Source: Lineus longissimus
Taxonomy: Eukaryota; Nemertea; Pilidiophora; Heteronemertea; Lineidae
Assembly (NCBI RefSeq): GCF_910592395.1
Contig: NC_088318.1
Coordinates: 11,346,349-11,410,348, forward strand
DNA length: 64,000 nucleotides
Reading direction: 5' to 3'
Positions 1-64,000 of this stretch are shown piece after piece. The position numbers and the translations under genes were made by a program. The notes beneath the pieces are model-generated. The model saw only the letters and a program-made list of their open reading frames with translations. It did no database searches and was not told the origin of the DNA. The stretch's first letter is position 1, and each line of letters starts with the position of its first letter.

Positions 1-2530
1 GTCTATAAAATATTCAATTTCACCTTGCGGGCAAATGGGTATATCACAGTATTCCTTGACCGTGGAGGCAGTAGCCGTGATACACCACGGTCCATGGGGA
101 TCATTCGTAGGGTTCCTGCAGTAGTTCTTGGCTAAGCCGAGATTCACATCTGGGAAGAGCTCGGCTTTCTTCGCATACGGATGGGCATGAGGGAACTGGC
201 TCGCCCAGTGTTGGCAAGGTTTACCACTCTTTGTAACGCTAACTGTTCCTACGTAGACCTTGCCCCTCGTGTCTACTTTGCAATCCTTCTTCTCTGAAAG
301 TAAGTCAAAGAACTATTTCCCCGTTTCTCTAGAAAAGTCGTTTACACAAGTGACGAAACATTAATTTGGACGAGGATCCCTCGCATCCTTTTATCATGCT
401 TAATGATGAAATTATAAACTTTCGAAATCACCGAGATCTGTTAAAGACACCCAGCGCGAGTATTTTTTGTGGCCAAAGAAGCAATCCAGATCTTCTACAT
501 GAAAAGGATCTCGCCAGATTTATAGTGAGGTGTACATTGCGTGTGGTTTATCGGGACAATGTATTACAGAACCGGAATTCTTACGAGGTGTACACAGTGT
601 GACTTTACAATAGTCCCACGTCTTCTTCTTGTCAGTCGTATAACACCAAACACCCGTCTTCTTCCCGCCAGGATTCCGACAGAAATTCGCTGCTTTCTTG
701 TAATCGCCGTCGGGGAAGTATTTCTTCTTGTTGTAGGAGTGTTTATGCGGGGCCTGGGCGTCCCAGCGCTGGCAGGTAAGACCACTCCGTGTCTTACTCA
801 CGCCGCCCGTGTAGTAGACGCCGTATTCTGTCGGTAGGCACATTGAGGGGTCTGCAAGGAACATCAAACGGAATGGAACAAAGGATACTAGGTTAGGACA
901 TGAACGTTTTCTCTTGACAATCGGTATCAACAGTGGTCAATCCCCAACACATATTGCAGCTTCTAGGTTTATACTTGATATAACATGTATTGGGCCTATA
1001 CCGTGTCCTTAACGAAATGAGCAACAGGAAGGGAACGTGTGTGGAAAACGAGGTTAATTGCTGTTTCGAAGAGTTCACTCAGCTTCAAACCAGTTGTGTT
1101 TGACTGATGTATTGCACTCTGTATAGTATACTAGAACACTGAAAATAGTTTTTAAAAATACCAACATTGTGCACTCACTTTGGTCTGACTTTCCTGATAC
1201 TTTCGGCGGAGCTGTGGAAGAAATGACACGGCCTTCAGCGATGTATATTCACCAAAACTTAATATTATCAACAGAGAGGGTGCAATTCCATGATTTACTT
1301 GGTTGTATCCATTTAATGTCTGCACAGTCAAAGAACTCGGTTATTAGGAACCCCGATCTCACCCCGTATGCCAAAAATTGTCAGAATGTACAGGCGAATG
1401 TACGGCCTCACGCAAATAATAAAAGTATGAGATTAATGGCTATTTAAGAAAGAGTGGTGTTGAACTTACAGGCTGGGCACACTGGAATATCACAATATTC
1501 CCAAGTCGGAGAAGCTACGGCCGTGAAGCACCAAGGCCCACCTGGCTTTCCTGTAGGATTGCGGCAATAATTCTTCGCCAGCCGAAGTTTCTTCTCTGGG
1601 AACAGGGCATACTTGATGTAGCGGTATCTGTGAGGGTACTGGGCGGACCAGTATTGGCAGGGTCGCCCAGATTTCGTCACCCTGACAGTTCCTTTGTAGG
1701 TCTTCCCCACTGTGTCTGGTTTGCAGTCTTTTTTCACTGAAATCAAGAAGTTGATAATTCACCCTATAAAGAGAAGACTCTGGTTGCAAAGCGGACGACA
1801 CAACGTAATGCACTCTTAAACAGGCTTGGATATATTTGTATTCAATAGTTGAAAAGGAAACCGCTCAGAGAAGCTTCTGCAGTATATTACAGTCGGGTTA
1901 CCTTTTGGACATGCTGGGACATTACAATAATCCCATGCCTTGGTCTTCATCATCGTATAGCACCAGACCCCTTTACTTTTACCACGGGGGTTTCGGCAGA
2001 AGTTGTTCGCCCCCTTGATGCCGCCGTCGTAAGGAAAGAAGGCATCCTTTCCGTAGGAGTGTTTGTGAGGGGCATGGGCGTCCCATCTCTGGCAGGGGAG
2101 GCCTCCTCTAGTTTTGCTGACTGTGCCGGTGTAGTAGACGCCCCATACAGTTGGTAGACAGGTAGTACTAGAATCTGAAGAAAGAAGAGTGTGTTACTGA
2201 AATAGCCATTAGAGGGCTAACGCTGAGAGCAGAATAAATCTTGAGTAAGACATATTGAGGAGATCAAGATCGGTGACCGCAGCGACCAACGACCAATATC
2301 AAACTCCGCGATTACCGGTTTTAGCCACCGACGCGAGATCTTTTTTTTGTACATGAAGATAGGAGTGATTCCAATCGCACGTCGCAGCGATTGAAAGAGT
2401 CGTGTTCCACTGCGATTCAAGTCGGTGCCACATTACGGCTCAGTATGGTACTTTTTAAGTTATACTTACAAGAAGTTGGGAGATAAGCGAAGATCAACAA
2501 TACTATGAGCTGTTGTAGGAGGTTCTTCAT
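1..2530 (-). CDS. Secreted multi-kringle protein, 5' part (runs off left edge)
   Basis: Exons in transcript order are 2530-2470 (start and signal peptide), 2174-1902, 1736-1470, 851-585 and 293-24; further exons lie outside the window. Every intron is phase 1 and every kringle exon is a multiple of 3 (273, 267, 267, 270 nt), the classic shuffled-domain arrangement. The first exon gives MKNLLQQLIVLLIFAYLPTS, a clear signal peptide. Each kringle exon encodes six cysteines in kringle order with the FCRNPxG or YCRNPxG core followed by WC, YC and a final C. Kringles are disulfide-bonded extracellular modules that bind proteins or lipids. No protease or other catalytic domain is visible in this part, so I cannot say whether it is plasminogen-like, an apolipoprotein(a)-like array or another kringle family. 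The start codon was chosen because it opens the signal peptide and joins in frame to the first kringle; in-frame Met codons lie upstream. Confidence 0.85.
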
Positions 2531-2663
2531 ATTCCTCCAATAGACAGGTATTTTGGAGAGCGTCCTGTGGACAACAAAAAGCAATAATTGAGTTGATTTC
2601 ATGCGGAGTGACGTACTAGGCCCTCGGTATGGTGCATCTAACATTTAGCCTTAAGCTACTTGG

Positions 2664-2728
2664 TAACGTCTGGTGACCTCATCAACGCTGATAAAATCAG
2701 CTTTGATGATGAGGTCACCGGACGTTAT
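2664..2728. repeat. Imperfect inverted repeat (about 30-bp arms)
   Basis: The left arm begins TAACGTCTGGTGACCTCATC and the right arm is its reverse complement apart from one substitution near the tip and a 3-nt indel, around a short AT-rich loop. It sits just upstream of the kringle gene start. It may be a MITE remnant; no target-site duplication is evident. Confidence 0.7.
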
Positions 2729-3699
2729 CAGAACGACATCCGTCAGTCATTGCACGCATTTCTGCAGTTGACAGAACTTTCGTCTGTCTTAATCTCAGAT
2801 AATTTTGGCCAATAATGGGCAATAGCTAACATATTTTCTGGTCAAAGACACGAGCGAAGATAAAGATTCATGATGTAGCCCATGGTTAGACAAAATTGAC
2901 TCTAAAATGGTTTGGGAGTGCTTGTGCTTTAATCCTGATCTGCAAGTAGACCTACATACACTTATTGAGAATTCGACTGCCATCACTGTCTTTTCTCCCA
3001 ATGAAAAGCTACAGCGTCGAAACATTGTATGACTTACCTTGCTATACGTCTTACATCTTAAATTCCCTTTAAATTTCAATCTAAAGAAATCTCTAAACAT
3101 CTTGACGAAAATGTACTTCCATTTTTGTTGAGTGATCCTTCTATTCAGTGAACACGATGTTGGTCAACGATGCTTATACTAAGTTGATACAAACGGTGCC
3201 AGTGCTCACGAAACACAATTCCAATCGATCAGAAAACTCTTGGAGGCTTTAATCAATATATCATCGATTTATTTGAATTCGAATGCTACAGCGTTGACAC
3301 TTCACCAAATAATATTTCAGATAATTGGCAGCGTGTTGAGTGTTTTTGAAGCCAGGCCTAAATGCATAAGTACAACTTTCAGTCCGCAGTATATATATAA
3401 CAGTATAAACATGCATATCGAAGCAACTCACTTTTGTACGATGAATGCATTTATCACTGAACCAAACCCTACAAACTGTGTACATTCGACAACCTGGAAT
3501 TGGAGAGAGAGGCCTCCGCCCATGCGACATGGCGCCCATGACCGTGGAACACATCCCAGCATTTGGCCTGAAGGAACTCAACTACGTAAAAAGATTTAAT
3601 GGATAGAAAGAACAGCTCCATGAACAACTAAGTTATCAATAGATCGGAAGTGACAGCGAACGCAAAGAAGATGAAGACACGGGAAGCCTGAATGCTGTT
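2729..3699. other. Intergenic, no gene seen
   Basis: No exon with homology, splice signals or codon structure was recognised here. Short open frames on both strands overlap one another and look random. Confidence 0.6.
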
Positions 3700-4376
3700 C
3701 GTCAGTGGGACACTGTCCCAACAAGTTAAAAATTGGGAGTTCTGCATTAGAGTGTCACTGTCAAAATTAAAAATCTGGAAGGAGACTTCCACTATCATAA
3801 AATTGTCCTACAAGTTAGTTGGTCTCTCTCCAAACATAGAAATGAGGAGGTTCCGACATTGTGACATTGTCTCACTGGTGGGACACTGTCCAACTTAGAA
3901 ATGGGGAGATTCCAACATTGTGACATTGTCTCACTGGTGGGACATTGTCCACCTTAGAAATGGGGAGATTCCAACATTGTGACATTGTCTCACTGGTGGG
4001 TCATTGTCCACCTTAGAAATGGGGAGATTCCAACATTGTGACATTGTCTCACTGGTGGGACACTGTCCAACTTAGAAATGGGGAGATTCCAACATTGTGA
4101 CATTGTCTCACTGGTGGGACACTGTCCAACTTAGAAATGGGGAGATTCCAACATTGTGACATTGTCTCACTGGTGGGACATTGTCCACCTTAGAAATGGG
4201 GTGATTCCAACATTGTGACATTGTCTCACTGGTGGGACATTGTCCACCTTAGAAATGGGGAGATTCCAACATTGTGACATTGTCTCACTGGTGGGACACT
4301 GTCCAACTTAGAAATGGGGAGATTCCAACATTGTGACATTGTCTCACTGGTGGGTCACTGTCCGACCTACATCAGG
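3700..4376. repeat. 59-bp tandem repeat (minisatellite)
   Basis: The motif CTCACTGGTGG recurs at 3871, 3930, 3989, 4048, 4107, 4166, 4225, 4284 and 4343, a strict 59-bp period. Units differ mainly at GACACTGTCC versus GACATTGTCC and at CAACTTAG versus CACCTTAG. About three decayed units precede the regular block from 3700. The array lies downstream of the KIAA1143-like gene. Confidence 0.95.
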
Positions 4377-4453
4377 GATGGGGGATATGGATGAAGACTA
4401 CTGAATGCTTCTAAACTTCGTATGCACTACTGGGCTTTTCTGTCCCAAATGTT

Positions 4454-4459
4454 TTTATT
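4454..4459 (-). promoter_or_regulatory. Candidate poly(A) signal of the KIAA1143-like gene
   Basis: AATAAA on the minus strand about 630 nt after the stop codon at 5087. The implied 3' UTR of 4454-5086 holds no other recognisable feature. Position and motif only; no transcript evidence. Confidence 0.35.
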
Positions 4460-5086
4460 GGAGAACAATTTCTTTCAATTAAAAATGTCCTTTTAATATT
4501 CATAAGCAATGACAATAAATAACATGTGTTTTTAGACTACAAATTTGCTGCCATTTTACCATAAGGAAAACATCATGCCTATTTCCCAAGACCTGAAACC
4601 GGAGGTTTCCCCGGTCTTTTTACTTCTTGAATATGTCTGAACATGCTGGATATATTACTACAATAGTTAATTTCAATGTATGACCTCTTCTTCTCCACCG
4701 TTTGAGATGTGCACCAGATGGTCAGTCCATTTTGGCAGTGTCCTTTCTTTTCTTCATTTGGAAGGTGCGAAGATGAGCACATGAGTTGGAGTCTGGTCTC
4801 CATATGGCAAGAGCAAAATCTCACAGTCCAACTGCAGCCTAAACCCGCATTATGCAGTTATGTATCGGGTTGTGTTTTGGCAACCAAGGACAAACGTTCC
4901 TTTTGACTAACTCTGCCCAAGACAATCTACCCTGAGGTGGATAGTCTGGGACTCCACTACACATGTTTGCCACATTGACCAGTATTTGTCCCCGTGAGAA
5001 CCAGACCAATGGCCTGCAGTTTGTAAAGGAAACGCTCTGACCATCATTTCTCTTCAGTACTGCTGGTGTCGCCACCTAACCAACAT

Positions 5087-6065
<979 letters not shown>

Positions 6066-6350
6066 CTAATTCTTTTGATCCAGTGTCGCCACCGAACGGT
6101 GAAATTTGTCACCATTGACCTATTTCCGATCTGGACGAGTTGTGATAATTTGTCCCGATATTTTCGTTCATAAACCTAATAAGCAAGCTTCAATTTGAAA
6201 AATATAGTTATCCTACAGGTAGGACTCGATTTATTGTATACGTTAAGTTGTTTCAATGTAGCGTCATTAGCTCAGAATGGAGTGGGCAGGGGAGATTAAG
6301 GGGCCTTCATTCTTCGGTTTTACAGTACAGTACACTTTGATGACGATTGT

Positions 6351-6396
6351 CTGTACATAATGTACAGTGTACATTGGTGTATGCATTTTGTACAGC
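6351..6396. repeat. TGTACA-rich repeat, copy 2
   Basis: It shares AATGTACAGTGTACATT-like core sequence and a TTTTGTACAGC end with 5822-5863, on the other side of the KIAA1143 start. It is probably a small dispersed repeat rather than a regulatory site. Confidence 0.55.
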
Positions 6397-6595
6397 TTAT
6401 AATGTTTATAAAATTAATACATAGTCACAAGTCAGTCTGAGCATTTCTGGCATCTGCCCCGACCTTTTAACCTTTCAGTTTTGTTTTTCTGTCATGTTTA
6501 GGGATCAGAACACCCAGTTTTTGTTGAATGACTTACGTTTTAGATAAAAGGACGGAAAAGGATTGATTGTCCTGCTTGAGAGAAGTAGTTTAGAC

Positions 6596-6700
6596 CATAG
6601 GCCCCTGAATGCTAATTAGCGGGACTCCCTATATATTATTTCCTAGCTAATCCCATTGTTTAGCCCGATAATCCCGCTAATTAGCATTCAGGGGCCTATG
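6596..6700. mobile_element. 105-bp MITE with perfect 29-bp terminal inverted repeats
   Basis: The left end starts CATAGGCCCCTGAATGCTAA, and 29 bp match the reverse complement of the right end exactly. The element is flanked by TTTAGAC on both sides (6589-6595 and 6701-6707), a 7-bp target-site duplication. It has no coding capacity. The perfect arms suggest recent insertion or strong folding constraint. Superfamily not assigned. Confidence 0.92.
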
Positions 6701-6707
6701 TTTAGAC

Positions 6708-8983
6708 ACACGGGCCGGGCAACACGGAGTCAGATGACGGAGGATTGGAGTAGCAAAGTTATTTCTGATAACTGAGCCAACAATAATCACCTTGTTTAGC
6801 AGTTTTTTTGACAGCATCCTGGTCACCGTCAGCTGTCGAGAATTGTGAATGTAAACTAAGAAATGGAAAATCCCTCAAAAATACCCAGAAAAACCCACCT
6901 TATGATTAACTTCATTGTGTAACATACAGGTTGTGGCATTTCACATATTTTTCAAATATTCATGTCGGGAGTGACAAACTCAGCATTCTGCAGTACAGAA
7001 ATTCAATATCAATTGTATAGGAAAAAGAAAAACTTTGATTCCTACATTGTCCTACATAACATGTATGGCTGGGATGATGTTTGTGACATTTCTACCATAA
7101 GTTGGCCCAGTTTTATTGACCAGACCCACAACACAAGACTAAATTAATTGCAGTATGTTGTTATTGCCTATTTCCCATCATTCTCATCATGTATCAGCTG
7201 AGATGATCTTGATCCAGTGCCAACTTTCAGAACAACTGCACCAAAAGATACCTCTACCAGTACCTGTAAAGTGCCCAATCATTTTTAAAATGCAAAGAGG
7301 CGTAATTAGATAATAACGACCACTCTTGGTAGTAATTATCCTTCAGGCAAAAAGCATTACCTGGAAATCTTCTTTTGCAATGCTAAGTGGCACTGCATGC
7401 TATGCCAGTTCTGGAGGAGTCATAATTCAGAATAATTTCCGAATTCAGACACTCTGCGAGACAAGTTTGACATGTAAGTCATTTATGTTGAACTTTGAAT
7501 AGGCCTCAAGTATCATTTGTTTGCAACAAATCACCAGCTGTTCATAGGCCTGGGGATTTTGTATTAATTGTGTCTGGTTTATGAAGTCCTGGTCCTACCA
7601 ATGCCTGATCAAAATTGATTGCTCCTGATGTCTTTGTCATGTCTCTGAGGTCATCGCTGTCCATCATCAATGACAAGGGGGACGTTGACATTGAGTCACT
7701 AGATGTTATGAGAGCGTGAAATCAAATTGAGGACATTTGATGAAAACCTACGCAATATTCTGAAAAATCTTGTTCATACATTAACAAGGACAATCCAATA
7801 TAACATGAGCTGTACTACATGTAGTATCTCAATCTCATATCGTCTGAGGTGAGACTGGAACACACATTGTTTTCCTTGAGACCAATAGTTGACCTAGATC
7901 GAAGTTCATTGTTGGATCAATTTTCAAAGCACACATTGATCTGCTGATAAGTCACTGTCTAACGAGACGCTTCCGCTGGCCCACTCAAATTGTGATCAAG
8001 GATCAATTGATCAATTGAGTCATGCATGTGGGAGTGAGTGTATTAAGTTTTGGGCTTTCATTCATGTGTCATGTGTATGCGACATCAATCAAACTGAGGC
8101 CCTTTTTTTCAGTCCTGGGTCTATTGGGCCCATTTGGATGTTGTTCACTGGTCCGTTCACATTGAATTCAACAAGTTTGTACTGTGTTGTGCTCACTCAT
8201 CTTCTTTTCCATAAGTCTTCATATTCGACATCAAGGATTGGAGATTTCGTGGAAAATTTGCATTAAGACCAGCCCTATTACGATATGGTCTGAATTTCAT
8301 TCCTCTGGATACTTTGAATTGATAGTTTGACAGGTACCAGTACAACAAGGTTTATCATCACTGTCATCATCATTGTCAAAAGGGATTCTCGGTCAGTAGA
8401 TGTAGTTGGAAACATGTAGTTCAGGGAAAAGCAGAAAAGGGTCATCATTATTGCCGTCGATACAGACGGTTGTTTTGCATTCCTCTGGGAGTTGGGTTTA
8501 AAATAGGATACTTAGCCATGTCAGTCATCATGTCATCTCATGTTGGGCTTTTTAGACAGATATGATGTCATGCACTGCCACTGGCTAGAGGTTAAATACT
8601 TCTACATGTTGTTAGAGTCAGTTTCTCTGTTATGTCTGCAGTTCACAGGCCCTCTTAGGTCAAACTGTACAGCTGTAGGCCTACATGTAGCCCATGTAGC
8701 CCATGTAGCCTCAAGTATGTCAAAATATCTCATACAATGATGAAGATCTTTTGTGCAGTCTGCCGAGTGTTATTTCTTGTTGACCGGCTTTTATCTGAGA
8801 TGGCAAGACGACAACCATTCAATTCTTGTTTTGTTGGACAGTTCAGTAATATAATAGTTTTGGATGTTCATCACCCAAATTGTCACTGGGAATTTTGAAC
8901 AATAACACCGTGGTGTGAATATGCAGAGGTGGTGTATATATTCTATGACATCAAAGCTATTCAGATTTTCCTCTCAAAAGACC
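6708..8983. other. Intergenic or 5' leader intron of EEPD1, no gene seen
   Basis: AT-rich sequence between the divergent KIAA1143-like and EEPD1 genes. I see no conserved exon. A non-coding first exon of EEPD1 probably lies somewhere here, because a good 3' splice site precedes the coding exon, but I cannot place its donor. Confidence 0.5.
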
Positions 8984-9180
8984 AATTGTGACCCGCCATG
9001 GCAAAATGAGTCGCATGTCGCTCCGAGCTTGAAAGTTTGAGACAGACTGGTTGTTCATTTCACTATTGTCTGCCTTTTGTGAAATCTGAGTATATCAATT
9101 CCTTCTGTTATGTCATGGTGTCATTTCAGACTCATCTTCTGTGCGACATGCGACTCATTTTGCCGTGGTGCGTCACAATT
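8984..9180. mobile_element. MITE of the TGTGACCC family, copy 1
   Basis: About 195 bp. The left end begins TTGTGACCCGCCATGGCAAA and the right end is an inverted version, with subterminal GTCGCATGTCGC on both sides. The reverse complement aligns along its full length with 34287-34480, which establishes a family. It sits just upstream of the EEPD1 leader exon. Confidence 0.88.
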
Positions 9181-9242
9181 TTTAGAGCTACATGTTTGAA
9201 CTCCAATTTGTTCTAATCAACGCAAAATGTTTGTCTTTTCAG

Positions 9243-9329
9243 AGTAGGAGGAAAGATGTGTACCTATGTGAAATGAAGTCCTTTGGTTCCAAACTGTTTC
9301 GTCTGGTGTGAACAATCTAAGCCATCAGA
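9243..9329 (+). promoter_or_regulatory. Probable 5' UTR segment of EEPD1 with three upstream ORFs
   Basis: A pyrimidine-rich 3' splice site, TTTGTCTTTTCAG, ends at 9242. Before the main ATG at 9330 there are three upstream ATGs, each closed by a stop: 9256-9276, 9266-9271 (a minimal ATG-TGA) and 9273-9311. If the leader is as inferred, these could reduce translation of EEPD1. Confidence 0.45.
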
Positions 9330-12300
9330 ATGGGAGGGGTGAATAGCATGTGTATCCCACGCAATAACCCGAGTTACTGCCATGAAAATCACATGACCCC
9401 ACGCAAGATTAAGGGACACAAACGGAACCTTAGTGCGACATTTAATATGGTCACAGATGCGGACTCGGTTGATACTGTCGTTGATTTGCTGAATATCAAC
9501 CTTGCCTCTGAAGAAGAGTTGATGACCTTGCCGGGAATAAATCGCAATGTTGCAAAGGAAATTGTGGCGTACCGCAAACAAATTGACGGGTTTAAAAAAG
9601 TGGAGGATTTGGCGTTGGTGTCTGGTGTCGGTGCCGCAAAATTAGGAGTCATACGACAAGAGATTTGCGTGAAACGGAACCAAGGTTCGCTGAGCACAAC
9701 ACCTTCGAGTAGCCATCTTGATCTTCCAGCCAATCAAAGTGAAAGGTTGTTTGTGAATAACCGTCTAAAACCAAGTAATACTTCAGTGCGTCCGAAACCT
9801 TCGATAAACGATTCAAACATCTTCCAGTTGATGAAGGTAAAAGGATTGAACCAGGTGTTGGCGGAGAATATTGTGTCATATCGTGACAAAAAAGGCCGGT
9901 TTCGCGGCATGGATGATTTAGTAAAGGTCAAGGGCATTCATCCCGCTTTACTTGCTGCATTTAGACATCGTGTCCTGTTGAACGCTGAAAAGCCCCCTCC
10001 GCGCGGGAACGGATTCCTGCTACAACAAAGCGCTGGGCCGGGTGTCGAATCCGACCGCAGCAGCGATAGCAAATCATTGAAAAGTACAGAGACTACGTCC
10101 TTATTGGGTGGGATGAACCTTTCTGCCTCGCAAGTAGATATTCTCTCTCAGTTTGAACCGTTGAAAACAAAACATGTTCGTCCTGTCTGCAAGTCATTTA
10201 ACTTTCGGAGGGATGATATCAGTGCATTTCGTGTTGGGTCTTGGAACGTTGAGAGATTCAATTTGGCCAAGGCATGCAATCCTGGCTGTTTGGAAGTAGT
10301 GTGTATGACGGTGCTTGAAAATGGGTGAGTACATATATTTTGATTCCAGGTTCAGAAATTTTAGCCAGGGGGTGTTAAAAGCTGTCTGTTCTTGCACCAC
10401 ATTGATGGATTGGACTGCAACTTAGTTGAGCTTGCTGGCTGAACATAAAATAGACTTGCTTGCGGTGTCTCGGCAGTTTCTGCTGGCCTGAAATTCTAAT
10501 GGCAGTTCCACATTGGGAGCACAGAGGAGAATTTCAAATTTCTTAGTGTATTTGTAAATGGTGTAATGAAACAATAATTTATTATAATTGTATTTCAGGT
10601 TGAGTTTAGTTGCATTTCAAGAATTAGCGGACAAAGAAGCTTTAGAAAAGGTTAGTATCTTTAATTAGAAAGAACTCTCCTTTTCTGACTGACAACCACA
10701 TCCTCACTTTTTCAACCTTGATCGAAGAGGGCTGCATGTAATGCCTGACAATGAATCACCTCTAAAGATATATGGAAACTTGTTGAGTCTGTGCATGTTA
10801 GTTATTTGGACATCAGTTTTAAACAGGGTTTTCTGAATTCTCATTATCACAGGAACGTTATCAGCCAACACTTGTTGTTGTCAATGATTTCAATGAATGG
10901 ACAGAGATAATGGCCTGATCAGCAGGATTACTAGTAATTACTAAATTACTGGCTGACGAGTCATGATTTGATTTTACATGTAGTTGGCCGCCAGAGTTGA
11001 CGTAGGACATTGGTACTTACATTGTCGTATAAAGTTCTTTGAACAGTATCTGTCATATGATCATCCTGTGATGGATGACGACCGTTGACGCAATGGAGAG
11101 ATATCTCACTTAGACAGGTTTGAAAAATGTCGGTGATGTCGCCTCCTGTGTCTGTGTGGTTTAACCCAACGATTTTCAATCAGGCTGCCAAAATCTTTTG
11201 TATATGATGACAATTGAGTTGACCTGAGGGAGCATCTCGACTCTCAATTCTTTGGCAGTCACAGGTGGCTGTCTAGGCAGGTTCATCCTGTTGCGACAAC
11301 GTTATGCCTTGGTTTCCAGTTCAGCCTTTTGAAATGACATGAATGTTAGAGCCCGACCCTAGAATATCAAACCTGATTTTTCTCTATATAACTGATCAGT
11401 AGTAATGGAAACTGATCAGTCGTAAAGCTCATGTACTACTTGGCAAACATAGTGAGAAAGTACCGTAGTATCAATATTGATAGCAGTGATGTCATGGAAC
11501 CCCTTTCCCATGACAACTGTGCATAGTTCGTCCATTGATTTTTGCTCCAACTATTGGCTAATGGAATGGATCATTGCGATGTGTCATCTGGTGACATAAT
11601 GTCCTCCTGATTCGCTGCAGTCATAGTATTTGACAATATGCCGTATTCATTGTATTCACAAATATGCCGTGTTGATAGTGTTAGCACTTAAGGGGAGCTT
11701 TTTAGATGAGTGATGAAAATGATGAAGGGAATCCTATCAATGAATAAAATAATGCAGTCTATCTGGCATCCAGGCAGCATTCATGCCCAAAACATAATGT
11801 TGTTTTTTTGCGACTGGCACATTCCGACCCAATTGTCCTGATTTTAAATCGTGATATTGTTTTTGTAAACAGGTTTGTGCCGAATTGAATCATCCCAGTC
11901 TTCCAAAGATGAAGAGGTGGTCGGGACATCGAGGTTCATGGAAGTGTGCGGTGTCTGACGCTACAGGAAGGATGTACCAGGTATGAATGAGTGCTACTCT
12001 CTCAGTCTCTGGGTACTGGCAATAGGAGAACATCATGCCTATTCCTTTTGGGCTAAAGCCCTTTGGCATGTCTGGACCCTTGTACGTTGGAAACTATTGA
12101 TGAAAGGCATGATGAATCCCCAAACGTCAGTGTGTGAACTGAAAGAATTATTTTGTCTATAATATTCTGGAACCGTGAAACATCTGCACAAAAATCGACA
12201 AAACTGTAAAAAGTTGACTTTTTAAAAAGTATTAGACAACAAAATTGGTGACCCAGCAAGAGACATAATAAAATGAATATAGGTTACTGCGTTCAAATCA

Positions 12301-14656
12301 AAAACCAGTGAAAACACTGCTTGGATGCAGAGTCATGCGAGTGTTAGAGAGTGAAGTACAGGAAAGTCTATACAACTCTTCTTGGAAGCTGCATCTTGGC
12401 TTGGCTCATTCTGACTTTCATTGCTATCCGTCAGTTCCTACATACATACCTTTCCCGACTCGCGTCTGTTGAGGTCCGATTACTAATAAACTACATCAGG
12501 TTACACAGTTATAGTAGTAGACTGTACTTGTCTAGTGCAGATGTTTCCATCTTGGTTAGTTGTTGAGTGTGGAAGGTAGATTTGACTTGAGGCCAAACAT
12601 CAGGTAGGAAGAAGGAAAAAACGGACAGGTTGTTGGCAGGGTCTGAAAAAGTTTCACAATGTACTGCAAACGCCTTCTTAACGAAAGTCAATGTTGTTCC
12701 ATAAATACATGGATCCTCTCAACCATGGGCTTGCAAACTCAGTGTATTGTATACTTATCATGGCTTGCTAATGGCGTAATGCTTCTTTTGGCGTTACAGG
12801 GCAATGAATACAATGGCTTCCTCTACGACACCAGCAATGGCTTGGAGCTCTTCAGTGCTGAACTCATCCAAAAAGCTTCCAGTAAGAGTGAGAGGTACTT
12901 CGTGCGGCGGCCGTACATGGGGTTCTTTAAGGTAATAAAAAAACCCAATGAATATCGAAGTTGCTGTTTAGGATAGACATTGTGGGAGAGTGAATAATCA
13001 CACAAACTTACCCAAAATATTTCCTGGACACAGGAAAATTGATGGTGCTATCACTTAATTGGTCTGTAATGGGTATTGGCAAAAAAATGGTTCTGATTTT
13101 CAATAGGCTATCCTCCAAAATTGATGTCATGTCTCTGTCAACATATTGCAATACCCAAATAGCAGTCAGCGCTACGTCAGGGCAGCAGCTGTAGTCTTGC
13201 TGGTACCCTAAATTGAGATGACAACATCTAGCATATGTTATACACCTTTCCAGAAATGGGGTGCTGAGTGTCCGAGATGGTGATGTCATGAGGGGAAACT
13301 AGGCCTTATGGTGGAGGGACAAAGGAGATAGTCATGGTTGACCAACACACTTGAATGCCTTTAATGACGGACAAGGGGAAAAAGTTAGTTCCAATGCAAG
13401 CCACCAATTTCGGGAAGCATGTATAGCTGACCCACTATTACCGGCATCTTCCTTTTCAAAAGACAATTTTCCGAATCTTCATTTCAGATTGATAATTTCG
13501 ATTTTGTGCTAGCCAGCGTTCACCTCAAGGCTTCTGGTCAGAGGAGCGAGCACATGGATGACCTGCAGAAGGAGATCCTGGCGATACCCTCGTTAGTTGA
13601 GGCAGTACAGGATCACATCATCAGCGAGAAGGATATCATATTGGTGGGGGATTTCAATTTGGAGTCTCAATCGGAAGGTAAGCCGAGCAGTTGACATGTT
13701 TTCAGCCCTTGTGTATCATACCATAGTAAGGCTTATGCAATGATCATCAAGGCGTGTCTAATACACCCCCTCCTCAAGGGTACCAAGCACGTGACGACAC
13801 GTCATCTAAATTGTGTAAAGCTGCCAAAACCCACTTATTCGTGGGACGTTCTGTGGACTTCAGTACAACCTGCAGATGACTGGGCAGTGCATTAGGGCTA
13901 TTTCTACCAATTTATTATGATTATTTCATGACCTTTGGTTTATTTGGTGAGTCGTAAATGATAGTAGGCCTACATGTAATTGTACGAACATGAAGGCCAG
14001 GTTGTGTAGATATATCACATAGAAGTACCGGTATCCACATAAATATCTTGATTATTCAGTTGACATTTCCTGCTGTATGCAAGCTTGTCAGCTGATGCCA
14101 GACATCACAAGTATTTACACAGGCACAAAATGAGTAGGCTGTATTGCATGATTAAACCATAGGCCTACAATAATGTTAGTCTGCATATGTACATAAATGC
14201 ATTGGAATGTATTCAGTTTAAAGCAGCTAGGCTTATCTGAGATCATAAATATTTTTATCAGTTAGGGAATCCCGGGGATAAAAATGTAATTTCGAAATTT
14301 CATTTTCATTTCAAAACAATACCTGATCATATGAGCCATGTTGTGCAATACGTCTCTCCTCGGACTGTTATCCTTATTAAGGTGAACAATAGAGAATATT
14401 GAGCTGAAGTACTTAGCAGGGAAGGCCTCTGGACCGTTGTACATTATGATATCTTGATGTATTTACGATTCTTTTGGGCAGTCTAAAATGAGAGAATTAG
14501 CATTTTGTCATTGGTTTAGATAGAACTTATTGCAGCTGTTGCTCGATAAATGGCAACATAATATATTTACAAGACATGTTGTTGAAAAACATTCCAAGAG
14601 TGCTCCATTTTTAGCTCACCTCTTAGCAGAGGTGAGCTTATCCCATACCGTGGCGT

Positions 14657-14709
<53 letters not shown>

Positions 14710-17700
14710 CGTCGTCCGTTAGCAGGGCACGTTTCGTAACTGTTAGAGCTATTGAGTTGAAACTTGGTACACATGTACCCTTATGTAATGACACCTTGGA
14801 GACCAAGTTTCGGTCCGATTCGTTTCATGGTTTGGCCACCAGGGGGCCAAACGTTAAAAGTGAAAATATGCAATATCTCCCTTAATAGTAGTGGGGAAAT
14901 TTTGAAAAAAATATGGTAGGTACTTCTAGCAAAGGTGCATCATATATCCTCCGGGTTTTTGATTTGACCTCATTTTCAAGGTCACAGAGGTCAAATGGTG
15001 TAAATTGGCCGTTAGGATGTAACGATGGCACGTTTCTAAACTGCAATGACTATTGATACCAAATTTGGTACACATTTACCCCTTAGTCAGGTGATCTCAG
15101 GGACCGAAGTTTGGTCCAATATGATTCACCACTTGACCACCAGGGGGCAAAATCCAAAAACCTTAAAAATGTGATTATTCCTTAACTTCTTGCCCGATTG
15201 CCACCAATTTGATATCATGGGTAAATCTAACCACCATACAGTATATGTCACACAGGTTTTTAATTTGACCTTCTTGTCAAGGTCACAGAAGTCAAATGGC
15301 GTAAATTCGCCGTCAGGCCGTAACTATGGTACGTTTCTTAACTGCAATGACTATTGATCACAAATTAAGTACACATGTACCCCTTGGTCAGGTGATCTCA
15401 GGTACCGAAGTTTGGTGCGATCTGATTTGCCGTTTGGCCTCCAGGGAGGGGGCCAAATCCTAAATTCTTCAAAATGCCATTATTCCTAGTAATGACTTGC
15501 CCGATTGGCACCAATTTTATATCATAGGTACATCTAATTCTAACAACCATTCAATGTGTCACTCGGGTCTTCTTTGATTTGACCTACTTTTCAAGGTCAC
15601 AGAGGTCGAATAAACTGTAAATTGGCCATTTTGGGGAAACTGTAATTGCCTGGACCTACATCAAACCTAACACTACATGACACAATACCATGCTCTTTAT
15701 CCATCTTTCCTCCACATGAGGTGAGCACAATGGCCCTGGCCATTTCATTTAAAATAAAATCGTACAAAAATATCTTGTAAAAAAATGTCCTTTCGTTGTT
15801 AAGCATTCCACTTGATGAACAGTGTATAAAGTAGTCTAGTCTGTTTGTAAGGGGTGAATTAGACACGGGTATTGCTTGTAAGAATGGAACTCAAGTTTTG
15901 CCTGAAGTACAATAGAAATGTATGCACTTGATATTCCTGTCATAAACTTCATTGCTGTTGTTGACAATAGTGCTTGACATCTCCTGTGATGCATGGGAAT
16001 TGGAATTCTGTTGGTAACTTTGAGTGTGATTCCCGATGTGGTCATCAGAGCATATATGTAGGGCATTATGAACATGATGAAGAGGGTTGCATTATGTTGA
16101 CATATTTTTGGATTTAGTGCTTTTGTACTCGAGCTTTTCTTTGATGACCATAAAGTAGAGCATCATACGAAATAGGATCTGTTTAAAATGTATGACAGGT
16201 ATTTGAAATACTTGAACATAAAGACGACTCTGTATCCTGGTATTATTTTGAAAACTGTATTCAGGAGTGTATTTAGAGGGAGAGGCTTTGAGGAGGGGAC
16301 TTATAGATACTCACTCAGCTAAGTGATATTTGTTTGTGCTGCGTTTAAAATGCACAGTCTGGTTTTAAAAGTTTTGAAGGTTGACAGGTAAACTTTCTGT
16401 AAACTTTCTTGTGTCGGCTTTGTTTATAATGCAGATATATTATGGGACTTAGGGGTCCTTCACATTCTTAAATTCCTTAATTTGGGTCAAGTTCTTTGAT
16501 GCTGTGATTGTGTGGTTCAACTAATACACTTCGATGGCTGCCCTCAGACACTGCAAAAGTAGTCTTTTTTTGTTGTATTTTTGCAGATTTCAATGATCTC
16601 CGAGATGCTGGTTATGTCAATGTGCTAGACGATGAGAATACGAATATCAGCGAGGTGAACCTCAAGGGCAATAGGCAATATGACCATATCTGGGTCAACA
16701 AGCAGACTAGGAGGGTGTACACCAGTAAGTAGAGCATAAAGCGCTGTGTAAACACGAAATTTTTATCACTGCGACCTGTGACAAAGATCAAAGTAGGTAT
16801 GTGTGTCTGATGGATAACATTTGTCAGTCATGTCAATGGTGTTTGGTCTGCTGCCACTTAATTGCCGACATGTAAAAACTCTCATTTTGCAGAACTTTTG
16901 CATAATTTTTTTTGGTAGTTTTACTGCTCACCCTGGGAATAATTGTCGGCTGAGATGATTTGAATATAAAGCGATGTGGAAACAGGTGCCCTGTGTATAA
17001 ATAACGAATCCTGGTATTAATGCGGGCCTACACGGGCCTATTTCATGTTGTACAATTAAAAAACTTCATATCGCAAATGCAATGTATTTTATGTCATGAA
17101 CTCCAAACAGGAGAACTTTATACTGAAATTTTCAATGATGTTGTCCCATGAAAGTGTTATAGTCAAGTGTTATTGAAATGAATGTCAAGCGTTTTATCTT
17201 TTAGTATACTCAGACTTAAGTTTCATTTTCCTCCCCCAACGCTAAGATTTTCAAATATATTGTTGGACAGATAATCCAAAAACGTCTGTGTGTATGATTT
17301 GTATCAGCATGAATTCTTTATTCAAGTGTCGTCTTTATTCATTCTTGGTATCCGTTATAACGAGTATAGATCAGAGAATGCCTTTTAGACTGTTTTTCAG
17401 GCCTTCTTAAAATTCTTCTCCTTGAACTGTTTGAGGGGTGTTCAGCTCATTTCTGTGAGACATATTAAAATCTATTGACTTTAAAACTTGACCCCATTCC
17501 TTTATACCCCAAAGAATTGTTTTAACAATTTAAAAATAAACTGACAATGAATGATCTATTTGCTCAAAGTACAGTTCTATCATTCAAGGTCTCTTTTTGC
17601 CCAACACACCTCACTCCACCTCAGTGTAATGTGTACTGGTTAGAAGTGTTGAGGTTCTTCTGAGTTCCACTGTATGCCCAGATTCGGATTAGACTTTGGA

Positions 17701-17973
17701 TGAAGTGTGAAGTCTGAAGCTTACCTCTGCTGTTTGTTGTGTTAAAAGTACTAATTCAGTGACTTTTATTTTCTCGTTCCAGAAAACAGCCATGTCGTCC
17801 GAGAAGGCCTCTCGCATCCGTTCATCCCCGATGGCCGCTGGGGCTGGGGTGGCCTCGTGAGCGACCATTGTCCAATCTGGGCCGAGTTCTACACCAATAA
17901 GGACTATGATCGGAAAAATTACGACATAGACTTGAACAATATCCTGCTAAAACCGAGTGAGAGCAGTTTATGA
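9330..17973 (+). CDS. EEPD1: EEPD1 homologue: two HhH domains plus EEP nuclease domain
   Basis: Seven exons: 9330-10324, 10599-10650, 11873-11980, 12800-12931, 13488-13677, 16587-16724 and 17783-17973. They total 1806 nt and give 601 residues; human EEPD1 is about 569. Helix-hairpin-helix region 1 spans residues ~53-113 (EEELMTLPGINRNVA, GFKKVEDLALVSGVG) and region 2 ~163-215. The endonuclease/exonuclease/phosphatase fold runs from ~300. Catalytic motifs visible are WN (305-306), QE (339-340), GDFN (483-486), DHIW (525-528) and SDH (565-567). The family acts at stalled replication forks and in 5' end resection. The start has a good context (A at -3, G at +4), and MGGVNS is an N-myristoylation-type N-terminus like the human one. 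All junctions keep frame. The last intron boundary at 17783 restores VVREGLSHPFIPDG, matching the human C-terminal part. No damage is seen. Confidence 0.96.
14612..15745. mobile_element. Composite non-autonomous element in EEPD1 intron 5
   Basis: It opens with a short palindrome (AGCTCACCTCT, loop, AGAGGTGAGCT), then a (CGT)n tract. Three diverged units of roughly 300 bp follow, each with TTGGTACACATGTACCC-like, GGACCGAAGTTTGGTCC-like and CCACCAGGGGGC-like blocks. It closes near GAGGTGAGCACAATGG. This pattern matches a repeat I associate with many marine invertebrate genomes. No coding capacity. The ends are approximate. Confidence 0.65.
14658..14709. repeat. (CGT)n microsatellite
   Basis: About 17 uninterrupted CGT units inside the composite element. 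It opens long spurious poly-Val and poly-Arg frames. Confidence 0.97.
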
Positions 17974-19631
17974 CTAGCAAAGCAGCGAGGAAGAACGCTG
18001 GAAACTTCCTCGACAGATTCTTTGCCCAGGTTTACCAGAACTGTAATAGGAACGTAATAGGCTTGTCAAAGTCTAAATAGCGCTCTGCACGCAAGTGAAA
18101 AATAGTCCAGAAAATACGTTATGACTGCGAAAATGGCGTGGAGACTACGACAAGGGTCCTGTCTCTGCCGCACCGTGCATAATTTTATCTGAGATCCAAG
18201 TAACCAGTGACTGTTACTTCATGAGTGTGGATCGCTATTGTCAGGGTTTAGATATTTTGGCAAGGACATTGTGGACTCAAAGGACATGTTTTTATTAGGA
18301 TTTCAGAAATTCTTCAGTTAACAGCATTTTGACATCTGATTTTGATCCAATCTTTGATTTGATTTTGATGTCTCTGTCCAACACGTACAGAGGATAATTG
18401 CTAATTTTCGCCCAATCAGTTTTGTTGCCATTTTATACAAATAATGCATGTTTTGTTTATTTTGAGAGCAATATGTCTAACATTGTGATAATGTTTACAA
18501 TTATTTCAAAATGCTCAATTTTCAAAAGGATATGGTCAATTTTCTATTCGTTTGTTTCATAGTTTGACTTTCTGTAAAAGTTGTGTACAGATATGTAATT
18601 TAAGACGCGGTAATTCATTGTGGATTTGATAGAAGAAGTGAATCACATTACCAAGAAAACAAAGAGTAATCTTTATTTATTCTTGGCATTATGAATAAGC
18701 CTCAGTTTCATGTACATGTGCTCTATTGATTATATGCCTGCATCCTTTTCTTCCGTTGCAACTTTCCAATACATGTACTTGGAAGAGTTTTCAGATCTTT
18801 TTTCTTATATCTCTCGGGTATTTCGCTATTTCAATTAGATTATTACACTTTTCAGTCCACAAGTTGTAGCTTAATGATGATCAAGTTGCATCAAAGGTAT
18901 CGTCTCATTGTTTGGTAACAGGGACGCCCACAAGTTTTTCTTGAGCAGATTCTTTCCTTAAGCTGATGAAGGTTTTTTACTCCAAGAGCAAGAATCTGCC
19001 TTAGAAGGATTTGATGGCCGCCTTTTAAACTGATTCAGAAGTATCAGCGAGCAACAGGAGGTATCAAATCACCCCTGTGTGTTAAAGTTTCTTGGTTGGT
19101 TGCGTGTGAAAGCTTGACCAAAATCAAAGAAAATTATCTATGCAGCCTGCTCTAGAAGATAGGCGTGTATGTATCTGGCATAATATCCTTAACAATTGTA
19201 TCATGCTAAGATTTAAGAAGTAGAAATCTTCCAATGAAGGTACTTATTTCTTTCCAGGTGCTTCTCCTGATTAAGTCGTGTAGATTCAGGGGCTTCCAAG
19301 CATTTCTACAAACTAAACATTTGCAACTTCTGCTGCAAATTGGAGCTATTTCAATTGGTATTATTAGTGCAATTGTGTAAAGTGTGTTTCTGAAGGTTCT
19401 TCTTTGTAAATGCCTCGTGTTTTTTTGCGTACATTTTAAGTAAGTTGCAAGTTTTGTAATTGATGTGTACATAATCTTTAAAGGGAAGCTATGGGCAGAA
19501 TCCAGGTAGGCCAGATTAGGTTATACCATGTTGCCAATAGGGGTCCCTCCGGTCTCATACTATATCAAAAGTGTTCAGGCCTGTACATGTTATATGAGGA
19601 ATATCAATATCAAAGAATCAAACAGATTACC
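17974..19631 (+). other. EEPD1 3' UTR and downstream non-coding DNA
   Basis: AT-rich sequence after the EEPD1 stop. I see no exon. No clear AATAAA follows within 1.6 kb, so the transcript end cannot be placed. Confidence 0.5.
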
Positions 19632-19840
19632 AATTCCCCAACTGTGCAAGCTAGACACATGAAGACAACCAGCTTGACCTCCAGTTCCCAAACTGTGCAA
19701 GCAAGACGCATGAAGACAACCAGCTTGACCTCCAGTTACCAAACTGTGCAGGCAAGACGCATGAAGACTACCAGCTTGACCTCCAGTTCCCAAACTGTGC
19801 AGGCAAGACACATGAAGACCACCAGCTTGACCTCAAGTTC
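19632..19840. repeat. 51-bp tandem repeat, four copies
   Basis: AACTGTGCA recurs at 19640, 19691, 19742 and 19793. The 51-bp period is 17 codons, so a plus-strand frame of 140 codons (19491-19913) stays open with a 17-residue repeat (AxxMKTTSLTSS core). I regard this as a minisatellite, not a gene. Confidence 0.93.
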
Positions 19841-20979
19841 CCCTTTGAAATGGTGTATTTCGTTCAATACTCCAATTCTGTCCAGTTCAAGTGATAATTA
19901 TCAATCTAATTGATTGACTATGCAAATAATTCTGTCCGATTTCCACCAAGTGTCTTCTAATCTCAGGCTTCTCTCAATATTTTTCGATCAAAAACATATT
20001 TTTGATTAGTGTTAGTGTGCTGGGCTTGTTTATCTTATTCTATTAGTTCTTTGTTCCCAATGAGGGCTTCGTCACTAGTTTGGGAGTATCGGCAAAATAA
20101 CCTACCTTATTTGAAAGGAACCACAATAGATTGGTTCGGTACTGAAATGTAAATTATGGACTGTTAATCTCGGCTTCTGTGAATTCAAGTTAATACTCTG
20201 TAAAAAAATGTAAATGCAAAACCTCGCATGTAATCTTGTAAATTTATCTATCTTTCATACTCTGTAAAAAGTTAGAGTGCATAATGTTAATGAACTGGAA
20301 TATTTTTCATTTGTATGTTACATGTATCAACAGTTGTTGATACCATGTAGTTATGTAAATGTAAGTAGGATTATAACATATTTCATAATGTATTTATGGT
20401 GAATTGCCTTGAAACTCACACGATTATAGGAACCTGTTTATAAATTTGAGTCGAGGTCATTAGTTTTAAGATGTTAGAAATATGCATGTCACCCATCTTT
20501 CGAAGTAGGTTACTTCAATCAGTTTTATCAAATCGGCAGACTTCATTGGTTCATTTCAATTCAAGTTGATTGCTAAAGGTACAATGACTCTGTATGTCGA
20601 TGTACAGGGTCAAGTGTCTCCTTGGGTTGGAGTTCAGTATGTATTTTTCACTGTAAATTTTACACATTTGATTTTGGAGCGTTTAGGCAAAAAGCAATAT
20701 GTACAATTATACCACTGTTTCATGCTGTTATCTAATATCATTGTAAATTAAAATATGGTGCTTTATAATATTCTGTATTGAATGTATTTGTGGCAATATC
20801 AAGTTGGTCCTATCCTGATGTGTCACCTCCCCAAAGTTCTCAGGACGGCTTACTACAGTAGTCGGTCGAAAGCTGATAATAGGTTTCTTAGTTACCATCT
20901 TCCTGTATAGATGGCAGCACATATCAACCTTCCCTTCAATGTGCACGAACTATTTAGCATGTCGCTTTGAAACTGATGT

Positions 20980-21425
20980 GGTACACATCTATGCCCCGAA
21001 ACTATCTTCACTTCGACCAGAAAAGGGCACAACCTACACATCATGTATATGCTCCGAAACTGTCTTCGATGCAACCAGATTTGTACAACCTACAAGGGAT
21101 GTCTTATGTTCTGAAACAGCTGTCTTCAATGCCAACAAATTCCTCAGCATCTGCTCTGAGCCTGTCTTCAATGTGACGTGATTTTGGCACAACCTACCTG
21201 TACCAGGAGTGTCTATGCTTTGAAACTGTCTTCAATATGATCAGATATGGGCACAACCTACAAGGGATGTCTATGCCCCGAAACCCTCTTCAATATGACC
21301 AAATTTGGGTACAACCTAAAAGGGTATAGAACACCGAAACTGTCTTCAATGCGACTGAACTAGAAACAACCTAAATGGCGTCTTGCTCCGAAACGTTCTT
21401 CAATGCGCCTAGATTTGGATACAAA
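20980..21425. repeat. Diverged ~60-bp tandem repeat, about seven units
   Basis: Units carry CCGAAACTGTCTTCAATG-like and GCACAACCTACAAGGGATG-like blocks, with substitutions and small indels. Copies are at about 20996, 21053, 21110, 21160, 21220, 21280, 21333 and 21393. Confidence 0.8.
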
Positions 21426-21748
21426 ACCATCCGATTGTCCTCAGAAAGTGTAATACTAAGCCCTTTCATAAACACGTGGGTCCTAATATCTATTTTCTGA
21501 TAATGACGGGTCTGTCAGCCCGAGATCAGCGTTACTCGAACACAAAACTGGTTGCATATGTCGGGCATGTTGCATGAACGATTCGACATGATAAGCAGAG
21601 CGAAAGAAGATATGACTAGGTTTGCTCAAAGACATCTCCTTTCGAAGAGGTCAAGACGTTTCTCCTCTCAGATTATATCGGCATATTGTGGTCCCTGCAA
21701 AATCTGCGTTGTCCGTAATGTCGTCTTGGGGATGTCGATGTTATGATT

Positions 21749-22050
21749 AACGTCCAAGTAATCCCTCAGTCTGGTATTTTGCGGTGTCTCCTCTCGGACG
21801 TGACAGACAGGGTGAGACCGTCCTAAGGTTGTGACTGTCTCTTGGTCGTAATGACTATTACAGAACAGCCTTCCTGTTGAGACAATTGAAGGGGGCCATT
21901 ATAATAACACGTCCAGGTAATCTCTCATTATGTCATTTTGCGGTGTCTCTTCTAGGTTGTGACAGACAGGGTGAGACCGTCCTAAGGTTGTCTCTTGGTA
22001 GTGACTATTCCAGACCAGCCTACTTATTTGTTCAAACATTTAGAGTAGGC
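21749..22050. repeat. Direct repeat, two copies offset by 158 bp
   Basis: ACGTCCAAGTAATCCCTCAG at 21751 corresponds to ACGTCCAGGTAATCTCTCAT at 21909. Both are followed by TTTTGCGGTGTCTC and then GACAGACAGGGTGAGACCGT. A tandem duplication with moderate divergence. Confidence 0.85.
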
Positions 22051-22454
22051 CCATTATCAATTAGGATCTATACACTCGTCAGTTGCACTGTGCCGATGTG
22101 ACCACGTGGCCTTCGTGGTCGACAATTGTGTAGTGTGGTCAAATATCGGAATCGTGTGCTCCATATCCCTCATATTAACCCCGCATTCACAATATATGCT
22201 CTCAAATCAAATTTCTAAGATGACCATAACCAGGCGAATAATAGACGTGATCCTTGACCTCATAGAAACAATTTTAAATTATATGCTGTTACACATTTGA
22301 TCTGGTGTCATGCCAAGATGTTAGATGATGCAACTGTGACGGTCTGGTCCCCCGGCCTAGGAACCTTACCTAGTAGGCCTCTATATATATATTGCTTAAG
22401 TTACAATCCAAGAGCGGTACAGTTACATCACGGACTTCCCGACATAGAAGCGTA

Positions 22455-22540
22455 CAGGGTGGCCCAGAAAACTTTTCCCTCCCACAATGGATACACAATA
22501 GAATTCTATTGTGCAAGGGAAAAATTTCTGGGCAACCCTG
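22455..22540. mobile_element. 86-bp MITE with TA target duplication (Tc1/mariner type)
   Basis: Left end CAGGGTGGCCCAGAAA and inverted right end CAGGGTTGCCCAGAAA, with TA on both sides (22453-22454 and 22541-22542). The centre holds a perfect 20-bp palindrome, CACAATAGAATTCTATTGTG. Too short to code. Confidence 0.85.
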
Positions 22541-22860
22541 TAGAAGTCCGTGGTCGTGTCATGGCCAGAGATCATGATGCTTTTTTTAGGAGACGAAAAA
22601 CCGTGACGGTGAGATGATATTCGATCACCTGATTTGCATGAGCCACACAGCAGGTGCGCGTTTTGTCCTGAACTGGTGCCCAAAATGTGAACATCTCATT
22701 CCATTCTCTATCAAACTTTGTTATGGTTTCAAAAGAACGGTTGTCACTGGCGTTGTCAAAGCAAATAGTAGACCTCCACAATTGATCAGGCCTCGCGCCC
22801 CGACGGACAATCACTACAGAGTGATATGCAAAGCAAAATCCCATTTATTGTTGGAGACAA

Positions 22861-22980
22861 TGGGTGATATGAATAAAGACTAGCAAATGCTTTTATCTAA
22901 ATCTCCATGTACATTTACACTAGGCCTTCCTGTACAAAACCGGAGTAAAAGCATTTGCTAGTCTTTATTCATATCACCCA
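22861..22980. mobile_element. 120-bp MITE, copy 1
   Basis: 35-bp perfect terminal inverted repeats starting TGGGTGATATGAATAAAGAC. A second copy of exactly the same length is at 36762-36881. Internal CCATGTACATTTA and TGTACAAAA are shared by both copies. Confidence 0.93.
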
Positions 22981-23537
22981 TTTTTTCGAATCATGCAAAT
23001 GGTTGCCCGTTCAGGCGTTCATTTTTCAAAAGGCCAGGCCTATACCCGTTGATCCCGCAGATTTGTCCAGGCTAATTGATATATCAGCCATACGGATTAT
23101 AACATTTTGCATATTTCAAAACGACGCCTCGCATGTATGTTTCATAACTATTTTTCAATTCTGCGACTCGGCAACCTGAAGTCTGGCTGTCCTTGTGTCA
23201 CAACCTATAACATTCGAGAAGACGGGTCAACTTTGACGGCAGATATATTTGTCAAGGAGTACATCTAAATTCCGTGATCAAGCGTGAAAATATCAAATTA
23301 GATTTGAAATATTTCAGGAGTTTTTCGATACATTGTATCCTTATTGTGACCATACCATCACCATAATAACTCAAAATTGAAAAGTACACAGTTTTAGCTT
23401 AACAAACTTGTTCAAGTTACCGGAGACAAAAAAAACACAGACACTTGGACGGAAATTGCTTTCTTATTGGACCGAGGGCGTCTTTTAATTTGACCCCACT
23501 TCTCATGCCAGTAACGCCAGACAGCGCGAGAGCTGAA

Positions 23538-26221
23538 ATGTCAGGGGAGACAACCATGTTGGATGACGCCACGAAGGAGCGGTGCAGACGAGAATTATTT
23601 GAAACTGAAGAAGACCGAAAAAGTCGGTTGGATTCGCTCAGGACATGGGTAAAGGACCATCCATATTTGACAGCACGAACAGGTGAGAATCGATTGCTAA
23701 TGGCAATAATAGCGATTACATGTAGTAACGATAGACACCATATTTGGTCTCAATTATTTCACCATGCCATGTTGTCTTCATACTGACACAACACAAAGAC
23801 AGAAATATCAAGGTTGTGTTTTTTGTCTCGATTATTCCCCATACTGGCTTCATACTGACACAACTCAAAGACAGAAAAATCAAGGTTCTGTTTTTTGTTC
23901 CCCATACTGGCTTCATTCCCGATATATGCACTTCGTCGTTTCGAATAGGGGTTGTGAAACCTGCATATGGGTACCCTAAAGCACGATGCGATGTTTCTTT
24001 TTCAGACGACAATTTCTTGCTGCGTTTCATCCGCACCGCCAAGTACTCGTTGCTGACGGCCCAGCAGCGAATAGAGAAGTTCTGCGTGAGCCGATCATCT
24101 TTAGGCGACGGGGAACCGAAGTGGTTTGAGAACCAAGTCCTGGACAAGGACGCTTATGACTACTTAAAAAAAGGGTATGCTCGGTGTGAAAGGAGATTAA
24201 GTCCTCCAGAAAAAATGTCCTGGGCAGGTTAATATGCACTAGAAACCAATAGGTTGTGACCTCCTCGGACTTTCTCTCCGGGTTTATAATATCCCTTCAT
24301 TTCAGCCTGCCTGTATAGGATATCTCAAGAAGAGTACATTTTGTAACTGATGCACTTTTTGATTTAGATCTTCGCACATAATGTTCCCATTGGCCGAGGG
24401 GTCCATAGTTCGGCCAGATCTTATCCGTGGTTAGACTCCCGGGGTAGTCCACTGTGTCATCCTAATTGAATCTCCTTTTGGTGAGGGGCGGTCCACTGCA
24501 TCCGGAGTGTAATCTGTGGTTGGCCACTAGCTGGCATTATGTCAATGTCTGCAGTTCTGTGCAAAATATAAGGTGTTCCTAACTTTTCAGGTTTCTGTAC
24601 CAACTCCCTGGCACCGATGATGAAGGGAGATTGATCATAATGGTCAAATTTGGTAAGTACAGCACTGGTCAGAAGTAACATTCCTCATCAGAGGAGGATC
24701 AGTCGTGGTGATGACAATGTCATGTCATGATTTCATTTCAGTCGAGTTAAGCCGGTGTGAAGGTAAATTTGATCCACTGGATAATTAGACCTCCTCCATT
24801 GTTCAGAATTTTCTAGCCAGAGAGACCAAGATTTAAGAAAACATCGAGGTAGCTTTAGCCCGGACTACTACAAATGTCTCGCATAAGTCACTAATGTTTT
24901 ACATATGTATATGTGTTTTTTAACCCCAGGTGCCCTAAACCCCAAGAAAATGGACTTCGATATGCTGTTCCGGGCTATCTATCTTGTCTTCGACATGCTG
25001 CTCATCGATGAGCGGACACAGATAAACGGCATCAACATCCTCATGGACGCCCAAGGGATCACGCTATCCCATCTAAAACCCTTCACGCCTGCCGTTACCA
25101 AGAGATGTCACGGAGTATGGCAGGTAGGAAGATACGCCAAGAGTCCCTTTATTCCGCAGAGTCCACCCGTTTTGCTTACTAATACTTGCCTTACACGATG
25201 TCTAACCTGAGACGGTTTCTGGAGACGTCACTAAGAGATGTTAGGGGTTTGTGCATGCAGTTGATTACACAGTTCCTAATTCAAATCCGAAAAAAACCCG
25301 CTACCGTACGAGGTTTTTTTGTAACGTTTGATTGGTCTGTTCTCAGAAAAACGTTTTGATTCATTTTCAAGGATGTCTATCCCGTGCGGCTGAAAGCCAT
25401 CCATTACATCAACCTCCCCGGCTTCTTCAAGACCTTCCTCGATGTGTGCAAGCCCTTCTTAAAGGACAAATACAAAGATAGGGTGAGTAGAAAACAAGGC
25501 TTTCTTGGAAGCCAAATATGAGGGTACAAGGCCATTTATAGGCTTTTTCGAAGGTCAGCTACAAAGGAAGGCTGAGTACGCGCTATTAAAAAGGACTACT
25601 TGTGGGTGATTGAAACTACGCGTGTGATAACCAAAACCTTTTCTGAAGCGCGTACAAGAGGAATAGTTTAACCTGAGCTTGAAGAAGCCATTAGTGCGAG
25701 GGCAAATTAGATGCCGGTATTGCTGTTTTCGCCCACACTATACAAAACGTACACCATCTTTCCAGATGTTTTACCACAATAAGTCCGATGCCTCGACCGG
25801 GATTGTCCCACGACGAATGCTCCCGACAGAGTTAGGAGGGGAGGCTGGTCCCACCATGGATTTAGTTGGTAAGTACAGCAACATGTGATGACATACAACA
25901 CATTCGATTTGACGGCATCACGTCTGAACTGCATCACAGCAAAAAAAGACATGCAAAGTCGTTTTATTCTGGCAACTATGGAAACAGCGTGCCAGCTTTG
26001 TGTTGAGGTTCTAGCCTATCTGATGCTTTTGGTTTTGGTGTCCTGATGATATTATTTATTCTTCTCTTATATCAGATAAAACGATGGAAAGAATCAAAAA
26101 TTGCGGGGAAGAATACGAAAAGCTCAAGATGTGCGGTGTGGACGACCGGAAGCGGCCCCGAGAGGTAATAGAGGGCGACTGTTGGGGGATGGTGGGCTCG
26201 TTTAGGAAGATCTCCAACTAG
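23538..26221 (+). CDS. CRAL-TRIO lipid-transfer protein A (alpha-tocopherol-transfer-protein-like)
   Basis: Seven exons: 23538-23682, 24006-24174, 24591-24652, 24930-25123, 25372-25482, 25766-25868 and 26076-26221. They give 930 nt and 309 residues, normal for the family. The N-terminal helical CRAL-TRIO-N part (~1-75) contains DHPYLTARTG and then LLRFIRTAKYS. The CRAL-TRIO/Sec14 lipid-binding fold follows (~95-255), with LVFDMLLIDERTQINGI and PVRLKAIHYINLPGFFKTFL. The RLK pair aligns with the basic surface that alpha-TTP uses for phosphoinositides. The tail VDDRKRPRE...GMVGSFRKI is shared with paralogues B and C. The family carries hydrophobic ligands such as tocopherol or retinoids between membranes; the ligand here is unknown. 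The start was chosen because paralogue C also starts MSGE; an upstream in-frame Met exists at 23445. Confidence 0.93.
23775..23912. repeat. Two-copy tandem repeat in intron 1 of CRAL-TRIO A
   Basis: CTTCATACTGACACAACACA at about 23776 recurs as CTTCATACTGACACAACTCA at about 23849, each followed by AAGACAGAAA and ATCAAGGTT. The block is about 70 bp, with a partial third end. Confidence 0.8.
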
Positions 26222-28269
26222 TGCCCAACCCACGTTGGAACATTGGCATTTTGAAAGGAGTTTCAGTGTTCGTCGAACGCGATGCCTCGACGAATTTTGC
26301 TGCACGACGTGGAACTTCTTCGTGGGCACTGGTTCCACCATTGCATTCAAGTCATCATCTCCTTAGCAGGCGCACAATTCTAGATTATGGAGTTGATCTT
26401 ACCACACGGTGCATGATTGGCTGGGATGATGAGGAAGAAAATTCAACGTTCAACACAATGCAATATAAACATTTTGCTACACACTTGCCCAAATAGCACT
26501 GGATTACTGTGATGTATAAGAATTGACCAGGCGAACGGATATGGGTTCCATTAGAGTTCGCGGCAAGATTTCAGGTGATACCAGTTTGGCTCCGCATCAG
26601 GGTTCAGATAAAAATGATTGAAGTAAGCCTGAAACTGCATAGAGCATTTGCAAATGACGTCAACGGCTTTGTGTTCAATGCGTAGCACGCTCGTAGAGAG
26701 CCTATAGCATCAATCAAGTCATTTTCATTTATCCTTTGGCTTTGGAAAATAACTGACCAGTATCGAAAGCTATAGTCGCACATTTATATATTCAACGACC
26801 AACTCCAAATTACACTTCACCTGAAGGGACTGTTAATTTTCACATTTTGCCTAACCTTGGTTGTCTCATCTCGATCGAATTCACCAGTATGCATTAGTAT
26901 ACTGGTCTTTTGTGATATAATAGGGTGATAGGACATGTTGCATCTCGTGTGATAGAGTACTCATTTCATGCACTGACTTCGGGTTTGTGGCTCGTGGTTC
27001 ACAGCGTGCAGATGCTACGAGACCAGCAGGTTGGATAAAGTGCAATTCATTTTCTGTTTTGCGTGATGTGTCTCTGATAAAACGTTTGTTTGAATAATGA
27101 AATAAAGGAGTTTTAACACTGTGACAGTAGAAACAAAAGATGTTTGTGGTCTGTCATTTTGTAATTTCGCCAGCCAGCATATAGAGTCGGCAGTTGTTAG
27201 AACGTTAGCCCTGAAAGCATTCTGGACTTCCGGCAGAGGTACTTCCCAGTCGTCGCCTCTGATAAACATACCCCACGTTGTCTGAAGAATGAGCTGTGTG
27301 TCAAAACATTGAGCCGACAATTATTGTACAGGGTGTCTAGTTTTCCATACACGTGCCCTTCCGTTTGCTCAATTGATGTCGACAGTGAAATGTGGAACGT
27401 CTCGAAAATGCTGAGAGGCTGGATGTTCGGCCGGGACAGAGGGACACCATTTCCCATCCCGATATTAGGTTGTTTCACCCGGACGTCAAGTTAAAATATT
27501 GCGAGACGGCGTATGTTGAAAATCCCTGGCATGCCTGGTATTGGAGAATCATCATCCACAGTGGTCAGGGGTCAAGTGTTGTGAAGACGGGACTGTCTTT
27601 TGGGTTTTCCTTGTTTTTTTACCTCTCGATGTGAGAGGATGGCGAGAGGGTAAACGGGTTTGTCGTGTTTACCTGTCTTTTCCATTGACTAAATTAACGA
27701 AATTTGTCATCATAATATCATATTACATTATTATTATGTGAGATATGTTATTCATTTAATTTGATTTACATTATGAATATGAATTTTGATTGCTTACCGG
27801 GACATGATATGTGAAAAAATACTAATGATTATTTACATCTGCAATGTATAGTCAACAAATACACTCTGCTTCACAAATCTAATGAGAAATGCGTTAGTCG
27901 TTCACGAATGTACATGTAATTCTCTCGCAACAAAATGTTGAACAACCTTAATGACAGATGAACTGACTTACAGACTGCTCTTCATTGTATACTTATGGGA
28001 CAAGGTAAACATTGATGGATTTAGTAACTTTTTTTCGCAATTTTTTTCTGTTTACGAAAAACGCTTAATTAAACGCACGCGAATATCTTCGCACTAAGCT
28101 CTGTGTATAGACGAACCAACATTGTATAGAAGTCTATGGTGTGGCATTACGCGCCCCGAAATAAAACAGCAGGTTGTCAGCTCTTTTACTGATGTTATTT
28201 CCTCTCGATGTAAGCACGTATTTCTGCCGCTAAACCGTACCTTCATCTATCATACACATGGGCGGTTTT
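26222..28269. other. 3' UTR of CRAL-TRIO A and intergenic DNA between convergent genes A and B
   Basis: No further exon recognised. The A transcript probably ends near 27125 (AATAAA at 27101). The remainder up to the B stop codon at 28270 is AT-rich and featureless to me. Confidence 0.55.
27101..27106 (+). promoter_or_regulatory. Candidate poly(A) signal of CRAL-TRIO A
   Basis: AATAAA about 880 nt downstream of the stop codon at 26221. Confidence 0.4.
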
Positions 28270-31200
28270 TTAGTCAGTGTTGATCTTCCTGTATGATCCG
28301 ACCATTCCCCATCCGTCACCCTCTGGGATATCCTTCGGCCGCTTCGAGTCATCAACTGCGCAAGTCCTTAGTGAATCCAATTCACCCTTGCTCTTTACGA
28401 TACCGTCAATTGAAGCATCTACAAAACAATTAAAGGACCAACGATGTAATTCGGGTCGTTATTACCAAGTTATCAGCTTCTCAGAAATTGAATATTCACT
28501 GAAAAACTTTAGAAAACAGTTGTTGATTACTAATGGAACAGGATAGCAACAAATTCATTGAAAGAATGATCCCTCTGGTCCTTTATCATGTCATCATGGG
28601 GACACTAAAAATTGGACCGACATTACGGACGTAGCAGGATCACCGCGACTGTCCCTCTTTTCGACAGCCAATCCCACATGTTTCCTGTAAATTCGCCATC
28701 GACGACCGCTGCGGAACTTCACCTTTACCCACCTACAAGATCTTTAATTGTGCCCGCATCTCCGCCATATTCCTTCGGGAGCATACGTTTCGGGATCTTT
28801 TTAAAGATATCCTCTGGCTTCCAATGGATTTTCATCTGAAACATCAATTTGAAGGTAAATATAAACTTTTGAGTGAATGTGCCACCGCCTCCCGACATGT
28901 TCAAATCACGTTTCTGTCACGCTCCCAACACGGTCAAATCACCTCACCTCTCGAAACGTTCGAACAATGCTGTCTCGACACGTTATTGTCAAATTACTTA
29001 CTCCGCCGAATGAGCTTTAGCCGTAGACAAGGCGACGATTTTCCAACCCCGTGGGCCGGAAGATTGCTATACATGTACTACATTTGTATTTCTACATACT
29101 TACCCTTTCTCCGTATTTCGGAGCCAGCTTTTTAAATATCTCCATGAATGCATTCATAAAGCTCGCCATGTTGATGTAGTGAAGTTCTTTTAGCCGCATG
29201 GGGGACACGTCCTGGAGAAGAGAACAGTCATTTCTATCATTAACGAAACACACTAAACGCGTGTGTTCACCATGATCCACAAAGAGTATTCAAAGGTTTT
29301 AGGTCTAAAAAGTGATACACGTCCTCCAACATCACATCAACATGCTCAGCTAAGAAGAACCAGTGCCCAATTTCACTGAAAAATATGTTTTTTACGCAGA
29401 TTTGAAAGATATAGAGGTGTTTGGCTTGTCACGGTCTGTTTTAAAGGGGCATCAACGAGCTGCGCGAACTAGTTACAGTGGCTAATTCATCAGGTCGTCC
29501 TCCTACCTGCCAAATGGACATGGACCTCTTCATGAGATCATGGGGAAATTTGGTCATGTGGTCCAAGGAGATGCCCGCCGCATCTTCGATGAAGATGAGG
29601 CCTGCGATCTGGCATTCCTCGAACTGAAGGAGCCAGTCGAAGAACAGGCAGGAGCTGCGGAACAGAGCGTCGGTGTCGAGGCCTTTAGGTTTGATGACAC
29701 CTTAAAAAGAACATTACGGTAACGCTGAACCAGAAAACATGCCCGACACCGTTGCTTTCCCTTACGATAATCGGGGTGAACTTAACCTCATAATCAAAAA
29801 GAGCGTTGACATTTTCATTTCAACTGGTTGTCAACGCCCTTGCTTTAGATTAGAATACGTAGAGTTAATGTACGTTGGTTCAATAACGAGGCGAATTAGA
29901 TCAGGACAAACGTCAAACTTGAATAGAGGGATAGAGAGACGCCCTACGGCGATAGAGCGGCATGTTTGATATTGTGCCACATGGTACTGGTCATTATTAT
30001 GGACCTGACGGGAGATTCCTTTAACAGAGAATCTACTCTTACCGAACTTTGTCATGACCACAATTCGGCCCTTTTCGTCCAGTCCCGGAAGCTTGTAGAC
30101 CCATCTGTGAAAAAGAGGTCACAAGTTTTAGGCGAACCAACAATCTTTCCGTCAAGCAATGACTTCCACTTTAAAGGAATGCTACAATTAATGAATAGCT
30201 GGTGGTACTGTGTCGTTGTTGTGATAGACTCCAATCACGTATTCCGCCCGGGTCGCCAATAAAAGGTGGCTGAACACTAATTACCATTCTCTCACTGAGC
30301 ACCACAAGTGAAGGTTCTCATAATGCATCAGTCTTATGCATTATGGTACTATGCATATAGTAAGCTACCGTGACGAGTCATATGATTCCACCCGGCAGTG
30401 ATCAAGAAAAGCATAATGCGATCGTACCCCTTTCTCAGATAGTCCATCGTCTTCTTCTCCGTAAATTCAGCATTAAACCACTGCGGTTCTCCATCAGTCT
30501 CGGAGCTCCTGACTTTGCAGAAGTTCTCGATTCTTTTCTGAGCTTTGGGAATGATATACTTGGCCACCCTCAGGAACCGCAGGATAAACGCGTCATCTGG
30601 GGAAGACAGAGAGGGCCAATTAGCTATGGGTCGAGAGAAATTTGGAAAGGTGTTGGCACTGATTTAGCCTCGCGGGACTTTAGAGTCTATGGCCTCATCA
30701 AAATGCAGATTTTTCCTCTGTTTTACTGTGTACAAACACGAAAATTGGGATTTTAAAACATAAAAAAAACAACTAAGGTATCTGTGAAGTCCTTCTTAGC
30801 TTTTCACGCTGCAGAATGAAAGAAGAAACAGGTTTGGGAGGGCAGGCTTGAATTGATGAGTCATCTGCAGCTTCAAGTGTACCACCTGTAGCTTTATCAT
30901 TGTAGGCATGCATCTAGCAATGAATGATATAATCTCAAAACTAATAATATTGACTACGATCGAGTGCAGATCAGTACCTCATCGAAGAAGTTTGTTTTGG
31001 CGCTGACCAGTCATGCGTTTCACCTGGGACAAAGGGTCACAGTGGCTTATCGTATTGTCCGAAGTCGGCTTAAGCCTTCTATACGTTCTGAGTCTGCGCA
31101 TTTGATTTGTTTTGGCTCTGATTCGTCTTCTTCGGCAAGGTCTATAGAAGGGCAGGATCCAGGAGGGTGGCAAAGGGAGGGGCATCGTTTAAAAAAAGGC

Positions 31201-31670
31201 CGGATCTATTTGGCAAGCCGCTCGCCGAACAGGCATCTTTTTTTGTCCTGTTTGGAGAGCCGCTTGCCAAACAGCACTAAAAAGCCACCCTGTTCGGCCA
31301 GCCGGGCTTGCCAAACAGGTAAAAAATCTACCCTGTTTGGCGAGCTGGAGACTTTACTTTAATATTAATGAGTTCGGCTCTCCATTCAGGACAAGAAAAA
31401 GTCGCTGTTTGGTAAGCCGGGCTTGCCAAGTAGTCACTTCCTTAAAAAAATAGACCAACGTTTCAGAAATCACTGATGTCACTGCAACAAAACAGGTCCG
31501 GATGAGATCCGGATCTCACCTGTCCTGCATGTTATCCACTTGTGTTTCGTGATCCAGTCTCTGATATACTGGATCTGGCCATCTCTCTCAGTCTCTCTCT
31601 CGTTCAGTTCTTCCAGGCAGATCCGGACCTTTATCGCCGCCAGTTCGTCATCTGGTATCCCCTGAGCCAT
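28270..31670 (-). CDS. CRAL-TRIO lipid-transfer protein B
   Basis: Seven exons in transcript order: 31670-31520, 30596-30428, 30104-30043, 29700-29507, 29211-29104, 28835-28733 and 28418-28270. They give 936 nt and 311 residues. Lengths of exons 2, 3, 4 and 6 (169, 62, 194, 103 nt) equal those of gene A, and exon 5 is one codon shorter. It starts MAQGIPDDELAAIKVRICLE. The CRAL-TRIO-N region has DDAFILRFLRVAKYI and the lipid-binding fold has LFFDWLLQFEECQIAGLIF and MRLKELHYINMASFMNAF. The tail is VDDSKRPKDIPEGDGWGMVG and then SYRKINTD. Role as for paralogue A: a soluble carrier of a hydrophobic ligand, ligand unknown. It is convergent with A (stop to stop about 2 kb). A possible non-coding 5' exon boundary lies just upstream (acceptor before GACCAGAAGGAACATC). 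Confidence 0.93.
31207..31430. repeat. Cluster of short palindromes upstream of CRAL-TRIO B exon 1 donor region
   Basis: Four to five imperfect hairpin units built from CCTGTTTGGC(A/G)AGCC and its inverse GGCTTGCCAAACAGG. The best are 31247-31274 and 31289-31319, with others near 31207, 31333 and 31405. They lie in intron 1 of gene B. Confidence 0.8.
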
Positions 31671-32389
31671 GATGTTCCTTCTGGTCCTGGAAGTCAAATT
31701 AAGATATCTTTGTTGCATATGCATATCACAATCATGATGTACTATTTCCCACTGAGTACTCATAGAACATTATATACCTTGGTTTCTTCCTTGAGCAAGG
31801 CATCAGAGGAAACGAAGGCGCGGACTAAACTCATGTCATGATGTCGTTATACCAATAAAGTTTTATATAGAACCTCCATATATAACATATCACCACTAAT
31901 AATATCTGATATGGCAGACCAAAATTCATTGAAAATGCTTTAACGAGGCGACCACCGTCTTACCTTATTCTCTTTCTCGTTGTCCGTCCCAGAAAATGGC
32001 CAGAAAATTCCTTTAAATAGCTCTGTGCATACAAATCCTTCCCTGTACAGTCATGCCAGTTATGGTCTAGTGGGTCTTAAAATAACATAAACCAGGGTCA
32101 GGGACATTGAACCACGTGCATGGTACTTTGTGTATATCATGAATAATGTTTTATTAATTCATGCGTGCATGTAATATTACGGTTAAAACCCCGCTTGTGG
32201 GACACTACTTTTCAGGATGTAAAAGGGTGAAGGAATTGGCTTTTGGATTTTTTTAAAAGACAACACATTTTTGCTATGCAACCATAATGGAATTCGTTGG
32301 TTCTACCGGGGTTTTTACCAAATCCCCTACTGAACTACAGGGCAAGGGTTTATATTCCACTCGACGCAAGGGCCCAAAGCGCCGCGTAG

Positions 32390-32807
32390 CGGCAAAAAAG
32401 CGAAGCTGGGGAAACATTTATAACGGGTCACCGTCACTTTATTGGACTTATAGCGCATTTACGGGGTTGCAACTATTTTGCTTTATATTGTCACCAGGAA
32501 AGAAAAGCATGCGACCTAACGCCGATCTATTTGTATAAAGTGATAATTGGAAGGTATATAGTAGGAAATATCAATAAAATAATCATTCCATGTCGTCTTT
32601 TGAGGGCATTTTTGATTGTACGGCAAAAAAGCGAAGCTGGGGAAACATTTATAACGGGTCACCGTCACTTTATTGGACTTATAGCGCATTTACGGGGTTG
32701 CAACTATTTTGCTTTATATTGTCACCAGGAAAGAAAAGCATGCGACCTAACGCCGATCTATTTGTATAAAGTGATAATTGGAAGGTATATAGTAGGAAAT
32801 ATCAATA
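32390..32807. repeat. Recent 187-bp direct duplication with 231-bp offset
   Basis: 32390-32576 and 32621-32807 appear identical by eye (start CGGCAAAAAAGCGAAGCTGG, end GTAGGAAATATCAATA). The 44-bp spacer 32577-32620 is itself found at 41547-41590. Confidence 0.93.
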
Positions 32808-33017
32808 CAAGCCTATCGGCGTCTGATTCACAATGTGGTTTGTGAGGAGTGTCATAGTCGTCAACAGTGTAGCTTACGTATTTCGAAGACCAGTGGAATT
32901 GGCGGCGTCAAATTATTAGTGAAATTTATAATTTACAAATTACAAATTACAAATCGTTTATTGAAACCGTGTAAAAAGTTACATTTTACATAAGATGAAA
33001 GTACAATGACCATAAGC

Positions 33018-33690
33018 ATGATGAACTAAATAACTGGTGTGACATTGTTGTGGATTTGGTGGTGTGCAGCTGGAGGAGTGGACAATGTCACAACCAGGGT
33101 TCCTACATTATGTACAGTGGAACCTCCGTTAGTAGACACCTCTCTATTAAAGACAACCTTTCCAATAAGGACACTGGTTTTGGTCCCAAATTGGTCGTTT
33201 CCATTCAATTTTGACTTCTCTAATCAGTCTTTGGGTGTTCCGAATGCTTGACACATTTCGAACATGTTTTGGTTGGAAACAACCCTACAGTCTTACACTT
33301 ATGGCTGAATGAATGACAGTGCATTTTCGTGTAAGCTCGGTGACGAAATGCTGCGACACTATTCGTCACCAACATGCTTGATGGGTGGTGCCATCTGCAC
33401 AAAGGACGATGAATTAAATAACTGATGTGACATTGTCGCTGCATTTGCAGGTGTCCACATCGAGGAGTAGATGATGTCACTACATGTACCAGGGTTTGTA
33501 CTTTCATATACAGTGGACCTACTTTTTGTGGACACCTTTCTATTGAGGACAACCTCTTTAATAAGGACAGTAGTTTTTGGTTCCAAATTGGTTGTTTCCA
33601 TTCAACTCGACTTCTCAGTTTAGGACACCTCTCTGTTAAAACAGCACTTTTCAGTCCCTGGGGCATTTCTGGAAATTTCATGCTATAGAG
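33018..33690. repeat. Diverged direct repeat of a ~240-bp SINE/MITE-like unit
   Basis: 33018-33256 and 33402-33690 share ACTAAATAACTGGTGTGACA-like, GTACAGTGGAACCTCC-like, ACACCTCTCTATTAAAGACA-like and CCAAATTGGTCGTTTCCATT-like blocks in the same order. The ACAGTGGAACCTC...GACACCTCTCTATTAA motif resembles a short interspersed element seen in other invertebrates. No coding capacity. Confidence 0.8.
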
Positions 33691-34286
33691 CAATTGGTTC
33701 AGCTAAGTGACAAGAACAGTACTATAAGACGGTTTTAAAAAGTTGAAAATTATTTATTTAAATGACATATGAATGGTTCAGCAGTAATTGGCAGTGTGCA
33801 TTATGTAATGAAATATGATTTACATAATATAACATTTTTGTGACAAATAGTACAGATGATGGATAAATCGATACAGTGGATAGCTGTTAGAATATGCAAT
33901 ACATGCAATAGCATTTGTTTTTATTGAGATTTTGCGAGAACCAAGTGGTATTTTGACAAGATAATAGAAAGCCAATAACACTACAAGAACATGACTTCAA
34001 TACATTGACATTGTAGTACTTGGTATACTAAAAATATTCAAAGATGGGTATCTTGAGTTAAAGTACAAGATGTATGAATGAAGGAGGCACTCGGGTAAGA
34101 AATGGTGTCGCTAATGAAAGATTAGAATTAAGACATATCTCTGTATTTCATGTGGTGTACTGACAAATGGTGCAGTTTGTTAGCAATTTTGTACATAGTT
34201 GGTGTGTCATGTTTATTCATACATCTTGCTATATAAAAGCGAGTGAGAGAGGCATTGTGACATTAGAGTGTTGTATATCTATAGAA

Positions 34287-34480
34287 TATGTGACCCGTCA
34301 CAGCAAAACCAGGTACATGTCGCACAGAAGATGAGCCTAAATGACACCAGGAGATAATGGAAGAAATTGATGTGCTCATATTTTACAAAAGGCAGACACT
34401 AGATAAATGAACAAACAGTCCGTCTCAACCTGCCAAGCTCAGAGCGACATGCGCCTGGTTTTGCTGTGACGGGTCACATA
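34287..34480. mobile_element. MITE of the TGTGACCC family, copy 2
   Basis: 194 bp with ends TGTGACCCGTCACAGCAAAA and its inverse, flanked by TA dinucleotides. It is in the opposite orientation to copy 1 at 8984-9180 but alignable along its length (for example ACAGAAGATGAG, AAATGACACCA, AAAAGGCAGACA). Confidence 0.9.
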
Positions 34481-34969
34481 TACAAAGTTTACATAAAACA
34501 AGATTTGTATGTTTATTTAGGAGGAGTACAAAAGTTGTATATAAAATGCCGACTTCATAATGATTTATAGGACACAAAATTTGACATGACAGCATTTTAT
34601 AAAATATGAATAATCTATAATGAGAATAGTTTTGTAGCACCAATGATTTGAAAATACTGAATTTATTTATTGCATGAATAGAACACAAAAAACAGGATGA
34701 TTACATGATTGTCACATGCGTGAAATATATTGTCATGGATGGGCATTGGGAACAAAAAGAATTGCTGTTATCAGCTGCATTGGTAGCGATTGCTTTAGCT
34801 GATTTTCAGAAACTGACAGGAATGAGAATGTTGATATAGTGTTGAACAAATATTTTTATAACATACATTGCATTCAAATAACACTAAGAAGTAGACGAGT
34901 ACTAATTTCGCACACTTGAAAATATATGGACATTGACTGTCACTGGTAGTGGTAGTAGAGTAATTACAT

Positions 34970-35220
34970 GCCATCAGCAGCACTAATTCAGACAGTTTTC
35001 GCTGTGCTTCAGTAACTGACTGGAATGACTAAGTTTGATTGTGCTGAAATGATACATAATAACGTACATTGCATAAACAAAATGATTACAAGATTTGTAC
35101 TGTCTTGAAATATATGGACAGGGACAGTCACTGGAAGTTTGACATGCCATCAGTTGCACTGCTCCCGACAGTTTTCACTGTGCTTCAGTAACTGACTGGA
35201 ATGACTAAGTTTGATTGTTC
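34970..35220. repeat. Direct repeat, two copies offset by about 173-175 bp
   Basis: CATGCCATCAGCAGCACT at 34970 and CATGCCATCAGTTGCACT at 35143. Both are followed by GACAGTTTTCxCTGTGCTTC and AGTAACTGACTGGAATGACT. Upstream, AATATATGGACA is also duplicated. Confidence 0.88.
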
Positions 35221-36074
35221 TGTATTTGCCTCCATTTGGATTTTGTGAACAAAAGTTACTAACCTTGTGTAATTGAAGTGTCGAATTCGCCTTGGTCGAA
35301 ATGATAATACAGTAAATAAATCTATTGAATGTTGCTGAAAAGAAAACATTTACTACGTCAGAAGCCATGTACATGATAACACCACCGCCACCATTATCAA
35401 TATCATCACAAGTCAACTGGGGAATATGTGTGATATTTGTTCAAAACTTGCGTATATGGTATTTGCAGGTCTATTGTATTGTAACATATTTTTCACTTTC
35501 AAAATTAACTTTTTTACTAGAAATTATGAATCAATACTAACCGTAAGAAGCGTATGAAATTACAGAAGGCCTTCGTCGAAAAATGTAATGTACTTGTACT
35601 CATTCGTGTCATTAAACCTGAAAGCAGCACAGCATAACAGTGAAATTACCGTGACATCAATGGATGTCAAACTAACGTAGTGACGTAAATTTGAATTCGA
35701 AGTGCACAATTTCACAATTAAGGTTTTGAACACATTGAGAACTGAAAAACTTCATACAAATGCTTTCACACCAATGATATGATTGTGGCGCTCCTGATGA
35801 GGTATCGCCCTCTGCTAAGCAGCTTTGGTCGTAACTAGGGTAAATGTTTTTTTCAAGTGATATGAGCGATGCAATACCTTAGTTACCACCAGCGCCACGT
35901 AGCAGTCAATGAAGTTGTGCTGGTACCCCATTAACGTCATTCTTCAAATTTGAAGAAATTAATATTACCTTCATCAAGTACGTAATATTACACCAGGCCT
36001 TTGTCGAAAATGTAGATCTCGAAGTCTAACTGTAATGAAAGAAAACATCAATGTGACAATATGGTCTACTATTT
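35221..36074. other. Repeat-rich non-coding stretch
   Basis: No gene seen. It contains a short repeated block (TTACAGAAGGCCTTCGTCGA near 35561 and TTACACCAGGCCTTTGTCGA near 35989) and a loose inverted repeat around GTGGCGCT (35787) and AGCGCCAC (35890). Confidence 0.5.
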
Positions 36075-36289
36075 ATGAGGGGGAGAACGGGTATTTTCGG
36101 GACACTGGGATGGGCCGAAAATAACTGTCGGGATTCGGGATAGACACCCTTATTTTAGCGGGATTCGAGACAAGCCGTGTTTTGCGTCACGATTCGGCTA
36201 AAATTGCATATTGGGAAACAGGATAAGCCTTTTTTCCTAACGGGACGTCGAGACAGTTACCACCCCCCCTTCCCCGTTCCCACCCTCAT
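36075..36289. mobile_element. 215-bp MITE-like element
   Basis: Left end ATGAGGGGGAGAACGGG and inverted right end ATGAGGGTGGGAACGGG match at 15 of 17 positions. The interior has repeated GGGATTCGGGA-like and GGGACGTCGAGACAG-like blocks. No clear target duplication. Confidence 0.65.
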
Positions 36290-36391
36290 GACATGTAGCA
36301 TTGATTGTATTGTAGGCCTATTGTTACTCACAATCTATTTTTTTGTAATTGATACTGGTAGTATCAATGTGAACTAGTATTGGGCAATTCG

Positions 36392-37087
36392 CCTAACAGC
36401 AAATTGCAGACCATATCCCTGGTGAAAGTATTTTGTCATGCTGAGAAATTAGGTTTGCACCAGGATATAACCAGATAAATCAGAGGCAAATAACCCTGAA
36501 TAACCAGCTGAATTAGGTTGTGACAGTAGGTGCATCATAAATACTAGAATTAGCGATGGTTCTGGGACTGCAACAACTCAGCATATGGATGGTCAGAATC
36601 CAGCAGACAACAAGCAAATGTAATCTGAATCTCAACATCTTTCGTATCTTTTGATGAGTTTTCTGGTCGAGTGAGGGAAACCAGTTGGCCATCGGGGATG
36701 AAAGCTCCCAATGTTGGGACGACCAATAACACATTGCGTCTCCACAGTATTTATATTATAATGGGTGATATGAATAAAGACTAGCAAATGCTTCTCTCTA
36801 AAACTCCATGTACATTTATACCAGGTCTTTCTGTACAAAATTTAAGTAAAAGCATTTGCTCGTCTTTATTCATATCACCCAATACCTCCCTCCATGCACA
36901 CATGGTTCTGCTGCCAATTTTTTCTTCAAATGATCTAGGTGTCAATCATGCACTTGTGGGTACTGGCACCACGTAGGTAACTTCTGATCTGATCTTAAGT
37001 GGCAGGTTTTTGGTGCTTTGTCCTGGTGCTCATTTTTAAGATGACAAAACACTATCACCAGGGATATGGTCTGCAATTGCTGTTAGG
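36392..37087. mobile_element. ~700-bp element with long imperfect inverted ends, host of a nested MITE
   Basis: The first ~80 bp (CCTAACAGCAAATTGCAGAC, CATATCCCTGGTGAAAGT) reappear inverted at the right end (CCTAACAGCAATTGCAGACC, CATATCCCTGGTGATAGT). The 120-bp MITE at 36762-36881 lies inside, so this element is older. No intact transposase seen. Confidence 0.75.
36762..36881. mobile_element. 120-bp MITE, copy 2 (nested)
   Basis: Same family and length as 22861-22980, ends TGGGTGATATGAATAAAGAC and inverse. The right arm has one change (GCTCGTC for GCTAGTC). Confidence 0.93.
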
Positions 37088-37439
37088 AAAGTCACAACCT
37101 GGGGACAAAAAATAAATGTGATTTAGACTTCGCATTCCTTTGAAGTGTAGGTTGCAACATCCCAGGCCATTGATGCATGCATGGTCACAACATAGGGGCA
37201 ACCGGGAATCATGGCAAAGGATTTTTACAACCATTCTTTTGAGGTGTAGATTGTGATGCGAGGGAAGTGTCTTGATGTCTACATAAAATTCCTTCGACAT
37301 GGTGCAACAAACCAGTCCAGTAGATATATACATGGTCATAGCATACGGCATCGAGACAACCAGTATGCAAGGTTACGGCCAGGCCCAAGGGGCATGACCG
37401 ATCAGCACTAAGAGTAAAAACGTAACATGCAATAATATC

Positions 37440-38378
37440 TTTTTAAACTAACTGCCACAGTAGGTTTATTTATTCAGTCTTTTTGAAGTAAAAGTATTAC
37501 AGTGAAAAAGAACGAAATACGGCTGGAATATTATACTGGTTTGTCTTCGGACGGCAAATTCAGCACTGCACCGATGTCAAGGTTAAGACGGTTATACGAC
37601 TTTGCCTCATCAGCTCCTCGTGGTCAAGGCTCCTATATCCGTGACTGATGCGGTCGCAGAACAGAACAGATGCTGATCATCCCCGTCAGGCTGTAAAACA
37701 GAGCGAGGAAATATTTTAACTTCACCAGAAGATTTATCATTCATTATTCAGACCAACAGACACTGACTTCCTGCTAATAGTCTATGAATTTTATTGTCAT
37801 AATTCAGAACAAACACTTATCACCTTTGCTGACAATATTTTCAGAAGGTGTGTACATTCGTGTGTCCATTTACACTGCACGTGTATACGTGCTTTACTGT
37901 ACATTTCTACAGGAGTGAGCAGGATGTACAGAAAAACGATCTCCAAAACTGTTGCTTTCAGCACTCGCGACACGTTAAGCGAGGTTTCAGCAATTATTTT
38001 CAGTGAAGGTATATCTCATGTGTAGAGTCTGGGTGATTTTGAGACATTCTTAGGTGTTTAAGGCGCACAGTTTGATGAAACTTGCCCGAATTCGTAATTT
38101 TTTTGATGAATGTATATCCGCCATTGCGGGGATCTGGAAACTTTCGGATGACAAGTTTGCCTCAAAAGATGGACGTGCTCCCTATAATCACCCAAACTAA
38201 CAGCGAATATATATTCTTAAGATCCTTTTCTTGACCCCTGATGAGTTAATTTTGTCTGATGCAGTGTTTCAACACAAATTTGAGGGCGATTACAATCACG
38301 AAAAATTCACACTCACCCAGTCTAGAATGCGTAGACGAAATGTCTGTTGGCTCTTCCATGTAGCGGGTATACTCCCAC
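37440..38378 (-). other. Possible terminal exons of an unrecognised minus-strand gene
   Basis: Two segments have exon-like edges. The first, 38378-38317 (62 nt), lies between CCGACCTGAACAG and GTGAGTG. The second begins at 37690 after CTCTGTTTTACAG and runs to overlapping AATAAA signals at 37465-37474. Joined, at least two frames are plausible, one ending at once, one open for ~45 codons, and neither gives a product I recognise. Splice-site appearance alone is weak evidence. Confidence 0.2.
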
Positions 38379-41300
38379 CTGTTCAGGTCGGGGACAGATC
38401 AACGTTGAGCAACTTGCCTAATCGGTAAAAACGCGGGAGGCAGTGCTATTACCGGAACGGTTCAGAACCGGCGATTTTCATCAAAAATCACCCGAAAACT
38501 AAAAAAGTAAGCAACGGTTGCAAAAATAAAGTACACGTTGTTCGTTAGCAGGTTATGAAACGTAACCTAACCAAATTTCAGGTCGTTCCGTGCGGCAGTT
38601 TCGGAGATATGGTGCTGCTGCCCAATTTCGAGTCATCCCCAATTTCGCGAAAACCCGTTTTTTCCCGTTTTCTCGCGCGTCACTTCGTTTCCAGAGAAGA
38701 AATTTTCTGATTTTTGATTTTTATTTCGTTCCGCAAAGAAAGCGCCCAAAATGCGTCCTAAACAGGCAAGCAATTCTCTAATTCACGTTCAAAACACTGG
38801 GTCAATACCTAGGATCATGCACGACACAGAAACACAACAATCAGTCGCGCATGCGCAATACCCGCGAAAATGGGGGAGCCGCTTCGGATTTGTTTTGGTC
38901 TGCATCGATCTTTCAGTGAGCGATTTCAAGATTAATTCACGCTTAAAACATCCACGCAGCACCCCAGATATTTCGTTATTGATCTCAAATTTCGTAATAA
39001 ATAAGCTTTTGCGTGTATGGAATCGCTGGAAGCTAGTAAATCTGCACTTAGTGATAAGACCCGCGAAAACTGGCTCCTACATGATACGTGTCGAAAACCA
39101 CATCCCTCGGGTCCTGGCGATCGGCTCAGTAAAAACAATAGACCATATCCACGGAGTTGTGGATATGGTCTAAATATGCCACACGTTGGGAGCATGCAAG
39201 GCCTAGTACAATACACCATCATCACAATCAAATCTATATCATAATACTATAAGGCGGCTCGCTAAAGTGCCATTTGGGGGTCGTGTTTCGTCTGGAAATT
39301 TTGCACGTTTGCAGGTGATATGTTATCCTGATGCAACGTCATGTTTATTTTCGGAAATTTACTTCAGCGGAGCAGTAATGAGGGATTTTTAATCGGACAC
39401 GGTCAATTCTCCTTACAACTCACGGAAGCCAAGCCATTGCTGTTTAGTTATGCAGGGGATTAATGAATCACCTGCACTCCCACCCCACAGGGTGATTAAC
39501 ACTACCTGTTGAACGGCTGGCTGTAGGGGGGTGATTGGAACAGCCTGTACACGTGTTGACCTGCTGAACCAAGGTTAATGTTATTTTTCAATCCACGATT
39601 GTAGGCCTAGGTCACCTGATCTTCGAGATTTCGCGGGGAAAGAAATTGTAAACAAACGTATGTGTGCAGTTCAAATGTAAACAAAAATGTATTTTTGGTA
39701 TTTTCGGTTGCTGGACTTGGGTTTTCCCGCAGTAAGGAGCTGGGGTCAAATTGGTGGTCTATTGTTTATTATGGGTGCTGTGTTAGCCAGAGCTAACTCG
39801 TGATAATGAAGGTTACCATGGTATGTTTATGAACTCACCACAGCTCTCAATACTTGATCTGAAGAGGCGCGCTGAACCTGAAATGGCCTTATCAGGGAGC
39901 TGCTCACGGTGCTGAACTTCTAGCTTGCCTGTCGAGTAAGTGCCTTGCCCGAGACCTGGCTACATGTAGGAGGAGCACGCATTTTTAAGTTATAGTAGTG
40001 ATAGTGCAATTGGTTCGAGCCATTTGGAGGCCGACATGTGAAGGCCTATCTGCATGGGTACTCCTTCTCCGTATAAAAAGGCGCATATTGCTGACGAAGG
40101 AACGAGGCATTGCCTCATCATCTCTATCGGACCAACTGATATACTTTTATATGCACGCATACAGCACGCCACAGCTAGGTCCGAGTCTGTGGACAAATGG
40201 TTGGTTTAATTTGTCTCTTCGATATGGCTCCTTTGATATTGCATTAGATGTTTATTGCAATTCAATCTATTCAAGGTATAGCCCATTTGAACCTGCCTGC
40301 GCCACGGGTACAATGCTAGTATTTCAATAATACACTGTCAACGAGAGTGAATGTTCAACCATCAATCACGTGCATTGTAGTGTAGCCTACATCCCCCATG
40401 ACGGCTTGCGCCCCGCTGACACGACGAGCACATGGCTGAGCCAATCCATCGCCTATACACTACTTTACAAAAATCGACACCTACTGAAACTTTCACTAAT
40501 TATTCTCGGAAATGTACTTTATCGTTACATCAATAAATGCACATTCGAATTTCAAAACTACCACTTATTTTTGCCGTGAAACTGACCTGAGTTATCGAAA
40601 CACCGTCACTACGAAAAGAGGAAGAAGCAGGTCCGCATTTATCGAAATATTGCTAAATATAATTGTCAAAATGTCGACCAAATTACCAATTAAATCACAA
40701 TAAACTTATCAAATGTTCACTCATGCCTTTGGGTGAAAAAATACTGATTTTTCAATCATTCTCAATTTTACAAATCACCAATCACAAAAAGAAATAATGA
40801 TGCAATTACCCAAAATAGATGAGATTTGACCACTGGTATAATTCCGCCATCTTGGATATCGGCATCGTCACCACCACTTCAAATTCTAAAGTCTTATTCA
40901 GGCCTAATATGTGTCACCTGCTGTGGTAAAATGGCTTGTTTTATCAATAAATCACAAAATATGATCTTTGTAAATAAAATCGGAGATCTTCTGGTGTGTT
41001 TTTATGTGAATTTATTACGAACTATCAATGCAGCGCAGGGCAGCCATCGTGTTCTCATGCGTAGTGGCGATGCGATAGCCATCCGCGGCACTGCTTTTCA
41101 AGATGGTGGCAATTGCCCAGTACTAGAGGCGTTGTAAGGAAAATTGAGAACAGGCCCCTAATGAATGAACTCTCAACGATATCGATATATTTTCGTAATT
41201 CCAGCACAACTGTTCAACAATGAACGTCCACCGACAATCCCACTTAACGAATATTAATATCAATTCATATCATGTATCTTAAAACGCTTTTATTTCATTT

Positions 41301-42064
41301 TAAAAAGAGTTATCGAGTGAACGATGACCTCCTACCGCACCCTCGAAATAAACAGCCAAAATGACCACAAAAACACCTTTTTAGAAAAAAACAGCGATTT
41401 TTACGAAATAAATGTCATCAGAGACGAAACTAGACACTAATTTAGCTAGGTATGCACAGTAATAGTACCTGAAGTGATCGATTTCAAGGAGAAAATACAC
41501 TGAAAACAACTTTTCAGGAACAGAAATAAGATCACATTGTGAATAAAAATAATCATTCCATGTCGTCTTTTGAGGGCATTTTTGATTGTAAAAAATATAT
41601 GTGTACGTCACCGGAGTCTCTGCAATGATAATTTTATCACAGCAGTCTCGCGCAAGTAGAAGTTCTTTACCTATTAGTTCTTCACTTATCAGTCTCAATG
41701 TCTGGCGCAAAGCCAGACGTTTTCCATTACGATTTCACTTCGATGTTTGACAAGAAGGAGCAGTGCGCGAGATATGCTAATGAGCAGACTTCCCTCGCTT
41801 GAGTTTCGGAAGAATGTTCCATATCGCGCTAAGCTGACCACTGCTGACCATGACAGGCGTGCATTGGACTGGTACACAAATGACAGGCGTGCATTGGACT
41901 GGTACAGGTTGGAACTGAACATTGAATATGCTGGTGGTGACGCTTTCTGATGAGAAGTTGGTCCTGACTGATGCAGTATCCTTGGACTTGTCCACAGCAT
42001 CGTTCAATCATTGCTCTCTGAGCTGCCTTGATTCTGTACTTACCCAAATACTGACACCAAATGC
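38379..42064. other. Repeat-rich intergenic DNA, no gene recognised
   Basis: The stretch 38590-38760 is CG-rich, with tracts such as TTTCGCGAAAACCCG. 41848-41907 holds a 30-bp direct duplication (TGACAGGCGTGCATTGGACT twice). The open frames here lack similarity, splice structure or codon periodicity that I can defend. Confidence 0.5.
39139..39172. repeat. Perfect 14-bp stem hairpin
   Basis: TAGACCATATCCAC, six-base loop GGAGTT, then the exact inverse. Isolated. Confidence 0.85.
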
Positions 42065-42128
42065 CTGTTGACTGTGCTTTAAGAGAGACTGGCGCCATGC
42101 CTAGTCTCTCTTAAAGCACAGTCAACAG
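42065..42128. repeat. Perfect 26-bp stem hairpin with 12-nt loop
   Basis: The left arm 42065-42090 begins CTGTTGACTGTGCTTTAAGA and the right arm 42103-42128 is its exact reverse complement; the loop is GGCGCCATGCCT. ACACCAA occurs on both sides (42054-42060 and 42129-42135). It could be a very small MITE or a folded RNA. Confidence 0.9.
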
Positions 42129-42185
42129 ACACCAACCCCCTCAGACTCAGAAACCACAAACGCCCAACCCTTCCTGCTACCTTAA

Positions 42186-43019
42186 TACCGTATTTGACGG
42201 TGTATAAGTCGCATGGGTGTATAAGTCGCACCCCCGACTTTGGCGCAAAAAGTTGATGTAAAAAGTTTTTTAGCCCTTAGCACACCTATAACGATTTCCT
42301 CGGGCTTGTCGTCTGAAGAACATTTCTTTCATCGAATACAACAATATTGAAGTAATCTTGGGCCTGCCTGATGATGATTTTTCATTGAATACAACAAGAT
42401 GTGCGTCATCTTATCTTGTCTGGCGGCGGGAGTGGCCCGTACATCCGGCTAATGCACGCACTGCCGAGCCTAGGCAACTCGAGCGTCTCGCTGCATTCCA
42501 GGCATAAATCCTTTCCCAGTCATGCCATGATAAATAAATCATCGGTAGAAGGCCAAAAAACGTTGAACGCCCTGGCTTAATATGTTAGTAGTGGAGAACA
42601 GCAGCCGAGAAACACAACGAAACCACGTTATTGCAGTGTCTGTTGGAGTGACAATCTTCGCGCCGGCGCCATTTTCACCCTCGAGCAGACGATCATTGAA
42701 ACAATGGTTCGCCGTCTGGCGTAGCAAAACTAACTAGAAAATAAATGCTAACGGAGTCTGTGAGGTTTTGATTGGGGAAACGGTGGGAATTTTCAGGAAT
42801 CGAGGTCAAATGAAAATTACCGGTAATTATGCTTGGGTACAGCTGTATGCGTGTACATGTAAGAGTGGTCAATGTTTTAGGTTTGGGTGTATTATCATTT
42901 TCGTCATTCACCGGGGCTTTTTGTGTATAAGTCGCACTTCCATATATAAGTCGCACCCCCCACTTTTGTGTGATTTTTTAATGTAAATAGGTGCGACTTA
43001 TACACCGTCAAATACGGTA
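42186..43019. mobile_element. 834-bp DNA transposon (non-autonomous) with TA-flanked inverted ends
   Basis: Both ends read TACCGTATTTGACGGTGTAT inward, followed by AAGTCGCA. Subterminal repeats of TATAAGTCGCACCCCC occur at each side. If TA is the target duplication, the element proper starts CCGTATTTGAC. The interior has no intact transposase. Confidence 0.85.
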
Positions 43020-44392
43020 CTTCTGGGTCACGTTTTTGTATCGGCTGTACACAGGCGGCATTAACAGTGGCCAAAATTCGCGGTTCTTCTTTCCTCTCCA
43101 GTTGTAGGCCTACTGGTATATATAGGCCTACATGTAGCACTGTCTGATCGTGACGCGCTTGTCGAGAGTGGTACGCTGGCAACGCCGAAGACATCGAGAA
43201 AATAAGTCCGTTAAAGTTGTACTTCATTGACTTTTGGAAAAGCTCAGTCGAACAAAGATCGACGGTAGCGTTTCTGACCAGTTTAAAAGTACCTCCATGT
43301 TGCAAGTGACGCCAAAAGTAAGATGCCTTTCTCCCTTCTATATTGCGAAGAATCACACAAGAAACAGATGGAACAATTTGAAGGCTTAATATCTACGAAC
43401 ATTTATTAACGAATAACTCTTCCGTCCCTTTACAATAACACAAAGAGAGGATGCTGAATAAATGAAACGTTTCTCATTCCGAAACACTCATGAACAGATG
43501 TCGAGATGAACGCGTTATGGTTTGAAGGTCCGCTTTCAAATAACCTTCAACCTGACTTGAATATCAGTAATATATTTCGTCCAGTCGTTTCATACAAGAG
43601 AAATCTTACATATCCATCAACAATTGGTCTGCACGCAAAAGAAGTCTGAATTGGCTTGGAAAATTTGTCAGTATACTCAGCTTCAAATTGCTCGTTCTTG
43701 GTCTGTCATGCTATCTTCGTTTCTCGCAAACTCGCTATAAGTAAATAGTTTGGACTGACTTTATAGTTTCAGATGAAACATTTGTTCAACTCATTTTTTG
43801 TGCGAAATCGCCAAACATTTTGTGAAACGGGGGCGCCGAACATTCTATATCCAACATTGCACAACTTGGACGATCTCGATCTCGTGCATTTATGCATTTC
43901 GCTTATCTAAACTAAATCAAAACGCAAACTGTGTGACAAAATATTTAGTTTTTGCAAAATATTTACAGAAATGCTGCCATTTCGGTTTAGAGAGCCAACA
44001 CTTAACAATACTACCAGCTACATACTGTAAAATACGCCATACCATAAAGAAATAACATCAGTAAAGGTTTCACTGTATCGTTTTGGGCATACAAAGCGCA
44101 ATTCCCATGAAAGTTAAACACCGATATTAAAAACAGAAACGCCGACAGATGTGCGTTTTAATACTAGCCTACACGTATATCGTATTACACCATCCGGCCT
44201 TTGACTTACCACTGAGTACAATTAGAAAAGAATATGAAAACAAGGTATTTTGGCAAGAATATCTATTCAAAGCTACAACGTACTATTATGCAGACATCAC
44301 TTTATGATGGCATGGCCATTGTCTCAATGTCGCCACCAGAGGTCAGGTCATGCGACATGTGGCTCGTCTTGACGTGAAACTCTGTCTAATCT
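43020..44392. other. 3' side of CRAL-TRIO C, no further gene
   Basis: Probably part 3' UTR, part intergenic. A minus-strand AATAAA at 43402-43407 is the nearest signal I noticed, almost 1 kb after the stop. Confidence 0.4.
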
Positions 44393-47300
44393 CTAGTCAG
44401 TGTTGATCTTTCTGTAGCTTCCAGCCACCTGTTGATCGGACCCTGCCACCATACCCCAACTATCGCCCTTTGGTGTCTCCCGCGGCCGCTTGGCGTCGTC
44501 CACACGGCATACCTCGAGGGATTCGATCTCGGCTTGGTTAGCAAGCAGGTTCTGGAGGTTGTTTTCTGGAAAACGAAAGCACGTCATCGCAACATTACGA
44601 TTAACAAATTGCGCCTGTCTGCTGTAAAGAAATTCATGAACGTTTGGGAAAAGATTCAGGCGATTCTAGTGTGCCGGCTAATTCGTTTGATTGGGCACCG
44701 TGAAATTAGTGTGGAAGAGAGAACTTGACAATGGACACATCTAACTCACCAACGATCTGTTGATACGAGGGTGCGTCTCCGCCGTAGTCACTAGGCAGCA
44801 TCCTCTTCGGGACGTACTTGGCGAAAGAGCTCTTATTCCAATGGATCTTTACCTATGGAAAGGAGGCAACAATGAGAATTTTCTGCAAGGTGTAAAGGAG
44901 AGCAAGAATGTAAGAAAGATGAAAATATGAGGCTTAACTTGTAAGATTTGTCACATGCAGGAAGTGCGTTGATTAGTACGGCCCCAAAAACGAGATTATT
45001 GGTACATGTTTTGAGTTGAATGTCAATGTGAGTTACCTGAAGTTCTGCGGGGAGAGGGCCGGGGATGGGAGTGGGAGCGGTGGTTCGGAGGAGGGGGTAC
45101 CTACCCTCTTCCTATACTTTTCCTTCAGCATCATCTTGAACATCTCGAGGAAGGTGTTAAACACGTTGCCCATGTTCATGTAGTGGAACTCCTTCAGGCG
45201 CCAAGGGTATGTGTCCTGCAATTAGAGTAGGTTATATACACAATAATGGAATAACAACATGAAGGTTAGGGGACAAGCCGAAATACCATTCTTTTCTTTC
45301 TTTGCACCTTATACATGTATAAATAAGATCTTATTTTCGAAATGAAGGGGACATTTTGATGGGCCTCGGTGTCACGACATCATACACGTCCTACGCCGAA
45401 TGCAGCCTTGCCTATACGCCCACTTCTTTACCTGCCAGCATCTGATGCCCCTCTGCATCATATCGGGGGTGAAGTGGTTGATGAGCTTCAATGTCACACC
45501 TTCCACGTCTTCAATGAAGACGACCCCGTTGATCTGGCCCCTCTCATCCATCATGCACGAATCAAGAACCAAAAACATGCAGCGACTCATTCGGTCAATG
45601 TCAATGTTTGCGCCGTCCACATTACCTGGAAAGAAACATTTTGTAGGTGGAAACATGGAAGCTCTGCGACCTGCAGACCTGAAGCTTCAGTGTGGTTTTG
45701 CGCAGAGTAAGCCCACATCTGCGCGTGTCGACAGGTTACTCCTGATCGAGCTGTGTCATACGACGCAGCGAGGCCGATCGGCGGGCATTTGCTCGAACGG
45801 CAACGACCGGCCCTGGCGATGGCGATGATATGGCCGTCCAGGTCGATGATATGGCGTTCAAGTCATGCAATTCAAAGCCATTTTCGAAATAATGGGACAG
45901 CATCAACATTAGACCACCTGGTATTGCGCTCGGACATCAAAAGACAGAGCTATTGTTAAGGTCATTTTTGATATGGACTGATTGAATTAATCGTCTGCCA
46001 TGTGACGCCTGTATGTTTGTAATTTGCCTTCGCTTTTAATGCTGAAGAACAGAATTTTTTTGATATTTTTTTATCGATGTTCGATGCCCTACAACGAGTA
46101 TATGTTGAAGATCGTTGACGACGGTACCTTACATTTAACTGTGCACAAGGTGTATGAACTTCACTGTGATAACGTGTAGATCACATTGCGAACAGACAGG
46201 GTACTGAACCTTTAATGTCATGTCTCAAATGATGGTGACGGCTGGCGCTGCTTATAATCAATATCAGCCCATTCATCATTTTGATGCTTTTCTGACGTCT
46301 GTTTTTCATGCGGACAAAGTGTATTCAATTCTATTGAAAGCGGGGAATTGCGTTTCAGATCTCACATGAAATGGCAGCGGTGCAGCCACGTCAGCCATAG
46401 CAGCCGTCACCCAGTCGCGTTATGACACAGTAGTCTACATATGACAAAGTTACACCTCTGGAAGCCCTTCGTAAAGGGCAAGGCAATTTTGCACCATTGC
46501 TTTGCAGTGCAGCATTCCTTCTTCCCTAATTTAGCCAATACATGTACATGTTCTCCCCTCGTCATCCCATTCGGACAGCTTGGTAACGTATGACGACAAA
46601 CTGTGTATCTTCAGTCTTCCCTGGCATTACCTTTTTGGGGTTGATCATACTAGTCGATCCCCTTGTCGTGCACCCCTGGAAGGCAGAACGTAAAGCCATG
46701 GCGGTGCTCGATGAGAAGCCTCATCCACCTTGCATGGGTAGAACCGCAGAACACCCCACCCCGCCGTCCATCGTCGAAAACCAGCTACCTCTACTCACCG
46801 AACTTGGTCAACATGACCAGCCTCCCCTCGTCATCCGCCCCTGGCAGCAGGGCCATGAACCCCTGGCGAAACTCCTTGATCATTTCATCATCGACCCTGC
46901 AGGGGTTGAACCACGGTATCTCCCCATCTATCTCCGAGGACCTCACCACGCAGAAGTTCTCGATTCTCTGCTGGGCGACGAGAAGTGAGAACTTGGCGAC
47001 TCGGAGGAAACGGAGCAGGAAAGCATCGTCTGCAAGAAAGAGATCATGCAATGTCAAGGGCAGCTTTTGTATCAGTGAAGCTCCTATCGAGCCCAGCGCG
47101 CAGTCACTCGAGAGAGTCTGAGCTCTTATCTATAATAACCAGTTTATAACATATCAAAATAGCTCTACTATAATCTACAAGTGTCAGGGATGGAGCCCAC
47201 CTGAGATGTCGCAGAAGTCACCGTGAATAATGATCACATAGTCCAGTCCAAAAGTAGCTTAAATTGACTGGACTGTAACGCAAATAAATGTCAAATGAAA

Positions 47301-47672
47301 TCAATCGCACCCTGCAGATTGGGGCATGGAGTGTGATGAAGCAAGAAATGAGAGGGAGTTATTTTCTAGCATGCCCATCAGTTGACCACCCCAGAGTGGA
47401 ACATTCTGTCTGAAGTGACGGGAGATTCCACCAGACTTACGAACTCCTTCGGTCGAAAACAATGGGGCAAGATGCCTCGGATGGAGACAAGATGAAGACG
47501 TATTCTATAAATAATTACCTGTCCTTGCCGTCAGATAAGGATGACTCTTCACCCACTGCCGTAAACAATCGATCTTCTCCGCCCTATCTGCAGGATTCTC
47601 GTTCAGTTCCTTCTTCGCTTTCTTCAAGGTCTTCTCGTCAAATGGGAACACGTAACAATTCTCGCCCGACAT
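44393..47672 (-). CDS. CRAL-TRIO lipid-transfer protein C
   Basis: Six exons in transcript order: 47672-47519, 47029-46799, 45625-45432, 45215-45105, 44852-44750 and 44565-44393. They give 966 nt and 321 residues. The start MSGENCYVFPFDEKTLKKAK is confirmed by the shared MSGE of gene A and leads to WVKSHPYLTARTG. The N-terminal helical part then has DDAFLLRFLRVAKFS. The lipid-binding fold has MFLVLDSCMMDERGQINGVV and WRLKEFHYMNMGNVFNTFLE. The tail holds CRVDDAKRPRETPKGDSWGM and ends AGSYRKINTD, with a 7-residue insertion (AGSDQQV) absent from A and B. Exon 2 is 231 nt, exactly the sum of exons 2 and 3 of the paralogues, so the intron between them is missing. Ligand unknown. Confidence 0.93.
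45775..45850. repeat. Dispersed repeat, copy 1 (inverted relative to copy 2)
   Basis: GCATTTGCTCGAACGGCAAC followed by GACCGGCCCTGGCGATG and ATGATATGGC. The reverse complement of this block is at 49234-49300. It lies in an intron of CRAL-TRIO C. Confidence 0.85.
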
Positions 47673-50245
47673 GACTGGAATACATATGCTACATGCAGAT
47701 GGGGTTGAGGATAAATAGGCTGGTGACCAATACGCGCCGCCACTGTCGTGTGACCACAAATACCGCTAGGCACTTGTAGATTACCATTGTGTTCTACTAG
47801 AGCTGGTGAAGAAGTAGAAATGTCCCCCTGGAAAAGAGTCTGGCCATATCGTAATCTGACGGATTATGATATATGGTTCTATAATACTTGACTATTGACT
47901 TCTATACTTCAAATTGACTACTGCCAATACCGAATGAAATGGATGATATAGACTCCTTTGTTCACCGGACATTTTATCCTAGGACATCTCAAACATCTCC
48001 ACCAGCTACGATCTATAAATCGGCTCTACTCACAGGCGGTTGAGGACCAGAGACGATTAATACAACGAAACCACACAGGCACAAGATAATAATTTTTGCA
48101 GGATCCTATATTTTCTTCAGAAACCAGTCTTGCCCGGGCCCTTCTGATGTCTGATCGGAAAAGGAGGTATAATTTATCAAAGGACCGACAAGGGTTAATG
48201 TATTGAATGCGTGATTGAATCTAATGAAAGGAAATCTCTATTTGCAGCCATTTTCAGCCTTGATTGATAGCTACTTTATTGGTTGTCAAGGTGACAGTAT
48301 TGACCATTAAGGGTCCATCACTGATTACGAGTGAAAGCAATATTAATCAAATGACCTGCGAGCGGCAGTAACTTCAATGGCCCGTGGCTCTTTTGTTGCT
48401 AGGCAGGCACGGCTTGTTAAACACTGTGGACTCATCAAATGAAATAGGTTAAGGTCATGCGATTTGAAGCGTTTAGATTCTCTTCAATTTCAACTAAAAT
48501 GCAAGGTCAAAGTTCAAGGTCTGCTCGACAGTACGCTGCGTAAAACGCTCATGTGGGTACAAGCTTTCGGTGTTTGTCGCGATAGCCGTTCACACAACGG
48601 ACTAACAAAACGACCCATCCCTTTACAGTATGGAAAGGAAGTAAATCTGAAAGGTTTTAGTATAGAACAACAACGACTCTTCAAACTAAAAAAACCTCAA
48701 TATACTTACCGTTCCTTAGTTTCAAAATATCCGCTTAGAGTGAAATTCAGCAGCCGCGGTTATGTCCCGACTACCTGAATCGCAAGTGCTTTATGTTGAT
48801 ACAAATGTACATATATTGATATTGATGATTTCGGTATTAAAAATGCGGGGAACCTCTCAAATGTTGATGGAATATAAGTGCGAATCGATTTTTTCTTATC
48901 CTTTCGGTTAAAATTTGTTGGACAATCATCTGCGCTTTTATTTGGAAGGAACGCGCTAAACAACTTATGCTATTGTGGTCATTTTTCTTTTCTTGAAACA
49001 TAAAATTTGTATACTACTTTGGGTATTCACTTATGATGCCATGGTTATCAAACAGATTTAATTGTCTCCAGAGAAAATATCTGGGTCTAATGCAGGTTCC
49101 CCAAAAAGACCGTTACATTTTTGGAGACAGCTGTGGGATTAAAAATCTGCGCAGCGTGAAGGAGTAGCGCTAAAGGTGGTTTAGATAGGTAACATATGCT
49201 ATCAATTCCATGGTTACGGAAAGTAAAATATGATGAAAGCCATATCATCGCCAGGGCCGGTCGTTGCCGTTCGAGCAAATGCCGGCCGATCGGGGTTTGC
49301 ATCAAAAAGGTACAAATGCGGTAGAGCTATCTGGATCAGATTTTTAACTCGCTGAGATGTCCCCCGGCGCATTGTCACGAGGTTTATCCGTTTCGCGACA
49401 ATAAACAACAATGTGCATGTTTGCAGGCTACATCTGCTGCACACCGGAATTATAATCACTATTCGCTGTGAATTAATCATATTTACACAGCTAACCTCTC
49501 ATTCACGACAACCATGGTGTCACGTGACCCGCCAAACAGGATACGTCTGTAGTTGAAAAATCTCTGCGTCCGCTGCAATTGACAGTGCACTTGGAAGGGA
49601 TGTAACCATTACATGTAGACCTGCCTGAAATTCACAAGCCATTTCCGAAACTGCCTCGCAACACTGGCGCGAACATCATTAGAGATCAGCATCAGTGTGA
49701 CACTGCAAGTGGCGGCGCATATTGGCAAGCAGGATCATTATCCTCTCGGCCTGGTAAATCCCATGCCCAGGTTGTGTCTTTCATGCCGGCACAACTAAAA
49801 GCAAAAGTGGGGCGAGCTCATCGCACCGAAATTATGGGTGGGATGAGGTCAGCCGCCCGTGCTTTAGTTGTACAGGAAGGTATAGAAGACGTTATTGACG
49901 AGAACAACTTTATATACAGATACATATGTATATGGCAATACCGTATGAAAGACGAATTTCATCAACATGTCCCGATTGTGACACAGCCGGGTACAAGGAC
50001 AGACGGCTGGTCTCCTCTGCAGTGGTGATGGGAAGCGAATCTTGCCAAGTTGGTAGGTGAGGCAGTCAAATTGTCACCTCTAGACCAGAGAACGACCGAT
50101 TGCTTGTGAAGTGATGATGGCTTCCAATCCATCCTTTTGCATGGCCTGATGATTGCTGGTATTTCTATGGCAATTTTTTTTCGGACACAACTGTAGCAGG
50201 GAATAATCACAAAAACCACATATTCATAATGCTCAAACAATGACT
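47673..50245. other. Upstream of CRAL-TRIO C and intergenic DNA, no gene seen
   Basis: The first few hundred bases should hold the promoter and any leader exon of gene C, which I cannot place. 48464-48778 (plus) is an open frame of 104 codons with no recognisable similarity and no splice context. Confidence 0.45.
49234..49300. repeat. Dispersed repeat, copy 2
   Basis: CATATCATCGCCAGGGCCGG followed by TCGTTGCCGTTCGAGCAAAT, the inverse of the block at 45775-45850 with only a few differences. Confidence 0.85.
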
Positions 50246-50251
50246 TTTATT
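50246..50251 (-). promoter_or_regulatory. Candidate poly(A) signal of CNOT1
   Basis: AATAAA on the minus strand, about 2.2 kb after the predicted CNOT1 stop at 52490. No other feature separates them except one transposon. Confidence 0.35.
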
Positions 50252-52489
50252 AGCTAAAATACATACAAATCCAGTAACCATTGGGCATATAAAGCTATCA
50301 TCTGTACAGAGTGGAGTCACGCCTCTCCTTTGACCAACTGAGACCAGTCATATTGGCCAAACCAAACCAAACAGTCTTGACCCCTTATGACCAAGGCAAA
50401 CTTGAGTGAAAATGAGTTACAAATTTAAAGTACGCCGCAACTCCCATGGGCAACCAAAGGGTACCTTGAACACATGGCTGCTTTCGTTGGACGTTCTCGG
50501 ACTAAAAATTGCTTTCTTACCAATGATCATAAGGGAGAAACCAACGAACGGGGCGTGTAAAGAGGGCATAGCCTCGGATGATAGCTGCTTCATTGCTATA
50601 CCAACGGTGATCATTCACTTTACAAGTGGCACTAAAACAACACCAGGGCACGCAATTGAAGCAATATTTCCTGAAACACGCTCTCCCTACGAACCTTTGG
50701 ACTCCACTGTCTCGACTCCAGAAGACACCTCGTCACCAGGATCCTGCACCAGTACCCAATCAACAGCATATTGCACAAGATGTAGTACCCTGGGGCCAAG
50801 GGTGACTAAGAAACCTGGATCGTATCAAGAAGCTGCATCACTGCGATGCCTCTAAGCTACTAATGTACATTATTACAAAACTTCTCGCTGAAATTTCTTT
50901 CTGTACATTACAATTAATACATAATATTAATAATTCACTTAACTTACAACCAATAACATAATGTCAGGTGACCAACCTCGCCAAATCTATATTAAGGATA
51001 CAAGGACAACGACACGATACCATCAGTAATTTAAGGCAGGACACAAAACTCACGCACTACATGTAGATCCTACATGTAAGTCAAGTAAGTTTGCTCCAGT
51101 AAATCGTGTGACAATAGAAAGGTTTAGATATTAGTCGTACTTCCACCTATCAAATCCCCGTGTCTTTTGCGCTTACACCTATGAATTGCCGTGTCTAAAT
51201 AGACCCTTGTGTCAAATCCCTGTGTCTATCTGCCCCATCGAGCTTGATGGGGCTAATCGGGGGCTAATTTAGACCCGTATTCAACACGGGTTTTTTGATA
51301 GGTGGAATCTGAATAGCCCCGGCAATTGCAAGTTCTAAGACCCGGCGACAGATGGCGCGGTGTAGTTGCCTCGGTATTGCGCACGCGAAATTCCCCTCCA
51401 ACGGGAAAGAAACACAGGAGAGCTCCTTACCTACAGCGCACCTGTCGCCGGGGCTATTAACCATTATCTAACACCACTGATAGGTGTAAGTGCGCCCCAG
51501 GTTTTTTGACACACGGCGAAGACACGGGTCTTGAAAAAACACGGGGTTTTATGATAGGTGGAACTTTTCCCATCGAACCAAGAACAATTTTTTTTTTTTT
51601 CTCTGGTTGATGTCATCATGATGTTCATTTGTTTCTGGGCATACCAGAAATTCAAGACAAAATGTTGTATTGCATTTCTGACATGAAACATGACGATATC
51701 CTTTGTGAAAAATGCCACCTCGTCCTGGTATCAACATCTGAAGTAGGTATTTTTTTAGAAGATAATTCTCATGTCGCTGTCTACTTGCAGATATCTCAGT
51801 TGGTAACTTATCATTTTAAGATAAGAAATATTGTGATAAATTATCCTCTGAAAATGATAGACCATCAATTCAAGTTTTCATAAATTCCCCTGACCAATCA
51901 CAAAATACTGAAACTGGTTGATATAAACCACTGACAAGGGCATGAACCTGATAAGCCTCAACTAACTAAACTGGCTGCCATATGCCACCTCGAGAAAGGA
52001 GAAGGTTGTCCATAAGAAGTTGGTAAAATATGTCTCATCTGATGAGGACTTCTAACTCGGCAAGCTGGGAGCCAACTTTATTTCATGATTGTTTGAAAGA
52101 TCGGGCACTCCTCCACTGGCCCCAGGGTTGGAGTCAAGGGGGGAGTGCTATTTCCCAAAGCAATCAGAATTTTAGAATTACCACACTGAATACAGCAATA
52201 ACATCATCTCTAGAAACAGGAGCATCAGTGACCCTGACCTTGTCAAATGTCCACAAAGGTCAAAGGCCCATGCAACCAGGATGAAATTTTCCAAGTTACA
52301 TTAAAGATAAACTTAGCCCATCTAAGAACAGTATAATTACTCTTTCCTCTTAATTTACAGATGCATTTGATGATAATTATCAATATACATGAACAGTAGA
52401 CGGAACTCTCTTCCATATTTACAAATAAATTTCACGAAAACATGTATGTGAAAACGAAATCTACTCCAACAGTTGTGCTCGGTGCGCTT
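50252..52489 (-). other. Predicted CNOT1 3' UTR
   Basis: Sequence from the CNOT1 stop to the candidate poly(A) signal. A plus-strand open frame of 149 codons (50406-50855) lies here, unrecognised and antisense to the inferred UTR. A transposon copy sits at 51141-51565. Extent is inferred only from the signal position. Confidence 0.35.
51141..51565. mobile_element. ~425-bp non-autonomous DNA transposon with repeated subterminal motifs
   Basis: The left end TTCCACCTATCAAATCCCCG and the right end read inward as TTCCACCTATCATAAAACCC. Internal inverted and direct copies of the CACCTATCA and CCGTGTC motifs occur near 51169, 51285-51306 and 51475. Lies in the predicted CNOT1 3' UTR. Confidence 0.75.
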
Positions 52490-55400
52490 TCAAATCTTGG
52501 GGACGTCAAAATGCGTTTCATTGACATCATCTCGATGTGTCTTGGTGCAGCTCCTTGCCACTGACTCGAACAACCTGCAATCAGACGTCAGAAAGATTTA
52601 GTTTCAAGGCATTATGAACACACCAGACGCTTGGAAAACGTTAATTTAGCACTAAGATTTCAAATGTCCCTGGGGAGGATCCTCACACCTTCCAAGTTCC
52701 TGGATCCGTCACTGATGAAGGTGCTCATTCTCTTCATTTAGTATGTTATCAAACTTTCATCATATTCTGCCATAAAGTGGGAAATGTTTGCGACACTAAA
52801 AGGTGATAATTTTCAATTGGTGTTGCGACATTTCACGGTATCAGTCCAAATTTTATAGTTATGCTTTCGAGTTGAAAATGTCACACGTTTTAGGTTTCCA
52901 TAAATTTTCGTCTCAAAGTCAAATTGCTGACATTCCCATGTCTACAGTATAAAGTTACTACCCACTAAAAACCTCAAACCACACTAGCAAAACCGAGAGA
53001 TCAACCTCCTGCTCAAGCAACATGCTTCCTAATAGCTTGTCTGTTGTCACAACCACCCACACATGAAAGAAGCTCTTCAAGTAATCAGCATGGCAGATGT
53101 AGAGCCTTCCCGCAGACAGTCAACTATGCCAAAGCACAAAACATGCAATCCCGAGGAGTGGTGCACCCCCTTAGAGGAATCGAAACACTATCCCATGTAG
53201 TAGACCAACAAGGAGGCTTCTGTGGACTGAGAGATGCCTCCGTTCTGCATGAAGGCCTCCCCCATCTGTCCACCCTGCCAACCAACTCAAGTATTTACTG
53301 TAGAGCATGAATAAAGAGACCAACTAGTGGAATGTTAGTTTCTCAGATCAGATTTTTTCAGTTTTCATTTGCTTTGCTTCACTGAGACAATTGGCGTTGT
53401 GGTCACCAATAGACACAATCACGATAATATCTCGTGTAATGGTTGGCATAAGACCTTGGGCATATTTATACCAATAGGGGATTAATAATCGTCCAAATGG
53501 CACCGTCTCGTAATCACTTCCTCGCAGTAGATACTACACAGAAATGCTGGTAACTCAAACCACCCAAAGTGCGCTCAAAATAACATTTGATCGGAAATGA
53601 AATGTTAATTAAAACAGAACAGTCGAGTGGAATTAAAGGTAGTCTACACAGCTTCTTATCACAAGACACCAATACCAAGATTCTCACTGTGGTCTTTAGA
53701 CGCAAGCAAGGAATTTTATCTGATATTAGGTAATTCGGGGTAAAGAGAGCTCGGGGCTCAAATTATCAGATGCTCACTTTACCCAACCCTTGTGTCCAGT
53801 CATTGAATACAGTTAGATGTGAGATGACCTTTGGGTTAGGGGTTTTTTTTGTCAGTAGGCTTTGCATGTGAATGCACCTAAGGATGAAGAAATATGCCAG
53901 ACTCATAAACGAAATGTTTTCATACATAAATCAGTATTGGAAGTGCATTGATAAGAAGCTGTGCGACTTCAAAATGTGTTACCATGGTTATTGTGTTAGC
54001 TTGAAGAAAAAAACAGAAAGAGGAGGGAATCTGTCTCGGAAGACCCTCTACCAGTCTGGGAAGACCCTACACCAAGAAGGAACCAGCGCCCCCAAGCGGA
54101 TCATGTGGGGAGTCGACATATATGGAGGTACAGAGAAACAGCAAATGAAGGCGTATCGAAAAACTGCAACACGCCAGATTTACCGATGTCAAGCGCGTAG
54201 GTGGTCAACCAGAAGGAGGAGTACTAGAGTAATCAGTTACAGCTTGTTAACCCTCTACACTTGACAAATTCACAGCAGGCCAAACCAGGGCATTGTAGTT
54301 TTTTGATACACCCTATATAGAATGACATATGATCTGTATTTACTTTATGACTAAGCTCGAGATTCCATTTCCATTTTGCCTGCGATTTCACGTGTGGCCC
54401 CGAGACAGATTCTAGAAATGAAAGCAGAACCTCTCAGTAGAGACATGCGACAACGATATACAGGTAGTCACTAGACAGTCATGGTCTTCACTAGACAGTG
54501 ATAGTTTTGAGGACGGAGGCGATTTTTCTCACAGATTCTTGGTGACAAGTTTCATTGAAAAAGCATCTTCATTTCCCTCATTGCCTGTTAACTGGCTGAA
54601 GTTTTAGTAATCACCATAGTACACCCCACAGGTGTCCATTTAACTAAGAAATGGTCATATGGAGTTATGCTTTAGAGCACTGCTGATCTCGCCCTCCCCT
54701 ACTACTTTTGTGAGAAAAAATGCTCTCCGTCAATTATAGCAACAGAAACAGACTTAAAATGTTCCCCCAGTGAGGAAAACCTCTCCATCAAGGGAATCAT
54801 GGCAGTGAGAAATGCTGCCCTACAGGGAGAAACATCCAAACAATAAAGGTTGGAATGTTCTACAACAGTGTGGATGTCCTTGATAGAGAGGTGTCCTAAA
54901 GAGGGCATCCGTAGGATTCAACTGCACATGATCTCCTCGAAAGGACAAACGATAAACCGTCATTGCAAATAAATAGTCTCGAACACGCTACTGACAAACT
55001 AATTATGACATCAAGACATGCTGCACAAAATTCAACTGAAGAGACTAGTTTCAGGTGAGCAGACGTCAGAGAATTACTTCAACGAACGAAATACGGCCAC
55101 AAACTTAACTAAAAGTAGTTAACAATATCGATAATTGAAAAAACAATTGGAAAGAAAGCTAGTTCATACGTACGTTTCAATTTCTGGGGCGCAATGAACG
55201 AACTCATGATTCCAGAATCGGAACTGTGGGTTCTTGATGAGCTCAATGAAGGTGATTAACAGGCCCCATGGGTGGGGTCGGTTCACTATCAGCCGCTCTA
55301 GTAACACTCTGGAAAAGAAGGTCAAATGTCAAGGTCAGGCAAAATCATAAATTATGGCGGGAAAGAAAGGGTATTTGCATTAACGTAACCAATATTTACA

Positions 55401-58400
55401 AAATCCGCCCAAATTTAGGCAAGAGATAGATGCTGTTATTTGCAACAGTGCTTGGAGTACAAGTATCAATTGAATTGCAGTCAATTACTTCACCCGGTTA
55501 GATATATCGATGGAGGTGACAGGTCTGATGAAATCATTGCATACCTAGTGATCTGTTCCTGTATTGCCTCGGTGTTTGCCTCCGCGAACAGATACAGCAG
55601 GGTACAGCTGAAGTAGTGCGTATGGCTGTTCGGGTACCGCAGCTGGTTGGCGATGGCATTCAAGAATAAGTAGCGGCCTAAAAGAAAGAGGAGAGGGGAA
55701 TGAAAATAATGATACATGATCACATTGGTCAAAGCTCTTTTGGGACTATTATCATCCTGGTTCCCACAGAACACTTGCGGGGTACAAAGCGCTCACTGGG
55801 CTAGAAGCTCCCCCATTGGCTTAATCAAGAGACAGGAGTTATCACTAACAGCAGAGGTCATTATGTTCATGGGATTCAACCTTTGACTGAAGAAATATTG
55901 ACAAACCTTCCGAGTCAAGATCAACTGCCAAGTTCTGGAAGATATCCATATGTGACGAGTGAGCTATCGTCGTCATGCTCGGAGTCAGCGACTTCTGCTG
56001 GATGTAGGCGATAGCTTGTGTGCCCACATACAGCACCAGGGCGTTGATCAGCTGGATGTTGTATCGGTTACCAGGCTCGCTCCCCACTTGGAGGTTGCTG
56101 CGCAGATCTGACAAGAATGTGACTGGGGAGCGTGTCTTCAGGTAGGAATCGAGATCCTGGAATGGAAGAGCAGCATTGTTAAGGAGATGAAGATGAAAGT
56201 CCAACTCTCCAGTGAAACTCTCATGACTTTTAGAACAGATAGCAATCTGACGACGTACCTTCTTGAATGTAGGCGGTTGAATCATGTTGGTGAAATTCGT
56301 CAAGATCCTCGGCGCATGTGTGATCTCATTCAACATGTCGACTTTGAGGTTGGGTGTGAACGGATCGGGCAGCCGCATGTTGCGTGGGAAAGCACTCAAG
56401 ATCAGGTTACGCACTTGAATACAGTTGGGTGGAATCGCGTCGCAGAACGCGTAGTGATAATCACAGAGGAATTCTGGGAAGTCGTGTAGCAGCACCAAAA
56501 GGACTCGCAGCGTACCCTGAAATGTTGAATCAAGAATTAGATATGTTTATGAACACATCAGTTCTAACAGATTCCATCAAGTGAATTAAGGAAAAGGCAC
56601 TGTGACCAAATGCCTACGAGGCACAGCAACTGAACACCTGACTGGGGGTCCTGCAGTGGTCAAGGCAGGTAATGGGAATGGAAGGTAACAAAAGGGGTCC
56701 CAAAAGTTCACAAATGCAAAGATTTCTTCGAAGTGTTTATAGTGTGTTTCCAACTTGCTTCAAAATGCATTTAGAAATCTGCTCAGAACCCATATCTATA
56801 GTCATACGAATTTAGACCGTCCTAATGAAAGTTTTCATCATAGCAGATAACACATCAAAACCCAATCCAGCACATCCATTCAAATGGACCTTCGTCATCA
56901 GGTCACCTCTCTATTCTAACGACTCACCCTGTAGAGTAACTGTGTCGGCTTGGTCAGGTCGGCGTTCCTCAAGAATGGGGCCAAGAACTTGAACAAGTCT
57001 ATCAGAAGTTGAGCATACATGCCCCAACCCTGTAAAAGAGAATGTGTATCAGGATAAAGACTTCATTCAAACATAAGAGATAACATCCATACAGCTCGCT
57101 GCCAGCTTTCAGGAAGAGTCTGAAGACCCACCTTTTCAAATCATTTTATAATATGTACTAATACCTTTTACGTAACGTTTTTAAGTAATGTATCTAGGCC
57201 TATTTATTTTTATCTCTGCGAGGCGCCGCGATATATACATGAGCGGCGCCATACAAATATTGTTTTATTATTTATTATTATTATTATGTAGCAGAGTCCC
57301 AGTTGTAATTGTATTTGTATTGGAACCAGTTCTACCATCGGGTGGCTATTACATGCAGCTCAGTTGATCTGCTCAGTGAACTAAATCAGTCATGGTTATT
57401 CAGACCGTCCTAGTTAATTTATTTCATCACTGCAGAGAAATGCACATCCAACATCGAACTGGAGCTTAAATATATCCTTGCTGGGGTGAAGCAGAGCCAA
57501 CGACTGACAATGGATATTTTGTTGTTGTCTGACTGTGATGTTTTACACTTACCCTCTGTGCCGGAGTGATTGCCAACATACGTCCAATGAATACTCGGTG
57601 AGACACCAACTCGAGCCAGGCGTAGGAGAAACCTGGTGCCTTTGCTGGTCTCAAGATATGAAGGGTATTGCTGCAAAGTGAAAACAAGTTACTTTAAGAT
57701 GACGACAAATGCTTTTACAAGGGACCCTCAATGAAAGTATTAACTATTAAGTCAGATTTCAAAACCAATGATTCTTGTGTAGATTAATCATCTTACACCT
57801 TGTGTGAAAATCATTTTGGCAACCACAATTAATATCTGCTCAGTAAACTAAATCAGTCATGGTGTTTCAGACCGTCCTAGTTAATAATTATCATCACTGC
57901 AGAAAACTTTTGTGAAATTTAGAAGCCACTGGTCCACCTCCAGAAAATAATAATGGAAGTTGTGGCTGTGTCAGGTATTCTACTTACCAAAATGCAGTCA
58001 GAATCTGGAAATTGATGCTGTCCAAGACCAACTCTGGCGCGTTTAGTTCAATGAAGAGCATGATGAATATCCTATGGTAAGGCAACTGCTGGAACTCGGT
58101 GTTCCTCACTTCATGATCCTGCAGGAGGACGCCCGCCACAATACCAAGCACCTGGAGAGGACAGAATAAACACATTACACCACCTCTCTATAAACAACAA
58201 TACGTTTATCGTACTGGTAATCTGGGTGAGGAAATCTTGGAAGAAATCTGCTCAGAACTGTTCATCAGTCACGGTTATCAGACCGTCCTAGTTAAAGTTA
58301 TCATCACAGCAGATAAAAGTGAGCTGTTATTCCCAAGGGACAAAAATATGACAAAATACACAGGAGTAGGCCCACTTTACTTACAATTGCCGCCGCTCGA

Positions 58401-61400
58401 CCCACTTTATTGAGAAGGTTGATCTTCGTGACCGGGTTGGCTGCGTCGCCGGAATGTTTCACCAGGAGAGCGATTAGACGCACAAAGGCATCCAGAGTGT
58501 GGAAACATTTGGCGCGGATCAGCGTGGCGCTGTGTGTCTGCTCGCCCAAGGCACGATAGCACAGGTCGACGCACATCTCCGTGCAGAGGCGGAAGAAACG
58601 TGCGATAAGGTCGTCGGACTTGAGGATGCCTTGCTGGTGCATCTGAAGCACGAGGAAAGAGTGAGAACCAGAGGTGAACGATAACATGGCTGGATTACGA
58701 ACTGGCCAAGTCACATCTGTTTACAATTTATACATTTTCAAAACTTGTTTATAAATCTGCTCAGAACCCATATCTGTAGTCATGCGAATTTAGATCATCC
58801 TAGTGAAAGGTTTTCATCACAGCAGATGGCACACAATTATATCCTTGTACTGTCTATGGAAGAGACAACTCGGTCATCCCAACATGGTCCTCTATGATTT
58901 AAACTATATTAGACTTCTTTTTCATTCAGTATCTGTCAAAAATAATTCCGATGTCTTACCTGGCCGACGAAAGCGGAGAAAGCCTTAGTGCTGTCTCTCC
59001 CAGCAGCAGGAGAGTGGTACATGTTGACCCACTCCCTTAGCAGGAACTCTGTCTTCTCATGCAGGCCTGGTGGATCATCGAACTCGCGCGCCTGGGAGAT
59101 GCCCGAGTGTAACGTCGGGCCACCAGGGGCTCGATCGAGGAGACCACCATCGTTATGCTGTCTGATTGTCTCGATGAGACCAGTCAGTCTGAAATCAAAT
59201 TGCCGAAACTGCTATCATATCATTATGAATGATCAAAGTGACACTATTATAAAGCGCTTGAATTTTTCATAACACTTGATATTGCTCTTGCGCCTGACAT
59301 TCCTTGCCAGCTCGGGGGTTCGAATCAATGATGCAGAATATCTTACCCGTCAGGTGCTTGTCTGGAATGAGCGGCAATGCGAGCCAGCGTCTCAATCGTG
59401 TTGTACAAGTCTGCCTCGTTAATCTGGGTGTTGTGTTTCTCATCGATGCAGAATCTCTGGACGAGCTGCATGGCGAACGCGACGGCCATGTAGTTCAATC
59501 CATTGTCCATCGACTGGAAACAAAATACGGGAACATGATTATATCAAGAGACAAAGGACATGATTCCTTGAACAGCCAACTGAAGTGTTCACATAGTGTT
59601 TCATTTTGAACCCATCTGCTCAGAACCCATATCTGTAGTCATGTGAATTGAGACCATCTTAGAGTAAGTTTTCATCACAGCAGATACCCTATCGATACCC
59701 CCACAAAGTCTACAATTGTCATGTCAAATAGGATTTTTTCTTGGTAGATTACTCTTTGTATATTGGCTCACATTAGCACCAGTTAGCATATGATTCAAAA
59801 TCTTACCTGTGCAAAATGAACATCATACTGTTGCATGTTGACAAGGTGACTACGGATCAAGACATCCACAGCCTCCACGTTATACTTGAAGTCTTCGCGA
59901 CACTCGATCAGACATCGCGTCACTTGCTTGTTGGTCCACTGCGGTCCGTACGCTCGCTGGTCTTGGAGGCCTCGCAGCACCAGGAGGTGGCAGTCGCGGT
60001 ATCGGATCATTGCCTCAGGATCCGAGGCTGGCGTCAGCGAGGAGATGCCATCTAGTAGTCCTTCTACAGCCTTGAAACCATCGAAATAAATACACATGTA
60101 ATGCTCAGCAAGATTAATGTCACAAAAGTCTCCCAAAGGCAAGACTATGTTGGGTGTGGGTGAAGTATCAGTTTTACTTTTCTACTGTAAAGAGGCTACT
60201 CCAATGACACAATGACTATCTGAATGATCCGATCACACCACTCACCTTCTGTAGCAGCGCAATTGCTGTGACAATCTCCCTCGAGTTCCTTGCCAGGAGG
60301 ACCGCCTCCAGCAGACTAGCAAGAGACTGCAGGAGTGGAGACTGCTGCTGGGATATGGCGTACTGTGACAGCAGGTACTGCTCAATATCGTGAGCTATCT
60401 TGTCGTAGATTTGTGTGATCTCATCAGTGGAGAATGACTAAGAGAAGAGAGGAGAAAAGACACGGTCAAAAGGTGCACTGTTGCGAAACTAAACTGGGCA
60501 AAAAATTTCACAACAAAGTTTGCTACATGTACTGTAACAGTGACAGACGTTTTCATTCTTTATCTAATCTGCTCAGAGCCTATATCAGTCATGAATATTC
60601 AGACCGTCCTAGTTAAAGTTTCATCACAGCAGAATTGTCGCACAAATAAACTGATATCTTGCAAGTCTCTCCGTTACCGTGGTTACTCACCTGAGGAGCC
60701 TGTGGCTGTTGAGGCTGCTGTTGCGGTGGCAACTGTTTGAAGAATGCCGGATGCTGCGCATCTGATGATGAGGCGCCACCTGTTGGCAAGAAGCCGGGAA
60801 TGTTGCGGCCGAACTCTTCATATACAGCGAGCTGCTGTGGGGTAACGCCGCCAACCTTCAGTCTGATCTGCTCAGGCATCCTCTCGGCCTGGTACGTCAA
60901 CACAACAGGATCACAATATCGTCTGCCTTCATTTCTCGCATGTTTACGCAGCTCGAACTCCTGGAGGAGTGGAATATGAAAGAGATTAGCGGACACATGA
61001 ACAGGCATCAGGTGGCCTAACTTCTCATCAATCGCCTAATCTGCTCAGAGCCTATATCAGTCATGAGAATTCAGACCGTCCTAGTTAAGGTTTCATCACA
61101 GCAGTACAATCGCACATACACTGATTGAATCAAATCGATATTGTGAGAACTCATCAGGCACTACTCTTTTCCTCCAGCTTGTCGACTGAAGCCGCCATTA
61201 TGCCTTGGTCGAATGTTCCTCTCAACTTACTGTGGCGAGTCTCTTGTCCATCTCCGGCAGTGCCTTCTCCACTGCGGTCTTCTGGATGAAGGCACAGGCC
61301 AGTTCTGTGTTATCCGTGGCCAACACCTGGCTTGCCTGCTCAATCATCTCCTTCTGGGGCGGGGTGGCATTCTGCTGTGAAAGACAAGTCAGAAATGAAA

Positions 61401-64000
61401 ATCCAAAACTACCTGTATGTCTTACTTCTAAGATGTCGTACAAGGCGCTGCTGTTGTCTAGATTACACACTCGACAGCCCTTTCTCAACAGCTACTGAGC
61501 CAAGATCCATTTAAATATACGGGTGTATGCAATCTGCTCCTTATGAACCTTTGCGAATATAGACAAACATGTGTCGACCCTGACCTCACAATTCAACCAA
61601 AACAGATGTGATGCCAAACCAACACAAAACAAACACCAGTCATCAATTTAGCCAACCAACACGACAACGTCACATGCAGGCACAGGAAGGGACATTGTTC
61701 TGAATTTTTTCAGAAATGAAAAATTTGTTCCATTTCTAAAAGTTACCAGCTCACAGTGCAGCAGAAACATGGGAAACAATACAGTGCTTTTCGAGGCAAG
61801 TTGCAAGTAAATTTGATGACGAAACATTTCGAAGGAAGGATTTTCCTTGCACTTGATTTTTAGGTGCCAACGGAGAAATATACTGGGCAGACACCATTGG
61901 TTACACTTACACTTTCACCTACCCTAAAAGTCTGCAAGAAAGCAGTCTTTAGATTGGTTGTTATGCTAATGAGCAATGGCTCCCGACATGTGATCAAAGC
62001 CATGCCGGCGGTCATGTTGCGGACCATGTGGTGGGCAGCCATTCTCATACGGCCCTCTTCGGGGTCCAGGGCGAAATCCTTAAAGAGAGAGACATACATA
62101 TTCAGGTATCACACATTGGAATCTCAATTAGTGAACAACTCTGCCAAAAGGTTAACCTTTTCTAATCAGGACATGGACTTCGGTTTCAAAGTTCTCATTG
62201 ACTCAAATAGACCTCAGTTATCCAGACACTTCACTGTCAAGCCCAGCATTATTCTGTCCCAACTTCAGTGTGAGCAACAATGCAACTGATATTGCAACCA
62301 TCAACTACCTAAAGACCTGAGTACAAACCTTTTTGACAATCTGCTCACAGGTGGTCAGAGCGATTTTGATCGATCTCTCCACAACTGGTGGGAGGAGGTC
62401 TTGGACCGAACGCTCAATTGCTGGGCGGACATATTGCTTCAACTGTGGGTTGGTCTGGAATAGTGCGATCTGAAAAGCAAAATGTCAAAGGTCAAGGTTA
62501 AAAGATCTTTGTGTGATTCTAGAAGTGACAGAGAGCTGCATTGAAACAGTATATAATTGCTCAGAACTTCTGATCAGTCATGAAAATTCAGACCGTCCTA
62601 GTTAATGTTTTCATCAAAGCATAACATAGTAGAAGCAAGCAGACGCTCTGAAATATTGCTACAAATTGGCAGATAACTAGTCCAATGAACAGACGAATGT
62701 GAATAGACCAATTGGCTATTTCGCCGCTGACCTTGCAACTTTACTGCGCAACTTACTTGTTCGTTTATCACAATATGAGGAACGAGCCCGGTAAACGATG
62801 ACGTATTGATGTCCATGAACGTGAACTGAGGCTGTGGCGGTGCCGTCGCTGATGCGGATGTTGTTGTCGTTGCCACGCCAGAGCTCGAGACCACCGTGGA
62901 GACAGTCGGGGTCGTGATTGCCGTCATCATTCCGCCGGCGGAGAGGTTCATGTTACCAGCGATGTTGCCGGCCATTCCCGATGCGACAAGGGACGCGTTC
63001 AGTCCCGCTGAGAAGCTGTTGGTTCCCGACGGAGGCATCAGACCTGGAGGAATACATTTGATGAAGTGAAAACTCTCCTACCAGTGATATTTTTTCTTCA
63101 TCGTCAAAATGAATCTGCTCAGAGCCAAAATCAGTCATGAAAAGTCAGACCGTCCTAGTTAAAGTTTCATCACAGCAGAAATTTGGTTTTGTATATCAAT
63201 TCCAATCAACCTAGAGTAACAGTAAACTTGCCACCAAGAGCTAAGAAGAAAGGACAAAACCTCACATGTATGTAAGGACTCAGTGTGACAGCAGTATAGG
63301 TTTCTAGATGAGATTATTTAGCAGTTTGTGCTAAAGACTTACAACCAATCCAGATGGCAAACTGTATGGAACAAGGAGAAACTGCAACTGACTAATGCCT
63401 GTTAGAGGCAAACACAAACCGTCTAGAGCAACCTCATGTAGGAAGAAAATTATCAAAGAACCAATCTATGATTACCTGACGGTGGTAGGAGCGATGACTG
63501 CTGAGCACCGGCTGCTGTCGCTGCAGCAGCTGCGGCCGCCACAAGGGCAGCTGTCTGTGCTGCTGCCTGGTTGTCCTCCTGGAGAGTTGGCGTGGGCTCT
63601 TTGATCTTGCCTCGCGAGGAGAGCTGGTACTCTAACGTCGCTAGCTTGTCACGATTGCGTAGATAGCGTGGATTCTTTAGCGACTACAAGACAGGGAAAG
63701 TACGCGAATGACATTAATACAAGAGATAACTGGTTCGTTTGATAAATAGCAAGTAAAATGTCTGAATCAAGTCATCACAGGCAACGCCAAAATAAAAGCC
63801 TGTTTATTATCGAGTCAGCTGAAAGTTAAATGTAAACAGGTCAACCAGATTTAGCTCATGAGACACTCTTTCTTTCATGTATTCTTGACAAAATATCAGT
63901 CTTAACCTGTTACTACTCTTAGCCAACTCACAGTGGTAAAAGGATCAACAACAACAACATGCATAATCAATATTTCTCACACTCACATTGATGTCTAAGT
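52490..64000 (-). CDS. CNOT1: CNOT1, CCR4-NOT scaffold subunit, C-terminal half (runs off right edge)
   Basis: Twenty exons in transcript order: >64000-63987, 63683-63476, 63043-62757, 62469-62329, 62078-61923, 61374-61231, 60960-60691, 60437-60246, 60070-59807, 59513-59347, 59188-58960, 58642-58406, 58151-57988, 57670-57553, 57029-56928, 56516-56259, 56156-55907, 55677-55545, 55308-55174 and 52574-52490. All junctions keep frame, for ~1183 residues. Recognised stretches are [20 protein letters not shown] (CNOT9-binding region), [20 protein letters not shown] (connector region), [20 protein letters not shown], and in the Not1 homology domain [20 protein letters not shown] and [20 protein letters not shown]. 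The protein holds the CCR4-NOT deadenylase together in the cytoplasm and docks NOT2/NOT3 and CNOT9. A Gln/Pro-rich linker is at about 60700-60780 and an Ala-rich one at about 63500-63560. Ten introns carry snoRNA-like elements. Confidence 0.96.
56777..56848 (-). ncRNA. Intronic C/D box snoRNA candidate, copy 10 (type 2)
   Basis: Sense to CNOT1. Stem ATCTGCT/AGCAGAT, box C ATGATGA, box D CTGA; the D' position is degenerate (CTAA) and the guide reads CATTAGGACGGT. It shares AGATATGGGTT before box D with copies 5 and 6. 260 nt from the 3' splice site. Confidence 0.7.
57367..57436 (-). ncRNA. Intronic C/D box snoRNA candidate, copy 9 (type 1)
   Basis: Box C GTGATGA, D' CTGA preceded by AACTAGGACGGT, C'-like ATGACTGA, box D CTGA. 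Stem TCTGCA/GCAGA is weaker than in other copies. The segment before D (TTTAGTTC) is almost the same as in copy 8. Confidence 0.78.
57834..57903 (-). ncRNA. Intronic C/D box snoRNA candidate, copy 8 (type 1)
   Basis: Box C GTGATGA, guide AACTAGGACGGT directly before D' CTGA, ATGACTGA as C', box D CTGA. Nearest relative is copy 9 in the neighbouring intron. Confidence 0.78.
58246..58314 (-). ncRNA. Intronic C/D box snoRNA candidate, copy 7 (type 1)
   Basis: Stem ATCTGCT/AGCAGAT, box C GTGATGA, guide AACTAGGACGGT, D' CTGA, C' GTGACTGA, box D CTGA. 94 nt from the 3' splice site at 58151. Confidence 0.82.
58754..58826 (-). ncRNA. Intronic C/D box snoRNA candidate, copy 6 (type 2)
   Basis: Stem ATCTGCT/AGCAGAT, box C GTGATGA, box D CTGA. 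The D' position reads CTAA and the old guide is CACTAGGATGAT. CTACAGATATGGGTT precedes box D, identical to copy 5. Confidence 0.75.
59614..59685 (-). ncRNA. Intronic C/D box snoRNA candidate, copy 5 (type 2)
   Basis: Stem ATCTGCT/AGCAGAT, box C GTGATGA, box D CTGA. The D' position is CTCA and the 5' guide has drifted (TCTAAGATGGT). CTACAGATATGGGTT before box D is shared with copy 6. 100 nt from the 3' splice site. Confidence 0.75.
60567..60633 (-). ncRNA. Intronic C/D box snoRNA candidate, copy 4 (type 1)
   Basis: Stem TCTGCT/AGCAGA, box C GTGATGA, AACTAGGACGGT then D' CTGA, ATGACTGA, box D CTGA. The segment before D, TATAGGCT, is identical to copy 3. 129 nt from the 3' splice site. Confidence 0.84.
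61039..61105 (-). ncRNA. Intronic C/D box snoRNA candidate, copy 3 (type 1)
   Basis: Stem CTGCT/AGCAG, box C GTGATGA, AACTAGGACGGT then D' CTGA, ATGACTGA, box D CTGA. 78 nt from the 3' splice site at 60960, the spacing typical of intronic C/D snoRNAs. Confidence 0.84.
61531..61575 (-). pseudogene. Possible decayed copy of the intronic snoRNA element
   Basis: On the plus strand AATCTGCTCC and then GCGAATATAGAC line up with the left half of the type 2 element (AATCTGCTCAG...GCGAATTTAGAC). Neither box C nor a complete stem remains. Weak similarity, noted because it sits in a CNOT1 intron lacking an intact copy. Confidence 0.3.
62556..62625 (-). ncRNA. Intronic C/D box snoRNA candidate, copy 2 (type 1)
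   Basis: Box C TTGATGA, guide AACTAGGACGGT, D' CTGA, ATGACTGA, box D CTGA; the stem is shorter (TGCT/AGCA). The segment before D is TCAGAAGTT, unlike other copies. 86 nt from the 3' splice site. Confidence 0.78.
63113..63180 (-). ncRNA. Intronic C/D box snoRNA candidate, copy 1 (type 1)
   Basis: Stem TCTGCT/AGCAGA, box C GTGATGA, guide AACTAGGACGGT, D' CTGA, ATGACTGA, box D CTGA. 69 nt from the 3' splice site at 63043. Confidence 0.84.

What the first reader, a model, noticed from the sequence alone, without database searches (positions are those of the whole stretch)
56777..63180. Ten C/D-box-snoRNA-like elements, one per intron, across the CNOT1 gene
Ten CNOT1 introns each contain one ~70-nt element in sense orientation. 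Each has a CTGC(T/A) terminal stem, box C (GTGATGA or close), a D' site, a C'-like ATGACT and box D CTGA followed by GCAG. Seven lie 69-129 nt from the downstream 3' splice site, a spacing usual for intronic C/D snoRNAs. Constant orientation, one copy per intron and conserved boxes argue against an ordinary transposon. I know vertebrate CNOT1 as a host of H/ACA snoRNAs, but not as host of a ten-copy C/D family, so this may be an undescribed snoRNA cluster.
Basis: partly seen in the sequence, partly recalled or inferred. Interest (0 to 1): 0.92.

Follow-up and report, generated by a model that had tools for sequence, protein, structure and literature searches.

The report
Worm gene packed with snoRNA copies
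In a ribbon worm, many introns of the CNOT1 gene each carry one small RNA gene of the kind that guides chemical marking of ribosomal RNA, and copies of one ancestral guide appear to have lost different halves or switched ribosomal targets.

Summary
Ten 66-71 nt elements lie on the minus strand, each in its own CNOT1 intron, sense to the gene, with box C, box D and a short terminal stem. The genome is that of the nemertean Lineus longissimus. The array is larger than reported: with introns beyond the window, 18 C/D elements occupy 18 of 42 mapped CNOT1 introns, plus one remnant. They form two families: A (11 copies; two more in TCP1 introns) and B (7 copies). A strict C/D scan of 84 kb gave 17 hits in CNOT1 introns and one elsewhere, all on the sense strand; about 0.17 per strand are expected. 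Seven CNOT1 and two TCP1 copies of A share a D' guide pairing over 11-12 nt with 18S helix 24 at the plant Um1013 site, identical to the guide of plant snoR20a. Three copies (class II) have a decayed D' box but a conserved D guide for 28S next to human Am2787; class I shows the reverse. Family B splits into guides for 18S and for 28S. These are very probably functional intronic snoRNA genes; expression, methylation and the rRNA of this species itself are untested.

The parts
52490..64000 (-). Host gene CNOT1, 3' part (continues beyond the window end)
   Evidence: Spliced mapping of the 99% identical L. longissimus CNOT1 protein P0001
63114..63179 (-). Family A class I C/D element, intron 63475..63044
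   Evidence: D' guide plus box at 63145-63158
62556..62622 (-). Family A class I C/D element, weakest box C and stem, intron 62756..62470
   Evidence: missed by the strict box scan; D' guide plus box at 62588-62601
61040..61105 (-). Family A class I C/D element, intron 61230..60961
   Evidence: D' guide plus box at 61071-61084
60568..60633 (-). Family A class I C/D element, intron 60690..60438
   Evidence: D' guide plus box at 60599-60612
59615..59684 (-). Family A class II C/D element (decayed D' site, conserved D guide), intron 59806..59514
58756..58826 (-). Family A class II C/D element, intron 58959..58643
58247..58313 (-). Family A class I C/D element, intron 58384..58152
   Evidence: D' guide plus box at 58278-58291
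57835..57903 (-). Family A class I C/D element, intron 57987..57671
   Evidence: D' guide plus box at 57867-57880
57368..57436 (-). Family A class I C/D element, intron 57552..57030
   Evidence: D' guide plus box at 57400-57413
56778..56847 (-). Family A class II C/D element, intron 56927..56517
   Evidence: D' box CUAA, D' guide still pairs with 18S through a G-U pair

Best explanation
The ten elements are box C/D snoRNA genes of one paralogous family carried one per intron by CNOT1 in Lineus longissimus. Each would be released from the spliced intron by debranching and exonuclease trimming, protected by the C/D proteins bound at the stem and boxes, and would guide fibrillarin to rRNA (established pathway; inferred here). 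Class I copies (7 in CNOT1, 2 in TCP1) guide, from D', methylation of the U in 18S ACCGUCCUAGUU (helix 24; plant Um1013, yeast position 1009). Class II copies (3) have lost the standard D' box but kept a D guide for 28S UACCCAUAUC; the +5 rule points to the C just before the A equivalent to human Am2787. The two classes arose by copying between introns followed by loss of opposite guides. Shown: anatomy, position, complementarity to rRNA of other eukaryotes, reciprocal conservation. Inferred: transcription, processing, methylation, and that the ancestor had both guides.
For: Boxes and sense intronic position in all ten, with one weak stem and box C; 17 strict C/D hits in CNOT1 introns, 0 plus-strand hits in 84 kb, 0.17 expected per strand. 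D' guide AACUAGGACGGU next to box CUGA: 12 of 12 pairs with 18S as printed in primer 83, -19.6 kcal/mol; the consensus of plant snoR20a holds the same letters AACUAGGACGGUCUGA at its box D. Register: the U lies 35 nt after yeast A974/Arabidopsis A978 in 9 of the 9 eukaryotic rDNA contigs (of 11 fetched) that hold the region, and in a printed Kudoa 18S; Arabidopsis 978+35 = Um1013. Class II D guide: 9 pairs with 28S as printed in a 28S primer, -13.7 kcal/mol. Reciprocity: class I (9 copies) mean difference 0.019 per site in the D' guide against 0.641 in the D guide; class II (3 copies) 0.278 against 0.056; 1 of 220 label sets scores as high (the 13th copy, 64229, was left out). Class II is the one starred clade of the tree, 99/98. 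With elements masked, the 18 introns share no blastn match at E<=0.01, so the elements are conserved while their flanks mostly are not.
Against: No RNA data. The 18S of this species was not found in the assembly and its 28S was not sought there, so targets rest on other eukaryotes; 8 of 9 contigs with the region have G where the guide needs C, and only L027, Kudoa and the parasite 18S primers have ACCGUCCUAG. No Rfam family reaches its gathering score in the region. Covariation in the terminal stem is weak: 1 pair with a two-sided change, score reached by 111 of 500 shuffles, percentage paired by 60 of 500. The class II D' guide at 56778 still pairs well with 18S (-16.9), so loss there is mainly of the D' box. 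Non-cognate duplexes reach -10.3 (class II D guide with 18S). The reciprocity test follows classes defined after seeing the sequences, and the three class II copies share descent. The class II site is one base from the known human site. Seven of ten inner branches of the tree are unresolved.
Confidence: 0.88

Rival explanations
1. Only a few copies are functional; the rest are decaying paralogues kept by chance, and the array has no role beyond redundancy.
For: Copy 62556 has a weak box C and stem; class II D' boxes are degenerate; a truncated family B remnant exists in another CNOT1 intron.
Against: The 12-nt 18S D' guide is identical in 8 of 9 class I copies and differs at the outermost base in the ninth, while the D guide of the same copies varies; flanks have lost detectable similarity.
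Confidence: 0.2
2. A mobile element (snoRNA-derived retroposon or other short interspersed element) that inserted into introns.
For: Multiple similar copies without similar flanks; copies in a second gene on another contig. In 4 of 18 elements the longest repeat shared by the two flanks is 6-7 nt, at or above the 95% level (6) of random sites; one of 18 (63114) has an A-run within 30 nt after its end.
Against: The two answered genome-wide searches found copies only in CNOT1 and TCP1, all sense (11 places; 8, control 0). Flank repeats average 4.7 nt against 4.4 at 2000 random intron sites; 17 of 18 have no A-run.
Confidence: 0.04
3. Intronic structural or splicing elements unrelated to C/D guides.
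For: One per intron, seven of ten 70-130 nt from the 3' splice site.
Against: Box C, box D, terminal stem and an rRNA-matching guide identical to that of plant snoR20a next to its box; 24 of 42 introns have no such element.
Confidence: 0.02

Closest known systems
Plant snoR20a (Rfam RF01193)
   Same: Guide plus box AACUAGGACGGUCUGA is identical letter for letter; same 18S target by the +5 rule
   Different: In snoR20a it is the guide before box D at the 3' end; here it is the D' guide. The covariance match (30 bits, cut-off 42) runs into intron sequence outside the element, so it is not the same gene family by that test. That RF01193 is a plant family is recalled
[not shown]
   Same: D' guide for the same 18S stretch, similar layout (35.2 bits)
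   Different: Below the cut-off of 48; two extra bases before the D' box move the predicted site by two nucleotides
SNORD31 (RF00089) and SNORD29 (RF00070)
   Same: Same box arrangement and size (best 32.4 and 30.8 bits)
   Different: Below the cut-offs of 40 and 48; the SNORD31 guides differ (alignment); SNORD29 guides were not compared
Human SNORD99 (28S Am2787)
   Same: Class II D guide covers the same 28S stretch
   Different: The +5 rule gives the neighbouring C; SNORD99 is not in the Rfam listing at E<=1 for 56700-60000
snoU30 (RF01283) and human SNORD30, for family B
   Same: Subtype B2 guide AUCUCGUUAAU equals the snoU30 consensus; subtype B1 guide pairs with 18S ACGAACGAGAC, the SNORD30 site as I recall it
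   Different: 22.8 bits, cut-off 45; the D' box is AUGA, not CUGA; the SNORD30 comparison, and that RF01283 is a plant family, come from no call
Multi-copy intronic snoRNA paralogues in chicken (cis-duplication)
   Same: Copies in neighbouring introns of one host by intragenic duplication (PMC2653536, passages)
   Different: Chicken CNOT1 carries three H/ACA snoRNAs (ACA50, ACA46, ACA14), here 18 C/D elements; TCP1 there carries ACA20 and ACA29, here two family A copies

Membership tests
Box C/D snoRNA (class) | Box C RUGAUGA near the 5' end | tested here: met
   9 of 10 in the window exact, 62556 with one mismatch; 17 of 18 in CNOT1 exact
Box C/D snoRNA (class) | Box D CUGA near the 3' end | tested here: met
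   10 of 10
Box C/D snoRNA (class) | Terminal stem joining the ends | tested here: met
   93.3% of 60 cells pair in 12 sequences; slid versions 18-55%. Covariation itself is weak, and 62556 has only 3 contiguous pairs
Box C/D snoRNA (class) | Guide of about 10 nt directly before D or D' complementary to rRNA | tested here: met
   18S and 28S duplexes; targets from print and from rDNA contigs, not from this species
Box C/D snoRNA (class) | Intronic, sense, one per intron (usual, not obligatory) | tested here: met
   10 of 10 in the window, 18 of 18 in the gene
Box C/D snoRNA (class) | Stable RNA bound by fibrillarin; methylation at the target | not testable with these tools
   No RNA data
snoR20a (RF01193) | Rfam gathering score 42 | tested here: not met
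   30.0 bits, match runs outside the element
snoZ118 (RF00142) | Rfam gathering score 48 | tested here: not met
   Best 35.2 bits
SNORD31 (RF00089) | Rfam gathering score 40 | tested here: not met
   Best 32.4 bits
SNORD99 (human 28S Am2787) | Guides the same nucleotide | tested here: inconclusive
   Same stretch, predicted site one base 5'
snoRNA retroposon or transposon | Dispersed copies, target-site duplications, A-tail | tested here: not met
   the genome searches are lower bounds, and 4 of 18 elements have 6-7 nt flank repeats

The most novel reading that the evidence does not exclude
CNOT1 in this ribbon worm is a snoRNA nursery caught in the act: guide RNAs copied from intron to intron, then split by complementary loss (class I keeps the 18S guide, class II the 28S guide) and retargeted between the two rRNAs (family B: one heptamer core that fits both 18S and 28S, with the flanking bases changed to fit one or the other). 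In addition, an animal would methylate 18S helix 24 at a site that the table and text passages I read list only for plants, with a guide identical to that of snoR20a.
Probability: 0.45. Interest if true: 0.72.

Novelty: new member of a known kind. Interest (0 to 1): 0.6.

Why it matters
How guide snoRNAs gain and exchange targets is, to my knowledge, mostly inferred from comparisons between distant species. Here one gene seems to hold both stages: copies with one shared guide, copies that kept the other guide, and copies whose guide fits 28S instead of 18S. Eighteen C/D elements in one protein-coding gene is far beyond the three snoRNAs listed for chicken CNOT1. The predicted 18S methylation is in helix 24, at the decoding centre, and is described as plant-specific in the review passages read (PMC11542601), so one RiboMethSeq run on this worm would test it.

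Tried and rejected
U24/SNORD24 for class II: I first matched the class II D guide to yeast Cm1437 (U24) because the spacing of Cm, Am, Gm fitted the stretch UACCCAUAUCCGCAGCAG. From recall of U24's own target (another part of 28S) I dropped this. The plant sites Cm1847, Cm1850 and Gm1855 place the stretch near human Am2787 instead: position 10 of the primer is the only register in it that fits.

Echinoderm origin: suggested by the mir-2002 match; wrong, the CNOT1 protein hit is Lineus longissimus and the 391 Mb size fits (PMC8593623, abstract in listing).

Own rRNA: 18S not found in the assembly; 28S not sought there. Viral contigs held none for the 18S pattern or the 28S pattern. Eukaryotic 18S contigs labelled as bacterial were used instead; the 28S stretches TACCCATATC and ATTAACGAGAT are in 0 of these 11 (a loose form of the first matches once, in L025), so the 28S targets rest on printed primers.

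Class III (64229-64305): its D' guide fits none of the four rRNA pieces tried (best -3.7); its D guide was not tried.

Terminal-stem covariation: too little variation to prove a helix.

Genome search for class II, family B and SNORD24: not completed (see below), so copies in other genes may exist.

Full report
Where this is. The window is C11:11346349-11410348 of a 391,118,348-base genome in 30 contigs. A query joined from exon translations hit a Lineus longissimus CCR4-NOT subunit 1 protein at 99% identity over 85% of the query in one local alignment; the next row with a species name (Owenia fusiformis) is at 73%. The published genome of that bootlace worm spans 391 Mb (PMC8593623, abstract in the search listing). 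Mapping this 2493-aa protein onto the window plus 20 kb beyond it gave 42 coding introns on the minus strand. For 34 of them the junctions were set by script (32) or by eye (2); the other 8 ends come from exon matches and may be off by a few bases.

The ten elements. They are as described: 66-71 nt, all on the minus strand, each alone in its intron, all in the sense of CNOT1. Consensus: (U)CUGC(U/A)-RUGAUGA-...-D'-...-AUGACU-...-CUGA-GCAG(A). Distances to the 3' splice site are 70-130 nt in seven and 164, 261 and 338 in three. The least canonical is 62556-62622.

More than chance. A mechanical scan for box C, box D and a stem of at least 4 bp over 84 kb gave 18 hits on the minus strand and none on the plus strand; 17 of the 18 lie in CNOT1 introns, one at 26263 outside. 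Thirty second-order Markov copies gave a mean of 0.17. With one mismatch allowed in box C the counts are 24 and 3 (the 24 include repeated hits on one element), against 2.7 expected. This scan revealed a second family. A covariance model of family A finds 12 strong matches (75.7 bits or more; the 12 it was built from), a divergent 13th at L011:226-309 (44.6 bits; 64226-64309 in window numbering) and, at 25.1 bits, what proved to be a family B copy. A sequence model of family B finds the 7 copies it was built from and a truncated eighth at L011:1145-1186 with no box D nearby. In all, 18 elements sit in 18 of 42 introns: 11 of family A, 7 of family B.

Elsewhere in the genome. A DNA search with one class I copy found 11 places: 9 of the 10 window copies (56778 was not among them) and 2 on C20. 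A guide pattern found 8 places: 6 in CNOT1 and the same 2, with none for the reversed control pattern. The C20 host is TCP1: the joined exons match TIGR02340 at 4.9e-153 (510.7 bits; the best other CCT subunit 172.1), below the full-length cut-off of 800.2 because the query is partial. Both copies are sense and intronic, 71 and 82 nt after the donor and 322 and 263 nt before the acceptor by eye; the second acceptor is uncertain because the site is repeated upstream. These searches are lower bounds; those with class II and family B queries did not complete.

What class I would guide. Seven CNOT1 copies have AACUAGGACGGU directly before D' CUGA; the two TCP1 copies have it too, one with a different first base. 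It pairs 12 of 12 with 18S GATACCGTCCTAGTT, as printed in an 18S primer (PMC8448621 and PMC7232091, passages) and in a Kudoa 18S (PMC7552615, passage), at -19.6 kcal/mol. The fifth base from the box pairs with the U of ACCGU. Register: primer TAReukREV3 covers yeast 964-981 (PMC9543310, passage), so the second A of AAGAAC is A974; the U is 35 bases on in 9 of the 9 rDNA contigs, of 11 fetched, that hold the region, and in Kudoa. Arabidopsis Am978 is paired with yeast Am974 in a published table, so the U is Um1013, listed there with no human or yeast counterpart and called plant-specific in the text (PMC11542601, passages). Independently, the Rfam consensus of snoR20a holds AACUAGGACGGUCUGA at its 3' box, identical to guide plus box here. 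Against this: only 1 of the 9 contigs has the CC the guide needs; the others have CG. The target in this species was not seen.

What class II would guide. Copies 56778, 58756 and 59615 have D' boxes CUAA, CUAA and CUCA and drifting D' guides (-16.9, -13.7 and -9.2 kcal/mol with 18S), but share the D guide (C/U)AGAUAUGGGUU. It makes 9 pairs with 28S UACCCAUAUCC, printed as a 28S primer in a myxozoan study and for pig (PMC9402732 and PMC4882671, passages), at -13.7 kcal/mol; its best fit to the 18S helix 24 piece, with an internal loop, is -10.3. The +5 base is the third C. Plant sites Cm1847, Cm1850 and Gm1855 fit that primer in one register only; with the table's pairing of Cm1860 with human Cm2804 and recalled sequence between, the C is human 2786, beside Am2787 of SNORD99 (PMC5597630, passage).

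Reciprocal guides. Class I (9 copies): 0.019 differences per site in the D' guide, 0.641 in the D guide. Class II (3 copies): 0.278 and 0.056. Of 220 ways to choose three of the twelve copies, only the true one scores as high; copy 64229, with both guides changed, was left out. The classes were defined after looking, and class II is a clade (99/98, the only starred branch of ten), so this describes a pattern and does not prove selection on independent events. Class I D segments are also 1-3 nt shorter from C' to D. Several still resemble the 28S guide (GAUAUAGGCU against GAUAUGGGUU), which suggests an ancestor with both guides; that is inference.

Family B. Four copies (B1) carry GUCUCGUUCGU before AUGA and fit 18S ACGAACGAGAC, a stretch present in 8 of 11 rDNA contigs, at -18.5; this is the SNORD30/Am1383 site as I recall it. 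Three (B2) carry UAUCUCGUUAAU and fit 28S AUUAACGAGAU, read from a reverse primer printed in PMC9402732, at -12.6; each fits the other rRNA worse (-9.7 and -9.0). The B2 guide equals that in the snoU30 consensus. The core UCUCGUU pairs with both rRNAs; the bases around it decide.

Origin of the copies. With elements masked, no two of the 18 introns match at E<=0.01, though the flanks of 61040 and 60568 look alike by eye. The longest repeats shared by the two flanks average 4.7 nt against 4.4 at random intron sites; 4 of 18 reach 6 or 7 nt, the random 95% level being 6; 1 of 18 has an A-run within 30 nt. I read this as old intron-to-intron copying with flanks since diverged, rather than insertion of a mobile element.

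What is known. Chicken CNOT1 hosts ACA50, ACA46 and ACA14, and TCP1 hosts ACA20 and ACA29, all H/ACA (PMC2653536, passages). The same two host genes carry snoRNAs of another class in this worm. Searches for CNOT1 with snoRNA and intron (39 papers, 20 listed), for the guide sequence (none) and for two of snoRNA, Lineus longissimus and nemertean (53 papers, 15 listed; none of those 15 holds the word snoRNA, the other 38 were not seen) showed no description of this array; the library holds open-access papers only.

Verdict. Real, and very probably a working C/D snoRNA array: a new member of a known kind, unusual in size, in host and in how its guides have diverged.

Noticed in passing
L011 and L012 (window numbering 67923-74004): Second C/D family (B) of seven copies in seven upstream CNOT1 introns, with guides of two kinds fitting 18S or 28S.
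   Followed up: yes
L011:1145-1186, minus strand: Truncated family B copy with a changed guide and no box D nearby, in the sense of CNOT1: a decayed copy.
   Followed up: partly
L010:66-133 and 714-781: Two family A copies in introns of TCP1 on another contig.
   Followed up: yes
L009:9300-9826 and L010:1179-1672: About 178-bp tandem repeats in TCP1 introns, and a 59-bp repeat around L010:860-1074 that repeats an apparent 3' splice site and exon start.
   Followed up: no
window 42067-42126 and 22874-22968: Strong hairpins with sub-threshold matches to mir-987 and mir-2002 models.
   Followed up: no
window 21800-22030, minus strand: Direct repeat of about 159 bp in which each copy holds TTAGGACGGTCTCA, near the family A guide, without box C; probably coincidence.
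   Followed up: partly
window 26263-26358, minus strand: The only strict C/D-like scan hit outside CNOT1; may be chance.
   Followed up: no
L021-L031: Eukaryotic 18S sequence inside assemblies labelled as bacterial species: 11 contigs hold the pattern; the two tested were confirmed as eukaryotic rRNA by Rfam.
   Followed up: partly
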